A DNA stretch of 64,000 nucleotides from Streptosporangiales bacterium. GTDB taxonomy: Bacteria; Actinomycetota; Actinomycetes; Streptosporangiales; WHST01. The notes beneath the pieces are model-generated. The model was not told the origin of the DNA. It searched no databases and saw only the letters and a program-made list of their open reading frames with translations. The position numbers were made by a program, and so were the translations under genes. Positions within the stretch are counted from its first letter, which is position 1, and each line of letters begins with the position of its first letter. The stretch spans positions 1 through 64,000 of the forward strand of contig WHTA01000001.1 of the NCBI GenBank assembly GCA_009379825.1, written 5' to 3'. Shown one piece after another: positions 1 through 64,000 of the stretch.

Positions 1-90
1 CACCTCCGCCAGCTCCGCGACACGCTCAACGCCCAGTTCACCGAGACTGTCAGTACCCCATGCGATGCTGAACACGAGCAGGTGGCCTAA
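1..90 (+). CDS. C-terminal end of a gene entering the window (unidentified)
   Basis: Frame 1 is open from the first base to a TAA at 88-90, giving 29 codons of a polar, possibly helical tail. No motif is visible and the family cannot be recognised. It would lie about 80 nt upstream of the aldo/keto reductase on the same strand. Other frames are also open here, so the assignment is weak. Confidence 0.3.
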   Translation, partial: HLRQLRDTLNAQFTETVSTPCDAEHEQVA

Positions 91-169
91 CGATCACCTC
101 GGGGCCGCCACCGAAGTTCAACGGAACTCGGGACATCCTCAAATTCCGCCATGCCGATACGTTCTGATC

Positions 170-1135
170 ATGGCTGACATGACGTATCGCAGGCTCGGCG
201 ACTCCGGACTCACCGTTTCCGCGGTGGGGCTGGGGTGCAACGCGTTCGGCACGAGGATCGGCGAGGAGGACTCGGTCGCCGTCATCCACGCGGCGCTCGA
301 CGCCGGTATCACCTTCCTCGACACGGCGGACATCTACGGGCAGGGCGCCAGCGAGGAAGTCGTCGGCGCGGCGCTGCGCGGGCGGCGCGACGAGGTGGTG
401 CTCGCGACGAAGTTCGGCAAGGACATGCAGGGCAGCAACGGCACCGACTACGGCGCGCGCGGCTCGCGGCGGTACGTGCGGCGGGCGGTGGAAGCCAGCC
501 TGCGGCGGCTGGGCGTCGAGCACATCGACCTTTACCAGATGCACGAGCCGGACCCGGCGACGCCGATCGCGGAGACCCTGGACGTCCTCGACGACCTCGT
601 CCGGGAGGGCAAGGTCGGGTACGTCGGCTCGTCGCAGTTCGCCGCCTGGCAGGTCGCGGACGCGGACTGGACCGCTCGTACGAGGGGCACGCCGCGGATG
701 ATCAGCACGCAGGAGAACTACAACCTGCTCGAGCGCGACGTGGAACGTGAGCTGGTGCCGGCCTGCGAGCAGTACGGCGTCGGCCTGATCCCGTACTTCC
801 CGCTGGCCAACGGCCTGCTGACCGGCAAGTACCGGCGCGGCGAGCCCGCACCCGCCGGCACCAAGCTGGTGGAGAAGCCGCACGTGCTGGCGAACGCCGA
901 CTTCGACCAGCTGGACGCTCTGGCCGCCTTCGCCGCGGCGCGCGGCTTGACCCTGCTCGACGTCGCGATCGGTGGCCTCGCCGCACAGCCGGCCGTAGCG
1001 ACCGTGATAGCCGGCGCGACGAAGCCCACCCAAGTAGCCGCGAACGCGGCCGCGGGCACCTGGCAGCCCACCCTCGCCGACCTCGCAGAGCTCGACGAGC
1101 TCGCCCCCGCACCACCGCCCCCGCCCGGCCGCTGA
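170..1135 (+). CDS. Aldo/keto reductase
   Basis: A 321-aa NAD(P)H-dependent oxidoreductase of the AKR superfamily, presumably cytoplasmic and reducing aldehydes or ketones. The catalytic tetrad is visible in order: Asp and Tyr in FLDTADIYGQG, Lys in LATKFGK and His in QMHEPDP. The N-terminal RRLGDSGLTVSAVGLGCNAF is typical of the YajO/TAS-like subgroup. The frame stays open upstream to 65, but those 35 codons are not AKR-like, so the ATG at 170 (MADMTYRR) is preferred; ATG 179 is an alternative. The substrate cannot be told. The amidohydrolase gene follows 34 nt downstream on the same strand. Confidence 0.92.
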   Translation: MADMTYRRLGDSGLTVSAVGLGCNAFGTRIGEEDSVAVIHAALDAGITFLDTADIYGQGASEEVVGAALRGRRDEVVLATKFGKDMQGSNGTDYGARGSRRYVRRAVEASLRRLGVEHIDLYQMHEPDPATPIAETLDVLDDLVREGKVGYVGSSQFAAWQVADADWTARTRGTPRMISTQENYNLLERDVERELVPACEQYGVGLIPYFPLANGLLTGKYRRGEPAPAGTKLVEKPHVLANADFDQLDALAAFAAARGLTLLDVAIGGLAAQPAVATVIAGATKPTQVAANAAAGTWQPTLADLAELDELAPAPPPPPGR

Positions 1136-1169
1136 ACTGAACCCGGTAGTCCCGAGGAGGTCTTCGCCC

Positions 1170-2486
1170 GTGCCCGTCGACAGTAACCCTTATGTCGCGA
1201 TCGCGACCGAGTTGGCCGAGCAGGCGGTCGCCGACCGCCGGGATCTGCACAGGCATGCGGAACCTGGCTGGATGGAGTTCCGTACGACGGCGAGGATCGT
1301 GACGAGGCTGCGCGCGCTCGGCTGGCGCGTCCGCTGGGGCAAGGACCTCTACGCCGGTGTCGACCGGCTGGGAGTGCCGTCGGCCGACGAGCTCGCCGCC
1401 GGTTACGAGCGGGCGGTCGCCGACGGCGCGGACGTCGAGCTGCTCGAGCCGATGGCCGGTGGCTGGACGGGCTGTGTCGCCGAGCTGGACGGTGCGGGTC
1501 GGGGCCGTACGGTCGCGTTGCGGTTCGACATCGACGGCCTAGCCGTACCGGAGGCGAGCAGCGACGACCACCTGCCCGCGCGTGAGGGCTTCGCGTCCGT
1601 GCACGAGGGCATCATGCACGCCTGCGGCCACGACACGCACACGGCGATGGGGCTCGGCGTGGCGGAGGCGCTCGCCCGCACCCGCGACCAGTGGCAGGGC
1701 ACCGTCCGGCTGGTGTTCCAGCCCGGCGAGGAGGGCTGCAGGGGCGCCGAGTCCATGGTGACGGCAGGGTTGCTCGACGGCGTCGACGCGTTCCTCGCCC
1801 CACACGTCGGCGCGCAGTCGCACCGATCGGGGGAGATCCTCCCTGGGATCAGCGGCTTCCTCGCCACCAGCAAGCTCGACGTGCACTTCGCCGGTAAGGA
1901 GGCGCATGCCGGCCTGGCTCCCGAGACCGGGCACAACGCGCTGATCGCCGCCGCTGCCGCGGCGCTGCAGCTCCACGCGATGCCGCGGCACGCCGACGGG
2001 AACTCGCGGGTCAACGTCGGTCGGCTCGACGCCGGCACCGGGCGCAACGTGGTGGCCGGGTCGGCGCGGATGCTGATGGAGCTGCGCAGTGAGTCCGCGG
2101 CGGTCGTCGAGGAGCTGGAGCGCCGCACCAGGCTGATCGTGGCGGGTACCGCCGCGGCGCACGAGGTGGAGTCCGAGGTCGTACTCGCGGGCAAGGCGCC
2201 GAGTGCGAGCTCCGACGAGCGCGCGATGGCAGCGGTCGCTGCCGCGGCGCGGGGCGTGCCCGGCGTGGTGAACGTGGGCGGGCAGGTAGTCGCGGAGGCG
2301 TCGGACGACGCGACCGCCATGATGCGCCGCGTGCAGGAGCAAGGCGGTGTCGCCGCGTACCTGATCGTCGGCACCGACCTGCCGAGCGGCCACCACACGC
2401 CGAAGTTCGACGTCGACGAACGGGTGCTGCCGCTCGGTGTCGCCACCATCGCGGCGGCCACCGTCGACCTGCTGGCCGCTGGCTGA
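1170..2486 (+). CDS. M20-family amidohydrolase, AbgA-like (aminobenzoyl-glutamate hydrolase type)
   Basis: A 438-aa metallopeptidase/amidohydrolase of the M20D clan, close in length to AbgA. The features seen are RRDLHRHAEPGWMEFRTT near residue 25, ALRFDIDGL, the metal-binding HACGHDTHTAMG, FQPGEEG with the catalytic Glu, and a dimerisation domain beginning HVGAQSHRSGEI. The long insert between residues 50 and 100 matches the AbgA subgroup rather than simple IAA-amino acid hydrolases. It starts at GTG 1170 behind a GAGGAGG site. It should cleave an N-acyl or aminobenzoyl amino acid in the cytoplasm; the actual substrate is inference. It is convergent with the HelD-like gene. Confidence 0.88.
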   Translation: MPVDSNPYVAIATELAEQAVADRRDLHRHAEPGWMEFRTTARIVTRLRALGWRVRWGKDLYAGVDRLGVPSADELAAGYERAVADGADVELLEPMAGGWTGCVAELDGAGRGRTVALRFDIDGLAVPEASSDDHLPAREGFASVHEGIMHACGHDTHTAMGLGVAEALARTRDQWQGTVRLVFQPGEEGCRGAESMVTAGLLDGVDAFLAPHVGAQSHRSGEILPGISGFLATSKLDVHFAGKEAHAGLAPETGHNALIAAAAAALQLHAMPRHADGNSRVNVGRLDAGTGRNVVAGSARMLMELRSESAAVVEELERRTRLIVAGTAAAHEVESEVVLAGKAPSASSDERAMAAVAAAARGVPGVVNVGGQVVAEASDDATAMMRRVQEQGGVAAYLIVGTDLPSGHHTPKFDVDERVLPLGVATIAAATVDLLAAG

Positions 2487-2492
2487 TGCCCG

Positions 2493-4727
2493 CTACCCGG
2501 CGTGGCGGGCGAGGCCGTGCAGGGGTTCGGGTAGGTCGCCGGTGTGGACGACGCCTAGGCGTTTGGTGGCGCGGCTCAACGCGACGTAGAGGTCGTGTGC
2601 GCCGCCGGGGGCGGCGGTGAGGATGGTTGCCGGCTCGACCACGATCACCGAGTCGAACTCGAGGCCCTTCGCGCGGGCCACGTCGAGCACGACGACGGGG
2701 GAGTCCAGGTCGAGCCGCTGCGCCCGCACCAGGTGCGGTACGTCCGCCGCGAGCCTGCGGTCGATCTCCGCGCCGAGGTCGTCGGGGACGACCACCGCCG
2801 TCATGCCCTCGGTCAACTGTGCCGCCTCGTCGGCGACGATCTTCGTGAGCGCCTCGGCGAGCGACTCGCGCGGCACCTGCAGGCTCCACGGTGCGGTCTC
2901 CGCCGCCCGGATGGACTCCGGCACCTCGGCCGCTGGGTCGGCGCTGCGCAGAACGGCACCCGCCACGTCCATGATCTCGGTCGGCGTGCGGTAGTTCACC
3001 GTCAGCTGGGCGACCCGCAGCCGGTCGCGGGCGTAGTCGCCGAGCGCGTCCTGCCACCGCGCGGGCCGCCACGGCACGCTGGCCTGGGCGAGGTCACCGA
3101 CGACGGTCATCGACCGCAGCGGGCACCGGCGCTGCAGCATCCGCCAGGCCATGGGGGAGAGCTCCTGCGCCTCGTCGACGATGACGTGCCCGAACGTCCA
3201 GCTGCGGTCGCCGGCGGCCCGGTCGGCGGCGGTGCGCCGCGACTGCGGGCCCTGGTACCGCTCGACCACCTGGTTGGCGTCGAGCGGGAACGCCAGCTCC
3301 AGCTGGCCGAGCACCTCGGTGGCGGCGTCCGCCTCCACCCGCTCCTCCTCGGCGCGCAGGTGGGAGAGCGGGTCTTTGGCGGGGATCGGCCCGAGCCGCT
3401 CGGCGAGCTCGTCGAGCAGCGGGACGTCCGCGCTGGTCCAGCCGTGGTCGCGGGGACGCTGCAGCAGCTCGCGCTCGGCCGGTTCGAGTGCGGTCGCCGT
3501 CAGGTCACGCAGTGACGCCGTGGCGTAGCACGCGGCGAGCACCCGCTCCGGGGTCAGGTACGGCCACAGCCGGTCGACGGCGGCGGCGACCTCGTCGGTG
3601 GCCAGCTGCTCGCTCGCGGTGTCGTCGAGGGCCTGCTTGCCCGGGCTCGCCCCGATCGCCTCGAGCGCCTGGGCCGCCAGCGCGCCGTACACCTGGCGCT
3701 GGAACGTCGCCCGCGCCTGGTTGTGCGGCCGCCTCGACCTACGCGCCTTCGTGCGGGCCTGCTTTACGAGCGCGGGGTCCAGGCGCAGCCGGTGCCGGCC
3801 GTACGCGATCTCCACCGGCTGCTCCGGCAGCCGCTGGCACGAACGCACCAGCTCGGCGACGACGTCGACCATCCGCAGGTCGCCCTTGACGGCGGCGACC
3901 TCCGTCGACTCGCTCGCGGTCACCTCGACCCCGGGGTACAGCCCGTCCACGGTGGACATCACCACGCCGGTCTCGCCCAGCGCAGGCAGCACCTGCTCGA
4001 TGTAGGTGAGGAAGACGTCGTTGGGTCCGACGACGAGCACGCCGCTGTTGGCCAGCCGGTCGCGGTGCTCGTACAGCAGGTACGCGGCGCGGTGCAGCGC
4101 CACGGCCGTCTTGCCGGTGCCGGGCCCGCCCTGCACCACGAGCACGCCGGTGAGCTCGCTCCTGATCACCGCGTCCTGCTCCGACTGGATGGTCGCGACG
4201 ATGTCGCGCATCCGGCCGGTGCGGCCCTCCCGCAGCGCGGCGAGCAGCGCCGCCTCGCCGGAGAGGTGGGTGCGGTCGCTGCCGTCGAGCGCAGCCAGGT
4301 CGAAGACGTCGTCGTCGATGCCGAGTACCTGCCGGTTGCGGATCCGCAGGTGCCGGCGCCTGGTGACGTTCAGCGGCGCGCTCGGCGTCGCGGCGTAGAA
4401 CGGACGCGCGGCGGGCGCGCGCCAGTCGATGAGGAGGCGCTCGTACTCGTCGCTGGACAGCCCGATGCGGCCCACGTAGTGGGTCTCGCCGGTCGTCTTG
4501 TCGACGCGGCCGAACACCAGGCCGTGCTCGACGGCGTTGAAGCGGGCGATGCGGTCTTCCAGCATCGTCGACCTGGCGTCGCGTTCGCTGCGTGCGGCCG
4601 GCGTGCCCACCGAGCCGGCCTTGCGCACTGCGGCGAGTTCTGCGGCCGAGCCGGCGCGGAGCTCGTCCAACCGGGTGTACAGGCGATCGACGTACGCCTG
4701 CTCGGTGGTGAGTTCGACGTCGGTCAC
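2493..4727 (-). CDS. HelD-like UvrD/Rep-family ATPase (RNA polymerase recycling/rescue type)
   Basis: A 744-aa superfamily 1 helicase-like protein. Seen: an N-terminal coiled-coil arm (TTEQAYVDRLYTRLDELRAG), a conserved IDWRAPAARPFY segment, Walker A GGPGTGKT near residue 200, VIVDEAQELSPM (motif II) and a C-terminal VARAKGLEFDSVIVV plus YVALSRATKRL motif. This order is that of actinobacterial HelD/HelR proteins, which dislodge RNA polymerase from DNA and in some cases protect against rifamycins. The frame is open to a TTG at 4799, but GTG 4727 (VTDVELTTEQAY) fits the family N-terminus better. It is divergent from the dnaN paralogue. The family is clear; a rifampicin role is inference. Confidence 0.85.
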   Translation of the reverse strand: MTDVELTTEQAYVDRLYTRLDELRAGSAAELAAVRKAGSVGTPAARSERDARSTMLEDRIARFNAVEHGLVFGRVDKTTGETHYVGRIGLSSDEYERLLIDWRAPAARPFYAATPSAPLNVTRRRHLRIRNRQVLGIDDDVFDLAALDGSDRTHLSGEAALLAALREGRTGRMRDIVATIQSEQDAVIRSELTGVLVVQGGPGTGKTAVALHRAAYLLYEHRDRLANSGVLVVGPNDVFLTYIEQVLPALGETGVVMSTVDGLYPGVEVTASESTEVAAVKGDLRMVDVVAELVRSCQRLPEQPVEIAYGRHRLRLDPALVKQARTKARRSRRPHNQARATFQRQVYGALAAQALEAIGASPGKQALDDTASEQLATDEVAAAVDRLWPYLTPERVLAACYATASLRDLTATALEPAERELLQRPRDHGWTSADVPLLDELAERLGPIPAKDPLSHLRAEEERVEADAATEVLGQLELAFPLDANQVVERYQGPQSRRTAADRAAGDRSWTFGHVIVDEAQELSPMAWRMLQRRCPLRSMTVVGDLAQASVPWRPARWQDALGDYARDRLRVAQLTVNYRTPTEIMDVAGAVLRSADPAAEVPESIRAAETAPWSLQVPRESLAEALTKIVADEAAQLTEGMTAVVVPDDLGAEIDRRLAADVPHLVRAQRLDLDSPVVVLDVARAKGLEFDSVIVVEPATILTAAPGGAHDLYVALSRATKRLGVVHTGDLPEPLHGLARHAG

Positions 4728-4912
4728 CGGTGGCGTCCACGGGTCCGAGGCAGCGGGTTCACGTACGTGGTCTCCAATCGAGGTGCACCCGACAGGCAAA
4801 GATAGCGCGGCGAGGCGGGTGATTGTGCAGGGTGGGTGGCGCCGTCACGGGTGTCGTCCACAGCCCGTATCGTCTGGCGGACAGGGGAAGCGACGGGACC
4901 CGGAAGGCAACC

Positions 4913-6037
4913 ATGCGGATCAATGCGCAGACGGCAGAGTTGGCGAAGGCGGCGGGGTTCGCGGCGCGGCATGCGTCGTCGCGGCCGGTGCTGCCGGTGC
5001 TCTCCGGGCTGCGGTTGCGTGCCACCGCGGGCGAGGTGACGGTCACCGGGTACGACTACGAGGCCAGCTCGGTCGCGACCATCGAGACCGACGTCGAGGT
5101 GCCCGGTGAGGTGCTCGTGCCCGGCCGGGTGTTCGCGGAGATCGTGCGCTCGCTGCCGGACGCCGAGGTCACCATCGCGCGCAAGGACGCGAGCGTGCGG
5201 ATCGAGGCGGCCGACACCGAGTTCACCCTGCCGCTGCTGCCGATCGACGACTACCCGGTGGTGCCGGCCATCGCACCGACCGTCGGCGAGATCGACGCCG
5301 CCACGCTGGCGTCCACCGTGGCGGCGGTGTCGCGGGTCGCGTTGCGCGACGAGTCGGTGCCGTTGCTGTCCGGTGTGGCGGTCGGTATCGGCGAGGCGCT
5401 CTCGCTGATGACCACCGACAGGTACCGCATCGCACGGCACCAGCTGCCCTGGCAGCCGACGCTCACCGAGCAGGCGAACGCCGTGGTGCCTGCGCGGCTG
5501 CTCGCCGAGGCGGTGAAGGGGCTGCCGGGTTCCGGGCCGATCACCGTCGGGCTCTCGGACAGTGCCGAGCGCCGGCTCAGCCTCGGCCGCGGCGGCGCCG
5601 CGTCCACCATCAGGCTGCTCGACGGCACCTACCCGGACGTGCTGCGCGGCATGCCGACCAGCTTCGCGGGCGACGTGGTCGTCGACCGCGAGGAGCTGGC
5701 GGGCGCGGTGCGGCGGATCTCCCTGGTGGCCGACCAGTTCGCCGCCGTGGTGCTGGAGATCAGTGCACACGGGGTCGTGGTGACCGCGAGCAGCGAAGGC
5801 GAGATGGGTGGCCGCACCCGGCTCGCTGCCGTGCAGCGCAACGAGCCGGCGCGCGTCGCGGTGAACGCGGGATACCTGCTCGACGGGCTGGGCATGCTCA
5901 CCGGCGGCTACGCGAAGCTGTCGTACCAGCACAACGTGCGTCCTGCGCTGCTCGAAGGCTGCGCCGACAGCGAAGGCAACGAGATCAACCAAGCCGCGCG
6001 GTACTACGTGATGCCGCGGATGCTGCCGGACGACTGA
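4913..6037 (+). CDS. dnaN: DNA polymerase III sliding clamp (beta subunit) paralogue
   Basis: A 374-aa beta clamp with three repeated clamp domains. The N-terminal domain carries SSRPVLPVLSGLRLRA, the central domain SRVALRDESVPLLSGV, and the C-terminus ends in YYVMPRML, the usual YxxMPMR-like tail (here MPRML). The length matches normal DnaN. The ATG at 4913 has GGAAGG at 4901-4906; the frame is open upstream to 4823 but non-homologous. The clamp tethers polymerase to DNA. There is no dnaA, recF or gyr gene nearby, so this looks like the second, non-oriC copy found in several actinomycetes. The altered C-terminal MPMR motif supports a paralogue. Confidence 0.9.
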   Translation: MRINAQTAELAKAAGFAARHASSRPVLPVLSGLRLRATAGEVTVTGYDYEASSVATIETDVEVPGEVLVPGRVFAEIVRSLPDAEVTIARKDASVRIEAADTEFTLPLLPIDDYPVVPAIAPTVGEIDAATLASTVAAVSRVALRDESVPLLSGVAVGIGEALSLMTTDRYRIARHQLPWQPTLTEQANAVVPARLLAEAVKGLPGSGPITVGLSDSAERRLSLGRGGAASTIRLLDGTYPDVLRGMPTSFAGDVVVDREELAGAVRRISLVADQFAAVVLEISAHGVVVTASSEGEMGGRTRLAAVQRNEPARVAVNAGYLLDGLGMLTGGYAKLSYQHNVRPALLEGCADSEGNEINQAARYYVMPRMLPDD

Positions 6038-6044
6038 GCCGGGC

Positions 6045-6470
6045 TCAGCCCGCGGTCAGCTGCTCCATGAGGTGGTCGGCGTCCGAGCTGCCCCAGTAGT
6101 CGGTGATCCTCTCGTCGGCGACGTGGACGATGTCGTGCCCGGAGAACGCGACCCGGGTGCCGACGGCCGCGGACGCGCCGGGGATGCCACCGAGGTAACT
6201 GCCGGCGAACGTCCACCGGCCGGCCACGTACTGACCGTCCACGATCGGTCCGAGGTCGAGCGTGACCTCGACGTCGTCGAAGTACGCCCGGCCGCCGGTG
6301 ATCAGCTCCACCGCGGCGTCCGGGCCGGTGGTGGGACCGGACGTGCCGCGCCGGTGGATGGTGAACTCGGGGCCGACGAGCTCGGCGGCGAGCCCGGGCA
6401 GGTCGTCGTCGCCCGCGTGCCAGAGATCGAGGAGGAACCGCCGGTACAGCGTGCCTGCGTCGGTGCTCAT
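6045..6470 (-). CDS. SnoaL-like / ester cyclase family protein
   Basis: A 141-aa small alpha/beta barrel protein of the NTF2/SnoaL fold. The FTIHRRGTSGPTTGPDAAVELI segment, the DDVEVTLDLGPIVDGQYVAGRW strand and the SGHDIVHVADERITDYW strand are typical of polyketide-cyclase-like or ester-cyclase proteins, usually of unknown substrate. ATG 6470 overlaps the TGA of the upstream membrane-protein gene by one base (TGATG), suggesting coupled translation; a GTG at 6473 is also possible. It is convergent with dnaN, with 7 nt between the stops. Confidence 0.75.
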   Translation of the reverse strand: MSTDAGTLYRRFLLDLWHAGDDDLPGLAAELVGPEFTIHRRGTSGPTTGPDAAVELITGGRAYFDDVEVTLDLGPIVDGQYVAGRWTFAGSYLGGIPGASAAVGTRVAFSGHDIVHVADERITDYWGSSDADHLMEQLTAG

Positions 6471-6907
6471 CACCTCAACAGTAGGAGGCTGAGACCGGCG
6501 ACGGCGACCGGGCCGGCGACGGCGGAGAACCGCGCGGGGCGCGCGTAGCCGGGCAGGCCGTACGAGTGCGGCTGGGCGTCCGGGTTCTCCGGGTCGACCA
6601 GCAGCCGCAGCCGGGAGTTCGGCCGGTGCCTGCGGTAGACCGGCAGGTGGTGGGTGCGTACGGTCGCGTCCTGGGCGTCCTGCGGGTGGTTGTACGCCAC
6701 CTCGACGTAGTGCCCTGGGTGCGGGGTGAACGCGCCGTCGGAGAATCCGGTGTAGCGCGACGCCTGGTACGCACGGACCACGGTGGCCTGGACGGGGGTG
6801 AGCCGCAAGCGGTGGTTGGCGGTATGTGCGAGCCAGCTGAGACCGCCAACCGTGAGCGGCACCCCAACGGTGGCGAAGGCCATACCTACAGCGCGTTGGT
6901 CAGGCAT
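6470..6907 (-). CDS. DUF3592-like membrane protein
   Basis: A 145-aa protein with one hydrophobic segment near residues 8-25 (AVGMAFATVGVPLTVGGL) and a second at the extreme C-terminus (VAGPVAVAGLSLLLL). The middle has HPGHYVEVAYNHP and the strand PNSRLRLLVDPENPDAQP, the pattern of DUF3592 proteins with an extracytoplasmic beta domain between two membrane helices. The start is ATG 6907; upstream codons in the open frame look non-coding. It is probably transcribed with the SnoaL-like gene. The function is unknown. Confidence 0.65.
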   Translation of the reverse strand: MPDQRAVGMAFATVGVPLTVGGLSWLAHTANHRLRLTPVQATVVRAYQASRYTGFSDGAFTPHPGHYVEVAYNHPQDAQDATVRTHHLPVYRRHRPNSRLRLLVDPENPDAQPHSYGLPGYARPARFSAVAGPVAVAGLSLLLLR

Positions 6908-6965
6908 AGCAGTTCTGACGCTACCTTCGTGGCCGAGGTTCTCGAGTGCTGGAAGGATACGGCAT

Positions 6966-7697
6966 GTGAGTCTCCCTGTGGCAGCGTGCACCGAAACGGC
7001 GATCGATGCGGTTCTCCTGGACGCCGGCGGGGTGCTCATCCTGCCGGAGCACGCCGCGATGCGCGCCGCGTTGGAGCCGTACGGGGTGGATCCGACCGAT
7101 GCCGAGCTGACCAGAGCCCATTACGCCGGGATGGCCGCGCAGGACGGCGACCTGGAACAGGGCTGGTCCGCGTATACCCGAGCCTACGTCGCGGCGCTGG
7201 GAGTTGCCGCCGAGCACGGCGACGCCGCCGAGCACGGCGACGCCGCTGCTCAGGCGCTGTTCGCGGCCCGGCGGGAGTGGATCAGCGCCACCCCGGCGGC
7301 GGCGACCGAGCTGGCCAGGCTGGCGGCGCTCGGCGTGCCGCTCGTGGTGGTGTCGAATGCGGTCGGCACGGTCGAACGGCAGCTCGCGGTGGCCGGGGTG
7401 TGCCAGGTGGGCGACGGGCCGGGCGTACGGGTCGAGGCGGTGATCGACTCGCACCTGGTCGGCGTGCGCAAGCCGGACCCGGCGATCTTCCAGCTCGGCC
7501 TGGACGCCGCGGGCTGCGCCGCGGCGCACGCCCTGATGGTCGGCGACTTCGCGTACGCCGACGTGCACGGCGCCGAGCAGGCGGGTATCCGTGCCGTGCA
7601 CCTCGACCCGTACGGCGACTGCCGTAGCCGGCATGCCGGGCCGGACGTGTCAGGCCTCGCCGCGGTGGTCGAGCTGGTGCGCGCCAGCCGCGGCTGA
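6966..7697 (+). CDS. HAD-superfamily hydrolase (haloacid dehalogenase/phosphatase type)
   Basis: A 243-aa HAD hydrolase. Motif I is degenerate: VLLDAGGVLILP replaces DxDxT, so the second Asp is a Gly as in several HAD-IA members. Motif II is VVSNAVG, motif III GVRKPDP with the Lys, and motif IV MVGDFAYADVHGAEQAG. The start is GTG 6966 with GGAAGG at 6951-6956. An exact 18-bp tandem duplication at 7206-7241 repeats AAEHGD in the cap region. The C-terminal 48 nt overlap the convergent MFS gene. It is probably a small-molecule phosphatase; the substrate is unknown. Confidence 0.82.
   Translation: MSLPVAACTETAIDAVLLDAGGVLILPEHAAMRAALEPYGVDPTDAELTRAHYAGMAAQDGDLEQGWSAYTRAYVAALGVAAEHGDAAEHGDAAAQALFAARREWISATPAAATELARLAALGVPLVVVSNAVGTVERQLAVAGVCQVGDGPGVRVEAVIDSHLVGVRKPDPAIFQLGLDAAGCAAAHALMVGDFAYADVHGAEQAGIRAVHLDPYGDCRSRHAGPDVSGLAAVVELVRASRG
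7206..7241 (+). repeat. In-frame 18-bp tandem duplication in the HAD gene
   Basis: The unit GCCGCCGAGCACGGCGAC occurs twice in direct succession (7206-7223 and 7224-7241) without mismatch, adding six codons to the cap region. It looks like a recent slippage event and may vary among strains. Confidence 0.9.
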
Positions 7698-8858
7698 CCC
7701 GGGCAGCCGTGGGAGCAGTCGCAGGGCGGCGTAGCCGGCGAGCTGGGTGCCGGCGATGCCGAGCAGCAGCAGGGCAGGCAGCAGGTCCGCGGCGACGGCG
7801 ACGAGGCCCGCGCCGCAGGCGGCGGCCGAGACCTTGAGTGCGGCGCCGACGGTGAACACCTGGGGGCGTGACCCGGCCGGTGCGTGCTGTGACCGGGCGG
7901 CGAGTGTCGCGCTGAGCAGCGGCCCGTCGCATGCGCCGGCGGTGGCGAACAGGGCCAGGCCGACCACGAGTCCCGGGCTCGCCGCGGCGAGGCCGAGGGC
8001 GACGGTGCAGCCGAGCAGGCAGTAGCCGGCGAGGCGCTCCGGCGGCAGCGTCGGCCGCCACCGCGCGAGCCCGACCGCCGCCACCAGCGCGCCGGCGGCG
8101 AACGCGGTCATCAGCAGGCCGCCGTCGCGGGCGCTCGACCAGGAGCCGGCGAGGAGCACCGCCGTGACTGGCAGTGCGCCGATGCCGAGGTACGCGACGC
8201 AGGTGCCGGCCGTCACGCCGTGGAGCACACCGTTGCGCCAGATGACGGTGCCGCCCCTGACCATCGCGGTGGCGAGGCCAGGCGGTGCGGAGTCACCGAG
8301 CCGCGGTATCGGCAGCGCGGCCGCCCCGAGAGCGGCGAGCGCCGCCGACCCGGCGAGTGCCGCGGTCGCCGCACCGGCCGACCACGCACCGGTGAGCACG
8401 GCGCCGAGCGCCGGGCCGGCCAGCGTCGCGGCGTTGTACGTGGCGGAGTCGAGCGCGTACGCGCGGGTGCGGCCGTCGGCGTCGACGAGGCCGCCGAGCA
8501 TGCTGGACATCCCGCCGGTGACCAGCGGGCCGCAGCAGCCACCGACCGCAGCGACCGCGACCACGGCGACCAGCGGCACCCGGCCGACGGTCCCGGCGAC
8601 GCCGGCGACGCCGGCCGCGAACACGGCCAGCGTGCCGCCGTAACAGGCGCGCGGGCGCCTGGTGCGCGCCGCGAACGCGCCCATCAACGGCGCGGCGACG
8701 ACGTGCGGTGCCGTCCACGCGGTGAGCACGACGGCGCCCTGCGCCGCGTCGCCGGTGCGGGCGAGCGCGAGCAGGGCGACCGTCACGCCCATGCCCTCGT
8801 CGGCCAACCGGGCGAAGAACGACGTCACCAGGTAGGTCGCCAGTGGCCGGGTAAGCAT
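7650..8858 (-). CDS. MFS transporter (drug-efflux-like)
   Basis: A 402-aa major facilitator permease with about twelve hydrophobic segments, beginning at MLTRPLATYLVTSFFARLADEGMG, an N-terminal arrangement common in actinobacterial exporters. FAARTRRPRACYGGT lies in the loop between helices 2 and 3. The frame remains open to 9443, but that extension lies opposite the CGNR gene and is not protein-like. ATG 8858 lies 12 nt from a perfect palindrome shared with the divergent regulator, so expression is probably controlled there. The substrate is unknown. Confidence 0.85.
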   Translation of the reverse strand: MLTRPLATYLVTSFFARLADEGMGVTVALLALARTGDAAQGAVVLTAWTAPHVVAAPLMGAFAARTRRPRACYGGTLAVFAAGVAGVAGTVGRVPLVAVVAVAAVGGCCGPLVTGGMSSMLGGLVDADGRTRAYALDSATYNAATLAGPALGAVLTGAWSAGAATAALAGSAALAALGAAALPIPRLGDSAPPGLATAMVRGGTVIWRNGVLHGVTAGTCVAYLGIGALPVTAVLLAGSWSSARDGGLLMTAFAAGALVAAVGLARWRPTLPPERLAGYCLLGCTVALGLAAASPGLVVGLALFATAGACDGPLLSATLAARSQHAPAGSRPQVFTVGAALKVSAAACGAGLVAVAADLLPALLLLGIAGTQLAGYAALRLLPRLPGSAAAGAHQLDHRGEA

Positions 8859-8870
8859 CGCACTCCAACC

Positions 8871-8902
8871 TGGTAACGTCTTTAATCGATAAGACGTTAC
8901 CA
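8871..8902. promoter_or_regulatory. Perfect palindrome, likely operator of the CGNR regulator
   Basis: TGGTAACGTCTT (8871-8882) and AAGACGTTACCA (8891-8902) are exact reverse complements separated by 8 AT-rich bases. The site fills the gap between the divergent MFS and CGNR starts, where an autoregulated operator is expected. Binding by the adjacent regulator is inference. Confidence 0.75.
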
Positions 8903-8918
8903 GTGCGGCGAGGTGGGG

Positions 8919-9488
8919 ATGGGCGAGTACCAGACCGGTTTCCGGCCGGCGCAGCGTGCGGTGGCGCTCGCGGACGCGGTGCGCCGCGAGCCGGCGATCT
9001 CGCGCAGCCGGCTCGCCGCGCTCCTGCGCGAGCACGGCGAGGCGGCTCGGGACGTGCGGGGCGAGGCGTTCACCGTCGCCGACGCCGCCGCGTTGCGTGC
9101 CGCGGCCGGCCGGCTCACGGCGGTGCTGCTGCTGACCGACGTCGACCACGCGGCGCGCGCGTTGAACGCGCTGCTCGCCGAGTGCGCGACGGCGCCGCGG
9201 CTGTCGAACCACGACGGGCACCACTGGCACCTGCACGTCGACAGGCACGACGCGGGCTGGGCGGAGTGGTTCCTGACGTCGAGCGCGCTGGCACTGGCAC
9301 AGCTGATGAGCGAGCGCGGCCGGATCGCGTGGGGCGAGTGTGCCGCGGCCGGCTGCGCGACGCTCTTCCTCGGCACCGGGCCGGGCTCGCCGCGTAGGTA
9401 CTGCTCGAAGGAGTGCGCCACCAGGGCCAGGGTCGCCGCGCACCGCGCGCGCCGTACCGCGGCGGCGGGTAGGCTGGAGGCATGCTGA
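8919..9488 (+). CDS. CGNR zinc-finger / ABATE-domain regulator
   Basis: A 189-aa protein with an N-terminal ABATE-like alpha domain and a C-terminal CGNR zinc finger. The finger reads ECAAAGCATLF, then RRYCSKECATRARVAAHRAR, giving a C-x4-C...C-x3-C set followed by a basic helix. CGNR becomes CATR here, a variant of the name motif. These proteins are putative stress-related transcription regulators. ATG 8919 is chosen over GTG 8913. It starts 17 nt after the palindrome at 8871-8902, which fits autoregulation and control of the divergent MFS gene. Confidence 0.8.
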   Translation: MGEYQTGFRPAQRAVALADAVRREPAISRSRLAALLREHGEAARDVRGEAFTVADAAALRAAAGRLTAVLLLTDVDHAARALNALLAECATAPRLSNHDGHHWHLHVDRHDAGWAEWFLTSSALALAQLMSERGRIAWGECAAAGCATLFLGTGPGSPRRYCSKECATRARVAAHRARRTAAAGRLEAC

Positions 9489-9550
9489 GGCACGACGCGT
9501 TCGCCGGCCGGATGGAGATGTCGCTATCCGGCCAACTCGGCATGTCCTGA
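9482..9550 (+). CDS. Candidate methionine-rich leader peptide upstream of metG
   Basis: A 22-codon ORF overlapping the end of the CGNR gene. Met codons fall at positions 1, 11, 13 and 21, four of 22, far above background, and it precedes a methionyl-tRNA synthetase gene. Its Shine-Dalgarno GGAGG (9476-9480) is only one base from the ATG, which is poor spacing, so translation is uncertain. It could equally be chance. Confidence 0.3.
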   Translation: MLRHDAFAGRMEMSLSGQLGMS

Positions 9551-9611
9551 CGGTTATCGAGGAGGCCCACTCGGCGCCTCCTCACCCCGCGAGCAGCCGT
9601 CGAGGGGTGAG
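9506..9611 (+). promoter_or_regulatory. Structured leader with mutually exclusive hairpins before metG
   Basis: Three perfect stems are visible: GGCCGGAT 9506-9513 with ATCCGGCC 9526-9533; GAGGAGGC 9559-9566 with GCCTCCTC 9576-9583; and CTCACCCC 9581-9588 with GGGGTGAG 9604-9611. The second and third share bases 9581-9583, so both cannot form fully at once. The last arm overlaps the GAGGAAGG ribosome site at 9609-9616. The first loop contains an ATG triplet. This suits translational attenuation or a T-box-like element, but no UGGN antiterminator consensus was seen. Confidence 0.5.
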
Positions 9612-9625
9612 GAAGGCAGCAGACG

Positions 9626-11166
9626 ATGGGTCGTCACACCATCACCACGGCGATCCCGTACGTGAACGGGAAGCCACACCTCGGGCACGCGCTCGAGCTC
9701 GTCCAGACCGACGTGCTCGCCCGGCACAGCAGGCAGCGCGGGCACGAGGTGCGGTTCCAGACCGGAACCGATGACAACGCGCTGAAGAACGTCCGCGGCG
9801 CGGCAGCCGAGGGGCTCCCGGTCGCCGAGTACGTGGCCCGTGGCGCGCTCGCGTTCGAGCAACTGCGCGGACCGCTGCAGCTGTCGTTCGACGACTTCGT
9901 CAAGACCAGTTCCGACCCCAGGCACCGGCCGGGGGTCGAACGGCTGCGGGCGGCGTGCGCGGAGCGCGGCGACCTGTACCTGAAGGCGTACGAGGGCAGG
10001 TACTGCGTGGGCTGCGAGTCGTTCTACGCCGAGGACGAGCTGACCGGCGACGGGCGGTGTCCGGAGCACGGCAGCGAGCCGGAGCACGTCGCGGAGGAGA
10101 ACTGGTTCTTCCGGCTCAGCCGGTACCAGGAGCAGCTCATCGACCTGCTGGAGTCTGGCCGGTTGCGGGTCGAGCCGGCCGGGCGCAGGCGGGAGGTGCT
10201 GGCGTTCGTCCGGGCCGGGCTGGCCGACTTCAGCGTGTCGCGCGACGCGGCGCGCTCGCGCGGGTGGGGGTGGGGGTGTGGGGGGTCCCGGTGCCCGGCG
10301 ACCCCGGCCAGGTGATCTACGTCTGGTACGACGCGTTGGTCAACTACCTCACCGGCCCCGGCTTCGGCACCGACCCCGAGCGGTTCGCGCAGTGGTGGAC
10401 CGGCGCGGACGAGGTCGTGCACGTGATCGGCAAGGGCGTGCTCAGGTTCCACGCCGTGTACTGGATCGCCATGCTGCTGTCGGCCGGTGTGCGGCTGCCG
10501 GACGTGATCTTCGTGCACGAGTACGTCACGTCAGGCGGCGCGAAGCTCGGCAAGTCGGCCGGCAACGGCGCCGACCCGGTGGACGTCGCCGCCAGCTACG
10601 GCCGGGACCCGCTGCGCTGGTGGCTGCTGCGCGGCGTCGCCCGTACGACCGACACCGACTACTCTGCCGACCGCCTGATCGCCGCGGCGAACCAGGACCT
10701 GGCGAACAACCTCGGCAACCTGGTCAGCCGCACACTCGCCATGCTCACCAAGTACCGCGGCGCCACCGCGCCGAGCGCGACCGGCGACGGTGACGCGCGT
10801 GGGGCGGCGGGGGATGGCCGTGCGGTGGCGGCGCCGCTGCGGTTGGCGCGAGCTGCCGCCGGCGAGGCGATCGACGCCGCGCTTGCCGGGTTCGACTTTC
10901 GTGCCGCGGTCGCGACCGTCGTCCGCATCGGGGACGAGGCGAACAGGTACGTGGAGGCCGTCCGCCCCTGGGAACTGGCCGCGGCCGAGCGCGCCGGTGC
11001 AGGACCGGAGGTACTCGACGCCGTGCTCGCGGAGCTCGTCGCCAGCTGCCGGGACATCGGCTGGCACCTGCAGCCGTTCCTGCCCGAGCTGGCCGCGCGG
11101 ATCACCGCCCAGTGCGACGGCGCCCGGCGCACGCCGGTGTTTCGGCGCCTGCAGCCAGCACCGTGA
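9626..11166 (+). pseudogene. metG: Methionyl-tRNA synthetase, interrupted by a frameshift
   Basis: A class I MetRS of about 510 codons. The first frame (9626 to about 10260) holds TTAIPYVNGKPHLGHALE with the HIGH-like PHLGHA, and the zinc-knuckle CVGCESFYAEDEL. The second frame resumes at GVPVPGDPGQVIYVWYDAL and holds the KMSKS counterpart KLGKS, then the helical anticodon domain to the end. The frames meet in a G-rich tract at 10262-10285 with about 14 extra bases relative to the expected RGWGVPVP codons. It charges tRNA-Met, or is a divergent paralogue given the KLGKS change. Whether it is a real mutation or a sequence error is undecided. Confidence 0.85.
10262..10285 (+). repeat. G-quadruplex-type tract at the metG frameshift
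   Basis: G-runs of 3, 5, 5 and 6 are separated by T, T and TGT, a canonical four-tract G4 motif with very short loops on the coding strand. It coincides exactly with the break in the metG frame and could cause polymerase slippage or sequencing error. Confidence 0.8.
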
Positions 11167-11176
11167 CCGCGTCGAG

Positions 11177-11572
11177 CTACTGCTCGTCGAGGGTGGTGGC
11201 TACGGCGGTCATCACCTGCTGCCAGTGCGCTCGCTGGCGCTCACGCTCCTCGGCGTCGGACAGCCGCTCCTGGTGGAAGCGCAGTACGGCACCCGCGCCG
11301 CTGATGGCGGGGGTGACGGTCACCTGCACCGTGGTGTCGCCGTACGTGATGCGCACCCGCTCGCCCGGGTGGTAGCTGCGCACCTCGCCGGCGACGCCGG
11401 TGGTCGTGCGGTACGCGGCGCCGCGCTCCGGGGTCAGCTCCGCGCCCGGGCCGAGCCAGAGCTCGAGCCCGGCCGGGCTGGTGATGAACTCCCAGACGGC
11501 CGCCGGCGGGTGCGCGAGCGTACGCGACACCCCGATCTGCCAGCCGGCATCCTTGGTCAGCCCAGTCGGCAT
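11177..11572 (-). CDS. SRPBCC (AHSA1/START-like) domain protein
   Basis: A 131-aa helix-grip protein. VSRTLAHPPAAVWEFITSP at the start, AGEVRSYHPGERVRITY in the middle and the C-terminal helix RAHWQQVMTAVATTLDEQ are standard for AHSA1-like ligand-binding proteins. ATG 11572 is used; the frame runs open far upstream but only as shadow of the neighbouring gene. No regulator accompanies it, and the ligand is unknown. It is convergent with metG and downstream of the RND gene on the same strand. Confidence 0.8.
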   Translation of the reverse strand: MPTGLTKDAGWQIGVSRTLAHPPAAVWEFITSPAGLELWLGPGAELTPERGAAYRTTTGVAGEVRSYHPGERVRITYGDTTVQVTVTPAISGAGAVLRFHQERLSDAEERERQRAHWQQVMTAVATTLDEQ

Positions 11573-11627
11573 CGTCGGCCCCTCTCGTCGGTGGGCTCGG
11601 TGCGTCCGAGCGTACCGACGGGCACCG

Positions 11628-14600
11628 TCAGTTGGTGTGTTCCTGCGGGTCCGGCGGCGACCACTCCTCGGCGCCGTCGACGCCGTCCGCCGGCTGCTGC
11701 CCCCGGCCGCGGGTCTCCGGTGGCCTGGCCGGGTCGTAGACCAACCGGTCGAGCTCCGCGACCAGCTCCTCGCGCAGCTCGTCGTGCTGCGGGCCGAGGG
11801 CGGTGACCGGGTCGGCCCAGCGGTCGTCCGGGTACCGGCCGACCGGGCGGTGGCGCACGTCCTCCGGCTCCCACTCGAACCGCGGCCAGACGTGCGCGTG
11901 CAGGAACCCGTCCTCGTTGCCCTGGATCTCGATGTTGATCCGGCGGAAACCGGGGTCGCGCCTGGCACACACGAGCTGGACGGCCTCGCCGAGCCGCTCC
12001 ACATCGGCCAGGAACTGCAGCCGGCGGCTGCGGGGCAGGTCGGTGAGGCGGGTCGCGTCGGGGTCGTCGGTGAGCAACACGCAGTACCCGGGCAGGAACT
12101 GCACGTCGCCGATGGCGACGAAACCGCCCTCCAGCCTGGTCAGCACCGTCGGGTTCTCCCCGTCGAGCGCGGTGCCCACCCGGTCGTACGTCCACCGGGG
12201 CAGCTGGGTCAGTGGCTGATGTCCGTTCATCGTCGGCACCTCCACCATGATCATCGGTGCAACCGGGCCGAGTGTTGCGGGCTCGGGGGAGTCGGCTTCC
12301 GCCACCGGGTCGGATTGCCCCAGTTCGTCGTCGAACTGGTCGGCCGGTACGGGTTCCTCGGCTTCCTCCGGCGGTGTGTCCGGCTGTTCCGGTTCGTCGT
12401 CCGCAGGCGGCTCCGCAGGCGGCTCCGCAGGCGGCTCCGCCGGCGTCTCCGCCGGCGTCTCCGCCGCGGGCGCGGCCAGCCGCGCGGCGTGCCGTGCCTG
12501 GCGGCGGTTCCTGCGCCGCTCCTTGCGCAGCTCGAGCGCCGCGTACAGCGTCGGCACGACGACCAGCGTCAGCACCGTCGAGCTCACCAGGCCGCCGATC
12601 ACCACGATCGCCAGCGACTGCGAGATGAAGCCGGCCCCGTCGTGCCCGGTGACGCCGAGCGCCATGGGGATCAGCGCGCAGATGGTCGCCAGCGCGGTCA
12701 TCAGCACCGGCCGCAGCCGGCGCCTGCCGCCCTCGACGACCGCCTCGTGGACGCCCATCCCGGCGACGCGGTACCTGTTCATCAGGTCCACGAGCACGAT
12801 GGCGTTGGTCACCACGATGCCGACGAGCATCAGCACGCCGATCATGGCGGGCACGCCGAGCGCGGTGTCCGTCGCGAGCAGCAGACCGATCGCCCCCGTT
12901 GCGGCGAACGGCACGGAGACCATGAGGATCAGCGGCTGCGCGAGGCTGCGGAACGTCGCCGCCATGATGACGAACACGATCAGCACCGCGGCGGCCAGCG
13001 CGAGGAAGAGGCTGGAGAACGCCTCCGACTGGTCGGCGCTGACGCCGCCGACCGAGTACTTCGCCGACTCCGGCAGGTCGAGCTCGGCCAGCTCGCGGGT
13101 CAGCGCGGCGGACACGGCGCCGGTGTTGTCGCCCGTCGGCGTCGCCGAGACGGTGGCACTGCGCGCCCCGTCCACGTGCGAGATGCTGAACGGGCCGGTG
13201 GTGCGGGTCACCGACGCCACCTCGTCCAGGCGCACCTCGCCGGCGGGCGTCGGCAGCTTCAGCTTCTTCAGCTCGGCCAGCGACTTCGGTGGCCCGTCGG
13301 TGGTGAGCACGACGTCGTGCTGCTTGCTGTCCACGCTCATCTGGGTCACCGTGCTGCCGCGCATGGCCGCGGCAACCGCCTGCCCGATGGGGCTGTCGGT
13401 GAGGCCGTACCGCGCCGCGGCCGACCGCTTGGTCTCGATCTCCACCCGCGGTGCGGTGTCGGCGAGGTCGCTGGTCACGTCGGTCACGTCGGCCAGGCCG
13501 GCGACGGTGTCGCGCACCTGTCGCGCCGCCGTACGCAGGTCGTCGTCGTTCGGCGACTGCACGACGACCTGCAGCTGGCTGGCCGCGGTGGGCCCGCCGC
13601 CCTGGGCACCGCCGACGGTGACCGTGCCGACGCCGTCGAGGTCGTCGATCTCCCGCCTGAGGCGGTCCTGCACGGCCTGCGCGTTCACGGCCTCGCCCAG
13701 CGTCACCTGGTAGTTCGCGGACGACGCGTCGCCGCCAGGCCCGCCGAACGCGCCGCCGCCCACGGTGACCTGGTAGTCGTCGACGCCGGCGTCGTCGAGG
13801 AGGACGTCCTCGACCTCGGTGACGGCGTCGCTGGTCGTGTCGAGGTTGGTGCCCACCGGCAGCTTCTGCGTGATGGTGACCGCGTTCTGCCCGGAGTCGT
13901 CGAGGAAGTTCGTCTTCAGCTGCGAGCCGAGCAGGCCGGTGCCGCAGAGCACGAGCAGCGCGAGCACGACGGTGATCACCCGGTGCTTCGTGGTGAACGT
14001 GATCACCGGTACGTACGCGCGGTGCAGCGGCGACCTGCGCTCCTTCTCCACCGCCTTGCGTTCGTATTCCTCGGCATCCTCGGCGCGGAGCTTCGGCGCG
14101 CGCAGGAACCAGTAGCACAGCACGGGGATGATGGTCAGAGCGACGAACAGCGACGCGAGCAGTGCGATGGTGACGGTGAGGGCGAACGGCCGGAACAGCT
14201 CGCCGGTGATGCCGCCGACCAGGCCGATGGGGAGGAACACGGCGACGGTGGTGAGGGTGGACGCGGTGATCGCCGTGGCGACCTCGCGTACGCCGTTCAG
14301 CACGGCCTGCTGTTTCTCCTCACCGTAGGTGAGATGTCGCTTGATGTTCTCCAGCACCACGATCGAGTCGTCCACCACCCGGCCCACGGCGACGGTGAGG
14401 CCGCCGAGGGTGAGCAGGTTGAGGGACAGGTCGCCGGTCCACATGGCGATCAGCGCGATCAGCACCGACATCGGGATGGACACGGCGGTGACGAGGGTGG
14501 AGCGCAGCGACAGCAGGAACAGCAGGATGACGACGACCGCGAACACCAGGCCGAGCACGCCTTCGGTGCCGAGGCTGTTGATGGAGTCCTTGACGTACGG

Positions 14601-15593
14601 CGCCTGGTCGAAGACCACGGTCAGCTCGGTGTCGCCGCCGACGTCGTCGGTGAGGTCGGGCAGCATGCCGCGGATCTCGTCGGATATCTGCACGTTGTTG
14701 CCGTCAGGCGCGGCGGTCACCAGCAGGCCGAGGTTGGGCTTGCCGTTGGTCCTGGTGAGGGTCGTCGCCTCGGCCTCGGTCAGCGACACGTCGGCGACGT
14801 CGCCGAGCTGCACCGGCTTGGCCGGCGGCTGCGGGCCGCCGGTCGCGTCGGCGCTCGGCGTGACGTAGAGGTCCTCGATCTCGGTGACCGACTCGAACCG
14901 CTTCGCCACCTGGACGGAGACCTTCTTGTCGGCGTCGTCGAACGAGCCGGCGGGGATCGGGGTGCCGTTCGCGGTGAGCGCGTCCGCGACGGCCGACGTG
15001 GTCAGGCCGGCCTTGGTGAGCTCCTTCTCGTCGACCGACACGGAGAGCTGCTGCTCGCGCACGCCGGTGACCTCCGCGCTGCGCACCCCGCTGACCTGGG
15101 TCAGCTCGGGTACGACGGTCTCGTCCAGCCGGTCGGCGAGCTCCTGCTGGTCCAGGTCGGACGTGGCGGCGAACACCACGGCCGGGATCTCGTCGCTGCT
15201 GCCGTTCACGACCTCGGGTTCGACGTCCTCGGGCAGCTGGCTCTGGATGCCGCCGATCGCCTCCTCGACGTCGGCGGTGGCCTCGTCCAGGTCGGTGCCG
15301 TAGGTGAACTGGAGCTGGATGGTCGCCGACCCGTCGGCCGAGGTGGAGGTGACGTCCTCCACGCCGTCGATGCCCTGCACCGCCTCCTCGATCGGCACGG
15401 TGACCTGGTCCTCGACGATGTCCGGCGCGGCGCCGGCGTGCGGCGCGATGACGAACGCGGCGGGGAACTCGATGCTCGGGATGAGCTGCTGCTTCAGCTG
15501 CGGGACCGAGTAGAAGCCGAACCCGACGACGATCAGCGAGATGAGCGCCACGATCGTGCGGTTGGCGAGGCTGAGCCTGGCCAGGTGCGACAT
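11628..15593 (-). CDS. RND efflux permease continuing in frame into a HIT-family domain
   Basis: A 1321-aa frame. Residues 1 to about 1050 are a complete RND permease of the AcrB/SwrC type: one N-terminal helix, a large extracytoplasmic domain, helices with the paired Asp proton relay (GRVVDDSIVVLENIKRH), and a second repeat. It should export drugs or lipids by proton exchange. A Pro/Glu/Ala linker of 12-nt repeats (about 12401-12463) follows. Residues 1122-1321 form a HIT-like nucleotide hydrolase with LHAHVWPRF. Internal ATG 12230 (MNGHQPL) has a well-spaced GGAGGTG, so HIT may be made separately. The RND start at 15593 has GGAAGGA. Confidence 0.82.
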   Translation of the reverse strand: MSHLARLSLANRTIVALISLIVVGFGFYSVPQLKQQLIPSIEFPAAFVIAPHAGAAPDIVEDQVTVPIEEAVQGIDGVEDVTSTSADGSATIQLQFTYGTDLDEATADVEEAIGGIQSQLPEDVEPEVVNGSSDEIPAVVFAATSDLDQQELADRLDETVVPELTQVSGVRSAEVTGVREQQLSVSVDEKELTKAGLTTSAVADALTANGTPIPAGSFDDADKKVSVQVAKRFESVTEIEDLYVTPSADATGGPQPPAKPVQLGDVADVSLTEAEATTLTRTNGKPNLGLLVTAAPDGNNVQISDEIRGMLPDLTDDVGGDTELTVVFDQAPYVKDSINSLGTEGVLGLVFAVVVILLFLLSLRSTLVTAVSIPMSVLIALIAMWTGDLSLNLLTLGGLTVAVGRVVDDSIVVLENIKRHLTYGEEKQQAVLNGVREVATAITASTLTTVAVFLPIGLVGGITGELFRPFALTVTIALLASLFVALTIIPVLCYWFLRAPKLRAEDAEEYERKAVEKERRSPLHRAYVPVITFTTKHRVITVVLALLVLCGTGLLGSQLKTNFLDDSGQNAVTITQKLPVGTNLDTTSDAVTEVEDVLLDDAGVDDYQVTVGGGAFGGPGGDASSANYQVTLGEAVNAQAVQDRLRREIDDLDGVGTVTVGGAQGGGPTAASQLQVVVQSPNDDDLRTAARQVRDTVAGLADVTDVTSDLADTAPRVEIETKRSAAARYGLTDSPIGQAVAAAMRGSTVTQMSVDSKQHDVVLTTDGPPKSLAELKKLKLPTPAGEVRLDEVASVTRTTGPFSISHVDGARSATVSATPTGDNTGAVSAALTRELAELDLPESAKYSVGGVSADQSEAFSSLFLALAAAVLIVFVIMAATFRSLAQPLILMVSVPFAATGAIGLLLATDTALGVPAMIGVLMLVGIVVTNAIVLVDLMNRYRVAGMGVHEAVVEGGRRRLRPVLMTALATICALIPMALGVTGHDGAGFISQSLAIVVIGGLVSSTVLTLVVVPTLYAALELRKERRRNRRQARHAARLAAPAAETPAETPAEPPAEPPAEPPADDEPEQPDTPPEEAEEPVPADQFDDELGQSDPVAEADSPEPATLGPVAPMIMVEVPTMNGHQPLTQLPRWTYDRVGTALDGENPTVLTRLEGGFVAIGDVQFLPGYCVLLTDDPDATRLTDLPRSRRLQFLADVERLGEAVQLVCARRDPGFRRINIEIQGNEDGFLHAHVWPRFEWEPEDVRHRPVGRYPDDRWADPVTALGPQHDELREELVAELDRLVYDPARPPETRGRGQQPADGVDGAEEWSPPDPQEHTN
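12237..12243 (-). promoter_or_regulatory. Internal ribosome binding site for a separate HIT protein
   Basis: On the minus strand GGAGGTG stands 6 nt before the ATG at 12230, inside the RND reading frame. Strength and spacing are ideal, so a 200-aa HIT protein (11628-12230) may be produced independently of the 1321-aa fusion. Confidence 0.6.
12401..12463 (-). repeat. 12-nt repeats encoding the acidic Pro-rich linker
   Basis: Tandem copies of about 12 nt (plus strand ggctccgcaggc, then variant ggcgtctccgcc) encode repeated AEPP/AETP peptides between the RND and HIT parts. They explain the flexible tail and are prone to copy-number change. Confidence 0.75.
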
Positions 15594-15984
15594 GAAGCGT
15601 TCCTTCCCCCCTGGCTGTGGTCATCCGCCGTGCCGGCCAGCGCTCTCGCTGGGGTGGATCGGAACGGCCCGGGCGGGACGCACAGGCTCACTGGACGCGA
15701 CCAAGTCGCGACAAGGTTACTGACCGTGACCACCGGGTTTCTGGTGACCCCGTTCGTCTCGTATCAGGAGACCGCACAGCGGGCCGCGGCGGACAGTGGC
15801 CAAGGTCGGGATCGGGCCGTCCGATGGGCTGTGCTTTGCTGGGGGAACAGCAACTTTCTATGGTGGTCGGTCGTGGTGCCGGCGGGATGGGCGCAACGAC
15901 GAGCCAGTCGACGCGTCCGGCCGTCGGCCATCTACACTCCACTCTCGCCAGATTTTCCGCAGTCGGAAGGTGTGATCAGCGGGG
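15594..15984. other. Intergenic region between divergent RND and cytidylyltransferase genes
   Basis: These 391 bases have no convincing coding frame. They hold a 6-bp hairpin CCAGCG/CGCTGG at 15637-15652, a second TTGCTG/CAGCAA at 15836-15853 and a direct repeat of GTGACC near 15725-15748. Promoters for both flanking genes must lie here, but no clear -10/-35 pair could be assigned. Confidence 0.5.
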
Positions 15985-16674
15985 ATGTACAGCCTGATCC
16001 TTCTCAACGGTGGCATCGGCAAGCGCATCGCTGCCGGTCAGCCGAAGCAGTTCCTGAAAGTGAACGGCATCCCGATCCTGGTGTACTCGATCGTCGCGGC
16101 CGACGCCGTGGAGTCGATCACCGAGATCGTGCTGAACTACCCGCCGGACTGGCACGACACCGTCCAGCAGATGGTGAACGACTACGCGATCAAGACTCCG
16201 GTGGTCTATGTCCCCGCGGGCAACACCAGGCACGAGTCGGTCGCGGCGATGCTGAAGCACTGCTCCAACGACAACGTCATCGTCCACGAGTCGGCCAGGC
16301 CGCTGGTGCGCGCGGAGGACTTCGAGCGGTTGGTGAGCGAGCCGCACGAGAACGTCAGCTACATGCTGCCGCTGTCGTTCACCGTCGCGCCGGTCGACCC
16401 GGAGCAGCACAAGGTGACCGGTTACCTGGAGCGGAACAAGCTGCGCAACGTCCAGCTGCCGCAGAAGTTCAACAAGAACGCGCTCATCCAGGGCCACGAG
16501 TACGCGCAGCGCGAAGGCACGCTCTTCACCGAGGACGCGACGATGGTCACGGTCTCCGGTGGCGACGTGCGGTTCCTCGACGGGGACGAGCGCAACTTCA
16601 AGGTCACCACGCCGACCGACGTCCGGCTGGCAGGTTTCCTGCTGCAGGGTGGGAATGAGGACTGGGATGAGTAA
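15985..16674 (+). CDS. IspD/TarI-family cytidylyltransferase, probably CDP-polyol forming
   Basis: A 229-aa nucleotidyltransferase. LLNGGIGKRIAAGQPKQFLK near residue 6 is the CTP-binding G-x-G-x-R...PKQF motif of IspD/TarI; HESARPLVRAEDFE and TTPTDVRLAGF near the end are also conserved. The partner SDR gene overlaps its 3-prime end by 8 nt. Known Bcs1/Acs1 proteins fuse these two activities to make CDP-ribitol from ribulose 5-phosphate and CTP, so this pair probably supplies CDP-ribitol or a similar polyol for a cell-surface polymer. IspD proper is less likely given the SDR partner. Amino-acid use is richer in Asn and Lys than the neighbours. Confidence 0.75.
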   Translation: MYSLILLNGGIGKRIAAGQPKQFLKVNGIPILVYSIVAADAVESITEIVLNYPPDWHDTVQQMVNDYAIKTPVVYVPAGNTRHESVAAMLKHCSNDNVIVHESARPLVRAEDFERLVSEPHENVSYMLPLSFTVAPVDPEQHKVTGYLERNKLRNVQLPQKFNKNALIQGHEYAQREGTLFTEDATMVTVSGGDVRFLDGDERNFKVTTPTDVRLAGFLLQGGNEDWDE

Positions 16675-17374
16675 GACCCTCCTCGTGACCGGTGCGTCCA
16701 AGGGCATCGGCTTCGAAACCGTCCGGCGCTTCTTCTACGCGGACAACGACGTCACCGACTTCGTCCTGCTGGCCAGGGAGTCCGACGCGTTCGCGGAGAA
16801 CCTGCAGAAGCTCGAGGACGACAACCCGTACGGCAAGAAGCTGCACCCGTACATGATCGATCTCGGCGACCGGGGTGCGATCGTCCGGCTGATGGGCGAG
16901 GTCGCGCACCAGCACGGCCAGATCGACCTGTTGGTCAACAACGCCGGGTACACCGACCCGAAGCCGATCCAGCAGATCGAGTTCTCGTCGTTCGAGCGGA
17001 CGATGTCGGTGAACCTGTACGCGCCGTTCACCATCGTGCAGGAGCTGCTGCACCACGGGAACAAGTTCGAGCTGATCGTCAACATCGCGTCGACCGCCGG
17101 CATCAACGGCCGGTCGGGCTGGCTGACGTACTCGGCGTCGAAGGCTGCCGTGATCAACATGAGCGAGGTCATGCGCGAGGAGCTGCAGATCTTCGGCACC
17201 CGCGTGGTGACGATCTCGCCGGGCCGGTGCGCCACCGAGCTGCGCCGTACCCTCGCCCCCGACGAGGACCCGACGACGATCATGCAGCCGAGCCACGTCG
17301 CGTCCGTGATCGAGATGCTCGCCTCAGACGTCGGCCGCTTCGTGGACAGCCAGAACCTGGTCGTCCGCAAGTAG
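16667..17374 (+). CDS. Short-chain dehydrogenase/reductase, CDP-ribitol-pathway type
   Basis: A 235-aa SDR with the cofactor motif TGASKGIG at residue 8, NNAGYTDP, a catalytic Ser in NIASTAG and the YSASK Tyr-Lys pair. ATG 16667 overlaps the cytidylyltransferase stop by 8 nt, indicating coupled translation and fixed stoichiometry. By analogy with Bcs1, it would reduce ribulose 5-phosphate to ribitol 5-phosphate with NADPH. That substrate is inferred from the neighbour only. It is convergent with the response-regulator gene. Confidence 0.78.
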   Translation: MSKTLLVTGASKGIGFETVRRFFYADNDVTDFVLLARESDAFAENLQKLEDDNPYGKKLHPYMIDLGDRGAIVRLMGEVAHQHGQIDLLVNNAGYTDPKPIQQIEFSSFERTMSVNLYAPFTIVQELLHHGNKFELIVNIASTAGINGRSGWLTYSASKAAVINMSEVMREELQIFGTRVVTISPGRCATELRRTLAPDEDPTTIMQPSHVASVIEMLASDVGRFVDSQNLVVRK

Positions 17375-17392
17375 CCGAGCTGGGTCGCGCCG

Positions 17393-18037
17393 TCAGGTGT
17401 CGAGGTAGGCGAGGACGGCGAGGACGCGGCGGTTGTCGCCCTCGGACGGTGGTAGGTCGAGCTTGGTGAAGATGCTGTTGGTGTGCTTGCTGACGGCCTT
17501 CTCGGTGATGTACAGCCTGCCGGCGATGGCGGTGTTCGTGCGGCCCTCGGCCATCAGCTCGAGCACCTCCCGCTCGCGGGCGGTGAGCCGTTGCATGGGC
17601 TCGTCGGTGGCGCGGTTGGTGAGCAGGCGGGAGATGACCTCGGGGTCCATGGCCGTGCCACCGGCGGCGACCCGCTCGACCGCCTCGATGAACTGCCCGA
17701 TGTCGGAGACCCGGTCCTTCAGCAGGTAGCCGACGCTGCCGGTGCGGTCGGAGAGCAGCTCCCGCGCGTAGAGCTGCTCGACGTACTGCGAAAGCACGAG
17801 CACCGGCAGCCCGGGGATCTGCTTCCTGGCGTCGAGCGCGGCGCGCAGGCCCTCGTCGGTGAACGTCGGCGGCAGCCGGACGTCGACGATGGCGACGTCC
17901 GGGTGGTGCGTGACGAGCGCGCGCAGCAGCGACGGGCCGTTGTCCACCGCCTCGACGACCTCGAACCCGTGTCCGGCGAACAGCCGGATCATTCCCTCCC
18001 TCAGGAGGGCGAGGTCTTCGCCGATGACAACTCGCAC
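17393..18037 (-). CDS. NarL/LuxR-family response regulator
   Basis: A 214-aa two-component regulator. The receiver domain has the acidic pocket VVIGEDLALLREG, the phospho-acceptor Asp in VAIVDVRLPP and the Lys in YLLKDRV. The C-terminal HTH runs LTAREREVLELMAEGRTN to KAVSKHTNSIFTKL. The start is GTG 18037 with GGAGGT six bases upstream, and it overlaps the kinase 3-prime end by 37 nt, so the pair is one operon with coupled translation. Confidence 0.92.
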   Translation of the reverse strand: MRVVIGEDLALLREGMIRLFAGHGFEVVEAVDNGPSLLRALVTHHPDVAIVDVRLPPTFTDEGLRAALDARKQIPGLPVLVLSQYVEQLYARELLSDRTGSVGYLLKDRVSDIGQFIEAVERVAAGGTAMDPEVISRLLTNRATDEPMQRLTAREREVLELMAEGRTNTAIAGRLYITEKAVSKHTNSIFTKLDLPPSEGDNRRVLAVLAYLDT

Positions 18038-19359
18038 GGCACCTCCATCGTGACTACGGTCGGCCCGCCTGGCGGGCTGGTGAGCTTCATTGTCCCGTCG
18101 AATACGCCGAGGCGCCTGCGAATTCCGTGCAGACCGCCGGCCTTGCCGACGCTCGCGCCGCCGCGGCCGCGATCGCCGACCACGATGACGAGTCGGCCCT
18201 CGGTGTACCTGACGGTGACCCACGCCATCGTGGCCCTGCTGTGCTTGGCGGCGTTGGTCAGTGACTCCGCTACCGCGAAGTATGCCGCGGACTCCACCGG
18301 GGCAGACGGCCGACCGGGAAGTTCGATGTCGGTTCCTACGGAAAGTGGGCTGTCGAGGGCGAGCGCCCGGATCGCGCCGTCGAGGCCGCGATCGGCGAGC
18401 ACCGGCGGGTGGATGCCGCGCACCAGGTCGCGTAGCTCGGCGAGGGCCTGGCTGCTCGACTGGCGGGCCTCCGCGAGCAGTTCCCTGGCGGCCTGTGGGT
18501 CGCGGTCGACCAGCTCCTCGGCCATGCCGAGGTTCATGCCGAGCGCGACGAGCCGCGCCTGGGCACCGTCGTGCAGGTCGCGTTCGATGCGGCGGATCTC
18601 CGCGGCCTGCGCGTCGACGGTCTCGGCCCGCGACTCCGCCAGCTGTTCGACGCGCAACGCGAGCCTGGCCCGTTCCGTGGGGCCGAGCAGCAGCCTGGCC
18701 AGGTGACCGTAGCCGCGCATCAGCGTGGGCGCGAGCTGCCACCAGATGACGAGGATGACCACGCCGAGGGCGACGGAGACCACCTCGGCCTGCGCGGCGC
18801 CGAGCAGCTCGGCGAGGATCACCGGTATCAGGTCGATGCCGGGCACCACCCGTTCGAGCAACGGCACCAGGAAGTACCACAGCGCGCCGAGGAAGAGCGC
18901 GAACGTGAGCACGCACAGCAGCAGGCCGAGGGTGCCGTTGAGCAACAGCCAGGTGAGGTCGCGCCAGGTCGCCGCGTCGCGCAGCGTCCTGCGGTACCTC
19001 CGCGCGAGGCCGCGCCCGGTGGGCGGTAGGTACGGCGACGGGACGTCGGTGTCGAGGATCCAGCCGGCCGCCCGCCGGTGCAGGCTGGTGTAGCCGCGCA
19101 CGACGGACGTCAGCGCGATCACGATCGGGCTGGGGATCAGCGCCAGCGTGCGGATGATGGCCTTACCCGCGCGGCGCGTCCACGGCAGGATCAGCAGCAG
19201 GCACACCGGCACCATCAGGGCGGCGAACGGCGCGCTGATGGCCAGCGCGATGGCCAGCGTCCCCCACAGCAGCGGGTGCGAGAGCACCGTGCCGAGGAAC
19301 AGCACGAAGCTCAGCCCGAGCAGCGGGAACCGCTCGCGCTCGTGCCCACCGTTCGCCAT
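18001..19359 (-). CDS. Sensor histidine kinase, DesK/NarL type
   Basis: A 452-aa membrane kinase with five or six predicted membrane helices in the first 240 residues arranged as a DUF-type actinobacterial sensor. It has a HisKA_3 dimerisation helix RRIERDLHDGAQARLVALG carrying the phospho-His, then the HATPase domain with AESLTNAAKHS (N box) and VVGDRGRGG and GLHGIRRRL (G boxes). ATG 19359 has GGAGGAGG in place; an ATG at 19380 is possible. The signal is unknown, and it phosphorylates the overlapping response regulator. Confidence 0.9.
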   Translation of the reverse strand: MANGGHERERFPLLGLSFVLFLGTVLSHPLLWGTLAIALAISAPFAALMVPVCLLLILPWTRRAGKAIIRTLALIPSPIVIALTSVVRGYTSLHRRAAGWILDTDVPSPYLPPTGRGLARRYRRTLRDAATWRDLTWLLLNGTLGLLLCVLTFALFLGALWYFLVPLLERVVPGIDLIPVILAELLGAAQAEVVSVALGVVILVIWWQLAPTLMRGYGHLARLLLGPTERARLALRVEQLAESRAETVDAQAAEIRRIERDLHDGAQARLVALGMNLGMAEELVDRDPQAARELLAEARQSSSQALAELRDLVRGIHPPVLADRGLDGAIRALALDSPLSVGTDIELPGRPSAPVESAAYFAVAESLTNAAKHSRATMAWVTVRYTEGRLVIVVGDRGRGGASVGKAGGLHGIRRRLGVFDGTMKLTSPPGGPTVVTMEVPCELSSAKTSPS

Positions 19360-19429
19360 CGGGCCTCCTCCCGAGGCCATTCTCCCCAGGTCGCCGCCGT
19401 GGCGTCGGTAGTGGTAGGTCCCGTACGTG

Positions 19430-21103
19430 TCAGCGGACGTCGGCCGCGGCGGTCTGTGCGGCGACCCGGCCGGAGTACAGGCAGCCGCCGAGGAAGGTGC
19501 CCTCGAGCGCGCGGTAGCCGTGCATGCCGCCGCCGCCGAAGCCGGCTGCCTCGCCGGCGGCGAGCAGTCCGGGCACCGGTTCGCCCGACCCGGTCAGCAC
19601 CCGGCCGTGCAGGTCGGTCTCGACCCCGCCGAGGGTCTTCCTGGTGAGGATGGACAGCCGCACGGCGATCAGCGGCCCCGCGGCAGGGTCGGTCAACGGG
19701 TGCGGTTTCGCGACGCGCATGATCCTGTCGGTCACGAACCGACGCGCGGCGGTGACGGCGGCGAGCTGGGCGTCCTTGCCCAGGCCGCTGCGCACCTGTG
19801 CGTCGCGCGCCTCGACCACCCGGGCCAACGCCCTGGCGTCGATGAGCGGCTCACCGGTGAGGTCGTTCATCCGGCTGGCGAGCTCCGGCACCGTGCGTGC
19901 CGTCACGAAGTCCGGGCAGCGGCCGGCGAACTGCTCGATGAGTGCGGTGGCGCCTGGCAGCACGCGCCGCAGCAGCAGCTTGACGTCCTTCTCCGTGAGG
20001 TCCGGGTTCTGCTCGGAGCCGGAGAGCGCGAACTCGTGGCGCATGATCGTGCGGTTGAGCACGAACCAGGAGTGGTCGAACCCGGTCGCGACGATGTGTC
20101 GCAGCGCCCCCTGCGAGTCGAAGCCAGGGAAGAGGGGAGCGGGCAGCCGCTCGCCGTGCGCGTCGAGCCACAGCGAAGACGGCCCGGGGAGGATCCTGAT
20201 GCCGTGCTGCGACCAGACGGGGCTGTGGTTGCGAACCCCTTCCGGGTAGTTCCACATCCGGTCGGCGTTGATGACCCGTGCGCCGTGTCGCCGTACGACG
20301 TCCATGAGCGCGCCGTCCACGTGGTCCGGCACCCCGGACAGCATCCGGTGCGGCGGCGGTCCGTACTCCTGCGGCCACGACGTACGCACCAGGTCGTGGT
20401 CGGCGCCGATGCCGCCCGAGGTGACGATGACCAGCTGTGCACTCAGCTCGAACTCACCGGCGACGTCGCGCGAGCTGGGAGCACCTCGTACGGCGTCGCT
20501 GTCGGCGAGGACCTCGCCGGTGACGCCGGTGACGGTGCCGCCACTGGTCCGCAGCCCGGTGACGCGGTGCCGGAAGCGGAGCCGGAGCAGGCCGTCGCGT
20601 GCCGCCGCCCGCACCTGCCGGACGAACGGTTCGAGGATGCCGGGGCCGGTGCCCCAGGTGACGTGGAACCTGGGGACCGAGTTGCCGTGCCCGCTCGCGT
20701 CGTAGCCACCGCGCTCGGCCCACTGCACGAGCGGGAACCAGCGCACCCCCTGGGCGTGCAGCCAGCTGCGCTTCTCGCCGGCGGCGAAGTCGACGTACGC
20801 CTCCGCCCACTTGCGTGGCCAGTGGTCGACGTCGCGGTCGAACTGGGCGGAGCCCAGCCAGTCGCGCCAGGCCAGCGCTCGCGAGTCGCGTACGCCGAGC
20901 CTGCGTTGCTCGGGGGAGTTGACGAGGAACAGGCCGCCGAAGGACCAGAAGGCCTGGCCGCCGAGCGACGCGGCAGGTTCCTGGTCGACGACGATGACGT
21001 CGCGTCCGGCGTTGAGCAGCTCGGTGGCCGCGACGAGGCCGGCAAGACCCGCGCCGACGACGATGACGTCCGCTGCGTCGGCAGTCCGTTGCGCAGTTGC
21101 CAT
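19430..21103 (-). CDS. FAD-binding dehydrogenase (fumarate reductase/ketosteroid dehydrogenase-like flavoprotein)
   Basis: A 557-aa flavoprotein. The Rossmann motif VIVVGAGLAGLVAATELLNAG and DQEPAASLGGQAFWSFGG mark the FAD domain. GLLAAGEAAGFGGGGMHGY near the C-terminus is the second FAD contact, and LGGCLYSGRVAA the last. Similar 550-residue FAD-binding dehydrogenases occur widely in actinobacteria, with unproven substrates. ATG 21103 is chosen; upstream codons to 21157 are not conserved-looking. It lies upstream of the sensor kinase on the same strand, with 70 nt between them. Confidence 0.85.
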   Translation of the reverse strand: MATAQRTADAADVIVVGAGLAGLVAATELLNAGRDVIVVDQEPAASLGGQAFWSFGGLFLVNSPEQRRLGVRDSRALAWRDWLGSAQFDRDVDHWPRKWAEAYVDFAAGEKRSWLHAQGVRWFPLVQWAERGGYDASGHGNSVPRFHVTWGTGPGILEPFVRQVRAAARDGLLRLRFRHRVTGLRTSGGTVTGVTGEVLADSDAVRGAPSSRDVAGEFELSAQLVIVTSGGIGADHDLVRTSWPQEYGPPPHRMLSGVPDHVDGALMDVVRRHGARVINADRMWNYPEGVRNHSPVWSQHGIRILPGPSSLWLDAHGERLPAPLFPGFDSQGALRHIVATGFDHSWFVLNRTIMRHEFALSGSEQNPDLTEKDVKLLLRRVLPGATALIEQFAGRCPDFVTARTVPELASRMNDLTGEPLIDARALARVVEARDAQVRSGLGKDAQLAAVTAARRFVTDRIMRVAKPHPLTDPAAGPLIAVRLSILTRKTLGGVETDLHGRVLTGSGEPVPGLLAAGEAAGFGGGGMHGYRALEGTFLGGCLYSGRVAAQTAAADVR

Positions 21104-21155
21104 CGGCCGAGGATATGCGACGACCAGCCACGCGCGTGCGGCTAATCTCGGCGTC

Positions 21156-22076
21156 ATGGGCAGCCCTCGGTCACCTGACGCGTCGCGGCCGTACGTGGAC
21201 GCCGACCTGCCGCGGCTGCAGGAGGCGCTTGCGCAGTGGCGGCGGCAGGCCGGGCTGCCCGGCTGCTGTCACGTCGGCGACCTCGCGCACCGCATCTACG
21301 AGGGCCTGCACGGTCCCGTGCTCGGCGACGTGGTGCGGGTGTGGGAGGACGCCGACGGCGTGGCGGCCGTGGCGTTGTGCGGCCGGTTCGACACCTCCTT
21401 CGACCTGTTCACCCGGCCGGCGCTGCGGGGTACCGAAGCCGAGTTGGCGATGCTGGCGCGGGCGTACCGGGTGACGAGGGACGTGATGGTGGCCACCGGC
21501 CACGGCAACACGTGGGCGATCAGCGACGTCTACGGCGACGACGAGGTGCGGGCGCGGCAGCTGGCGCGGCTCGGGTTCGAGCGGTACCGCAAGTGGGACC
21601 ACGTGACCGCAAGGCCGCTGGCCGAGCTGCCGGTCGCCGAGCTGCCCGCCGGGTTCACCGTCCGCGCGGCGACGTACACCGACGCCGACCGGCTCGCCGC
21701 CGTGCGCAACGAGTCGTTCGGCACCTCGTGGACGGGACGGGAGCTGTCCGACGGCGTGCTGTTCCGGCCGGGCTACCGGCCGGAACGCGAGCTCGTCGTG
21801 GTCGCGCCCGGCGGCAGGTTCGCCGCGTACACGGTCACCTGGCTCGACGAGCTCAACCGGGTCGGGCACTTCGAGCCGGTCGGCACGAGCGACGCGTTCC
21901 GCCGGCTCGGCCTGGCCAGGGCGCTGATGTGCCGCGGGCTCGCCGAGCTACACCGGGCGGGCATGCGGACGGCCACGGTGGAGCACGACGCCACGAACGC
22001 CGCGGCAGCGGCTCTCTACGCCGGCCTCGGGTTCGTCACCGAGCACGAGACCTACGGGCACCGCCGCGTCGAGTAG
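21156..22076 (+). CDS. GNAT-family N-acetyltransferase
   Basis: A 306-aa protein with an N-terminal degenerate GNAT-like half and a C-terminal functional-looking GNAT domain. The acetyl-CoA loop reads AFRRLGLARALMCRGL (R-x-x-G-x-A), followed by TVEHDATNAAAAALYAGLGF, the usual N-x-x-A-x-x-L-Y-x-x-x-G-F signature. The start is ATG 21156. It acetylates an unknown amine. It is divergent from the FAD dehydrogenase by 52 nt and convergent with the SWIM gene by 5 nt. Confidence 0.85.
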   Translation: MGSPRSPDASRPYVDADLPRLQEALAQWRRQAGLPGCCHVGDLAHRIYEGLHGPVLGDVVRVWEDADGVAAVALCGRFDTSFDLFTRPALRGTEAELAMLARAYRVTRDVMVATGHGNTWAISDVYGDDEVRARQLARLGFERYRKWDHVTARPLAELPVAELPAGFTVRAATYTDADRLAAVRNESFGTSWTGRELSDGVLFRPGYRPERELVVVAPGGRFAAYTVTWLDELNRVGHFEPVGTSDAFRRLGLARALMCRGLAELHRAGMRTATVEHDATNAAAAALYAGLGFVTEHETYGHRRVE

Positions 22077-22081
22077 TGGGC

Positions 22082-23293
22082 TCAGGCGAGCAGGTCGGTG
22101 AGCACGGCGACCGGGTCGTGGTCGGGGTGGCCGGCCGGCCACCACTGGCCGTCGTCCTCCCGGAACGGGTACCACCGCCTGTCCTGGCCGTACCTCAGCT
22201 GCGCGTCGCCGACGGTCCAGCGGTTGCGCCAGTTGTGCACCTCGGGCAGCTGGTCGGTGTCCCAGGCAGCGGTGACCGCGTCCCAGGCGCGCGCGAGGTC
22301 GGCCGCGGGAGGTGTCCACACCTCCTCCAGGGCGGCCAGGCCGGCGGCGCCGCCGTACCGCCACGCGGTCGCGGCCCGCACCAGCTCGTCGGGGCGCGCT
22401 GTCGTCGCGGCGAGCCTGGTGAGCACGCGCCGGTCGGTGCAGGTCGCGGCGATCCGCACGGTGTCCGGCCAGACGTCCGTGGGCTGCGGCTGCCGGTGGT
22501 GGAGCAGGTCGGCCGCGCGGCGGGCGGCGTCCGCGGCGAGGAAGCCGAGCGCAGCGACGTCGACGTGTTCACTGGGCGGCAGCACAAGCGGCGTCGGCTC
22601 GTCCGGTGGCGGTGGCGGGCCGGGCAGCGGCGCCGGCCCGGCGGCGTAGGCGTCGACGGCGAGCTCGGTGCTCGGTGGTTGCGCAGTCGGCTCGCCGTCG
22701 GCACCGCCGCGCTCGGCGTTGCGGCGCTGCAGCTCGCGCAGCAGCTCGCGCTCGCCGCGTCCGCGCAGCAACAACAGCAGGAACGGGTTGGTGTCGAGCA
22801 GCCACGACACCTGGTAGCACAGCGCGGCGGCGTGCTTGCACGGATAGCCCCAGTCGAGGCACGTGCACTCCGGTTCGAGGTCACCGACGTCCGGCAGCAA
22901 CGGCACGCCCGCGTCGGACGCGTCCGCCACCAGCTCCGGCGGCATGTCGTGGTCGAGCAGCGCCGCGATGTGCGCCGCAGTGCCCGCCACCTGGTCGAGG
23001 AAGCGGTCCCACTGCGCGTCGGAGAGCTGCTCGACGGTGACGACGGTGTCGTACGGCTCCGGGTCGCTGCCGTGCACGGGTGCGGCGATGCGGCCCGGGC
23101 TGACGGTGATGGAGTCGACGTGGCCGGTGCGCGCGTACGTGCGGCCGCGGCTGAGCCGGCCACGGTCCAGCGAGGTCTCCTCCATCGCCTGGATCCAGGC
23201 CTCGCCCCACCACGACCTGGCGAACCGCGCACCGCGCGCCTGCCGGGGGAACGGTGGGAAGCCGCGAACGCGGTCGGCGGAGAGATCACTCAT
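22082..23293 (-). CDS. SWIM zinc-finger protein
   Basis: A 403-aa protein with the SWIM motif C-x-C...C-x-H as CTCLDWGYPCKHAAAL near residue 150, preceded by a basic N-terminus containing ARSWWGEAWIQAMEE. It overlaps the upstream SNF2 gene by 4 nt (ATGA). SWIM proteins of this form accompany SNF2/Rad54-like helicases in many actinobacteria and probably provide DNA or protein binding. The remainder is Pro- and Ala-rich without a recognised catalytic domain. Confidence 0.88.
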   Translation of the reverse strand: MSDLSADRVRGFPPFPRQARGARFARSWWGEAWIQAMEETSLDRGRLSRGRTYARTGHVDSITVSPGRIAAPVHGSDPEPYDTVVTVEQLSDAQWDRFLDQVAGTAAHIAALLDHDMPPELVADASDAGVPLLPDVGDLEPECTCLDWGYPCKHAAALCYQVSWLLDTNPFLLLLLRGRGERELLRELQRRNAERGGADGEPTAQPPSTELAVDAYAAGPAPLPGPPPPPDEPTPLVLPPSEHVDVAALGFLAADAARRAADLLHHRQPQPTDVWPDTVRIAATCTDRRVLTRLAATTARPDELVRAATAWRYGGAAGLAALEEVWTPPAADLARAWDAVTAAWDTDQLPEVHNWRNRWTVGDAQLRYGQDRRWYPFREDDGQWWPAGHPDHDPVAVLTDLLA

Positions 23294-26145
23294 GACGCCC
23301 CCGCAACTGCGGTGCCACGGGCCCGCGGTCCGGCGAGCTCCACCAGCTCGGCGAGCTCGTCGTCGGTCAGCTCGGTGAACGCGGCCTCGCCGCCGCTCAG
23401 CACCGCGTCGGCCAGCGCCCGCTTGCTCTCCAGCAGCTCGGCGATGCGCTCCTCCACGGTGCCCTCGCTGAGCAGCCGGTGCACCTGCACGGCCTTCGTC
23501 TGGCCGATGCGGTACGCGCGGTCGGTGGCCTGTTCCTCGACCGCCGGGTTCCACCACCGGTCGTAGTGCACGACGTGGTCGGCGCGGGTGAGGTTGAGCC
23601 CGGTGCCGGCCGCCTTCAGCGACAGCAGGAACACCGGTACCTCGCCGGCCTGGAACTCCTGCACCAGCTCGTCCCTGCGCGCCACCGGGGTGCCGCCGTG
23701 CAGCAGCCGTGTGGTGATACCGCGGCCGGTGAGGTGGCGGTCGAGCAGCCGGGCCATCGAGACGTACTGGGTGAAGACCAGCGCCGCCCCGTCCTCCGCG
23801 ACGATGGTGTCGAGCAGCTCGTCGAGCAGGTCGAGCTTGCCCGACCGGTCGGCGAGCTTGTGCTGGGTCTCGTTGACGTACTGCGCCGGGTGGTTGCAGA
23901 TCTGCTTGAGCGCGGTGAGCAGCTTGAGCACGAGGCCGCGGCGTTCCATGCCGCCGCTGCGGCGGATCTCCGCGAGCATCTCCCGCACCACGGCCTCGTA
24001 CAGCGACGCCTGTTCGCGGGTGAGCACCACCGCGTGGTCGGTCTCGGTCTTGGGCGGCAGCTCGGGTGCGATGCCGGGGTCGGTCTTGCGGCGGCGGAGG
24101 AGGAACGGCCGGATCAGCCGGGCCAGCTTCGCGCTGACCTCGGTGTCGCGGTCCGCCTCGATCGCCTTCGCCCAGCGCGACCGGAACGCCGTGAGCGTGC
24201 CGAGCAGGCCTGGCGTCGTCCAGTCGAGGATCGCCCACAGCTCGGACAGGTTGTTCTCGACCGGCGTGCCGGTGAGCGCGACGCGGGCGTGCGCGGGGAT
24301 GCGGCGCAGCGCCTTCGCCGTGCTGGAGAACGGGTTCTTCACGTGCTGCGTCTCGTCCGCGACGAGCAGGCCCCACCGGGTGCCGGCGAGCTGCTCGTGG
24401 TCCAGCCGCATGGTGCCGTACGTGGTGAGCACGAAGCCGTCAGCGACGTCGGCGAGGCTGCGCCCGGCGCCGTGGTACCGATGCACGGACGTGCCCGGCG
24501 CGAACCTGGCGATCTCGCGCTCCCAGTTGCCGAGTAGCGACGCCGGGCACACCACGAGCGTCGGGCCGGGCGTCGCGCTGTCGGCCTGCCGCTGCAGGTG
24601 CAACGCGATGACGGTGATCGTCTTGCCAAGCCCCATGTCGTCGGCGAGGCAGCCGCCGAGGCGAAGCGACGTCATCCTGGCCAGCCAGCGCAGGCCGCGC
24701 AGCTGGTAGTCGCGCAGCGACGCGGTCAGGTCGGCGGGTTGGGCGACCGGCTCGTCGTCGGCGTCCGGCTCGGCGATCCTGGCCCGCAGCTCGTCCAGCC
24801 AGCCGCCGGAGCGGACCTCGACCGCGCGGCCGTCGAGCTCTGCGGTGCCGGTCAGCGCCATGCCGAGCGCGTCGACCGCGGACACCGGCTGCAGCACCCG
24901 CTGCCTGGCGCGCTGCGCCGCCGCCGCGTCGACGAGCACCCACTGGTCGCGCAGCCGTACGACCGGCCGGTGGGCCTCGGCGAGCGCGTCCATCTCGCCG
25001 GCGGTCAGCTCCTCGCCGCCGAGCGCGAGCTGCCAGCTGAACGTCAGCAGCTCCTCGCTGCCGAGCAGGCCTGCGCTCTCCGACGGTGGCGCCGCGCTCT
25101 GCACCTTCGCGTGCGTGGACAGCCCGCGGGTGAGGCCCTTCGGCCAGTGCACGTCCACGCCGGCGGCGGCCAGCCGTACGCCCTCGTTGCCCAACAGCTC
25201 GACGACCTCGTCGTCGGTCAGCGGGATCTCGTCCGGCACCGCGGTCTGCAAGAACCGGCCGAGCGGTGGCCAGACCCGCGCCGCGCGCCGCAGGGCGACC
25301 ATCGCGTCGATCCTGGCCCGCGGGCCGAAGCCGCGCATGGCGCCGGCGGCGAGCTCGCGTACGTCCATGACCACCGTGGGGTCGGCGAGGCTGTGCGCCT
25401 GCGCGACCGCGCGGAACGCGCCGGCCGCCAGGTCGTCGACCTCGAGCCGCAGCGACACCCGTACGCCGGTGTCGATGCCGGCCGCGACGTCGTGCGCCCA
25501 CCCGGTGAGCTGCCCGGCCGGCACCGGCTCCGCCGCCGCGTAGGCGGGCGTCTCGCTGGCGAGCGGCGCGGCCGGGCTGCGGGGCAGCAGGTCGGCGACC
25601 GCGTCGTAGAACGCGCGCACCAGCGGCTGCGCGGCGGGCAGCCGCAGCTCGCCGTCGCCGGCCGACGTGGCCCTGGCCTCGACCGGCATCGCCGCGGCGA
25701 GCGCACGGAGGTGCTCGGCGTCGGCCACGTCCAGCGGGCCGACCCGCCAGGCCCCGTGGCCGGCGGGGGACACCCCTGGCAGCAGCCGGCCGCGGCCGAC
25801 CAGGTGCACGGCGGCATGCGCGGCGGCGGCCCAGAACCCGACCGCGGGGTGCCCGGTGTCGGCGGCGCCAGCGGTGAGCAGCAGCGGCAGCGCGTCGGCC
25901 AGAGCGAGCCCGCGCGCCCGGACCTCGACCGCTTGCAGCAAGCCGTCGTGGTGCTCCACGACCCGGTGCTGCGACGGCTCGCCGACCGGCGGCAACGCGT
26001 CGTCGGTGGCCGCCCAGAAGAGCAGCTGGCCGGTCCGCGGCGGGTCAGCCGGTCGGAACAGCGCCGGCAGCCGGAGCAGGCTCTCGTGGCGCGCGTCGAT
26101 GGCCGTCTCCGTCCGGTGGTGGGTTGGATCCTCGTGGTACCCCAA
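23290..26145 (-). CDS. SNF2/Rad54-family DEAD-like ATPase (HelZ-type)
   Basis: A 951-aa protein with an N-terminal region of unknown fold (about 500 residues), then SNF2_N: LADDMGLGKTITVIAL (Walker A), VADETQHVKNP in place of DEAH, LTGTPVENNLSELW. The helicase C half has LVFTQYVSMARLLDRHL, SLKAAGTGLNLTRAD and DRAYRIGQTKAVQVHRL. It translocates on DNA to remodel bound proteins, probably with the SWIM partner in repair. The start is TTG 26145, which has AAGGAGA eight bases upstream; the frame is open to 26280 but overlaps the divergent TetR gene. DETQ replaces DEAQ, a conservative change. Confidence 0.9.
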   Translation of the reverse strand: MGYHEDPTHHRTETAIDARHESLLRLPALFRPADPPRTGQLLFWAATDDALPPVGEPSQHRVVEHHDGLLQAVEVRARGLALADALPLLLTAGAADTGHPAVGFWAAAAHAAVHLVGRGRLLPGVSPAGHGAWRVGPLDVADAEHLRALAAAMPVEARATSAGDGELRLPAAQPLVRAFYDAVADLLPRSPAAPLASETPAYAAAEPVPAGQLTGWAHDVAAGIDTGVRVSLRLEVDDLAAGAFRAVAQAHSLADPTVVMDVRELAAGAMRGFGPRARIDAMVALRRAARVWPPLGRFLQTAVPDEIPLTDDEVVELLGNEGVRLAAAGVDVHWPKGLTRGLSTHAKVQSAAPPSESAGLLGSEELLTFSWQLALGGEELTAGEMDALAEAHRPVVRLRDQWVLVDAAAAQRARQRVLQPVSAVDALGMALTGTAELDGRAVEVRSGGWLDELRARIAEPDADDEPVAQPADLTASLRDYQLRGLRWLARMTSLRLGGCLADDMGLGKTITVIALHLQRQADSATPGPTLVVCPASLLGNWEREIARFAPGTSVHRYHGAGRSLADVADGFVLTTYGTMRLDHEQLAGTRWGLLVADETQHVKNPFSSTAKALRRIPAHARVALTGTPVENNLSELWAILDWTTPGLLGTLTAFRSRWAKAIEADRDTEVSAKLARLIRPFLLRRRKTDPGIAPELPPKTETDHAVVLTREQASLYEAVVREMLAEIRRSGGMERRGLVLKLLTALKQICNHPAQYVNETQHKLADRSGKLDLLDELLDTIVAEDGAALVFTQYVSMARLLDRHLTGRGITTRLLHGGTPVARRDELVQEFQAGEVPVFLLSLKAAGTGLNLTRADHVVHYDRWWNPAVEEQATDRAYRIGQTKAVQVHRLLSEGTVEERIAELLESKRALADAVLSGGEAAFTELTDDELAELVELAGPRARGTAVAGAS

Positions 26146-26200
26146 CGATGCTGTCTCCTTCGGTGGCCGGCAAGCTGAGCGCAGCGAGCGAGACCAACCT

Positions 26201-26213
26201 CGTACGATGTACG
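26201..26213. promoter_or_regulatory. Inverted repeat, candidate TetR operator
   Basis: CGTAC-GAT-GTACG is a perfect 5+3+5 palindrome in the 128-bp gap between the divergent SNF2 and TetR genes, with partly symmetric flanks (CCT and GAG). Position fits autoregulation; the short arms leave room for chance. Confidence 0.45.
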
Positions 26214-26273
26214 GAGCTGGTGCCCGCAGGGTACCGCGCGAGGGCGCGGAAAGATTCCGAACGGTGACGGTCG

Positions 26274-27038
26274 ATGGCAACTGACTTCAGCAGCACCGGT
26301 GACCCGGCACGCAGCCTCGCCCTGCTGTGGGGCACCGAGGAGCGCGGCAGGCGCGGCCCGAAGGGGCGGGTGACGGTCGCCGCGATCGTCCGCGCCGCGG
26401 TGGACCTGGCCGACCGGGAGGGGCTCGGCGCGCTGTCCATGCGGAAGATCGCCACCGAGGTGGGCGTCGGCACCATGTCGCTGTACACGTACCTGCCTGG
26501 CAAGGCCGAGCTGCTCGACCTGATGCTCGACGCGGTCTACGCGGAGACGGCCAAGCCGGACGACCCGGCCGCCGGCTGGCGGGCGCGCCTTGAGCAGGTG
26601 GCGAGGGAGAACTGGGCGCTGTACCGGCGGCACCCGTGGATGCTGCAGGTGGCGACGCCGCGGCCGGTGCTCGGACCGAACCTGATGGCCAAGTACGAGC
26701 ACGAGCTGCGGGCCGTAGCGGACAGCGGGCTGGACGACCTGGAGATGGACGCGGTCGTGGCGCTCGTCGCCGACCTGGTGCAGGCGGCTGCGCGCCGTGC
26801 CGTCCAGGCGCGCGAGGTGCGGGCACGTACGGGCATGACCGACGAGGAGTGGTGGCAGACCCGTGCGCCGTTCCTCGACACGGTGGTGCGTGCGGACGAG
26901 TACCCGTTGGCGTCCCGGGTAGGCGCCGCAGTGGGGGAGGCGCACGGCTCGGCCGGCGACCCGGAGCAGCTGTTCGAGTTCGGGCTGCGCCGCGTGCTGG
27001 ACGGCATCGAGGTGCTGTTGTCGGCGCGGACCCCGTGA
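26274..27038 (+). CDS. TetR/AcrR-family regulator with TetR_C domain
   Basis: A 254-aa repressor. The HTH lies at residues 45-75: VDLADREGLGALSMRKIATE followed by VGVGTMSLYTYLPGKAELLD. The long C-terminal domain (ARENWALYRRHPWMLQVAT, TDEEWWQTRAPFLD) is the tetracycline-repressor-like C-terminal type common beside drug exporters. No exporter is next to it here; the divergent target would be the SNF2/SWIM operon, or it controls itself through 26201-26213. The ligand is unknown. Confidence 0.88.
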   Translation: MATDFSSTGDPARSLALLWGTEERGRRGPKGRVTVAAIVRAAVDLADREGLGALSMRKIATEVGVGTMSLYTYLPGKAELLDLMLDAVYAETAKPDDPAAGWRARLEQVARENWALYRRHPWMLQVATPRPVLGPNLMAKYEHELRAVADSGLDDLEMDAVVALVADLVQAAARRAVQAREVRARTGMTDEEWWQTRAPFLDTVVRADEYPLASRVGAAVGEAHGSAGDPEQLFEFGLRRVLDGIEVLLSARTP

Positions 27039-27098
27039 GCCGCCGGCTCGGCCGACCTGACAGCATGACGGTCGTCGACAGTGCGTGAGGAGCTGCTC

Positions 27099-27149
27099 AT
27101 GTTCGTTGTCTCGGCTGACCGGTGTGCCGGCGCCGGTGCGACCCGATGA
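27099..27149 (+). CDS. Candidate 16-codon leader ORF coupled to the PLP gene
   Basis: ATG 27099 has GAGGAG at 27087-27092 with ideal 6-nt spacing and encodes MFVVSADRCAGAGATR. Its TGA overlaps ATG 27146 of the PLP enzyme as ATGA. The downstream gene lacks its own good ribosome site, so the leader may bring ribosomes to it. It could instead be the true N-terminus separated by a frameshift. Confidence 0.4.
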   Translation: MFVVSADRCAGAGATR

Positions 27150-28432
27150 TCGGCGAGGGCGACGACGACTACGGCAGCATCCGGTACGAGCTGCCGGTCT
27201 ACTTCCGTGGCCTGCTCGACGACGTCCCGGGCGTGCTCGTCGGGGTGGACCCGTTCGACGGCACGGTCGCGTCCCCGTTCGCGGTACTGAGGGAGCGCGC
27301 ACTCGTCGGCAACATCGCGGCCATGCAGGACTGGTGCCGCAGGCACGGCGCCGAGCTCGCACCGCACGGCAAGACCACCATGGCGCCGGACATCTTCGCC
27401 AGGCAGCTGACGGCCGGGGCATGGGGCCTCACCGCGGCCAGCCCCGCGCAGGCCAGGGTGGCGCTCGCCGCGGGTGCGCGCCGGGTGCTGATCGCCAACC
27501 AGGTCACCGACGTGGCCGGCATCAGGTGGCTCGGTGCGACGCTCGCGCGCGACTACGATCTCGGCCTGTGGTGCTACGTGGACAGCGTCGACGGGGTCGC
27601 CCTGCTCGACCGCGGGCTGCGCGGCCAGCTGCCGGTGGGCACCAGGCTGAACGTACTGCTCGAGGTCGGCGTCGACGGTGGCCGCACCGGTGTGCGTGAC
27701 GAGGAGACCGCCATCCGGGTCGCCCGTGCGGTGACGGAGAGCTCCTGGCTGCGGCTGAGCGGCGTCGCCGGTTACGAGGGCGTGGCCGCGTCGCGCGCGG
27801 CGAAGGGCGCCGAGAGCTGCGCCGTCATCGACTTCTGCCGGCGGATGCACGCGGTGGCCGTGGACCTGGTGCAGGCCGGCCTGGTCCAGCCGGAGCCGGA
27901 CCGGCCGCTGCTGGTCACCGCGGGCGGCTCCGCGTACTTCGACGACGTCGCCGCCGTGCTCGTCGACGACGACTCGCTCACCGGTGTGCCGAAGACCGTC
28001 GTGTTGCGGTCCGGTGCGTACGTCACGCACGACGAGGGCCTGTACGCCCGCACCACGGCGGTCGCCCGCGGTGGCGACGGCCCGGAGCTGACGCCCGCGT
28101 TCGAGGTGTGGGGCAGGGTGCTCTCGCGCCCGGAGCCGACGCGCGCGGTAGTGGACGTCGGCCGCCGCGACGCGCCGTACGACCAGGACCTGCCGGCGCC
28201 GCGGTGGCGGAAGCCGGCCGCCGGCGGGCCGTCGTCCGACCTGCAGGGCGTCGGCGCGCACCTGAACGACCAGCACTGCTTCATCGACCTGCCGGCCGAC
28301 GAGCCGTTGGCGGTGGGCGAGTGGGTCGGCTTCGCCATCTCGCACCCGTGCACCGCGTTCGACAAGTGGAACCTGGTGCTGCTGCTGGACGACAGCGGCC
28401 ACGTCATCCAGGAGCTCCCCACCCGGTTCTGA
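27146..28432 (+). CDS. Fold-type III PLP enzyme, D-serine/D-threonine deaminase-aldolase family
   Basis: A 428-aa alanine-racemase-fold protein. The PLP lysine is in LAPHGKTTMAP near residue 75, and the C-terminal metal-site segment is HLNDQHCFIDL and SHPCTAFDKW, typical of D-serine dehydratase and D-threonine aldolase relatives. It probably removes or cleaves a D-hydroxy amino acid. ATG 27146 overlaps the leader ORF; GTG 27122 is the alternative. A permease and a serine beta-lactamase-like hydrolase follow. The substrate is inferred. Confidence 0.82.
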   Translation: MIGEGDDDYGSIRYELPVYFRGLLDDVPGVLVGVDPFDGTVASPFAVLRERALVGNIAAMQDWCRRHGAELAPHGKTTMAPDIFARQLTAGAWGLTAASPAQARVALAAGARRVLIANQVTDVAGIRWLGATLARDYDLGLWCYVDSVDGVALLDRGLRGQLPVGTRLNVLLEVGVDGGRTGVRDEETAIRVARAVTESSWLRLSGVAGYEGVAASRAAKGAESCAVIDFCRRMHAVAVDLVQAGLVQPEPDRPLLVTAGGSAYFDDVAAVLVDDDSLTGVPKTVVLRSGAYVTHDEGLYARTTAVARGGDGPELTPAFEVWGRVLSRPEPTRAVVDVGRRDAPYDQDLPAPRWRKPAAGGPSSDLQGVGAHLNDQHCFIDLPADEPLAVGEWVGFAISHPCTAFDKWNLVLLLDDSGHVIQELPTRF

Positions 28433-28542
28433 AGCCCCGTCCCGCGAACGAATACCACCACCGCGGCAACCGTCAGGTGGCCACGCCGGGCCGCTGTACC
28501 GTGTGATCTTGGTCTGCCCGAGGGTCGAGCGGAGGTCGCGAT

Positions 28543-29971
28543 GTGACGGGTTCCACGACGGCGTCGGCCGGGCCGGGTTCTGGCAGACGGTGGGGTTCGG
28601 TCGACCGCACCAGGGTTGCGGCGCTCGTGGTCTTCGCGCTCGCGATCGGCGTCGCGGCGGCGATCGCGAGCGCGGCGGCAAGCCCGGGCTGTGGGGGATC
28701 ACCCCGATCATCGCGTACGCAATGCTGGTGGTCTTCGGCGTCGACGTGGTGATCGCGACCATCGCCGCAGTGGTCGTCGCGGCGGTGATGACGGTCACCG
28801 GGCCGATGGCCATGGCGACGTTGCTCGGCGAGTCGCTCGGCAGCTTCATCGCGATCATCGGGCTGGTCGTGATCCTCGGCGCCGGCGTCGGCCAGGTGGC
28901 CCGCGAGACGGGCGCGGCCCAGACGCTCGTCCATGCGGTGATGGCAAGGGTCGGGCTGAACACCCGCACCCGGGTGCACGTCGGCATCGTGCTGTCGTCG
29001 TTCCTGCTGGTGGCCACGCTCGGCACCATGGTCGGTGCGAACGCGATCCTCGCGCCGATCATCATCCCGATCGCCGCGGCCGTCGGCTGGCGACCGCCAG
29101 CCGTGGCGGCCATGCTGCACTCGGCCGGTGCCGCGGGGCTGTTCGTGGGTCCGTTCACCGCGCCCGTGGTCACGGTCATCGGGGCCGCGGACCTGAGCTA
29201 CCCCAGTACCTGGCCAGTGCCGGCCTGCCGATGGCCGCCGTCACCATCGCCACCGGCTTCGTGATGGCGCGCTTCCTGCAGAAGCGGTCACCGAACGAGT
29301 ACGACCCCGAGGACGTCGAGCTGGGGGCCGCCTCGGACCAGGCGAGCACCGGTGCCGCGCGCCGCGCCACGTGGGCGTTCGTGCTCATCCTCGCGGCCAT
29401 GACGGCGCTCGGCATCGTCATGCACGCCGAGTACACGTACGCGCTGATCGTGATGCCCGTGACCGCGTTCGTCACGGGCATCGTCGGCGGCTTCTCCCCG
29501 GTTCGTATCGCGAAGGCGATGTACGCCGGTGCGGCGAAGCTGCTCTGGCTGTTCATGTTGTTCTGGTTGTTCAACCCGCTGCTCGAGCTGGTCGACGACA
29601 CCGGCGCGTACCAGGACCTGCTCGACACCTCGCGGCCGGTGCTGCTGACCGTCGGCGCGTTCGGGTTCTGCATGCTGGCGTTGCTCATCGGCTGGCTGGG
29701 CGTCGCGGGCGCCGCCGTCGCGCAGGTCGTGCTGATGGACAAGCTGTTCGCGCCGATGGTGGCGTCGCTGGGCATTCCGCCGACCGCGTGGGCGGCGGTG
29801 CTGCTCGGCAGCTCGCAGATCGACTGGTTCGGCCCGTTCCCGAACGCGGACATGGTCGGGCAGATGGGCCTGGCCAGGTCGAGCAACCTGCGCCTGATGA
29901 TGTTCAACGGGTGGGCGATCATGCTGGCCAACACCGCGCTCTTCGCCGTCCTCTTCCTGATCCTGCTATGA
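28543..29971 (+). pseudogene. Ion-transporter-superfamily permease (GntP-like), two frameshifts
   Basis: About 475 codons of a polytopic permease with ten or more hydrophobic helices, for example GITPIIAYAMLVVFGVDVV and AILAPIIIPIAAAVGW, and a late SQIDWFGPFPNADMVGQMGL segment. The start GTG 28543 follows GGAGG. Frame one ends near 28680 (AAIASAAA), the next frame runs to near 29200 (DLSYP), and the third from QYLASAGLPM to 29971. Each break is explained by one missing base, the second in a C run. It probably imports an organic acid or amino acid for the PLP enzyme. Consensus error is as likely as a true pseudogene. Confidence 0.75.
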
Positions 29972-30834
29972 GCTACGACTCGAACGGGCTGGCCGTCGCC
30001 CGGCCGAAGCTGCAACGGCTCGTCGACGCGGTGCGGGCCCGCCCCGACGGCGGGCGCGTCGGCCTCGTGGTGGTGGACGCCGAGACCGGTGAGCGCATCG
30101 ACTGGGCCGGCGGTGACCCGTTCACCGCGGCTTCCGTCATAAAGGTGCCGATCCTGCTCGCGGCGCTGCGGCTGGCGGACGCGGGCACGGTCGACCTCGA
30201 GCAACGGGTGCCGCGGCCGTGCCGTGACCCGGTCGGCGGCAGCGGGGTGCTGAAGGAGCTGACGAGCGTCCATGAGCTGAGCCTGCGCGACCTGCTGATG
30301 CTGATGGTCATCGTCTCGGACAACACGGCGACGAACACCGTCCTCGACGTGATCGGCATCGAAGCGGTCGACGCGCTGCTGCGCGACTGCGGGCTCGGCA
30401 GCAGCCGGCTGGAGCGCAAGCTGATGGACCTGGCGGCCAGGGACCGCGGCCTGGACAACGTGATCACCGCCGCCGACATCGCCACGCTGCTGGCCGCACT
30501 GGTGCGCGGGGACGTACTGACCGGTTCGCATACGCGCACCGCGCTTGACATGCTCGGCCGGCAGCAGGTGCGCGACCGCCTGCCCCGGTACCTGCCGGAG
30601 GGCACCAGGGTCGCGCACAAGACCGGTGACCTACCTGGCCTACGCCACGACGCCGGCGTCCTGCACCTGGGCCCGACCGGCGACCACCCGGTCGTCGTGG
30701 TCGTACTGACCGAAGGCTTCGCCGACCCACTGACAACAACCGACACGACCGGCGGCGACGCAAGCGACCTGGGCGCCGACGTCGGCCGCATCGTCCACGC
30801 CGCATTCACCGACCACCAGCCCTCCGGCGGCTAG
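29968..30834 (+). CDS. Class A beta-lactamase-like serine hydrolase
   Basis: A 288-aa penicillin-recognising fold. The S-x-x-K motif is TAASVIKVPIL near residue 56, the S-D-N motif is VSDNTATN near residue 113 and the K-T-G motif is VAHKTGDL near residue 218, all in order. No signal peptide is seen, so it may act in the cytoplasm as an esterase or amidase rather than in antibiotic resistance. ATG 29968 overlaps the permease TGA as ATGA, so it belongs to that operon. A role in releasing D-amino acids is possible. Confidence 0.85.
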   Translation: MSYDSNGLAVARPKLQRLVDAVRARPDGGRVGLVVVDAETGERIDWAGGDPFTAASVIKVPILLAALRLADAGTVDLEQRVPRPCRDPVGGSGVLKELTSVHELSLRDLLMLMVIVSDNTATNTVLDVIGIEAVDALLRDCGLGSSRLERKLMDLAARDRGLDNVITAADIATLLAALVRGDVLTGSHTRTALDMLGRQQVRDRLPRYLPEGTRVAHKTGDLPGLRHDAGVLHLGPTGDHPVVVVVLTEGFADPLTTTDTTGGDASDLGADVGRIVHAAFTDHQPSGG

Positions 30835-31211
30835 CGACCGTGTGTCCGCCCCGGGCGCGGCCCGGGCTGGCACCTGGCAGTGGCGCGCACGGCGCTTGGT
30901 TGCTGATGGCGTCGTCGGCGCCGGCCGTGATGGCCGGGCCGGCGTGCGGAGGGTGTTGGGTGGCCGGTGGTGGTGTCGTCTCGGCAGGTCTGGCCCCGGC
31001 CGACCGACCGTGGCCGGCCCGGGCTGGTACCTGCGCTGCCTGCCTCGAGGCGGCCGTGGCTGGCTCGGCGTGGCGGTGGTCCGATTGGTATCTGCGCCGG
31101 CTGCATGGAGGTAGGCCGGCCGCGGCGAGCCCGGCCTATGGCTCGGGCTGGTCCGTTGCGCCCGCCGCGCTACGCCGGGCGCGTCGAGCTGGTCCGGGCG
31201 GCGTGGCCCGG
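30835..31211. other. GC-rich spacer with imperfect repeats, no gene recognised
   Basis: Several frames are open simply from GC content and none resembles a protein. The phrase CGGCCCGGGCTGG followed by CACCTG or TACCTG recurs near 30854 and 31015, with a weaker TTGGTATCTGCGCC copy near 31085. It may be a decayed gene or a repeat-rich spacer between convergent genes. Confidence 0.4.
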
Positions 31212-31793
31212 CTAGCCGTGTTTGGCGCAGAACTCGTAGACGCGTTCCCAGAGGAGTTCGGTGGCGTCTGGGTCGTACTCGGTGGGGAGGCTGCTGTCGG
31301 TGAAGAGGTGGCCGCTGCCCGGGTAGTCGAAGTGCTCGACCTCGGCGCCGGCGGACTGTACGGAGGCGTACACCGACTCCGGCCAGCCGGCCTGGCGGAA
31401 CGCGTCTTCCACCGTGTAGTGGATCTGCGCGGGGACGCCCGTCGGCTACGCGTCGACGCCGAGCATGTCCAGGGGTAGCGCGCCCGAGCACATGACGACG
31501 CCCGCGACGCGACGTTGCGTGGCTACGTACTCGGACATGCCGCCGCCGTTGGAGAAGCCGACGCAGAGGAAGCCGTCCGGCATGGCCGCCACCGCGTCGG
31601 TGGCCCGGCGCATCAGCTCCGGGTAGCCGATCTGCTCGGCGAACGCGGACGCTTCGTCGTAGTCGTCGAACACCCGCCCGTCGTACTGGTCCACGGGCAG
31701 CACTTCGTGGCCGTGTGCGCGTAGCCGGTCGGCGGCGTCATGGATGCCGTGCCTGATACCGAGGACCGAGTGGAACAGCGCGATGTTCGTCAT
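31212..31793 (-). pseudogene. Dienelactone hydrolase family gene with an in-frame amber codon
   Basis: A 193-codon alpha/beta hydrolase split by TAG at 31446-31448 in the middle of the sequence ALPLDMLGVDA-stop-PTGVPAQIHYT. Family members have Trp (TGG) at this place. The nucleophile elbow is CVGFSNGGG near residue 78 and the catalytic His is in YPGSGHLFTD. Both halves are in the same frame and both look well conserved, so a single G-to-A change or base error is likely. It would hydrolyse a lactone or ester. Confidence 0.8.
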
Positions 31794-31805
31794 GACCCGA
31801 CGCTA

Positions 31806-32252
31806 CTACCGCCCGGTGACACCGTCAGGGTGTCGCTCGGGTATCCGTGCCGCTACGGGGGTGGAGACGACGATCGAGCTGGTGGTCTGGCCGAAGCTGA
31901 GGAACTGGTCGACGATGCGCTCGAGCGCCTCGACGTCGGGTAGGTGCGCCTTGACCAGGAAGCAATCTTCGCCGGTGATGCGGTGGCACTCGCTCACCTC
32001 GGGGATCTGCCGGGCGAGGTCGGGGATCTTGCTCAGCTGGTTCGGGCCGGGACGGACGCGGATCCACGCGGCCACCGGCAGCCCGACGGCGGCCGGGTCG
32101 ACGTCCAGCCGGTAGCCGCGGATCACCCCGCTGCGCTCGAGCCGGCCGAGCCGCTCCCGGACCGCGGGTGCGGACATGCCCACCCCGCGCGCGAGCTCCG
32201 CGACGGACAGCCGGCAGTCGTCCGTGAGCAGGGCGAGCAGCCGACGGTTCAC
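31806..32252 (-). CDS. Lrp/AsnC-family regulator
   Basis: A 148-aa protein. The N-terminal HTH reads LTDDCRLSVAELARGVGMSAPAVRERLGRLE and the C-terminal RAM domain contains ECHRITGEDCFLVKAHLPDVEALE. It starts at GTG 32252, but the family usually has a few more residues (LLDDVNRRLLALL); those codons are present upstream in frame without a start, so the 5-prime end may be misread or use a rare codon. It lies 12 nt upstream of the DLH gene and probably regulates amino-acid-linked genes. Confidence 0.85.
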   Translation of the reverse strand: MNRRLLALLTDDCRLSVAELARGVGMSAPAVRERLGRLERSGVIRGYRLDVDPAAVGLPVAAWIRVRPGPNQLSKIPDLARQIPEVSECHRITGEDCFLVKAHLPDVEALERIVDQFLSFGQTTSSIVVSTPVAARIPERHPDGVTGR

Positions 32253-32377
32253 GTCGTCGAGTAGCGGACTTTCCGGAACGGATCATGGGAGTTCGTGGGC
32301 TTCTTCGAAGGCATTGCGAGGTCCTGGCTGGCCGGTCTGGCATGGACGCTGCCAATCGTAGTTCCGATGATGAACGC

Positions 32378-32881
32378 ATGGATCGCAGGACGATTCCGCC
32401 GCACGGGTACTTCGTGGTGAGCGCGGTGTTCCACTACCTCGGGCCGGCGTTCGCGGTGCTGCTTTTCGCCCGCGTCGACGTGCTGGGGGTGGCGTGGCTG
32501 CGGATCGCGTCGGCGGCGCTCCTGTTCGCCGTGTGGCGGCGGCCCTGGCGGGCCTTCCGCGACCTCGACGGCCGGGGCCGCCTGCTGCTGCTCGCGTGGG
32601 GCGGCGTGCTCGCGGTGATGAACAGCTGCTTCTACGTGGCCATCGACCGGCTGCCGCTCGGCACTGTCGCCGCGATCGAGTTCGTACCGGTGATCGTCAT
32701 CGCGGCGGTCGCAGTGCGCGGGTGGCGCAACGCGGCAGCGCTCGTGTCGGTGGTGGCCGGCGTGTACCTGCTCACCGAGGTACGGATCGTCGTGGAGCCG
32801 GTCGGCATCGCGTTCGCCGCGGCGAACGCGATGCTCTTCGGCGCGTACGTGGTGCTCGCGCACCGCGTCGCCAGGCATTGA
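32378..32881 (+). pseudogene. EamA-family (DMT) transporter, C-terminal half missing
   Basis: 167 codons with five hydrophobic helices (YFVVSAVFHYLGPAFAVLLF onward) that match the first EamA repeat. The frame stops at 32881 just after VVLAHRVARH, where the second EamA repeat should begin; intact members are about 300 residues. Nothing downstream resembles the missing half. A large deletion or mis-join is likely. Family members export amino acids or metabolites, and the divergent Lrp gene fits that. Confidence 0.72.
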
Positions 32882-32944
32882 ATGCGGATCTCCATCGGGG
32901 CATCCTCGTGCACGCGCCCCCGGCCGCGCCATCGAATTGGCCGG

Positions 32945-33714
32945 TCACCGCTCCCGGCGGTCGAGCACCGGCTTGACGTCCACGACGGGAGTGCCGTGCA
33001 CCGCCTCCAGGTTGCGTACGTGCACGCGGCTGCCCTCGACCGCCACGATCGGCACCCGGTGCGGGCCGAGCGGGTTCGGCCGCTGCGGCGAGCGGAGGTT
33101 GAACACGCCGAGCACCGGGTCGGGCGGGTCGGAGCCCGGGTAGGTCGAGAGCACGTCCCTGCGGGCGCGGTCGAACCACGTGATCACGAGGATCTCGTCG
33201 CCGACGGTCAGGTCACGCATCGCCTCGCCGAACTCGGCTTCGAACACCAGCCAAGCGTCCGGTGCGCCCAGGTCGCCCTGGTTCGGCGCATCCGCGATGT
33301 CGGTCAGGGTGGACTCCACGAACCCGACCGGCCGCAGCTCCAACGGTCCTGCGTCGAGCTTCGCCTCGGCCCTGGTGGGTTCGAACAGCTCCACCGGGTT
33401 GCCGGACGGATCCTCGATCAGCACCCGTCTGCCGCCGACACCGGTGACGACGTCATTGCGCAAGCGCACGCCGGCCTGTCGCAGCTCCTCGACCCTGGCG
33501 TCGATGTCCGTGACCTCGACGGAGAAACGGTTCCAGCCGCCCGGTTCCTGCTCGCCCCGTCGGGTGTGCTCAACGCCAGCCGGAGGTCGCCCCTGACGAG
33601 CATGGCGAACGTCGGCGCAGGATGCATCACCTGCAGAAAACCCAGATGCCGGCAGTAGAACTCGATCGCGGCGTTGACGTCGTGGACGATGTACCTGACG
33701 CTCACCGTGGCCAT
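32945..33714 (-). pseudogene. VOC (glyoxalase-like) domain joined to a TrmO-type methyltransferase, one frameshift
   Basis: The start MATVSVRYIVHDVNAAIEFY is a VOC domain; its frame breaks near 33555 where one G is missing from a run (PDG to EQEPGGWNRFSVEV). The resumed frame completes VOC (LIEDPSGNPVELFEP) and continues without stop into a TrmO/UPF0066 domain with LRPVGFVEST and SPQRPNPLGPHRV. TrmO methylates t6A37 of tRNA in known cases. The join may be a real fusion. It follows the symporter closely. Consensus error is the best explanation of the break. Confidence 0.72.
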
Positions 33715-33719
33715 GGGAG

Positions 33720-35216
33720 TCACCATGACACCGCTGTGCGGATACGTCCACGGGTCGGGTGTCGACGGCCGCCTTCGGTGCCGGGGTGAGCTCGGGTTCG
33801 GTGGGCTTGCTGGCGAGACTCAACGCCACGTAGGCGACCAGCGACGCGAGAATCGCGACCAGTGCACCCGCGCCGGGGCCGAACGGTGGTGCGTTGAGCC
33901 AGATCAACGCGACCACGATGCCGACCCCGGAGCTCGCGAGTGCGGCACGGCCGGAGCCGCGGCGCCAGAGCAGGCCGCCGTACAACGGCACGAAGCAGGT
34001 GGATCCCCAGACGATGAACAGGCTCAGCGTCGCCACCGCGAGCAGTGGCAGCTCGGCCAGCGACAGGAGGAACGCGACGGCCGCGGACGCCAGGACGGTC
34101 AGCCGTGCGCCGTAGACGGACAGCCGCTCGGTGCGGTCGGTGGCGGTGCCGCGCCGTTGCAGCAGCGGCTTGATGACGTCGTTGGAGATGATCGTGCTGA
34201 TCGTCAGGATGTACGAGTCGCAGGCCGCCGTGATGCCGGAGAGCAGGGCGAAGATCATCACCCAGCCCATCCAGGGAGGGGCGATCTCGCTGAAGAACAC
34301 CGGGAACGCGGCGTCGCTGTTCGCCAGCTCGGGCAGCTGGGTGCGCGCGGACAGGCCGATCAGGTTGAGCGCGAAGTAGACGAAGACGATGACCAACCCG
34401 GGCAGCCCGAGCGTCCAGCCGGCGACCCGCGCCCGCTTCCCGGACAGCGCCTGGGCGCCGAAGTCGGCTCGGCACGCGACACCGGCCATCCAGCCCATGC
34501 TCGTGCCGAGCAGGATGCTCGGGCCGAGCGCGCCGTCGTTGGTGGCGGACAGCAGGGTGGGGTCGACCGCGCGGACGTCGTCGAGGAGCGCGCCGAACCC
34601 GCCGGCCGTGCCGACCGCGATCGCGGCGCCGGCGAACACCACGACCAGGATGACCACGGCCTGCACGCTGTTGATCAGCGACGTGACCCGCATCCCGCCG
34701 AGCGTGACGTAGCCGATGAGTGCGACGAGCACGACGAGCTCGGACAGCCATACCGGCAAGCCGGCGACGCTGTGCAGCAGCACGCCCACACCGACCAGGT
34801 TGAGCATCAGGTAGAGCGTGTAGACGGCGACGAAGACGAGCCCGAACCAGATGCGCATCGCGTAGCTCTTGTAGCGCAGGCCGACGAACTCGGGGATGCT
34901 GCTGACGTGCCACTGGTGCAGCCGCTTCGCCACCAGGGCCAACGGGAAGTGGCCGAGAATGGTGCCGAAGAAGAACGACACCATCGCGAACCCGCTCGCG
35001 TACCCGTAGCCGGTGAAGCCGATGAGCGAGACGGCGCTGAGGTACGTCGCGATGTTCATCAGCACCATGCGCGGCGCGCCGAGCTGCCTGGACGCCACCG
35101 CGAAGTCATGGGGTGCTGTCGGCGCGGTGCCGGCGCGACAGCGTGAAACCGATCCCCAGCAGGAGCACGAAGAAGACGAGTGCGCTCACTGCGTAGTAGA
35201 CGTTGATGTTCCCCAC
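33720..35216 (-). pseudogene. Sodium:solute symporter (SSS family), frameshifted
   Basis: About 490 codons with roughly 13 helices. GTG 35216 begins VGNINVYYAVSALVFFVLL behind GAGGAG; the frame shifts near 35108 before DFAVASRQLGAPRM, then runs through helices such as SLIGFTGYGYASG and GVACRADFGAQ. The C-terminal stop is unclear: in this frame it reads into the VOC gene, while TGA 33720-33722 in another frame would overlap the VOC start. It imports an organic solute with Na+. It is coupled to a 34-aa membrane peptide upstream and to the selenoprotein operon. Confidence 0.8.
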
Positions 35217-35229
35217 GCTGCGGCTCTCC

Positions 35230-35334
35230 TCAGCGACTCGAGCTGGAGTCCTTTGTGACGTAGAGTGCGACGACCAACGTCAGCACCCCGACGACGATGT
35301 TGACCACCAGCCAGGCCACGGTCTCGCTGGGCAT
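35230..35334 (-). CDS. 34-aa single-pass membrane peptide, partner of the symporter
   Basis: ATG 35334 to TGA 35230-35232. One hydrophobic helix (AWLVVNIVVGVLTLVVALYV, residues 7-26) is followed by KDSSSSR. The stop codon is embedded in the GAGGAG ribosome site of the symporter (TGAGGAG), 14 nt from its GTG. Small subunits precede other SSS-family transporters, so this probably assists assembly or transport. The sequence is too short for family assignment. Confidence 0.65.
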   Translation of the reverse strand: MPSETVAWLVVNIVVGVLTLVVALYVTKDSSSSR

Positions 35335-35365
35335 GGCGTTCCCTGCTTCCTGGTGTCGATGCGAC

Positions 35366-35902
35366 CTAGGGGACCAGACCGAGGAGGCGCATCACCTCGT
35401 CGGTGACGGCCGGTACCTCGGCGAGTACCTCCGCCTCCTGCCGGCCGCCCAGTGGGTGACTGGCTTCGACGATGCGCAGTTGCGGCACACCCGCAGCCGT
35501 GACCAGCGTCTGCGCCATCGCCACGAACGGCGTGGTGCAGAAGAGGACCACGGGGATTCCTGCCCGCTCGAACCGAGCGGCGTCGCGGCAACTCCACGAC
35601 GTGCAGGCGCCTCAGTCACCACTCCCGGTGAAGATGACGTTGGCGGTGGCGGCGAGCCGTTCGCGGACGTCCTCGTTCATGCCTTCGGCGGCGCTGCCCT
35701 TGCGCTCGATGCTGAGCTGCATGCCGCCGGCACGCTCGCCGACGCGTTGAGCGACCTGTTCCATGAGGAAGCGCGCGTTCGGCTTGGTGTTGTCGAGGAT
35801 GCCGAGCACACCGCCGGCGAGGTTCGCGACCTCGGTCTTGACGTCATCGCCGATGTCGGCCTGTCTGCCCAACGGACTGAAGACCTGCACGGTACGGGTC
35901 AT
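35366..35902 (-). CDS. UGSC-family selenoprotein, Sec encoded by in-frame TGA
   Basis: A 178-residue protein read through TGA at 35612-35614 (residue 97). Upstream: TVQVFSPLGRQADIG and ATANVIFTGSGD. Downstream in the same frame: G-A-C-T-S-W-S-C, then DAARFERAGIPVVLFCTTPF to the TAG. The motif U-G-A-C-T-S is a near match to the U-G-S-C motif that names the family of (seleno)proteins. A hairpin fitting a bacterial SECIS starts 10 nt after the TGA. It overlaps the 357-aa gene upstream by ATGA. The reaction is unknown; the Sec and nearby Cys suggest redox or nucleophilic chemistry. Selenocysteine genes are not in the window. Confidence 0.82.
35581..35601 (-). promoter_or_regulatory. Bacterial SECIS-like hairpin
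   Basis: On the minus strand CGTCGTGG (35601-35594) pairs with CCGCGACG (35588-35581), eight pairs including one U-G, around the loop AGTTG. The stem begins 10 nt after the TGA and the loop GU lies about 20 nt after it, within the spacing known for SelB-binding SECIS elements. The loop contains the expected G-U. Confidence 0.7.
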
Positions 35903-36972
35903 CCGTTCTCACCTCCGAGCTCGCTCGCGCCGGTGGTGACCGGCCGGGTCACCGACGACGTGATGCCGAAACTGTGCAGCACGCTCGAGTGTTTGCCTGG
36001 TCCGCCGGTGACCACCACGCGGAACGCGTCGGGGGAGTCGGCGTACGGCAGCTCGGTGTCGTCGTCGGTGGCGGCGTTCTTCCACGCCGGCCACGACTGC
36101 ATGCCCCACATGCCGCCGAGCTTGAAGTCGCCCAGTCGCATCCGCGCGTGCTCGTACAGCCACATCTGTACGTCGCGGCGGTCGAAGCCGGCGCCGGCGA
36201 TGGTGGCCGCGTGCTCCGGGCCGAGTGCGACGAAGATCTCGCCGACGCTGTAGTGCGCGTTGTTCGCGCCGAGGCTGGTGATCGTGGACGCGATGACGGA
36301 CAGGATGCCGACCGCGTCGGTGCTCACGTGGTCGTTGACGTTGTGCGGGTTCTCGCAACCGGCGACGGTCAGCGCGCTGGTGTCGCCGCCGGTGTACGGA
36401 CCCCACGGGCTCTCCGCGGCGTTCTCCGCGATGCAGAAGCTGTACTTGCTCGGCTGGCCCTGGGTCGCGCGGTCCCGCGCACCCGGGCGCGCGCCGCCGA
36501 TGTTCATCAGGCACAGCCGCACGGCGCGGCCGACGGTCGCGTTCGCCCTGTTGCCGGGTCCGAAGGCGCCCGCGCCGGCGTTGAAGCCCAGCTCCTGGAC
36601 GGCTGGCCCGTGCACGATGACCAGCGGCGCTACGGGGTGTGTCGTCGACTGCAGGCCGTTGAGGTTGAACCGTTCCTCGAGCATTGCCTGCACCGCGGTA
36701 AGCACGACGGGGAACACCTCGGGCAGGCACCCGGCAAGTACGGCGTTCGCGGCGACCTTCGCGGGTGTCACGATGCCGTCGGCGGGTGGCATCTCGCCTA
36801 GCTCGGCGTCGGCGTCGTGGTCGACGCGCTCGAGCATCGCCGCGATCCTGTCGACAGTTGGCGGGACGAGCGGCAGGCCGTCACCCCAGTCGGATTCTGG
36901 TTGTCCGGTGAGGAATCCGGCGTCGTCGACGGGGGCGTCGGTCCAGTCTTCGGTAGCGCCGAACGTCGTCAT
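35899..36972 (-). CDS. Conserved protein of the UGSC locus (paralogue A)
   Basis: A 357-aa soluble protein of unknown function. Recognisable blocks are WGDGLPLVPPTVDRIAAML near residue 30, AANAVLAGCLPEVFPVVLTAV, GPGNRANATVGRAVRLCLMN and KYSFCIAENAAESPWGPY. It shares overall order and several blocks with the 350-aa protein encoded divergently at 37076 (GDG-P-P, AGC-P, FNL-G). It ends overlapping the selenoprotein start (ATGA), implying coupled translation and perhaps a complex. A -10-like TATATA near 36988 gives a very short leader. Confidence 0.72.
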   Translation of the reverse strand: MTTFGATEDWTDAPVDDAGFLTGQPESDWGDGLPLVPPTVDRIAAMLERVDHDADAELGEMPPADGIVTPAKVAANAVLAGCLPEVFPVVLTAVQAMLEERFNLNGLQSTTHPVAPLVIVHGPAVQELGFNAGAGAFGPGNRANATVGRAVRLCLMNIGGARPGARDRATQGQPSKYSFCIAENAAESPWGPYTGGDTSALTVAGCENPHNVNDHVSTDAVGILSVIASTITSLGANNAHYSVGEIFVALGPEHAATIAGAGFDRRDVQMWLYEHARMRLGDFKLGGMWGMQSWPAWKNAATDDDTELPYADSPDAFRVVVTGGPGKHSSVLHSFGITSSVTRPVTTGASELGGENG

Positions 36973-37075
36973 GGCTAACCCGGTGCGTATATATGAACAA
37001 CCATCCTGATTACGAAAAGAGGTTCACACGAACAGGCGACGGGGGTCAATGCCTTCGGGCAGAATTGACCGTGCC

Positions 37076-38128
37076 ATGAACACAGCCGCCGCACCGGTCG
37101 ACCCGTCCGCGCTGCGTGTCGTGACAGGGGACGCGGCCGCCGAGGGCGTCGTCGCGCGCCTGGACGCGGCCGGGCTCGGCGACGGCTTCCCGATGGCGTC
37201 GCCGACGGCGGCCAAGGTGTCGGCGATGCTGGCGGGACGTACGGCGGACGAGCCGGTCGAACCGCTCGCGCCGTTGTGCTACCCGGCCACCGTCGAGGAC
37301 GTCGCCGTATGCGCCGTACTGGCCGGCTGCGCACCAGGGGTGCTGCCGTACCTGCTCGCCGCGGTCGACGCCGTGACCGCGGACGAGTTCAACTTGCTCG
37401 GCGTCTCCACCACGACGGGCAACGCGGCAGCCGGCATCATCGTGCACAGCGCCGGCCGGCTGCAGCACCCGTTCGCGACCGGCGCGAACTGCCTGGGGCC
37501 GACGCCGGTGAACGCCGCCTTCGGCCGTGCGTTCGCGTTGGCCTGCCGCGTGCTCGGCGGTGCCGTGCCGGGCACGTTGGACATGGCGACGCTCGGCCAG
37601 CCGGCGAAGTTCGCGTTGTGCCTCGCCGAGGAGCAGGCACCCGCGGGGTGGCAGACGTGGCACGAGTTCCGCGGTGCGCCGGCGGACCGGGATGCGGTGA
37701 CCGTGTTCTGCACGGCGGGCAACCTCGAGGTCGCCGACACCTGGAGCGACACCGCGCGCGGGCTGCTCGAGTCGCTGGCCGCGGCGACACCGTTGCCGGC
37801 GGGCATCAGCGCGAACGGTGAGCTGGTCGGCGGCGGCCAACAGCTGTACGTGCTGCCGCCCGAGTGGGTGGTGCGGCTCGTCGCCGAGGGCTGGACCCGC
37901 GAGTCGACCGGCGCGTACCTGTACGAGCACGCGGTGCTGCCGGTGGACCGGCTGCCGGCGAGCGCGCTTTCGCGCCTCACCGAGGGCGCCCGCGGGCAGC
38001 AGGTGCTGCGCTGCGCGCGGGCACCCGCCGACTACCTCGTGCTGTGCACCGGCGGTACCGGGGTGAAGGCCGCCTACCTGCCGTCGTGGCCCGGGGGATC
38101 GATCGCCGTCACCCGGGAGGTCCGGTGA
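37076..38128 (+). CDS. Conserved protein of the UGSC locus (paralogue B)
   Basis: A 350-aa protein, distant paralogue of the divergent 357-aa product: GLGDGFPMASPTAAKVSAML, AVCAVLAGCAPGVLPYLLAAV, DEFNLLGVSTTTGNAAAGIIV and FALCLAEEQAPAGW align in the same order. It lacks recognised catalytic motifs and transmembrane helices. ATG 37076 is chosen; an upstream GTG at 37049 is possible. It is the first gene of a plus-strand run with a NifU-like gene, overlapping it by 4 nt (GTGA), so the two arms probably serve one pathway. Confidence 0.7.
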   Translation: MNTAAAPVDPSALRVVTGDAAAEGVVARLDAAGLGDGFPMASPTAAKVSAMLAGRTADEPVEPLAPLCYPATVEDVAVCAVLAGCAPGVLPYLLAAVDAVTADEFNLLGVSTTTGNAAAGIIVHSAGRLQHPFATGANCLGPTPVNAAFGRAFALACRVLGGAVPGTLDMATLGQPAKFALCLAEEQAPAGWQTWHEFRGAPADRDAVTVFCTAGNLEVADTWSDTARGLLESLAAATPLPAGISANGELVGGGQQLYVLPPEWVVRLVAEGWTRESTGAYLYEHAVLPVDRLPASALSRLTEGARGQQVLRCARAPADYLVLCTGGTGVKAAYLPSWPGGSIAVTREVR

Positions 38129-38415
38129 GCAACGAAGATCTGGGAGGACCCGTGAAACCCTCGCAAGCGGAACTCGACGACCTGCTCGCGCCGATGCGCG
38201 AGGCGCTGCGCGCCGACGGCGCCGACGTCGAGGTGCTCGACTGGGACGACCAGAGCCTGTCGGTGCGCCTGGTGCTGGAGTCGGTGGACTGCGAGGAGTG
38301 CGTGCTCCCGCGCGCGAGCCTCGAGCAGACCATGCTGACCATGTTGCAGCCGGGCTACACCGGGTTGCAGGACGTGCGGCTCACCGACCCGCGCGAGTCC
38401 GGATCGCGGGCCTGA
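38125..38415 (+). CDS. Small NifU-like cysteine protein
   Basis: 96 residues from GTG 38125 (GGGAGG at 38115-38120) or 87 from GTG 38152, which also has a good site. ALRADGADVEVLDWDDQSLSVRL is followed by a C-x-x-C pair in VDCEECVLPRASLEQTML, the layout of the NifU C-terminal domain (DGGDVEL...CxxC). It may carry an Fe-S cluster or act as a thiol carrier. It overlaps paralogue B and precedes the dehydrogenase-like gene by a few bases. Confidence 0.6.
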   Translation: MSNEDLGGPVKPSQAELDDLLAPMREALRADGADVEVLDWDDQSLSVRLVLESVDCEECVLPRASLEQTMLTMLQPGYTGLQDVRLTDPRESGSRA

Positions 38416-38423
38416 CGGCCGCC

Positions 38424-39506
38424 GTGGCGTACGAGATCGCCGCGTTCGGCGGCGACGGCATCGGCCCCTCGGTGGTCGCCCAGGCGGTCAAGGTGCTCGA
38501 TGCGGTGAGCCAGCGCTGGGGTTACGAGTTCACTGTGACCGAGCACGCGGTGGGCGCCGCCGGGCTGACGACCGCTGGGACCAGCCTGCCACCCGCTGCG
38601 CTGGCCGCCGCGCGGGCGTCCGCGGCCGTGTTGCTCGGCGCGGTCGGCGACCCGGCGATCGACCGGTCTGTGGGCGACGAGAACCCGACGGTGGCGTTGC
38701 TGAAGCTGCGCCGCGAGCTGGGGCTGCACACCAGCATCCGGCCGGTGCGGTTGCCGCCCGACCTCGCCGACCTGTCGTCGCTCCGTACCGGCGACGGCAG
38801 GGCGCCGATCGACCTGGTCATCGTCAGGGACCTGGCGGCCGGCCTGTTCAACGGCCAACCGCGTGGCCGCCGGCAGCTCGCCGGCGACGTGGCGGAAGCG
38901 TTCGACACCATGAGCTACTCCACGACCGACATCGCGCGCACCGCGCACACTGCCTTCCGGTGGGCCGGGAGGCGGCGTGGCCTGGTGACCTCGGTCGACC
39001 AGGCGAACGTGCTGGAGAGCTCTGCGCTGTGGCGCGACGAGGTCACGCGCATCGCGAAGGAGTACCCCGACGTACGGCTGCAGCACGTGCTCGTCGACAA
39101 CTGCGCCAACGACCTGGTCCGCCACCCGGACCGGTTCGACGTCATCCTCACCGACGGCCTGTTCGGCGGGATCCTCAGCGACGAGGCCGGTGCCGTCGCC
39201 GGGTCGATCGGCATGCTCGCGTCGGCCAGCGTCGGTGACGGGCCCGGCATCTTCGAGCCCGTCCATGGCTCGGCGCCGAGCCACGCAGGGAAGGACGACG
39301 TCAACCCGATCGGCACCGTCCGTGCGCTCGCCATGCTGCTCGACCACGCGCTCGGGCTGGCCGAGCCGGCTGCGGCCGTCGAGGCCGCCGTCGTGCGCAC
39401 GGTGGCGGGCGGGCTCCGTACGTACGACATCGCCGTCACCGGCAGCCGTGTCGTCGGCACGGAGGCGATGGGGGACGCGATCGCGGCGGCGGTCGCCGAG
39501 GGGTGA
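38424..39506 (+). CDS. Isopropylmalate/isocitrate dehydrogenase-like protein with altered catalytic residues
   Basis: A 360-aa beta-decarboxylating dehydrogenase fold starting GTG 38424 (AYEIAAFGGDGIGPSVV). It follows LeuB in order: LLGAVGDPAIDR, IVRDLAAGLFNGQPRG, FDTMSYS, VLVDNCANDL and ILSDEAGAVAGSIGML. The active-site Lys of VDKANVLE is Gln193, and one metal-binding Asp of TDNLFGDILSDE is Gly249. It may have lost the usual oxidative decarboxylation or act on another substrate. It is part of the UGSC plus-strand block, so housekeeping leucine synthesis is unlikely. Confidence 0.8.
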   Translation: MAYEIAAFGGDGIGPSVVAQAVKVLDAVSQRWGYEFTVTEHAVGAAGLTTAGTSLPPAALAAARASAAVLLGAVGDPAIDRSVGDENPTVALLKLRRELGLHTSIRPVRLPPDLADLSSLRTGDGRAPIDLVIVRDLAAGLFNGQPRGRRQLAGDVAEAFDTMSYSTTDIARTAHTAFRWAGRRRGLVTSVDQANVLESSALWRDEVTRIAKEYPDVRLQHVLVDNCANDLVRHPDRFDVILTDGLFGGILSDEAGAVAGSIGMLASASVGDGPGIFEPVHGSAPSHAGKDDVNPIGTVRALAMLLDHALGLAEPAAAVEAAVVRTVAGGLRTYDIAVTGSRVVGTEAMGDAIAAAVAEG

Positions 39507-39572
39507 CACCGTGGTGGGATCGGGCCGGTGCGATGCTGGTACGACATCTGCAGCACGGTCAGGGGGCGGGCC

Positions 39573-40682
39573 ATGTCGGCGCGGCACGCGGCGGTCGTCG
39601 CACTCAACCGGATCGATCCTGAGCTCGGCGCGTTCATCACGGTGGATCCGGACGCGGTGTTGCGCGCGGCGTCGGACGTGCGCGACGGCCGGCTGCGTGG
39701 CCGCCTGGTGGCCGTCAAGGACCTGGTCGACACCGTCGGCCTGCGCACGACGTACGGCACGGCGCGGTACGTCGACCACCATCCCGAGCGCGACGCGCCC
39801 GTGGTGGCGGAGCTGCGTGCCGCCGGCGCGATCGTCCTCGGCAAGACCAACCTGAACGAGCTCGCGTTCGGGGTGAGCGGCCACAACCCGCACTTCGGCG
39901 CGATGCTGAACCCGCACGACCGCGGCACGACCGTCGGCGGGTCGAGCGGCGGCAGCGCCGTCGCCGTCGCCGCGGGCGTGTGCACGCTCGCGTTGGGTAC
40001 GGACACCAGCGGTTCCGTACGTATCCCGGCGGCGCTTGCCGGTGTCTGGGGCCTCAAGTGCGCGCACGGGCTCGACCTCACGGGGGTGTACCCGCTTGCG
40101 CCGAGCTACGACAGCCTGGGCTACCTGGCCGCGAACCGCGCCGAGCTGCAGCGGGTGCTGGCGATCGACACGCTGCCCGACCCGCGGCAGCTGCGGGTCG
40201 GCGTCGTCGGCACGGACGTCGAGCCGCCGCCGTTGCCCGACGAGCACTGGACGGTGTTCAACGCGGAGGTCTGGGCCGTCCACGGCACGGCCGTGGTGGA
40301 GCATCCGCAGGGGTACAGCGCGGAGTTCCGGCGCCGGGTGCAGGCGGCCGGTGCGCACGTCGACGACGCGGCCGAACGCCGGGCACGACAGGTGGAAGCC
40401 GCCTGGCGCGCCGAGTACGCGGCCGCGGTGGCGGGCTTCGACGTGCTCGTCGACCGGGTCGTCGAGGGACCGGCGCCGTCGGTGCAGACCGCCTCGGACG
40501 AGGACCCGCGGGTGCAGGCGGAGCTGCGGCAGCGGCTGCTCAGGCACACCCCGGTCGCGAACGCGCTCGGCTGGCCGGCCGTGGCGTTCCCGACTGCCCT
40601 CGGACCCCGTCAGGTGCTCGGCCCACCCGGTTCCGAGGCCGCCCTGCTCGCCGTGGCGAGTGACGTGGGCGGGCGGCACTGA
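39573..40682 (+). CDS. Amidase-signature family hydrolase
   Basis: A 369-aa amidase. The Ser-cisSer-Lys triad is visible: Lys in LVAVKDLVDT near residue 50, cisSer in TVGGSSGGSAVAVAAG and the nucleophile Ser in GTDTSGSVRIPAA. ATG 39573 is used; an upstream GTG at 39528 adds 15 codons. It is shorter than typical 450-residue amidases, with a reduced C-terminal lobe. It would release ammonia and an acid from an amide, and in this locus probably feeds the catabolic block. It is convergent with the alpha/beta hydrolase. Confidence 0.85.
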   Translation: MSARHAAVVALNRIDPELGAFITVDPDAVLRAASDVRDGRLRGRLVAVKDLVDTVGLRTTYGTARYVDHHPERDAPVVAELRAAGAIVLGKTNLNELAFGVSGHNPHFGAMLNPHDRGTTVGGSSGGSAVAVAAGVCTLALGTDTSGSVRIPAALAGVWGLKCAHGLDLTGVYPLAPSYDSLGYLAANRAELQRVLAIDTLPDPRQLRVGVVGTDVEPPPLPDEHWTVFNAEVWAVHGTAVVEHPQGYSAEFRRRVQAAGAHVDDAAERRARQVEAAWRAEYAAAVAGFDVLVDRVVEGPAPSVQTASDEDPRVQAELRQRLLRHTPVANALGWPAVAFPTALGPRQVLGPPGSEAALLAVASDVGGRH

Positions 40683-40699
40683 CTCCGGGCGGGGCGTGG

Positions 40700-41539
40700 T
40701 CAGTTGGCGTTGTCGGCGAGCCACTGCAGTGCGTCCTCGGCTCGTTCGAGGATGGAGAGGTGGCCGTCGGCCGGTGACAGGCGTAGCTGCGCGCCGGGGA
40801 CATGCGCGGCCAGCCACTCGGCGTGCGCGGGCGGGGCGATCCGGTCCGTGCCGCCGTGCAGCAGCAGGACGGGCGCGGTCGTCGCGGTCGGCTCGCAGGC
40901 CCACGGCGTGACGTACGCGAGGTCGTCGTCGATCAGCCCGCCAGGGCCGGCGGCGACGGCGGGGCCGACCACCGTGCCGAGCCAGGACCACGCGCCCTCG
41001 AGAGCGGCCAGGTCGGCCGCGGTGAACTCCGGGTCGTACTCCGCGCCGGCCGACTCGTGCTGCTCCTTCGCCGCACGCCCGGCGGCTGCGGCACGCAGCG
41101 AGGCGACACCCGAAGGGATCATGCCGGCGAACCAGTCCAGCCCGGCGGCGTCGTACGGCGCAAGCGCGGCCACGGCGAGCACGGCGCGCACCCGCCGGCC
41201 AAGGGCGGCCCCGCAGGCCAGGGCGTGCGAGCCGCCACCGGAGTGTCCCGCGACGGCGAACCCGTCGATGCCGAGCGCGTCCGCGACGGTGGCGACGTCG
41301 GCCGCGACGGTGGCCAGCGTACGGCCCGGATGCGGTGTCGAACCCCCGTAACCGGGCCGGTCGAACGAGACCCACCGCAGCCCGAGCCGCCTCGCCGCGG
41401 CGAACAACGGCTCCGGCGGTGCGCCGACGTTCGGCGTGCCGTGGTGCCAGAAGACGGGCAGCGCACCGGTGCTGCCGGTGTCGTACACGTGCAGCGTCCG
41501 ACCGTCCGCCGACCGCACGTCGGTCTCCGTCACGGACAT
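40700..41539 (-). CDS. Alpha/beta hydrolase
   Basis: 279 residues with the nucleophile elbow VAGHSGGGSHALA, oxyanion HHGTPN, PVLLLHGGTDRIAPP before the catalytic acid, and His in PADGHLSIL. The family is broad (esterase or lipase). ATG 41539 has an AGAGGA-like site about eight bases upstream; GTG 41587 is the alternative. It is not obviously linked to its neighbours. Confidence 0.85.
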   Translation of the reverse strand: MSVTETDVRSADGRTLHVYDTGSTGALPVFWHHGTPNVGAPPEPLFAAARRLGLRWVSFDRPGYGGSTPHPGRTLATVAADVATVADALGIDGFAVAGHSGGGSHALACGAALGRRVRAVLAVAALAPYDAAGLDWFAGMIPSGVASLRAAAAGRAAKEQHESAGAEYDPEFTAADLAALEGAWSWLGTVVGPAVAAGPGGLIDDDLAYVTPWACEPTATTAPVLLLHGGTDRIAPPAHAEWLAAHVPGAQLRLSPADGHLSILERAEDALQWLADNAN

Positions 41540-41603
41540 GGTGCCGTCCTCTCCGTCGCCGGTGCTGTAGTGGTACGTCGTAGCCACGCAGGCCAGCTCG
41601 ACA

Positions 41604-42077
41604 TCAGCGCAGGGCGTCCGCCAGTGACGGGCCGGTGCCCGGCGGCTGGTGCCGGGCGGTGGGACCGAGGTGGATCTCGCGGAGGTCGTCCATGAATGCC
41701 TCGCACAGGGCTGGGCCGCCGCGGTCGAGGGCGTCGGCGTACCAGCTCAGCTCGTCGCTGGCCGGCAGGTACTGACGGCCCCAGGCGCCGATCTGCGCGA
41801 ACACCGGCACCAGGGCGATCGCCGGCTCGGTGAGGCTGTAGACCGCCTTCTGCCGGTGGCTGGGGTCGTCCGCCTTGGTGAGCAGGCCGCTGTCGACGAG
41901 CATCCGCAGCCGGTCGGCGAGGATCTTCGTGGAGATGCGCTCGTCGGACGCGAGCAGCTCCCGGTAGTGGCGCTTGCCGGCGAACATGATGTCGCGCAGC
42001 ACGAGCAACGTCCACCGGTCGCCGAAGACCTCGACGGCGAGGTTGATCGGGCAGCGGGATCGGTGCCTGGCGGCCAT
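41604..42077 (-). CDS. HxlR-family transcriptional regulator
   Basis: A 157-aa winged-helix protein. The start CPINLAVEVFGDRWTLLVLR and the segment RISTKILADRLRMLVDSGLL are the HxlR signature, and the early Cys could be redox-sensing. It is divergent from the PPOX gene with 92 nt between, in which partly symmetric CTACT/AGTAG elements are visible, suggesting that it controls that gene and itself. Confidence 0.88.
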   Translation of the reverse strand: MAARHRSRCPINLAVEVFGDRWTLLVLRDIMFAGKRHYRELLASDERISTKILADRLRMLVDSGLLTKADDPSHRQKAVYSLTEPAIALVPVFAQIGAWGRQYLPASDELSWYADALDRGGPALCEAFMDDLREIHLGPTARHQPPGTGPSLADALR

Positions 42078-42169
42078 AGCGCTGTACTTCCTCTACCGGT
42101 TGCGTTGTTAAAGCACTCGCTCTAGGCTACTACTGATGTAGAAAAGAAAGTAGTCGCTCGGAGGTAATC

Positions 42170-42946
42170 ATGGGGTACCTGGAGCCGGTCGCCGAGCCGA
42201 TCCGGCCGACCGGTCGCGGAACGGAGCTGGACGCCGAGATCGACGACACGGATGTCTTCGACTGGTCCGCGGTGGAGCAACGGCTGGCCGCCGGCGGCTG
42301 GTACTGGCTCGCGAGCGTGCGCCCGGACGGCGCGCCGCACGTCATGCCGGTGCTCGCGGTGTGGTCGGAGTCCGTGGTCTTCGTGGCGTCGAAGCAGACC
42401 GCGCGGAAGAGCCGCAACCTGTCCGCGGACGGGCGCTGCGTGCTCACCAAGGATGCCGAGGATGCGCACCTGGTCGTGGAGGGCGTGGCGGCCAGGGTCC
42501 GCGACGAGGAGACGCTCCGCCGCGCGTCCGGCGCGTTCGAGGCGGTGTACGGCTGGCCGACGACGGTCAGCGGCGAGCTGCTGGACGCGACGTACGGTGC
42601 CCCGACGTCCGGCGGCCCGCCGTACGCCGCCTACGCGATCCGGCCGACGAAGGCGTTCGCGCTGCCGGTCGAGGGCACCTTCATGTCGACCCGGTGGCGG
42701 TTCTTGCTAACTTGGTCACATGACCAAGTTGGGCGATCGACCAAGTTCGACCCGCGGCTCGCGCCGGCGGGAGGAGATCGTCCGGGCCGGCGTGGATCTG
42801 CTCGTCGAGGCCGGCTGGCCGGCCGTCACCACCCGCCGGGTGGCCGCGCGGGCGGGCGTCAACGTGGGGCTGATCCACTACCACTTCGGCGGGCTGGCGC
42901 AGCTGCGCGCGGCGATCACCCAGCGGGCGGCGGAGGACCTCGGTGA
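42170..42946 (+). CDS. Pyridoxamine-phosphate-oxidase-like (F420/FMN split-barrel) protein, stop codon uncertain
   Basis: A split-barrel PPOX protein whose recognisable part runs to about 42705 (WYWLASVRPDGAPHVMPVLA, KSRNLSADGRCVLT, and the terminal TRWRF). Relatives end there, but no stop is present and the frame stays open to 42946, overlapping the TetR gene in another frame. A one-base shift would give TAA at 42708-42710. The start ATG 42170 has GGAGG. It probably binds F420 or FMN and reduces a small substrate; its partner is the divergent HxlR gene. Confidence 0.78.
   Translation: MGYLEPVAEPIRPTGRGTELDAEIDDTDVFDWSAVEQRLAAGGWYWLASVRPDGAPHVMPVLAVWSESVVFVASKQTARKSRNLSADGRCVLTKDAEDAHLVVEGVAARVRDEETLRRASGAFEAVYGWPTTVSGELLDATYGAPTSGGPPYAAYAIRPTKAFALPVEGTFMSTRWRFLLTWSHDQVGRSTKFDPRLAPAGGDRPGRRGSARRGRLAGRHHPPGGRAGGRQRGADPLPLRRAGAAARGDHPAGGGGPR
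42709..42730. promoter_or_regulatory. 22-bp perfect palindrome over the TetR start codon
   Basis: AACTTGGTCA and TGACCAAGTT are exact reverse complements separated by CA; the ATG of the TetR gene (42720) lies in the centre. Binding would block both transcription and ribosome access. A TAACTT at 42708-42713, seven bases before the ATG, could be the -10 of a leaderless transcript. Confidence 0.7.
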
Positions 42947-43325
42947 CCCTGTGGTGCACGAGCTGCTCGGCGCGGACGGCGCGCGAGCGGTCGTCGACGC
43001 GATGCGGCGGTTGCTGCCGGAGACGGCCGACGACGAGCGGCGCGCCCGGCTGGCGATGGAGGTCATGGCCGGCGCCCTGCGCGAGCCCGGTCTCGCGGCG
43101 GCCGGCGAGGACCAGCTGCGGCAGCTACGCGCCGCGCTCGCCGACCGCCTGGGCGAGCTGTACCCCGACTGGCCCGCGCCGCGGCGGACCGGTGCGGCGA
43201 CGCTGCTGCTTGCGTTGCTCGAGGGCCTGGTGCTGCACCGGCTGCTGGATCCGCAGCTGCCGGTCGACGAGGCGATGGACGCGCTCGGCGCGCTTGCCGA
43301 ACGTGCCGACGACGGGAGGGGATGA
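42720..43325 (+). CDS. TetR-family regulator
   Basis: 201 residues. The HTH region is SRRREEIVRAGVDLLVEAGW to VNVGLIHYHFGGLAQLRAAI. The C-terminal domain is generic. Its ATG sits inside a 22-bp palindrome, and its stop overlaps the DUF385 gene by 4 nt (ATGA), so it probably represses itself and that gene. Confidence 0.88.
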   Translation: MTKLGDRPSSTRGSRRREEIVRAGVDLLVEAGWPAVTTRRVAARAGVNVGLIHYHFGGLAQLRAAITQRAAEDLGDPVVHELLGADGARAVVDAMRRLLPETADDERRARLAMEVMAGALREPGLAAAGEDQLRQLRAALADRLGELYPDWPAPRRTGAATLLLALLEGLVLHRLLDPQLPVDEAMDALGALAERADDGRG

Positions 43326-43809
43326 CCGTGGAGCTCGTCAAGGACGTACGGCCGCCGAGCGGTATCGGCCGGCTGCTGTTCCGGTTGCCCCGGCACCTCT
43401 ACCGGCTCCGGCCGGGGTGGCTGTTCGGCAACCGGATACTGGTGCTCCACCACGTCGGCCGGGTCACCGGCAAGCCGCGGCAGGCCGTGCTCGAGGTGAT
43501 CAGGATCGACCCGGCCGACGGCAGCGTCACCGTCGCGTCGGGCTGGGGGCGACGGCCGCCTGGTACCGCAACATCCTCGAGTCGCCGGACGTCACGATCC
43601 AGATCGGGCTGCGCACCATCCCCGTCACGGCCGTGCCGCTGCCGGTCGAGGAGGGGGCCGAGATCACGGCCTGGTACGGGGTAAAGCACCGGTTCGCCGC
43701 GACGAAGCTGCTGCCGTGGCTGATGGGTTTCGCCGTCGACGGCTCCGCCGAGGACTTCCGCGCGGTGGGTCGCCACCTGCCGTTCGTCCGTCTCGTGCCG
43801 CGCACGTGA
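43322..43809 (+). pseudogene. DUF385 deazaflavin-type nitroreductase, one frameshift
   Basis: A 160-codon F420H2-dependent reductase family (Ddn-like) protein. The first frame gives LVLHHVGRVTGKPRQAVLEV and VASGWG; the next frame resumes ATAAWYRNILESPDVTIQIG and reaches the stop at 43809. One G missing from the run near 43545 explains the shift. Such enzymes reduce quinones or other unsaturated compounds with F420H2. It is in operon with the TetR gene. Confidence 0.8.
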
Positions 43810-43836
43810 GCGCGACCGCCGCGTAGGGTCGGGGGC

Positions 43837-44391
43837 GTGGCGGAGCCGACGCTGGTGGTCGTGAGTGGTCCCGCGGGTGCCGGGAAGACCACGCTCGCCC
43901 ACGAGTTGGCGCGGGCCATCGGGTGCCCGGCCGTGTGCCGCGACGAGATCAAGGAAGGCATGGTGGCCGCCGCGGGGGACGCGGACGGCGACGTGCTGTC
44001 GCTGCGCACCCTCACGGTCTTCTTCGACGTGCTCGAGGTGTTGCTCCGCAACGCCGTCACGGTGGTGGCGGAGGCCGCGTTCCAGGACCGGCTCTGGCGG
44101 CCTGGGCTGCAGCGGCTCGACGGGCTCGCGGACGTCCGGCTGGTCCAGTGCCACGTCACCGCCGACGTCGGGGTCGCGCGCCGGCGCCGGCGGCTGGCGG
44201 CGAACCCGGTGCGGCGCGCCCACGCCGACCAGGCGGAGCTGGACGACGTCGCCGGGGCGATTCGTAGGCACCGGGCGTTCGAACGCGTGTCACTGCCGGT
44301 GCCGACGATCGACGTGGACACGACGGACGGCTACCGGCCCTGCCTCGCGGACATCGCGGCGTTCGCCGCGGACCATCCGGCGGCCGATTGA
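43837..44391 (+). CDS. P-loop kinase-like ATPase
   Basis: 184 residues with Walker A SGPAGAGKTTLAHELA near residue 10, a conserved RDEIKEG after it (kinase-like) and VVAEAAFQDRLWRPGL as the second strand. The type is that of small nucleoside or antibiotic kinases annotated as AAA-family ATPase. It starts at GTG 43837. The substrate is unknown. It overlaps a spurious upstream extension of the Usp frame by 4 nt. Confidence 0.72.
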   Translation: MAEPTLVVVSGPAGAGKTTLAHELARAIGCPAVCRDEIKEGMVAAAGDADGDVLSLRTLTVFFDVLEVLLRNAVTVVAEAAFQDRLWRPGLQRLDGLADVRLVQCHVTADVGVARRRRRLAANPVRRAHADQAELDDVAGAIRRHRAFERVSLPVPTIDVDTTDGYRPCLADIAAFAADHPAAD

Positions 44392-44483
44392 GGGCCGCCG
44401 TACCTGGTGAGGTTGTTATCCTTGGACGTAGGTGTGCCGGGAAGCCAGCTGTGGCGTCGCATACCGTTACGAGGAGCCCGGTC

Positions 44484-45098
44484 ATGTCCGCGAGGCGTCG
44501 TTTGTCAGCGTTCCGGGGATCCGCCGGTGCGCTGCGCCCCGCGGTCACCGTACCCACGCACGGCGAGACGACGCACGACGTGACCGGTGCCGGCGGCCAG
44601 CTGGTCGACGAGGTGACGGCGTTCCTGCAGAGCGCGTCCCTGGACCTGACGCCGACGTCGTCCGGCGGCGGCCCACCGAACGGCGTGGTGTTGTTGCCGT
44701 ACGGGCGGTGCGTCGCGGCCGACCGTGCCCTGGAGGCCGTGGTCACCCTGTTCGGCGCGCTGCCGATCCGCGTCCGCGTCCTGCATCTCGCCGACCAACG
44801 GCACGGCGCGTCCGGCCAGGTGGACGGCGACAACGACGAGGAGGCGGCCGCCGCCGTCGAGGCGGCGATCGGCAAGCTGCGCGGTCACGGCATCACCGCC
44901 GTCGGCGTGGTGCGTTCGGGCGTGCGCAAGGCGTTGCTGCCGGACCTGATCCTCGACGATGCGCGGTCGAGCGGCGCCGGGGTGATCGTCCTCGGCGCGC
45001 GCCGGCGCAACGGGCTCACCTCCGCGGTCGTCGGCAGCACCTCCAGGGTCGTACTGCGCGAGGCCACCTGCCCCGTGCTGATGGTGCGTGCTCCTTGA
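44484..45098 (+). CDS. Universal stress protein family
   Basis: 204 residues with a C-terminal UspA ATP-binding pattern: VIVLGARRRNGLTSAVVG, then STSRVVLREATCPVLMV (G-x2-G-x9-G-S/T). The N-terminal strand is NGVVLLPYGRCVAADRALEAV. ATG 44484 follows GAGGAG (44471-44476). It is a single-domain Usp of unknown trigger. Confidence 0.82.
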   Translation: MSARRRLSAFRGSAGALRPAVTVPTHGETTHDVTGAGGQLVDEVTAFLQSASLDLTPTSSGGGPPNGVVLLPYGRCVAADRALEAVVTLFGALPIRVRVLHLADQRHGASGQVDGDNDEEAAAAVEAAIGKLRGHGITAVGVVRSGVRKALLPDLILDDARSSGAGVIVLGARRRNGLTSAVVGSTSRVVLREATCPVLMVRAP

Positions 45099-45163
45099 CG
45101 CCGGCACGCTGTCGGTGGCCGGGTCTAGCCTCGTCGGCGAGCGTCGTACGGGGAGGCAGCGCG

Positions 45164-45952
45164 ATGGCAGCACAGTACGGTCCGCACCGCTGGTCGGCCG
45201 GTTACCACGACGACGGCAACAACGCCGCGTACCGCTGTGCCAGCTTCACCGTCGCGGACCTCACCGGCGCGCGGTTCGTGGACTGCGACATGAGCCTGGT
45301 GAAGGTCGTCGACTCGTGGCTCGTCGGCGTCGACGTGTCCGGGTACGTCAGCGACTTCAGGGTCAACGGTGTCGACGTCACCGCGTACGTCGAGGGCGAG
45401 CTCGACCGCCGGCATCCGGAGCGGGTGCAGCTGCGCGAGGTGCGCACTGCCGCCGACTTCCGGGCGATGTGGCGCACGGTCGAACGGCTGTGGGCGCTGG
45501 CCGTCGCGCGGGCCGAGCGGCTGCCCGAGGCGGCCCGCGGCGAGCGCGTCGACGGCGAGTGGTCGTTCGTGGAGACGTTGCGCCATCTGGTCTTCATCAC
45601 CGACACGTGGGCCAGCCGCACGGTGCTCGACGAGGAGCTGCCCTACCACCGCCTCGGCCTGCCGCAGACCGCGTACGCGCCGGCGGACGCGGCGGCACTC
45701 GGCATCGACCTAGAGGCGCGGCCGCCGTACACGGAGGTGCTGGAGGTGCGCGCCGACCGGATGGCGCTGGTACGCGGCATCGTCGACGACCTCACCGACG
45801 CCGAGCTCGGGCGCGCGTGCGCGCGGTCGCCCGCGCCCGGGTATCCGGCGGAGTCCCGCTCGGTCGGCGAATGCCTGGGCGTGGTGATGGAGGAGGAGTG
45901 CGAGCACCACCGCTTCGCGATACGCGACCTCGCCGTGCTCGAGGCGCGCTGA
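45164..45952 (+). CDS. Pentapeptide-like N-terminus plus DinB-family domain
   Basis: 262 residues. Residues 25-70 read as pentapeptide-like repeats (ASFTVADLTGARFVDCDMSL, then further copies). Residues 95-262 are a DinB-like four-helix bundle with a metal-site His in GEWSFVETLRHLVFI and a second cluster EECEHHRFAIRDL. ATG 45164 with GGAGG. It belongs to the DinB superfamily, which includes thiol S-transferases; the substrate is unknown. It is convergent with the nitrile hydratase genes. Confidence 0.78.
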   Translation: MAAQYGPHRWSAGYHDDGNNAAYRCASFTVADLTGARFVDCDMSLVKVVDSWLVGVDVSGYVSDFRVNGVDVTAYVEGELDRRHPERVQLREVRTAADFRAMWRTVERLWALAVARAERLPEAARGERVDGEWSFVETLRHLVFITDTWASRTVLDEELPYHRLGLPQTAYAPADAAALGIDLEARPPYTEVLEVRADRMALVRGIVDDLTDAELGRACARSPAPGYPAESRSVGECLGVVMEEECEHHRFAIRDLAVLEAR

Positions 45953-45960
45953 CCGCTGTG

Positions 45961-46542
45961 TCAGACGGTCGCCGTGCCGACCAGGCCGTCCCTGGTGACC
46001 AGGTCGGCCAGCTCTTCCTCGGTGCGGCCCGAGCTGTCGGCGGGACGTCGCGGGAGCACCATGTACCGCAGCTCGGACGTCGAGTCCCAGACGTCGATGG
46101 CCGTGGTGGCGGGCAGCGTCAGGCCGAACTCCTGCAGTACGCCACGCGGGTCACGCACGACGCGCGCGCGGTACGCCTCGCTCTTGTACCAGGACGGCGG
46201 CGGGCCGAGCAGCGGCAGCGGGTAGCACGAGCACAGCGTGCAGACGATGACGTTGTGCGTGTCCGCGGTGTTCTCCACGACCCGCAGGCCGATGTCGTTC
46301 ATGCTGTAGCCGAGCTCCTGTACGGCGCTGTCGGCGTCGGCGAGCAGTCGTTGCCGGAACGCGTCGTCCACCCATGCGCGGGCGGCGATCCTGGCCCCGT
46401 TGCGCGGGGTGGCGGTGGTGAGGAAGCGCTCGAGGAACGCGTCGGTGTCGGCGCCGCGCAGGACGCCCTTCTGTTCGAGCAGCTCCTCCAGCCGGCGGAC
46501 GCGCGCCGTCATCGCGGCGGTGGCGTGGTGGGTGTCGGTCAT
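45961..46542 (-). CDS. Nitrile hydratase alpha subunit, cobalt type
   Basis: 193 residues. The metal claw is VIVCTLCSCYPLPLLGPPPSWYKS; the CTLCSC form, with Thr, is the cobalt variety (iron enzymes have Ser). The segment RARVVRDPRGVLQEFGL is also standard. It hydrates nitriles to amides; thiocyanate hydrolase gamma subunits share this claw. Its ATG overlaps the beta C-part stop (ATGA). Confidence 0.9.
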   Translation of the reverse strand: MTDTHHATAAMTARVRRLEELLEQKGVLRGADTDAFLERFLTTATPRNGARIAARAWVDDAFRQRLLADADSAVQELGYSMNDIGLRVVENTADTHNVIVCTLCSCYPLPLLGPPPSWYKSEAYRARVVRDPRGVLQEFGLTLPATTAIDVWDSTSELRYMVLPRRPADSSGRTEEELADLVTRDGLVGTATV

Positions 46543-46834
46543 GCCCCTTCACCTCCCTGGTCCGGTGCGGCCTCGAGGTAGTCCTCCCACAGGTCGAGGT
46601 GCACCACATGGTCGCCGGCGCCGAAGAGGGTGTGTGCCGGCACCCGCACGGTGTAGATCGGTTGCACTCGCGGCTCCGGTCGTTGTGCGACGACGTCGTC
46701 CGGCAGCGGGCCTGGACCGTGGACGGCGACGACGTGACCGGTCGCGCCGCGGGAGTACCGCGGCACCCGGTGGTGGCCATGCCGTTCCTCGCCGCGGATC
46801 CGGATCCGCTGGCCAGGCTGGTAGCCCCGGCCGG

Positions 46835-46838
<4 letters not shown>
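46539..46838 (-). CDS. Nitrile hydratase beta subunit, C-terminal part
   Basis: A 99-aa SH3-like beta domain: GYQPGQRIRIRGEERHGHHR, then ATGHVVAVHGPGPLPDDVV, ending VHLDLWEDYLEAAP, all as in the C-terminal third of NHase beta. GTG 46838 overlaps the beta N-part stop as GTGA. Beta is therefore two polypeptides, as in toyocamycin nitrile hydratase and thiocyanate hydrolase. Confidence 0.85.
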
Positions 46839-48684
<1,846 letters not shown>

Positions 48685-48750
48685 GGCCGTCCGCGGGCGG
48701 GTCACATTTCTCCAAGCCGCCGTCGTCGTCCGGCCGGTAACGTGCCGTGC

Positions 48751-49752
48751 ATGACCGAGGATGACAGCGCGCCGTCGGCATGGGCGGCGCTCGGGCCGTT
48801 GATGGACCTGGCGACGCCGATGGCGTTGCGGGTGGCTGCCACGCTGCGTATCGCCGACCTGATGGGGGACGGGCCGGTCGCCGTCGAGTCGCTGGCCGAA
48901 CGCAGCGGCACGGACGTCGACGCGCTGAGCCGACTGCTGCGCCACCTGGCGACGCGCGGCGTCTTCGCCGAGCCGGACCCGGGCAGGTTCGCCGCCGGTG
49001 GGCTGGGGCGGTTGCTGCATTCCGACCATCCCGCCGGCATGCGTACCTGGTTGGACCTGGACGGGTTCGGTGGCCGGATGGACCTGGCGTTCACCGAGCT
49101 GTTGCACACCGTCCGCACCGGCGAGCCCGCTTGGCCGCGGGTGTTCGGGCAGCCGTTCTGGGACCACCTGGCCGCGGACCGGCACCTGGCGGCGTCCTTC
49201 GACACCGCCATGGCCACGGGGCCGGAGTACATCGTGGACGCCGCCGGCGGCTGCGACTGGACGGCCGTGTCACACGTCGTGGACGTCGGTGGCGGCAAAG
49301 GTGCGTTGCTGGCGGAGGCGTTGCGTGCCAACCCGCAGCTGCGCGCGACGCTCGTCGACCTGCCAGACACCGTGGAGCGCGGCCGCGCGCACCTGGCCGC
49401 GCTCGGCCTCGACGACCGGTGCGCGTTCGTCGGGCAGAGCTTCTTCGACCCGCTGCCGACCGGCGGCGACGTCTACGTACTCAGCGGCGTGGTGCACGAC
49501 TGGCCGGACGACGACGCCGTCGCGATCCTGCGCCGGCGGCCGCGTCCTCGTGGTCGAGACGCACGGCACCGCCGGCGACGACCCGGCCACCTTCACCGAG
49601 ATGGACCTCCGGATGCTGGCCCTCTGCGGCGGCCGCGAACGGACCGTGGACGGCTACACCACCCTGGCCACCACCGCCGCCTCCGCGTCGCCGACGTCCA
49701 CACCACCCCGCTGGGCCACGTCCTGCTGAACTGCGTCGCAGCAACCCCCTGA
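48751..49752 (+). pseudogene. O-methyltransferase (hydroxyneurosporene-type), two frameshifts
   Basis: An N-terminal winged-helix dimerisation domain (LRVAATLRIADLMGDGPVAV) and the SAM domain VVDVGGGKGALLAEAL are intact to AILRR near 49530. The frame then shifts, with a few codons missing, to RVLVVETHGTAGDDPATFTE, and shifts again near 49680 (one base missing) to LRVADVHTTPLGHVLLN. The last is consistent with a G dropped from GCCGG. It would methylate a small hydroxy aromatic compound. It is either decayed or misread. Confidence 0.78.
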
Positions 49753-49781
49753 TGCCCCGTGCCCCGAGTGCCGGAAAGGGC

Positions 49782-50366
49782 TCAGCCGGTTGGCAGGGGA
49801 CGGCCGGCTGTGGGGCGCCAGCCGTCCGGTGGGTCCTCGCCTACGCGGCCGTCCACTGCTTCGCGGAGTAGGTCGGCGTGGCCGGTGTGCCGGCCGTACT
49901 CCTCGATGAGGTCGCAGGTCAGCCGGCGCCAGCTGGCGTGGTTCCCTTCCGGGTCGGCGACGTGGACGGGGCGGCCAGGGCCGCCGTCGTCGAGGGCGGT
50001 TTGGAAGCGGGTGCGCGACCGCGCGACGGCGCCGTCCCAGAGGTCGTAGAGCTGGTCAGCGGAGTCGTCGGCGGCGGAGGTGAACTCCCAGTCGTTGCTG
50101 CCGTCGCCGCCCATGGCGTCCCACGGCGCGCCGAGCGGTTCGCCGTGCAGCTTGGCGGTGGAGTAGTAGTCCTCAACGGCGGCGAGATGCTTGAGCAGCC
50201 CACCGAGCGTGAGTGCGGACGCGCCGATACGGGTCAGCAGCCCGGACGCGTCGAGGCCGTCGGCCTTCCAACGGAACGTCGTGCGCAGCCGGTCGAGCGC
50301 GCCGAGCAGCTGCTCGGCCTCTGAGCCGGCCACCGGTGGCTCCCACGGGTAGTCGTCGTCGGTCAC
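49782..50366 (-). CDS. DinB-family protein (DUF664)
   Basis: 194 residues. LDRLRTTFRWKADGLDASGLL, LGGLLKHLAAVEDYYS with the first His ligand and CDLIEEYGRHTGHADLLRE with the H-x-x-H pair are those of DUF664/DinB proteins, probably mycothiol-linked transferases. It is convergent with the methyltransferase. Confidence 0.86.
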   Translation of the reverse strand: MTDDDYPWEPPVAGSEAEQLLGALDRLRTTFRWKADGLDASGLLTRIGASALTLGGLLKHLAAVEDYYSTAKLHGEPLGAPWDAMGGDGSNDWEFTSAADDSADQLYDLWDGAVARSRTRFQTALDDGGPGRPVHVADPEGNHASWRRLTCDLIEEYGRHTGHADLLREAVDGRVGEDPPDGWRPTAGRPLPTG

Positions 50367-50405
50367 GCCGTCACCGTAGACCGCGGCGCCGACAGCGCAT
50401 CCCGC

Positions 50406-51335
50406 TCAGCGGGCGAGGTCGGTGAGCGGGATGCCGAGGTGCTCGAGCTTCGCCGGGTTGACCATGCCGTGCACTGCGTGCACCCGGTCGCCGGCGACCA
50501 CGAGCGACCAGACGCCGGCCAGGGCGCCGTCCGGGGCGAGGATGAGGACAGCGGGCTGCGTGCCGACCCAGACGGGCTGCGTCGTGCCGCTCAGCGACCT
50601 GATGCGGCGGAAGATGCCCCGTACGGTCTTCGCGACCGCGTCCGCGCCGTGGATCGCACGAGTGACGCCCCTGCCGGAGCTGCCGCCGTCGCCGACGAAC
50701 TCCGCTTCCGGGGCCAGCAACGCGACGAGCCCGTCGAGGTTGCCGTCGTGTGCGGCGGCGAAGAACCGGTTGGCCAGCTGCTGCGCCTCGGTGGTGGACG
50801 TAGCCGTGGGCGTCGGCTGGTCGGTACGGACCCGGCGCCTGGCCCGGGTGGCGAGCTGGCGGCAGGCCTCCTCGGACTTGCCCAGGATCGACGCCACCTC
50901 GGCGTACGGCAGGTCGAAGACGTCGTGCAGCAGCAGCGCCGCCCGCTGCTCGGGGCTGAGCCGCTCCAGCAGCACGAGGAACGCCGTGGACAGCGAGTCG
51001 GCGAGCGCGGCCGCGTCGGCGGGGTCGTCGAGCACAGAAGGCTCGGGCAGCCACGGGCCGACGTACGTCTCCCGCCGGTGCTGCGCAGACCGCAGCTGGT
51101 CGATGGCCAGCCGGGTGGTGATGGTGACCAGGTAGCCGCGCTGGGAGTCCGGCCGTTCGCCGGCGAGCAGGGCACGCCGCAGTCGCAGGAACGCCTCCTG
51201 CACCACGTCCTCGGCGTCGCGGAAGCTGCCGAGCATCCGGTACGCCACCGCGAGCAGCGCGCCGCGGTGCTCCGTGTACGCCGCCGCCAGACGACGGTCG
51301 ATGTCGTCCCAGTCGCGGGTCTCTTGGTCGGTCAC
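50406..51335 (-). CDS. sigJ: ECF41-type RNA polymerase sigma factor (SigJ-like)
   Basis: 309 residues. Region 2 is VAYRMLGSFRDAEDVVQEAFLR, region 4 is LSPEQRAALLLHDVFDLPYAEVA, and a C-terminal SnoaL-like domain begins near residue 190. The ECF41-specific NPxKL motif appears as VNPAKLEHL, and the DGGGK-like loop as FVGDGGSSGRG. ECF41 factors lack an anti-sigma gene and are held by this C-terminal domain. It transcribes itself and the divergent DoxX gene from the two exact promoters between them. Confidence 0.9.
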   Translation of the reverse strand: MTDQETRDWDDIDRRLAAAYTEHRGALLAVAYRMLGSFRDAEDVVQEAFLRLRRALLAGERPDSQRGYLVTITTRLAIDQLRSAQHRRETYVGPWLPEPSVLDDPADAAALADSLSTAFLVLLERLSPEQRAALLLHDVFDLPYAEVASILGKSEEACRQLATRARRRVRTDQPTPTATSTTEAQQLANRFFAAAHDGNLDGLVALLAPEAEFVGDGGSSGRGVTRAIHGADAVAKTVRGIFRRIRSLSGTTQPVWVGTQPAVLILAPDGALAGVWSLVVAGDRVHAVHGMVNPAKLEHLGIPLTDLAR

Positions 51336-51344
51336 ATCTGTCCT

Positions 51345-51371
51345 GACGAGCTGCGCACGGTGGTTGTGACA
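51345..51371 (-). promoter_or_regulatory. ECF41 promoter for the sigma gene
   Basis: On the minus strand TGTCACA (51371-51365), then exactly 16 nt, then CGTC (51348-51345): the published ECF41 consensus TGTCACA-n16-CGTC. It lies 9 nt upstream of the sigma ATG. Confidence 0.88.
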
Positions 51372-51378
51372 GCGAGCC

Positions 51379-51405
51379 TGTCACAACCGGCGGCCGTATC
51401 TCGTC
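51379..51405 (+). promoter_or_regulatory. ECF41 promoter for the DoxX gene
   Basis: TGTCACA (51379-51385), 16 nt, CGTC (51402-51405), the same consensus facing the other way. The two -35 elements form an 11-bp inverted repeat with a 5-nt spacer (51363-51389). Confidence 0.88.
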
Positions 51406-51437
51406 CACTCCTCGTCCGATGTTCGAGAGGAGTGCTC

Positions 51438-51809
51438 ATGTCCGTAGCGTTGTGGTTGGTCAGTGGCCTGCTCGCCGTTGCCTTCATCGTGTCCGGGGTG
51501 GCGAAGGCGACGATGTCACGGGACCGGTTGCTCGCCACCGGGCAGACCGGCATCGCGCCGTTCCCGATGCCGGTCGTACGGATCGTCGCCTGCTGTGAGC
51601 TGCTCGCGGTCGTCGGGCTGTTCGCGCCGTGGCTGACCGGTGTGGTCCCGGCGCTGACGCCCGTCGCCGCGCTCGGCCTGGTGGCCGTGATGTCCGGGGC
51701 GGCCGTCTCGCACGCCTCGCTCGGCGAGCCGCGGCCGGTCGCCGTCAACCTCGCGCTGCTGCTCGCCGCCGGCTTCGTCGCGGCGGGCAGGTTCGCGCAG
51801 CTGCTATAG
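51438..51809 (+). CDS. DoxX-like membrane protein
   Basis: 123 residues with four helices (LWLVSGLLAVAFIVSGVAKA, then IVACCELLAVVGLFAPWL and two more), the DoxX/DUF417 layout. AGGAG precedes ATG 51438. It is the usual sort of partner gene in ECF41 regulons, along with carboxymuconolactone decarboxylases. The electron donor or acceptor is unknown. Confidence 0.85.
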   Translation: MSVALWLVSGLLAVAFIVSGVAKATMSRDRLLATGQTGIAPFPMPVVRIVACCELLAVVGLFAPWLTGVVPALTPVAALGLVAVMSGAAVSHASLGEPRPVAVNLALLLAAGFVAAGRFAQLL

Positions 51810-51847
51810 CCGACCTATAACACCGGCAACTAGCGTCCCCGACGGGC

Positions 51848-52650
51848 ATGGCGACTACGACGGGGACACCAATGGACACGGAATACATCTTCGACACCGG
51901 CTCCGACCTGGGCGAGGAGCACGTACGGTGTCTGGAGGAGCTGCTCGACGGGCCGACCAAGGAGTGCTTGGGCACCGTCGTCGGGGCCGGCCAGCGTTGC
52001 CTCGACGTCGGCGCGGGTGGCGGGTCGATCGCGGGCTGGCTGGCAGAGCGCACCGGGCCGTCGTCGCGACGGACCTCGACACCGACCACCTGGTCGCGCA
52101 CCCGGGCGTCCAGGTGCGCGCGCACGACATCAACGAGGGACCGCCGCCCGGTGGGCCGTTCGACCTCATCCACGCCCGGCTGCTGCTGATCCACCTGCCG
52201 CGGTGCAGGGAGGTCCTGGCGAGCCTGGTCGACGCACTTGCGCCGGGTGGCTGGTTGGTGGTCGGCGAGCTCACCGACCGTCCGCTCGAGGTGCTGTCGG
52301 CGCCGAGCGACGCCGACCAGGAGCTGTTCCGGCGGATGCAGTACCTCTCGCTCGAGGTCGTGTCGCCGGCGGTGGGCATGCACTGGCCGTGGGCAGGTGA
52401 GGTGGACGGTGCGATGGTCGACGCGGGCCTGGTCGACGTCCAGGCCCGCGAGTTGTCCCGTACGACGGTCGGCGGCAGCCCGGGATGCCGGCTGCACCGC
52501 AACCTGAACATGCAGGCCGAGCCGCTGCTGCGAAAGGCAGGTGCCACCGACGGCGAGCTGGCCAGGTACCGCGAGCTGATGCTCGACCCGCGGTTCCGCG
52601 CGTGGTTCCACCAGTTCGTCTGCACCTGGGGAAGGAAGCAACATGGCTGA
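51848..52650 (+). pseudogene. SAM-dependent methyltransferase, one frameshift
   Basis: 267 codons. CLDVGAGGGSIAGWLAERTG (SAM motif I) is in the first frame; near 52050 it shifts to AVVATDLDTDHL and FDLIHARLLLIHLPRC, then AGLVDVQARELSRT to the end. A single-base change fixes it. The 3-prime end overlaps the next methyltransferase by 8 nt. The substrate is unknown. Confidence 0.78.
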
Positions 52651-53369
52651 GCTGACGAAGGCGAGCAGCGAACGCGACTATCTCTTCGAACGCGGTACGG
52701 ACGAGGACGAGCGGCTGCGCGTGCAGGGCGAGGTGATCGACCCGATCACCAAGCGTGCGTTCGTGGCTGCCGGACTCCAGCCGGGCTGGCGCGTACTCGA
52801 CCTGGGCAGCGGTGCCGGGAACGTCTCGCTGCTCGCCGCCGAGCTCGTCGGTCCCCGCGGATCGGTCGTCGGGATCGACGCCGATGCCGACACCGTGGCG
52901 CGTGCGACGGCCATGGCGGCCCGCCGGGGCATGGACAACGTGGAGTTCCGCGTGGGTGACGTCGCATCCCTCGAGGGCGTGGAGGGTGGCTTCGACGCGG
53001 TCGTGGGTCGGCTGGCCATGCCGCTGTGGGAGCAGGTGCAGGACTGGGTGCGGGAGACGATGCGGCGCGCCGGTGTCGAGGTCCGGATGGGCCACCGGCT
53101 GTTCGCGAGCTTCCGTACGGCCGGCCTGCCGGACCCGGAGATGAACCTGGAGTCGATCGTGCGCGGCGGTCCGCAGGCGCCGACGTACGGCTGGGCGAAC
53201 GTCGTGGCGGGCGTGCTGCCGCTGATGGAGAAGTACGGCGTGGCGACGCGGGAGCAGGGTCGCCCCGGACACGCTGAGCGATCGACTGCTGGCGGAGCTG
53301 GATGCCAACGACGGCGTCCTGATCACCGGCCCGTTGATCGGCGCCTGGGCGACGAAGCCGTTGACCTGA
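52643..53369 (+). pseudogene. Second SAM-dependent methyltransferase, internal deletion and frameshift
   Basis: VLDLGSGAGNVSLLAAELVG and VEFRVGDVASLEGVEGGFDA are normal, then VVGRLAM is joined straight to PLWEQVQDWVRETMRRAG with the usual 40-50 residues of beta 4-5 absent. Near 53265 the frame shifts (GPDTLSDRLLAELDAN) to a TGA at 53367. Its N-terminus SERDYLFERGTDEDERLRVQ is a common actinobacterial form. It is inactive as written. Confidence 0.75.
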
Positions 53370-53548
53370 ACCGGAGTTGTCGGACGCATGCCGTGCTGCG
53401 GGATCATCCAGGGTTCCTCGACGACGTGCTGTTGGGGAACCACTCCGGCGCCGGCATCGACGCGGACCTGGCGAACTACGCGGAGGTAACGACCTTAGCG
53501 CGAGGAAATCGGTGGACGTGCAGCTGGTTCGTTGACATGGTCGTCGGC

Positions 53549-54283
53549 ATGCGGCAGGACGAGATCTGGGACGCCGACGCAGCCCGGGGGTACGACACCC
53601 CGGGCGCCGGCATGTTCGCCACCGAGGTGCTCGGGCCGACGGTGGACCGGCTGGCCGAGCTCGCCGGTGGCGGTCGGGTGCTCGAGTTCGCCATCGGTAC
53701 CGGTCGGGTGGCGGTGCCGCTGGCGCAGCGCGGCGTGCCCGTCACGGGTATCGAGCTGTCCGTACCGATGGTCGAGCAGCTCCGTACGAAGGTCGACGAG
53801 GCGATGGTCCCCGTGGTCGTCGGTGACATGGCGAGTGCCCGGGCACCGGGGGAGTACTCGCTCGTCTACCTCGTCTTCAACACGATCGGCAACCTGCTCA
53901 CCCAGGCCGAACAGGTCGCGTGCTTCCGCAACGCCGCACGCCACCTCGCTGCCGGCGGCAGGTTCGTGATCGAGCTCGGCGTGCCCGACCTGCGCAAGCT
54001 ACCGCCAGGACAGCAGGCGGTCGTGTTCCACAGCGAGGCCGGGTACATGGGCGTGGACACCTACGACGTGGTGCGGCAGCACCTCGTCTCGCACCACTTC
54101 AGGTTCGCCGATGGCAGGCAGGCGGAGCTCTTCCGCACCCCGCAGCGCTACGTCTGGCCGGCCGAGCTCGACCTGATGGCGCAGCTCGCCGGCTTCGAGC
54201 TGGAGAGCAGGCACGCCGACTGGGCCGGCGCCGAGTTCACCGCGGAGTCCGGGTCGCACATCTCCGTCTACCGCCTGCCGTAA
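53549..54283 (+). CDS. Class I SAM-dependent methyltransferase
   Basis: 244 residues. RVLEFAIGTGRVAVPLAQRG is motif I, with VTGIELSVPMVEQL and VYLVFNTIGNLLTQAEQVAC following. The frame runs on from the broken upstream gene, but ATG 53549 (RQDEIWDADAARGYD) fits the family start; ATG 53537 is possible. It is intact, unlike its two upstream relatives. The substrate is unknown. Confidence 0.83.
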   Translation: MRQDEIWDADAARGYDTPGAGMFATEVLGPTVDRLAELAGGGRVLEFAIGTGRVAVPLAQRGVPVTGIELSVPMVEQLRTKVDEAMVPVVVGDMASARAPGEYSLVYLVFNTIGNLLTQAEQVACFRNAARHLAAGGRFVIELGVPDLRKLPPGQQAVVFHSEAGYMGVDTYDVVRQHLVSHHFRFADGRQAELFRTPQRYVWPAELDLMAQLAGFELESRHADWAGAEFTAESGSHISVYRLP

Positions 54284-54286
54284 CCG

Positions 54287-54817
54287 TTACCGCTGCACGA
54301 CCCGGTACCAGTGCTCGGTGGTGTCGGGGAGCTGCTCCAGGCGGACGTCGGTGCCGCCCGGGTGCTCGTACATGCGGACGCCGTCGCCGAGCAGCACCGG
54401 CTCGACGAACATGAGGATCTCGTCGAGCAGGCCGGCGTGCAGGCAGTTGCGGGCGACCTCGGCACCCAGGATGTTCACGTACCGGTCGCCGGCGAGCTCC
54501 TTGGCTCGCGCCACGGCGTCGTGCAGGTCGTCGCTGAACGTGACGCCGGGTACCGGGTCGGCGCGCGGCCGGCGGGTGAGCACCACGGTCGGCCCGTCGT
54601 ACTGGCCGCCGAACGCGCCCTCGGCGTCCGTGCCCCGGTTCGGGTCGTCGCCGCGGAAGGTGCGGCCGCCGGCCAGGATGCAGCCGATGCGGGCCACCAG
54701 CCCGTCCGCCGTCGGGTTGGGTGTGCCCACGTGTGGCGTCAGCCAGGACATGTCGCCGCCGGGGCCGGCGATGAAGCCGTCCAGCGACATGCTTGCCGCG
54801 TACAGGGTGGTCGCCAC
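54287..54817 (-). CDS. Dihydrofolate-reductase-like (RibD C-terminal) protein
   Basis: 176 residues: TTLYAASMSLDGFIAGPGGD, ILAGGRTFRGDD, RYVNILGAEVARNCLHAGLL and EPVLLGDGVRMYE are diagnostic for the RibD_C/DHFR-like group. Start GTG 54817 has GGGAGGAG seven bases upstream. It probably reduces a pterin or other small substrate with NADPH; it is not the housekeeping folA. Confidence 0.87.
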   Translation of the reverse strand: MATTLYAASMSLDGFIAGPGGDMSWLTPHVGTPNPTADGLVARIGCILAGGRTFRGDDPNRGTDAEGAFGGQYDGPTVVLTRRPRADPVPGVTFSDDLHDAVARAKELAGDRYVNILGAEVARNCLHAGLLDEILMFVEPVLLGDGVRMYEHPGGTDVRLEQLPDTTEHWYRVVQR

Positions 54818-54886
54818 GGCGTCGTCTCCTCCCGCCCGGTACGCCCGGGCCTCCACGTGACTATCGCGGCCCGCAGAGCCGGGGCG

Positions 54887-55429
54887 CTACTCCGATCTTG
54901 CGGACAGCGTGCCGTAGTCCGAGACGCCCGCGCGGGCGAGATGGCGCAGCAGGTGGACCGTGTCCGGCACGACATCGTGGTCGGGACGGGCGAGGAGGCG
55001 GGCGAGCTCGGTCATGCGCAGCCACCCGCCGTCGATGACCTCCTCCGGCTGATGCGTGATCGGCCCGTCCCACACGACCTCGTAGACGTGCTCGAAGCAG
55101 CGGGTGGTGTCGTCCTCGAAGAGGCTGCTGCCGAGCGGCTGGAGGTACGGGCCGCTGATGCCGAGCTCCTCGGCGAGCTCGCGCCCGGCCGCCTCCTGCG
55201 GCACCTCGCCGAACCGCATGACGCCGCCGGCGGCGAGGTCCCACATCCCCGGTGCCCAGTCCTTGTCGAGGCTCCGCCGGTGCCGGTAGATCCGGCCACC
55301 GGGATCGCGGACGAGGACGGCGGTCGCTGCGTGCAGCAGGTTGTCGCGGCGCACGACCGGGCGCGGCGCGGCGTCGACCTCGCGGCCGGCCCGGTCGACC
55401 AGCGAGACCAGCTCCTCGTGACCGGTCAC
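54887..55429 (-). CDS. Nudix hydrolase
   Basis: 180 residues. The Nudix box is complete: GGVMRFGEVPQEAAGRELAE followed by ELGI. Before it is YRHRRSLDKDWAPGMWDLAA, close to the MutT/IDI-like group. GTG 55429 overlaps the AraC-type gene stop (GTGA). It would cleave a nucleoside diphosphate derivative or similar. Confidence 0.88.
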   Translation of the reverse strand: MTGHEELVSLVDRAGREVDAAPRPVVRRDNLLHAATAVLVRDPGGRIYRHRRSLDKDWAPGMWDLAAGGVMRFGEVPQEAAGRELAEELGISGPYLQPLGSSLFEDDTTRCFEHVYEVVWDGPITHQPEEVIDGGWLRMTELARLLARPDHDVVPDTVHLLRHLARAGVSDYGTLSARSE

Positions 55430-56385
55430 GTAGCGGCGCCGTTCCTGCGGAACGTCCGGCGCCAGGCGGACGGCGAGGTGTGCATCACGTGGCCGAAGTG
55501 GTGGCGATACGTCACCGCCGTGTCGAACCCCACTGCCCGTGCGACCTCCTCGATCGAGGCGTCCGTCGTCTCCAGCAGGCCGAGGCTGGCCTGCACACGC
55601 TGGTTGATCAGCCACCGGATCGGGCTGATCCCTGTATGCCGCGGGAAGTGGCGGAGGTACGTCCGTACGGACATCGCCGCCCGACGTGCCAGCGTCTGTA
55701 CGGTGATCGGCTCGGCGAGGTGCTCCATCGCCCACGCCATGCTCGTGGCGATCCGGTCGTCCGCGGGCGTCGGCGTCATCGGCGCTTCGATGTACTGCGC
55801 CTGGCCACCGTCGCGGTGCGGCGGGACGACCAGCCGCCTGGCGACGGCGTTCGCGACGGCCGCGCCGAAGTCCTGGCGGACGATGTGCAGGCACAGGTCG
55901 AGGCCCGCCGCACATCCGGCGCTGGTGAGGATGTCGCGGTCGTCGATGTAGAGCGGGCTCGGGTCGACGGCCGTCTGCGGGTACCGCTGTTGCAGCACGT
56001 CGGCGTAGCGCCAGTGCGTCGTGGCGCGGCGGCCGTCGAGCAGGCCCGCGGCCGCCAGCACGACGGCGCCGGCACCCACGCCGGCGATGACGCCGACGAG
56101 CAGCACCAGCAGCGCGACGCGGGGGATGCGGCGCCCCACCCGGGTCACGGTCGCCAGCACGATGGCAGCCAGGATCCCGGTCGCCGCCGCGGACCACTGC
56201 GCTTCGCCGACCCCCATCATCTCGGTGGAATAGCGCGCGTGCTCGGCCGCGCTCGGGACGGGACCTGACCGGAACCCCAGCCGTCCCTCGATGGCGTACA
56301 CCACCTTGCCGGCCGCGTACCCGAGCAGCAGGACGGCCGTCGCGAGGGCCGGCCAGCGGACCTGTTCTTCGGCACGGATCAACAT
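55426..56385 (-). CDS. Membrane segment fused to the C-terminal half of a GlxA-type AraC regulator
   Basis: 319 residues. Residues 1-110 are an unrelated four-helix membrane protein (RWPALATAVLLLGYAAGKVV, LLVLLVGVIAGVGAGAVVL). At about residue 115 the sequence becomes the second half of a DJ-1/PfpI-like domain (AAGLLDGRRATTHWRYADV) and then the AraC HTH (LARRAAMSVRTYLRHFPRHT, IEEVARAVGFDTAVTYRHHF). The DJ-1 first half is absent, so two genes have probably been joined. The frame is open, so it may be expressed. Confidence 0.75.
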   Translation of the reverse strand: MLIRAEEQVRWPALATAVLLLGYAAGKVVYAIEGRLGFRSGPVPSAAEHARYSTEMMGVGEAQWSAAATGILAAIVLATVTRVGRRIPRVALLVLLVGVIAGVGAGAVVLAAAGLLDGRRATTHWRYADVLQQRYPQTAVDPSPLYIDDRDILTSAGCAAGLDLCLHIVRQDFGAAVANAVARRLVVPPHRDGGQAQYIEAPMTPTPADDRIATSMAWAMEHLAEPITVQTLARRAAMSVRTYLRHFPRHTGISPIRWLINQRVQASLGLLETTDASIEEVARAVGFDTAVTYRHHFGHVMHTSPSAWRRTFRRNGAAT

Positions 56386-56524
56386 GTCCACGAACCTAGG
56401 CCGGTCCGGCCCGGCCGCCCTCCCGCTGCGGAGGGAGCCCGGTCGCCCGCTCGGGGGAGCGCCGCACCACATGGTGAGGCCGCAGTCGACGGAGTACTGG
56501 CTGCCGATAACCCGCCGCCTGGGC

Positions 56525-56899
56525 TCAGGCCACCCACGCAGGGACGACCGGGTCGCTCCCGTCCTCGCGGGTCACGGCGGCTGCGCCGGCGGCCACCACG
56601 ACGGCTCGGAAGCCGGACGGGCCGCCGACGAACTGGCGCATCTTCCCGGCCGGGAGCACGACCGTGTCGCCCGCACCGAGGTCGGTCTCGCGGCCGTCGT
56701 ACCGCGCCAGGCCGGCGCCCTCGGTGATCGACCAGACGACCTCGCTGTCGAAGGCGTGGGTCGGGCCAACGGCATCCGGTCGCATCTCCACGTACCACAG
56801 GCTGCGGGTGGCTCCGCCAAGCGTCGGTGACGCGAGCGTCGTCATGACGGCGTTCGGCGTCTCGGTCACCCGGCGGGTCGTGCGGTCGATGATCTCCAT
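56525..56899 (-). CDS. Cupin-domain protein
   Basis: 124 residues with a single cupin fold: PTHAFDSEVVWSITEG carries one metal His and Glu, AGDTVVLPAGKMRQFVG the second motif. ATG 56899 follows AGGAG. It is divergent from the MarR gene across two operator-like sites and is probably repressed by it. The ligand is unknown. Confidence 0.83.
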   Translation of the reverse strand: MEIIDRTTRRVTETPNAVMTTLASPTLGGATRSLWYVEMRPDAVGPTHAFDSEVVWSITEGAGLARYDGRETDLGAGDTVVLPAGKMRQFVGGPSGFRAVVVAAGAAAVTREDGSDPVVPAWVA

Positions 56900-56915
56900 G
56901 TCGCTCCTATGATCG

Positions 56916-56930
56916 GTCAACGTAGTTGAC
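56916..56930. promoter_or_regulatory. MarR operator, site 1
   Basis: GTCAAC-GTA-GTTGAC is a perfect palindrome between the cupin and MarR starts. Confidence 0.72.
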
Positions 56931-56937
56931 GATAATA

Positions 56938-56952
56938 GACAACCATATTGAC
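56938..56952. promoter_or_regulatory. MarR operator, site 2
   Basis: GACAAC-CAT-ATTGAC is an imperfect copy with the same 3-nt spacer, centred 22 bp (two helical turns) from site 1, so two dimers could bind the same face. Confidence 0.6.
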
Positions 56953-56974
56953 TATAGGAAGTGGAGGGACCCCG

Positions 56975-57448
56975 ATGGGGAAGGGGGCGGCTCCGTGGGA
57001 CCTGCCGCTCGCGCTGCTCGGTGCCACCCGGGCGCACCTCGGCGAGGCGCACCGGCTGCTGGCCGAGCGCGGGCACCCGGACACCAGGCCGGTGCACGGG
57101 TTCGCGCTGCAGGCGGTCGGTGACGGGGCGACAGCGACCGAGGTCGCCAGCCGGCTCGGCGTGACCAAGCAGGCGGCCGCCAAGACGATCGAGCTGCTGG
57201 AACAGCAGGGTTACGTGGCACGCTCGGTCGACGCAGGGGACAGGCGGCGCAAGCTCGTCGTACCGACGGACAGGGGCCGCGACTTCCTGGCCGCCTCCGT
57301 CGCGGTGTTCGCCGAGATCCGCGAGAAGTGGAGCGCGACCCTCGGCGTACGGCGACTGAGCCAGCTGGAGCGCGACCTTGCCACCGTCGCAGGCAGCACG
57401 TCGCTGCGCCTCGACCTTCCCGGGTGGCTGTCCGGCAGCGCGGGATGA
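56975..57448 (+). CDS. MarR-family regulator
   Basis: 157 residues. The winged helix is GATATEVASRLGVTKQAAAK, TIELLEQQGYVARSVDAGDRRRKL. ATG 56975 has GGAGGG seven bases upstream, and ATG/TTG starts before it are weaker. It probably represses the cupin gene and itself through 56916-56952. Confidence 0.88.
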   Translation: MGKGAAPWDLPLALLGATRAHLGEAHRLLAERGHPDTRPVHGFALQAVGDGATATEVASRLGVTKQAAAKTIELLEQQGYVARSVDAGDRRRKLVVPTDRGRDFLAASVAVFAEIREKWSATLGVRRLSQLERDLATVAGSTSLRLDLPGWLSGSAG

Positions 57449-57454
57449 GAAAGC

Positions 57455-57703
57455 GTGACCGGGCAGCGGGGAAGTCCGACAATGGCTTATCATGGCAACG
57501 CCCACGTCGCACGCACCGGGATCGCCATGCTCGCCGACCGCCACGCCTGCCTGAAGGAATGCGGCCGTCCGGGCTGCACACGGCTGTACCTAGACCGCTC
57601 CCGTGGCGCACGTCGTACATGGTGCGGCATGGAGGCCTGCGGCAATCGCGTGAAGGCCGCGGCCTACCGAGCCCGCAGACAAGCCGCCAACCAGAGCCGG
57701 TAG
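57455..57703 (+). pseudogene. C-terminal fragment of a CGNR zinc-finger protein
   Basis: 82 codons ending in the zinc-finger CLKECGRPGCTRLYLDRSRG, then RRTWCGMEACGNRVKAAAYR, including the exact CGNR. The N-terminal ABATE domain, normally 100 or more residues, is absent, and the first 20 codons do not look coding. It is an N-terminally deleted relic of a second CGNR gene. Confidence 0.72.
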
Positions 57704-57742
57704 CTGTCTTCGTATATAGGGCCATGACGTCGACCAACGCAT

Positions 57743-58112
57743 TCAGTCGGACTTCGGCATAGCGGCGATCTGGATGAGGTTGCCTCAGGTGTCGTCGAAC
57801 ACCGCCGTCGTCACGGGACCCAGCTCCGTCGGCTCCTGCGTGAACGCGACGCCGAGCCACTTCAGCCGTTCATACTCGGCCTGCCGGGATGCCGTCGGTG
57901 ACCAGCGCCTGCTTGTACGGCGGCACGGCGGGATGGACCGATGGCTCGAGCAGCAGCTCGACGCCGCCTGGCTGCTCGGGGGAGACGACGGTGAGCCACA
58001 GGAACTCGCCGGCAGGCGCCTCGGTCTTCTTCACGAAACCGAGAACCTCGGTGTAGAACTTGAGCGCGGCAGTCTGGTCCTCGACGAAGATGCTGGTGAC
58101 TTCGATTCTCAT
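57743..58112 (-). pseudogene. VOC-family gene, deletion/frameshift and TGA at a Cys position
   Basis: MRIEVTSIFVEDQTAALKFY to VTDGIPA is intact, then about eight codons are missing and the frame shifts near 57885 to QAEYERLKWLGVAFTQEPTE. At 57785-57787 a TGA replaces the Cys of FDDTCGNLIQIA, after which the reading frame goes on. It overlaps the ArsR gene by ATGA, so it was part of that operon. Confidence 0.75.
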
Positions 58113-58414
58113 GAGATGTTCTCTCGGGTCTGTCGCGGCCAGCGTTCCGCGATGGCGTGCAGCGGGGTGGTGTCGATGGAGTGGAACTTGTAGCGGCCTT
58201 GCTTGACCACGATCACGAGCCCGGCCGCCTCCAGCACGTCGAGGTGTTGCGAGATCGCTTGCCGCGACGACGTGAGTCCGTGTTTCATCGTCAAGCGGCC
58301 GCACAGTTCGAACAGCGTCTGCCGGTCCCGCTCGATGAGCTCGTCGAGGATGGCTCGCCGGGTCGGATCTGCGATCGCTTTGTACACGTCGCTCACAACG
58401 TCATTGACCTGCAC
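58109..58414 (-). CDS. ArsR-family regulator
   Basis: 101 residues of winged HTH: VYKAIADPTRRAILDELIER, LTSSRQAISQHLDVLEAAGL. No metal-binding Cys pair, so it belongs to the small-molecule or SRPBCC-linked group. Its operon is SRPBCC-ArsR-VOC, downstream of a 26-bp palindrome. Confidence 0.9.
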   Translation of the reverse strand: MQVNDVVSDVYKAIADPTRRAILDELIERDRQTLFELCGRLTMKHGLTSSRQAISQHLDVLEAAGLVIVVKQGRYKFHSIDTTPLHAIAERWPRQTRENIS

Positions 58415-58777
58415 GCAGAGCCGCCGCGAAGCGCCGTCCAGGCGTCGGGTCGACTCCGAAGCGCTCGGCGTAGCGTTCGTGGATCTCCGCCCACTGCTCG
58501 TGCGCTACCTCTTCGGAGAGGTGCTCGCCGGCGAGATGAGGCTCGAGCCGTGAGAGGTAGGTCTCCCAGCCGGTTGCAGTCTGCGCTGCGAGCGCCAGGT
58601 CGTCGATGACGTGGGTAAATGTCAACCGGCAGCCGTCTTGCTGAGCGGTTAGCTCGAAGCCGGCACGCTGACCGCCTGCCACACGCGCTCGACCGAATAG
58701 GCGAGTGTGCGCTCGAAACGTAGTGCCGGACGACCGGCTATGGTCTCCAAGGCTCCGTATGCGGTGGGTTCGGTCAT
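58401..58777 (-). pseudogene. SRPBCC (AHSA1) gene with the central part deleted
   Basis: MTEPTAYGALETIAGRPALR to VERVWQAV is the AHSA1 N-terminus; it is joined with a frameshift near 58655 to GFELTAQQDGCRLTFTHV, and the middle 55-60 residues are absent. The remaining end is TGWETYLSRLEPHLAGEHL. It overlaps the ArsR gene and is the first gene of that operon. Confidence 0.75.
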
Positions 58778-58820
58778 GGATTCTCCTTCAGGTTTCGAAC
58801 GCCGCACGGTGCAGACGCAC

Positions 58821-58846
58821 GATAGGCAAGTGTTCACTTGCCTATC
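58821..58846. promoter_or_regulatory. 26-bp perfect palindrome, ArsR operator
   Basis: GATAGGCAAGTG and CACTTGCCTATC are exact reverse complements around TT, 44 nt upstream of the SRPBCC-ArsR operon. It is longer than chance would allow and well placed for autoregulation. Confidence 0.78.
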
Positions 58847-58910
58847 AAGGTGGCGTCGCCCCGGGTCGCTGACCTGGCGGCCCGTCTGGGCGTCGGCGAT
58901 ACTGTCACCC

Positions 58911-59753
58911 GTGGAGTACGGGTCCAGAGTGCCACGACCGCCGCTGGACGGGCTGATCGACGACCCCTACTACCTGGAGGGCGCGCCGCCGTACCCCCGC
59001 CTGACGCTGCCGCCGATGCCGTCGGCGGTGCTCATCCTCAACCTCGGGGCGCCGTTCCGCATCCGCCGCGCCGGCACCGACATCGAGCCGGCCGAGTACG
59101 CCGACGGCTGCGTGGTCACCACGCCTACCCGTGCCTTCGAGTTCGGCTACCCGCCGGGGACCCGGTCGGTCGGCGTGCACTTCAAGCCGTGGGGGCTGGC
59201 GCCGTTCCTGCCGATGGCTGCGGCCGAGCTGTGCGACCGGCCGGTGACGGTGGAGCAGGTCTGGGGCCGCGCAGGCGTTGCTGGGCTGCGCGACCGGCTG
59301 GCCACGGCGGCCGGGGCGCACGAGATGCTGACGCTGCTGGAGGACGAGCTGATGCGACGGCTCTGCGAGACCGCCGGCCTCGGGCTGGTCCGCCACGCGA
59401 GCAGCGTCATCGCGGCGGCGAGGGGAGCGGTGGCGATCGGCGACCTGAGTTCGACGGCCGGCGTCAGCAGCACCCATCTGGCACAGCGGTTCAAGAAACT
59501 CATCGGTGTCACGCCCAAGCGGCTCGCCCGCACCTACCGCTTCGCCGCCACCGTGTTCGCGATCGACCTCGCCGGACCGGTCGACTGGGCAGACCTCGCC
59601 GGTCGCGCCGGCTACTTCGACCAGGCGCACTTCGGCCACGAGTTCCGGGCGTTCACGGGGCTTACGCCGACCCGGTACGTCGACGTCCGGCGGCGGTTCC
59701 TGCGCGAACATCCCGGTCATGCGCTCGACGTCGGGCCGCTGCCGGCCGATTGA
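58911..59753 (+). CDS. AraC-family regulator with DUF6597-like N-terminus
   Basis: 280 residues. GLIDDPYYLEGAPPYPRLTL and PPGTRSVGVHFKPWGLAPFL form the effector domain; the HTH is VSSTHLAQRFKKLIGVTPKR and GYFDQAHFGHEFRAFTGLTP. GTG 58911 is used; the upstream open frame crosses the ArsR operator. Its targets are not known; the DHFR-like gene follows on the same strand. Confidence 0.85.
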   Translation: MEYGSRVPRPPLDGLIDDPYYLEGAPPYPRLTLPPMPSAVLILNLGAPFRIRRAGTDIEPAEYADGCVVTTPTRAFEFGYPPGTRSVGVHFKPWGLAPFLPMAAAELCDRPVTVEQVWGRAGVAGLRDRLATAAGAHEMLTLLEDELMRRLCETAGLGLVRHASSVIAAARGAVAIGDLSSTAGVSSTHLAQRFKKLIGVTPKRLARTYRFAATVFAIDLAGPVDWADLAGRAGYFDQAHFGHEFRAFTGLTPTRYVDVRRRFLREHPGHALDVGPLPAD

Positions 59754-59818
59754 TTTCTTACAAGAGCCGAGATCTCACGACACGTCAAACTGGGTGCATC
59801 CCAAGCAGAGGAGAGTCC

Positions 59819-60401
59819 GTGGGCAAGGTGGTCATGTACAGCTCGGTGTCGGTAGACGGCTTCGTCGCGGACGAGAACGACCAGCCCGGACCGCTGTTCG
59901 ACTGGTTGTCCAGCGGTGACGTCCCGTTGGACGAGAGCGGCGAGGTGAAGGTGTCGCAGGCGTCCTACGACTATACCCGGCCGTACTGGGACCAGATCGC
60001 AGTGACGATCGTCGGCCGGCACGTCTTCGACCTGACGGACGGCTGGGGCGCCGAGCCGCCGGGCGGGATCGACCACGTAGTCGTCGTGTCGCACCGGCCG
60101 GCGCCCGAGGGCTGGGACCCCGAGGCGCCGTTCCACTTCGTCGACGGTGTCGAGGCCGCCATGGCCAAGGCACAGGAGCTTGCGGGCGACCGCACGGTCG
60201 AGGTCGCCCGCAAGCTCCGTCGGCGGTCAGGTGCTGGCGGCAGGGCTCGTCGACGAGGTCGCTATGGACGTCGTACCCGTGGTGTTCGGGTCCGGCAAGC
60301 GCTACTTCGGGTCGGTCGACGCGCAGCACCTGTTGGAGGATCCTGATGTGATGGTCCAGGGCATCCGGGTGCTCCACCTGCGCTATCGGGTGCGCCGTTG
60401 A
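59819..60401 (+). pseudogene. Dihydrofolate-reductase-like gene, one frameshift
   Basis: GTG 59819 after GAGGAG. VVMYSSVSVDGFVADENDQP to LAGDRTVEVA is in one frame; an extra base near 60212 moves it to SSVGGQVLAAGLVDEVAMDV and ends at 60401. It is a RibD_C-type reductase like that at 54287. Confidence 0.8.
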
Positions 60402-60416
60402 CCGATCTGATCGCGG

Positions 60417-61476
60417 TCATACGTCCCAGGTGACCTGGAGGCTCTTCACCCCGTAGATGTCCGCGGTCTCGGGCCGCAGCTCGACCTCCTCGGCCGGTAC
60501 GGCCAGGCGCAGGGTGGGGAAGCGATTGACCAGCGTGGGGAAGGCGACCTGCATCTCGATGCGCGCGAGCTGCTGTCCCAGGCAGTGGTGGATGCCGTGG
60601 CCGAAGGCCAGGTGCCCGCCGTCCTGCCTGCGGAGGTCGAGCACGTGTGGATCGGCGAAGCGCTCGGGGTCGCGGTTGGCGGTGCTGTACGAAACGACAA
60701 CCGCTGTGCCGGCCTTGATGGTCTGGCCGCCCAGCTCGACGTCCTCCAGCGTCGTCCGCTGGAACGTCTTGGCGACGCTCAGGTACCGCAGCAGCTCCTC
60801 CACGGCCTGGTCGGTGAGCGCGGGATCGGCGCGGAGCGCGGCCAGCTGCGCCGGGTTGCGCAGCAGCGCGAAGGTGCCGAGCGCCAGCATGTTCGCGGTG
60901 GTGTCGAGCCCGGCCGCCAGCATGATCAGGCTCATCCCTCGCAGTTCCTCATCGGTCAGGTCGCTGTCGGTGAGGTCGCTGAGGACGTCGTCGGTGGGGT
61001 TCGCGCGCTTGGCGGCCACCAGCTCCGCGAGGTACTGCTGGGTCGCCGTGTAGGCCGCGATCAGGTCGTCGTCGTTCGTCTCCCCGTCCATGAACTTGTC
61101 GACATGCCCCTGGAAGGAGTCCCGGTCCTCGTACGGCACACCCAGCAGCTCACAGATCATGATGGCGGGGATGGGCTTGGCGAACGCGGTCACCAGGTCC
61201 GCCGGCGGCCCGGCCTTCTCCATGGCGTCCAGGTGCTCGGCGGTGATCTGCTCGACGCGCTCGGTGAGCAGTCGCATCCGGCGTGCGGTGAACTTGTCCA
61301 CCAGCGGTTTGCGATAGCGGCTGTGCTGTGGCTCGTCCATGACGAGGAACTCGCCTGGCGCCGCCGGAGGGGCCTCGATGCCGGTGTAGTCGATGGTCGG
61401 GTGGTGGAGCATGAGCTCCTTGCGCGAGCTGAACCGCCGTCGGCATCGTCGTGACGGTGTGGAGGGAGTCACCCAT
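60417..61476 (-). pseudogene. Cytochrome P450 with the N-terminal third disrupted
   Basis: The main frame from RFSSRKELMLHHP has the I-helix MLAAGLDTTANMLA, E-x-x-R in EELLRYL and the heme loop FGHGIHHCLGQQLARIE. The usual 55-65 residues before it are missing: HTVTTMPTA, a typical P450 beginning, abuts the main part at about 61440 in another frame. It is CYP105/107-like by those motifs. It is divergent from the HTH gene. Confidence 0.82.
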
Positions 61477-61511
61477 GCCGTTGCCCATCTCGCGATAGTA
61501 CGTGTTTTATA

Positions 61512-61588
61512 TAGCTCGAAAGCTACGTTGCATCCGGAATGGATGTCAATCAGCTGAACGGCATTTACCCAGGTAAGTGGCGGTAAAT
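61512..61588. promoter_or_regulatory. Inverted repeats between the P450 and HTH genes
   Basis: TAGCT-CGAA-AGCTA (61512-61525), CATCC-GGAAT-GGATG (61531-61545), TTACC-CA-GGTAA (61565-61576) and a further GGTAA (61583-61587) lie in an AT-rich patch with a TATATA-type -10 on the minus strand. One or more probably bind the adjacent regulator. Confidence 0.5.
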
Positions 61589-61659
61589 TGACGCAATGAC
61601 GCTGACCTTGAACGCAATGCCACGTTGCAATGAATGGCGGCGAAGGCAATACTGGCGGC

Positions 61660-62334
61660 ATGCCAGGAGGACGGTTGACCCAGCAGGACCGCCAGCGCAT
61701 CGCAGCCGGACTCGCCGACGGGCGCTCCTACGCCGAGATCGCCAGGCGGCTCGACCGGCCGACCTCGACGATCAGCCGAGAGGTCGGACGCAACGGCGGC
61801 CCCGGCGGCTACCGGTCGCAGCAGGCGCACTGGGCGACGGTCCAACGGGCGCGGCGCGGCACACCAACACCTCCGCGCGCGGCCAGACCGCCGGACGGCA
61901 CGATCGACGAGGAGATCATCGAGATGGCGGTCAGGGCGGGAATGCCGAGGACGGCAGCGCGCGTGCACCTCGACCTGGTGCTGTCCGAAGAGGGCAGGCG
62001 CACCGCGGCCGAGCTGACCCGCAGGCTGAAGGTCAGCCCGGCCTCGGTCTCCGTGGCCGTGAATCTCCTGATCCGGCAGGGGTTCGTCCGGCGCGAACGC
62101 GATCTGCAGTGGCGTCGCGACGTCTACGTGGTCGACGACGACGCCTGGTACCACTCGGTCGTGATCAGCTCACGGCAGCTGCTCGAGTCGGCGCGGGCCG
62201 CGATGACGGCGGCGGAGAGGTTCGGGCTCGATGGGCCCGTGGGGCAGCGGTTGGTAAAGGTAGGGACGTTCCTGGAGCGGATCAGCCTGGACGAGATGGA
62301 GTCCGCCGACCGCTGGCGCGCCCTCCTGGCGTGA
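61660..62334 (+). CDS. Regulator with HTH_38 and MarR/GbsR-like HTH domains
   Basis: 224 residues. RLTQQDRQRIAAGLADGRSY is an IS30-type HTH_38; from residue 100 a second winged helix reads RTAAELTRRLKVSPASVSVA, VNLLIRQGFVRRERD. ATG 61660 is preferred to 61630. It probably controls the divergent P450 gene. No transposase catalytic domain is present, so it is not mobile. Confidence 0.8.
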   Translation: MPGGRLTQQDRQRIAAGLADGRSYAEIARRLDRPTSTISREVGRNGGPGGYRSQQAHWATVQRARRGTPTPPRAARPPDGTIDEEIIEMAVRAGMPRTAARVHLDLVLSEEGRRTAAELTRRLKVSPASVSVAVNLLIRQGFVRRERDLQWRRDVYVVDDDAWYHSVVISSRQLLESARAAMTAAERFGLDGPVGQRLVKVGTFLERISLDEMESADRWRALLA

Positions 62335-62350
62335 CGAGTCTCAGCCGAAT

Positions 62351-62395
62351 CATGTGCCGCCCAACCATCATGATCAGCACCGATTGCGGCACATG
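62351..62395. terminator. Hairpin between convergent genes
   Basis: CATGTGCCGC (62351-62360) pairs with GCGGCACATG (62386-62395), ten pairs with a 25-nt loop, between the stops of the HTH and GyrI-like genes. It could end transcription both ways; there is no U tract. Confidence 0.55.
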
Positions 62396-62407
62396 CGGGC
62401 GGCACAC

Positions 62408-63022
62408 CTAGGTCTGCTCGACTGGCTGGCGCAGGATGGTCCGCAGCTTCGACGGCTCGACCCTCCGAGCGTCGCTGAGGTAGATCTCGTGGTGCTTACC
62501 CGTCGTGCGTAGGCCGGCGGTCGGGATGAAGTGGTGATGCAGTTCAGCCAGCACCTGGGCCTCATCGTCGTACGGTCCGATGTGCAGGGTCTGAACACAG
62601 TCTCCCTCGTCTAGGGTCCCCATACGCACCTCGTCGAGACTGGCTGGACGATCCTTCGCGGCGGCTCTGGCGACGGCGTCGTCGAACATCTCGGCGGTGA
62701 TCCAGTCGGGCACCATGATCATCGCCGTCCAGTCCCACTGGGACTTGTCCCGCGCTGACGTGAAGACGTCCATGTCCGACGCCCACCACAACGCCTCCAG
62801 AGGCGGAACCACGTAGTCGCGGCCCAGGTCTTGCTTGCTGGCGAACTTGAGCTTGTAGGCAACCGGATACAGGGCCGCGAGCGCGTCGGCGTACTCATCC
62901 GCCGTGTTCGGGTCACCATGCCCGTCGACCATCAGGTACTGCAGTGGCGGCACCTCCACGATGCGGAACTCACGGTGTCGCGCTCGATAGCAGTCGAGCG
63001 TCTTCTTGAAGTCTGTCTTCAC
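62408..63022 (-). CDS. GyrI-like small-molecule-binding domain protein
   Basis: 204 residues: RIVEVPPLQYLMVDGHGDPN, VVPPLEALWWASDMDVFTS and CVQTLHIGPYDDEAQVLAEL fit GyrI-like/SOUL-type proteins that bind hydrophobic small molecules. ATG 63022. The ligand is unknown. Confidence 0.88.
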   Translation of the reverse strand: MKTDFKKTLDCYRARHREFRIVEVPPLQYLMVDGHGDPNTADEYADALAALYPVAYKLKFASKQDLGRDYVVPPLEALWWASDMDVFTSARDKSQWDWTAMIMVPDWITAEMFDDAVARAAAKDRPASLDEVRMGTLDEGDCVQTLHIGPYDDEAQVLAELHHHFIPTAGLRTTGKHHEIYLSDARRVEPSKLRTILRQPVEQT

Positions 63023-63103
63023 CGTGGGACTCCTCCGTTCATCGAGACCCTCATTGTGCCGGGGTCGAGACGGCCGGAGGGCGCTCGGTCATACTCTGGG
63101 TTG

Positions 63104-63223
63104 ATGACAAACGTGAAGCAGGTGCAGGTGACTTTCGACTGCGCGAATCCACGAGCGGTTGCGGAGTTTCGGAAGGCCGTGCTCGGGTACGTCGACCCTC
63201 CGATCCCGCCGGGTTTGGGTTGA
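63104..63223 (+). pseudogene. VOC-family N-terminal fragment
   Basis: 39 codons: TNVKQVQVTFDCANPRAVAE is the usual start of a VOC protein, ending soon after LGYV. The remaining 80-100 residues are missing, and the next gene follows directly. Confidence 0.62.
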
Positions 63224-63759
63224 AGGCAGCCATCGACGCGTTCGCCGAATCAGTCCGGGACCTTGGTCCGGTTCTTGACGTTGGATGTGGGCCCGGGAGC
63301 GTCACGGCGTACCTCCACGAGCGTGGCATCGACGTCTCGGGCGTGGATCTGTCACCTCGCATGATCGAACACGCCCGACGGCTTCACCCGGAGTGCACCT
63401 TCGCCGTCGGCTCGTCCACCGAACTCGACCTCGAGCCGCGGTCGTTAGGGGGCATCCTCGGATGGTGGTCGCTGTTCAACCTGCCACGCGAGATCCTGCC
63501 GAACGTCCTCGCCGCCTTCCACGACGCGCTCCTGCCCGGCGGGCAGCTGATCATCGCGACGCACGTCGGCGATGACGACGTGGTCCGGACCGAGGCCTAC
63601 GGCGGCGTCGCGGTGAACTGGACGACATACCAATGGCGGCCCGAGCAGCTGACCGTTCTTCTCGAGAACGCAGACCTACGCATCGTCGCCGAGCTACGAC
63701 TCCCGGCCGACGGTCAACAAGGTCCTGTCGTCGTGCACATGGCCCGACGCGATACCTGA
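63220..63759 (+). pseudogene. SAM-dependent methyltransferase lacking its N-terminus
   Basis: 179 codons from TTG 63220. GPVLDVGCGPGSVTAYLHER is motif I, only 16 residues in, where relatives have 50 or more; the rest (VSGVDLSPRMIEHARRLHPE, LPGGQLIIATHVGDDDVV) is complete. A deletion seems to have removed the VOC end and this gene start together. It may still be translated. Confidence 0.75.
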
Positions 63760-63801
63760 CCAGCAAGCCCTCGGCCCCTCGACTCCCGTCATCTTGCTGG
63801 T
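63759..63801 (+). terminator. Hairpin after the methyltransferase
   Basis: ACCAGCAAG (63759-63767) pairs with CTTGCTGGT (63793-63801), nine pairs, starting at the stop codon. There is no U tract. Confidence 0.5.
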
Positions 63802-63873
63802 AACGCTTCGTGTTTCATGGCTTCGAGTTCGGCTGGCTGCGTGTCCGTTGAGCACGGAGCAGCGCCAGTATGA

Positions 63874-64000
63874 TCAGGTCACGAGCGCGCCCAGCCCGAC
63901 CAGCGCATTCTGGAGTACGACGAGTACCAACGGCCAGGTCTGTCCGCCGGGGGCGATGGCGCTCATGAGCTCGAGCAGACGAACCACCGGTGGCAACGGC
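63874..64000 (-). CDS. C-terminal end of a gene leaving the window (hydrophobic)
   Basis: 41 codons on the minus strand to a TGA at 63874-63876. The last stretch is hydrophobic (TWPLVLVVLQNALVGLGALV), consistent with the last helix of a membrane protein. The family cannot be told. The 70 nt between the hairpin and this end hold nothing clear. Confidence 0.35.
   Translation of the reverse strand, partial: PLPPVVRLLELMSAIAPGGQTWPLVLVVLQNALVGLGALVT

Follow-up and report, generated by a model that had tools for sequence, protein, structure and literature searches.

An in-frame UGA very probably read as selenocysteine in a UGSC-family gene, and its likely partner subunit

Introduction

On the minus strand of the window analysed here (the whole stretch of DNA, 64 kb in length), a frame of recognisable protein is crossed by one TGA. 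The locus therefore raises two questions: whether this codon is a stop, a sequencing error at a cysteine codon or a signal for selenocysteine (Sec), and, if Sec is inserted, what kind of enzyme the gene encodes. A sequence-only reading of the locus had described a 178-codon frame broken only by the TGA and protein-like on both sides of it, had assigned the product to the UGSC type with the TGA standing for Sec, and had pointed to an 8-bp stem with an AGTTG loop, 10 nt after the TGA, as an argument against an error at a Cys codon. It had also named checks: a search of the genome for selA, selB, selC and selD, an alignment of residue 97 with homologues, and a covariance search of the hairpin. 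These were carried out in the current work, together with an analysis of the genes that accompany UGSC loci.

The UGSC family is a known, functionally uncharacterised bacterial selenoprotein family, of which the window gene is an ordinary new member. In itself, the gene is of interest only as a clear and well-supported example; it is the family-level points that are worth following.

Results

The frame was found as described and its coordinates were correct; its strand, which the sequence-only reading did not give, is minus (Table 1). It starts at ATG 35902-35900 and ends at TAG 35368-35366, and the single in-frame TGA, at 35614-35612, is codon 97, in the context GSGD-U-G-A-C-T-S-W. Both the UGSC assignment and the protein-like character of the two sides were borne out by profile searches. 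Thus, the Pfam family UGSC (PF24696) matches residues 7-174, spanning the TGA, with 148.7 bits against a cut-off of 25, and the NCBIfam family NF041046 matches with 126.4 bits, just above its cut-off of 125. Judged by these matches, the window protein is a full-length member of the family, with which it shares the Sec position, a Cys three residues on and a SECIS element right after the UGA; it differs in having UGAC for UGSC and in a score barely above the NCBIfam cut-off. Its identity is 81% to the protein of a second genome of the genus (G001), 53% to one copy in genome G346 and about 20-40% to the rest, which places the gene, at the sequence level, on a divergent branch of the family.

Table 1. 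Features of the UGSC locus, with window coordinates and supporting evidence
Feature	Position	Strand	Evidence
Sodium:solute symporter, downstream of UGSC gene	33809..35098	-	PF00474, 2.6e-29
UGSC-family selenoprotein gene, 178 aa	35366..35902	-	PF24696, NF041046, translation; range includes the stop codon
Bacterial SECIS hairpin, 8-bp stem, loop AGTTG	35581..35601	-	Covariation; leave-genus-out covariance model; folds
In-frame UGA, very probably read as selenocysteine (residue 97)	35612..35614	-	Cys/Sec column invariant; UGA kept in G001 orthologue
Companion subunit gene (putative), 357 aa	35899..36972	-	Beside UGSC in 65/69 loci, fused in some
Second companion-family copy, divergently transcribed, 359 aa	37049..38128	+	BLASTP 2e-38
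Small NifU-like CxxC protein	38125..38415	+	PF01106, 4.7e-5, just below cut-off
3-isopropylmalate/tartrate-type decarboxylating dehydrogenase	38298..39506	+	PF00180, 7e-102; TIGR00169, 361 bits

The alignment of residue 97 with homologues gave a clear answer. Among 38 aligned UGSC members, position 97, Cys100 and one Phe are the sole invariant positions, and column 97 holds Sec or Cys in all 38. The Sec/Cys-GxC motif is present in the window protein as U97-G-A-C100, with Cys100, a resolving-type cysteine, three residues past Sec97 and Ala instead of Ser as the third letter. This Ala had been noticed correctly, but its description as an uncommon variant does not stand: two G001 genes have it, as do Cys-type homologues of Nocardia, Pseudonocardia and a Caulobacteraceae MAG, and it is not especially rare. 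About half of the sampled relatives have Cys at the Sec position. In a tree of 60 members the Sec and Cys forms are intermingled, so that at least four switches between them are forced; the window gene clusters with G001 and with a single gene from a more distant genome, one in which about ten UGSC copies are present.

The hairpin is exactly as it had been described. Its arms, CGTCGTGG (35601-35594) and CCGCGACG (35588-35581), enclose the 5-nt loop (35593-35589) and form 8 pairs, one of them G-U, starting 10 nt past the TGA. The fold energy is unexceptional for a GC-rich stretch (z = -1.35), and mean hairpin energy failed to separate Sec from Cys members; for these reasons, covariation was used. 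Across 18 UGA-type sequences, the covariation score was 0.435 as opposed to 0.154 in shuffles, none of 500 shuffles scoring as high; both sides had changed in 17 cells (7.7 in shuffles), and pairs swap G-C for C-G or U-A for G-C at four stem positions. Stem cells were paired in 81% of cases, compared with 68% in shuffles and no more than 55% with the arms slid, and the covariation was lost when the arms were slid by 1-3 bases.

The covariance search that had been suggested agrees with this result. A model of the hairpin built without the window's genus and run on the 64-kb window ranks the site first, with 38.5 bits (E 3e-9) against 9.7 bits for the next site, a score of which part reflects the conserved protein (the active-site codons), since several Cys-type relatives keep SECIS-like sequence, to which this model gives as much as 38 bits. 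Two such sequences, in Cys-type fused UGSC genes at L074:7512-7552 and L065:7590-7630, score 38 and 31 bits; they perhaps reflect a recent change from Sec to Cys. Rfam has no family at the hairpin site.

The search for the decoding machinery found selA, selB, selD and a tRNA-Sec with anticodon UCA, all present in the genome. On contig 101 the tRNA-Sec gene (78 bits) directly adjoins selB; contig 44 carries selA and selD, divergently arranged, with a second UGA-type UGSC gene about 2 kb away. Further candidate selenoprotein genes are a PrdB-like gene with an in-frame TGA (TUPVCHESVG) and a downstream hairpin (G000 contig 18:29637-30068; L118:4383-5069, minus strand) and a gene for a formate dehydrogenase alpha subunit in which a strong hairpin follows the in-frame TGA (ARIUHSATVPGLG; G000 contig 5:66634-67371; L135); with these two, the selenoprotein genes of the genome number at least four. 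Many other actinobacterial genomes likewise contain TGA-type PrdB-like and GrdB-like genes. No selA was found in G049, G061 and some other draft genomes that have UGA-type UGSC genes.

The second genome of the genus carries an orthologue (C113) in a syntenic cluster, 81% identical and with the same UGA, the same UGAC and the same hairpin. Because the UGA and the hairpin recur in this independent genome, a one-off base error is excluded. Between the two orthologues, dN/dS is about 0.20 before the UGA (0.116/0.582) and 0.22 after it (0.133/0.614), which argues that the segment past the UGA is translated and kept; as judged from these substitution rates, purifying selection acts on both sides of the codon. 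Over codons 97-110 only 1 of 42 bases differs, compared with 19% across the gene.

Upstream of the UGSC gene, in the same operon, lies the gene that we call the companion, whose stop codon overlaps the UGSC start as ATGA. Its product matched no Pfam or NCBIfam family. Among the 69 UGSC loci collected here, profile searches placed such a companion, of about 350 aa, on the same strand and no more than 400 nt away in 65; three of the four loci that lack it are at contig ends. Conversely, in the four genomes searched whole (G000, G001, G286 and G333), every companion gene adjoins a UGSC gene. The two are joined in a single frame in L016-L019, L065 and L074, fused frames occurring in Nocardia, Streptomyces, Pseudonocardia, a Caulobacteraceae MAG and others. 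The near-obligate adjacency and the fusions argue strongly for a physical complex; the UGSC protein and its companion are likely to be a two-subunit enzyme, co-translated and probably bound. A fusion of UGSC with a domain named 'Unknown_1' was described in the Global Ocean Sampling study in 2008 (PMC2398784). There, as in the fused loci here, a UGSC domain is joined to a conserved unknown domain, whereas the partner in the present loci is mostly a separate gene; by analogy, the companion is probably the 'Unknown_1' domain. The second companion-family copy in the window is 32% identical to the first and is conserved in G001.

The companion's structure is predicted with confidence (pLDDT 86). 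A relationship to class I fumarases or cyclic-amide hydrolases was considered and rejected, the fold matches (TM about 0.3 or less, rmsd 12-17) being weak and not taken as meaningful. No relative of UGSC or of the companion emerged when the PDB was searched by sequence.

As for UGSC itself, 11 of the 38 members weakly match TIGR01917 (glycine reductase selenoprotein B), the best with 2.9e-6. The window protein matches this model at 2e-5 with 23.7 bits, below the cut-off of 602, and TIGR01918 with 20.7 bits, below the cut-off of 65. When the UGSC profile was compared by hhalign with two chosen profiles, GrdB and PrdB-like selenoproteins from other actinobacteria, E values of 1.6e-6 (GrdB) and 2.3e-6 (PrdB) were obtained at a probability of about 90%, with Sec aligned on Sec. 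The shared part, about 95 residues long, bears the Sec, which is followed by a G-I-P ... H-P motif. By these alignments, UGSC is homologous to the Sec-bearing C-terminal domain of GrdB/PrdB. The rest of GrdB differs, its N-terminal part of about 350 aa being unrelated to the companion. The Sec of GrdB and PrdB is thought to attack the alpha carbon of the substrate, cleaving a C-N bond.

The AlphaFold2 model of UGSC (pLDDT 90) consists of five alternating beta-alpha units, and many of its PDB matches are flavodoxin-like folds, of moderate quality. The thioredoxin topology (beta-alpha-beta-alpha-beta-beta-alpha) does not appear in the model, and the fold is predicted to be flavodoxin-like rather than thioredoxin-like.

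The surrounding genes hint at the context in which the enzyme might work. The symporter, likely to be the importer of the pathway substrate, is kept in G001 (88%), and a 51% version shares a contig with a G346 UGSC gene. The NifU-like CxxC protein, of which the G001 cluster has an 80% identical copy, is a possible redox or Fe-S partner. The dehydrogenase, the true start of which is probably near 38415, is conserved in the G001 cluster and has distant versions near two G346 UGSC genes. Taken with their retention in G001, the symporter and the dehydrogenase (and the NifU-like protein) suggest that a small organic acid or amino-acid-like compound is taken up and broken down. Clustering of neighbours showed, however, that genes around UGSC loci vary widely and that, besides the companion, only general catabolic genes recur, among them SDRs, branched-chain amino-acid-type ABC transporters and alcohol dehydrogenases (named by sequence inspection). 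Given this variety, no single pathway is supported and no substrate is named. In a glyoxalase-fold gene of the window (32945-33726, minus strand), a frameshift, either genuine or introduced in assembly, puts the N-terminal half in one frame and the C-terminal half in a frame that runs into a TrmO-like domain.

Discussion

One of the aims of this study was to establish how the UGA at 35614-35612 is read. The Sec machinery, the Cys/Sec column, the UGA of the G001 orthologue and the covariation of the hairpin all favour the proposal of the sequence-only reading, and we are highly confident that the codon is read as Sec in a true UGSC-family selenoprotein. In that case, SelB with Sec-tRNA(UCA) would decode the UGA, directed by the downstream hairpin. 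If the true codon were TGC or TGT, the gene would encode a Cys-type UGSC protein, a form which about half of the sampled relatives have, and the frameshift in the glyoxalase/TrmO region shows that such defects exist in the assembly or the genome. Such an error is nevertheless very improbable, since the same TGA and hairpin are found in the G001 orthologue and in many further relatives, the hairpin covaries, and the genome has the full Sec machinery together with other TGA-type selenoprotein genes. The least credible reading is that of a pseudogene or a true stop, whereby translation ends at residue 96 and the remainder is decaying or is a separate frame. TGA is indeed a plain stop in table 11, and the ORF 35612-35902 would give 96 aa, but dN/dS is alike on both sides of the TGA, the profile match continues through it, and the invariant Cys100 and a conserved helix come past it. 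Read-through of the UGA as Trp is a poor explanation, as only Sec and Cys occur in column 97 of the aligned relatives.

Even as a genuine selenoprotein, UGSC could be a thioredoxin-like thiol oxidoreductase in redox defence and not a catabolic reductase of the GrdB/PrdB kind. Its UxxC resembles the CxxC redox centres, and a Trx-like fold had been suggested for the family (PMC2398784). This role is easier to entertain than either an error or a stop, yet we consider it unlikely, because the predicted beta-alpha architecture and many of its PDB matches are flavodoxin-like, the sequence similarity is to GrdB/PrdB, and the near-obligate companion of about 350 aa points to a larger, substrate-binding enzyme.

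For the GrdB/PrdB-like reductase, the following scheme may be envisaged. Sec97 would lie where the third helix of the flavodoxin-like domain begins and, together with Cys100, would make up a selenol/selenenylsulfide centre like that of the homologous C-terminal domain in GrdB/PrdB. The substrate, bound by the companion, would be attacked or reduced by the Sec; Cys100 would then free the product by forming an Se-S bond, and a thiol donor, which may be the NifU-like CxxC protein, would reduce this bond again. Complex formation, reductase chemistry, the catabolic role and the electron donor are what we infer for the UGSC system, and the model as a whole, by analogy with GrdB/PrdB, we put at slightly worse than even. 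Since the companion is unrelated to the N-terminal part of GrdB and is without a reliable structural match, the substrate and the reaction are guesses.

On the same tentative footing, UGSC and its companion may constitute an undescribed class of two-component, selenium-dependent reductases in actinobacteria and beyond, sharing with the glycine and proline reductases only the Sec-bearing domain and using an unrelated substrate-binding subunit. With the near-obligate companion, the relationship to GrdB/PrdB and the predicted flavodoxin-like fold, an 'unknown redox protein' becomes a two-subunit enzyme that can be tested.

The family extends further in two respects. Genome G346, of the same order, has about ten UGSC genes, mostly UGA-type, beside about ten companion genes (L060-L067). 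A divergent branch (L092, L093, L094 and L066) carries the motif U-S-x-C, lies beside divergent companions, and has a hairpin with a GGTC loop in a shifted register.

Follow-up and report, generated by a model that had tools for sequence, protein, structure and literature searches.

As reported in the text of Wecke 2012 (PMC3426412), ECF41 sigma factors carry a WLPEP motif and lose activity when the C-terminal extension is removed entirely, while partial truncation (residues 204/206) led to a ~20- and 120-fold rise. Members of the family characteristically have no anti-sigma gene and are controlled by this SnoaL-like extension of ~100 aa. In two organisms, ECF41 sigma factors activate a bipartite motif, TGTCACA-n16-CGTC; there the COE gene or operon (COE being a decarboxylase, oxidoreductase, or epimerase) was the sole detected target, and the promoter before the sigma gene was predicted (PMC3426412). 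Among the 55 divergent loci of the same work, the motif precedes the sigma gene in 36 and the COE gene in 41, and often both genes carry it. A COE gene is missing from 126 published loci (34%), so the lack of a COE neighbour is common, and such a neighbour is not a defining trait. In Sinorhizobium meliloti, the distance from the motif to the mapped start site downstream is 9 nt (PMC3616915).

We analyzed a 64,000-nucleotide stretch of DNA from a Streptosporangiales bacterium (hereafter, the window), in which an initial annotation had recognized two ECF41 promoters beside a sigma factor gene. An ECF41 identity of this gene is borne out. The protein scores 301 bits against NF007214, the SigJ subfamily model (cut-off, 271); its score against TIGR02957, 298.6 bits, is below the cut-off of 323.25. 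The Pfam domains are r2 (residues 20-85), r4_2 (118-168), and SnoaL_2 (189-265), so that the protein has only the sigma2 and sigma4 domains plus a SnoaL-like C-terminal extension. WLPEP is present in the sigma2-sigma4 linker (GPWLPEPSV), and the best solved relative is SigJ (PDB 5xe7, 1.5e-49).

According to Pfam, the genes adjoining the sigma gene encode a DoxX_2 protein and a mycothiol-S-transferase; the neighbour is thus DoxX_2 and not the COE gene that is usual, though not required, at ECF41 loci. Given the 39-nt spacing, the mycothiol-S-transferase gene is probably co-transcribed with the sigma gene. As a conserved third part of the locus it is not supported: the single tblastn match among the other loci (L100) lies away from the sigma gene of that locus. 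Downstream of doxX, at 51848-52650, a methyltransferase-like stretch is split over two frames (113- and 240-aa ORFs), reflecting a frameshift or a sequencing error. The coordinates of the features are collected in Table 1.

Table 1. Features of the sigma/doxX locus, with positions counted in the window.
Feature	Position	Strand	Basis or remark
Mycothiol-S-transferase (DinB-like) gene	49782..50366	-	PF04978 4.3e-28; 39 nt downstream of sigma gene
ECF41 (SigJ-type) sigma factor, 309 aa, sigma2-WLPEP linker-sigma4-SnoaL_2	50406..51335	-	NF007214, Pfam, PDB 5xe7, ORF list
ECF41-type promoter of the sigma gene	51345..51371	-	Exact TGTCACA-n16-CGTC; matrix rank 2 of 127,920
Sigma promoter elements	-35, 51371-51365; -10, 51348-51345	-	Predicted start 51336/51335 = start codon
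Inverted repeat of 27 bp (arms, 11 bp; loop, 5 nt, CGAGC)	51361..51387	.	Two -35 elements and flanking bases
ECF41-type promoter for doxX	51379..51405	+	Exact TGTCACA-n16-CGTC; matrix rank 1 of 127,920; start site mapped 9 nt from same motif in S. meliloti
doxX promoter elements	-35 TGTCACA, 51379-51385; -10 CGTC, 51402-51405	+	Predicted start site ~51414-51415
DoxX_2 family small membrane protein, 123 aa	51438..51809	+	PF13564 6.3e-20

The 102-bp intergenic region between the sigma gene and doxX contains two separate predicted ECF41 promoters in back-to-back orientation. TGTCACA-n16-CGTC is thus found before both genes, and the initial annotation was exact about its presence on both strands, the 16-nt spacers, and the inverted repeat, whose arms read GGTTGTGACAG/CTGTCACAACC (11 bp each, by sequence inspection) around a loop of 5 nt. 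Its description of the promoters as face to face does not hold. The -35 elements are inside and the -10 elements outside, so that transcription runs outward and the arrangement is divergent; the convergent reading was rejected on this ground. Nor is there a shared -35 zone: the two TGTCACA elements are adjacent, 7 nt apart, and have no base in common.

The motif occurs exactly twice in the window. With a spacer of 14 to 18 nt, TGTCACA-N14-18-CGTC would be expected 0.20 times per window by chance, and two matches were reached in 2 of 100 dinucleotide shuffles. When the 127,920 positions of the window were scored with a promoter weight matrix built from 120 other divergent loci, the two arms came out on top (23.9 and 22.6 bits; next, 7.5). 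Most of this score comes from the 11 fixed bases, and the spacer and discriminator columns contribute little; scored without the fixed bases, the arms are matched by 3% and 6% of window positions.

The full divergent pattern is present once in the source genome. With gaps of 0-60 between the -35 elements, 28 of the 249 genomes scanned within the order have it, with 32 pairs in total, compared to 0 matches for a reversed control pattern. Few pairs were present in other samples (2/286, 4/280, and 4/396 genomes, the last count coming from a broad phylum sample and including the source genome), and at gaps of 31-61, a pair was found in 1 of 396 genomes of such a sample. A wider regulon in the source genome is not supported: TGTCACA-N16-CGTC is found there at 4 places versus 2 for the reversed control, and the relaxed TGTCAC-N17-CGTC at 9 versus 8. 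The source genome has seven ECF41-like genes scoring >220 bits (L005-L011), and in the flanking stretches examined, only the window sigma gene has a strict motif reading into it. One of the seven (L010), ~13 kb beyond the locus on the same contig, contains an internal TAG and is apparently broken.

Scanning genome contigs for the divergent pattern at gaps of 0-30 revealed at least 120 loci. A sigma profile was built from the window sigma protein and 29 homologues, and 97 of the 120 listed loci have an ORF that matches it and whose start is no more than 200 nt from one -10 element; of the remaining 23, some are truncated by the end of the stretch examined and others have two non-sigma genes. 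At L040, L079, L093, and L140 and at L048, L082, L106, and L130, no sigma homologue was found immediately adjacent to the exact divergent pair. DoxX faces an enoyl-CoA hydratase at L079, and cytochrome b lies on one side of the pair at L130. Such sigma-less pairs suggest two targets driven in trans.

In 40 relatives, none of the sigma matches listed is >48% identical to the window sigma protein. L160 (genome G003, from another family), the nearest homologous locus within the order, encodes a 46% identical sigma protein and a 66% identical DoxX protein, and its genes are divergent with both promoters, as in the window; unlike in the window, each spacer is 17 nt, the -35 elements abut (gap 0), and the sigma leader is longer. 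A Kribbella locus (L099; DoxX 66%, sigma 47%) also has both promoters but with -35 elements 1 nt apart. The gaps in mycobacterial sigma/DoxX loci are 5, 10, 23, 24, and 26.

Since an ECF41 sigma factor is encoded at the locus and the published ECF41 promoter stands before both its gene and doxX, positive autoregulation, as the initial annotation proposed, is the natural reading, and homologous sigma/DoxX loci keep both promoters. We consider it quite likely that these are two working divergent promoters with positive autoregulation by the window sigma factor. The SnoaL-like extension would restrain the sigma factor until a signal relieves the restraint, as described for ECF41. The active sigma factor, bound to RNA polymerase, would then direct transcription of doxX from one arm and of its own gene, probably together with the mycothiol-S-transferase gene, from the other. 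The result would be a positive feedback loop with one local output.

The -35 elements lie 7 bp apart and the predicted start sites ~79 bp apart. The latter distance is less than two usual polymerase footprints, so overlap of the RNA polymerase footprints is likely; two polymerases probably could not occupy both arms together, and each initiation round would serve one gene. Competition between the two promoters is therefore plausible from the geometry, and exclusion between the arms, judged from the predicted start-site distance, has in our estimate a nearly even chance of being correct. Alternatively, both promoters could be used together without exclusion, their closeness reflecting a compact intergenic region only; this account overlaps with the preferred one in all but exclusion. 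The wide variation of the gap among homologous loci, related loci placing the -35 elements as far as 23-26 bp apart, argues that no single geometry is required, while the short distance between predicted starts argues the other way, as do the two nearest homologous loci with their gaps of 0 and 1. Joint use of the promoters is possible but somewhat doubtful.

Returning to two divergent promoters served by the window sigma factor, their outputs would differ in translation. In the frame of the sigma gene, no start codon precedes the GTG, whose distance from CGTC is 9 nt. Because this equals the mapped start distance in S. meliloti, the sigma mRNA from its own promoter should be leaderless; we find it fairly probable that it starts at or within one base of the GTG. 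This predicted leaderless sigma start is the new element here. The doxX ATG is located 32 nt after CGTC, leaving a leader of ~23 nt with a good Shine-Dalgarno sequence (AGGAG, 51428-51432) 5 nt before the ATG.

A short start distance is found elsewhere too. Among sigma loci whose frame is open at the position in question, an in-frame ATG/GTG is located 8 nt after CGTC in 24 of 39, a sharp peak, and 9 nt after CGTC in 6 of 30. Overall, an in-frame start at 8 or 9 nt was found in 30 of 97 sigma loci, or in 17 of 40 clusters at 70% identity. Some partner genes likewise start 7-10 nt after CGTC, which points to a habit of ECF41 promoters that is not confined to sigma genes. At many loci, L160 and L061 among them, leaders with Shine-Dalgarno-like sites are present instead. 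The likely sigma start of L160 is ~54 nt after CGTC, so the leaderless start is not conserved there. The 8-9 nt peak predicts that many ECF41 sigma mRNAs are leaderless.

It is also conceivable that only the doxX arm works, the sigma gene being transcribed from another, constitutive promoter and its motif being weak or a decoy. COE genes were the only targets detected in Wecke 2012, and among the published divergent loci whose counts that text gives, the motif precedes the sigma gene in 36 of 55 and is absent in 19. An AGGA located 5 nt before the sigma GTG fits this view as well, since it could serve the translation of a longer, leadered transcript begun at a different promoter. The sigma arm is, however, an exact consensus and second only to the doxX arm in the window, and no sigma-70-like promoter was found in 49700-52000 by a scan that is crude for an actinomycete. 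We therefore regard a silent sigma arm as unlikely.

The distances between -35 elements in the 120 listed loci (L025-L144) cluster in two ranges, 9-13 and 20-24, and the values 8, 14, 15, and 25 do not occur; the window gap of 7 belongs to a minor short group. Counted as 78 cluster-gap combinations, 25 are at 9-13, 7 at 14-19, 30 at 20-24, 9 below 9, and 7 above 24. This clustering may reflect helical turns or shared ancestry. Rayleigh tests for a 10-11 bp period gave p values of ~0.00004 to 0.003 at 60-80% clustering and of 0.7-0.85 at 50% clustering, and other periods score equally or higher. The trough at 14-19 bp (7 of 62) was assessed with bins chosen after inspection of the data. Because of shared ancestry and the later choice of bins, the spacing pattern is a lead and not a result, though the preference is odd enough to merit a proper survey. 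An evolved either/or switch, in which the gap would be under selection (9-13 and 20-24 bp, close to one and two turns of the helix) and the balance of feedback and output would be set in translation by a leaderless sigma mRNA versus a leadered target mRNA, appears decidedly improbable.

Gaps of 27-29 were also found, as were gaps of 33-35 in one locus type. The latter is a recurrent pair in which a third element, containing GTCAC or GTGAC, separates the two -35 elements; it is present in several genera including the source genus (L207), and its members are L181-L187, L200-L202, L206, L207, and L219-L222. One genome has the same pair with a gap of 44 at two sites far apart (L179 and L180), an apparent duplication, with a sigma match at only one copy in the stretch examined.

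The perfect 11-bp arms, the short loop, and the position centred between divergent genes would suit another main role of the inverted repeat, as an operator for a dimeric repressor or activator, with a secondary resemblance to promoters. We consider this very improbable. In homologous sigma/DoxX loci, half-sites lie 0, 1, 5, 10, 21, 22, 23, 24, or 26 bp apart, a variation that a fixed dimer could not tolerate and on which a fixed-geometry repressor operator was rejected. Each half has retained a CGTC of its own, at 16-17 nt, and symmetry extending 4 bp past TGTCACA is ordinary (at least 4 bp in 15 of the 120 listed loci). Both promoters being kept while the distance changes fits two promoters, not one dimer site.

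DoxX and mycothiol are loosely tied to thiol or oxidative stress, and a stress role of the sigma/doxX locus may be supposed on that basis. Partner families were tallied for 97 partner-side ORFs from the loci listed (135 candidates, of which 96 were scanned after removal of close duplicates, plus the window DoxX); since the ORFs were picked mechanically, the counts are approximate. Carboxymuconolactone decarboxylase was found 24 times, DoxX_2 17, Epimerase 10, MMPL 7, and cytochrome b 6, making DoxX_2 the second commonest family. By single-sequence search, a clear DoxX homologue is present opposite the sigma gene in 14 of 97 sigma loci, a weak extra match at L051 being uncounted. Nine DoxX matches were found in 345 genomes of the class; in the flanking stretch examined, an exact promoter pair accompanies the window gene and L209, one motif accompanies L211, and none is seen at the other six. 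DoxX does not appear in the main text of Wecke 2012 (PMC3426412), and a search of the open-access literature, which is no proof of absence, found no paper pairing ECF41 or SigJ with DoxX. Within that literature, DoxX is not among the partner genes described with the ECF41 family, though the layout is known, and DoxX_2 is a recurrent ECF41 partner beyond the published COE set.

The locus does not overturn known biology; it would provide a compact positive-feedback module, amenable to testing, for a family of sigma factors about whose signal and function little is known. The divergent arrangement of an ECF41 sigma gene and its target with both promoters is already in print, as described in Wecke 2012 (PMC3426412): the <ECF< >COE> loci resemble the window in having an ECF41 sigma gene divergent from a target, with TGTCACA-n16-CGTC before both. 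SigJ of Mycobacterium tuberculosis (PDB 5xe7; PMC8999054), the closest solved structure by sequence, is likewise an ECF41 sigma factor with a SnoaL-like extension. RpoE9 (ECF41) of Sinorhizobium meliloti, as presented in PMC3616915 and PMC6180224, shares the motif with the window but differs in layout: its target gene lies upstream of the sigma gene in one operon, and there is one promoter only.
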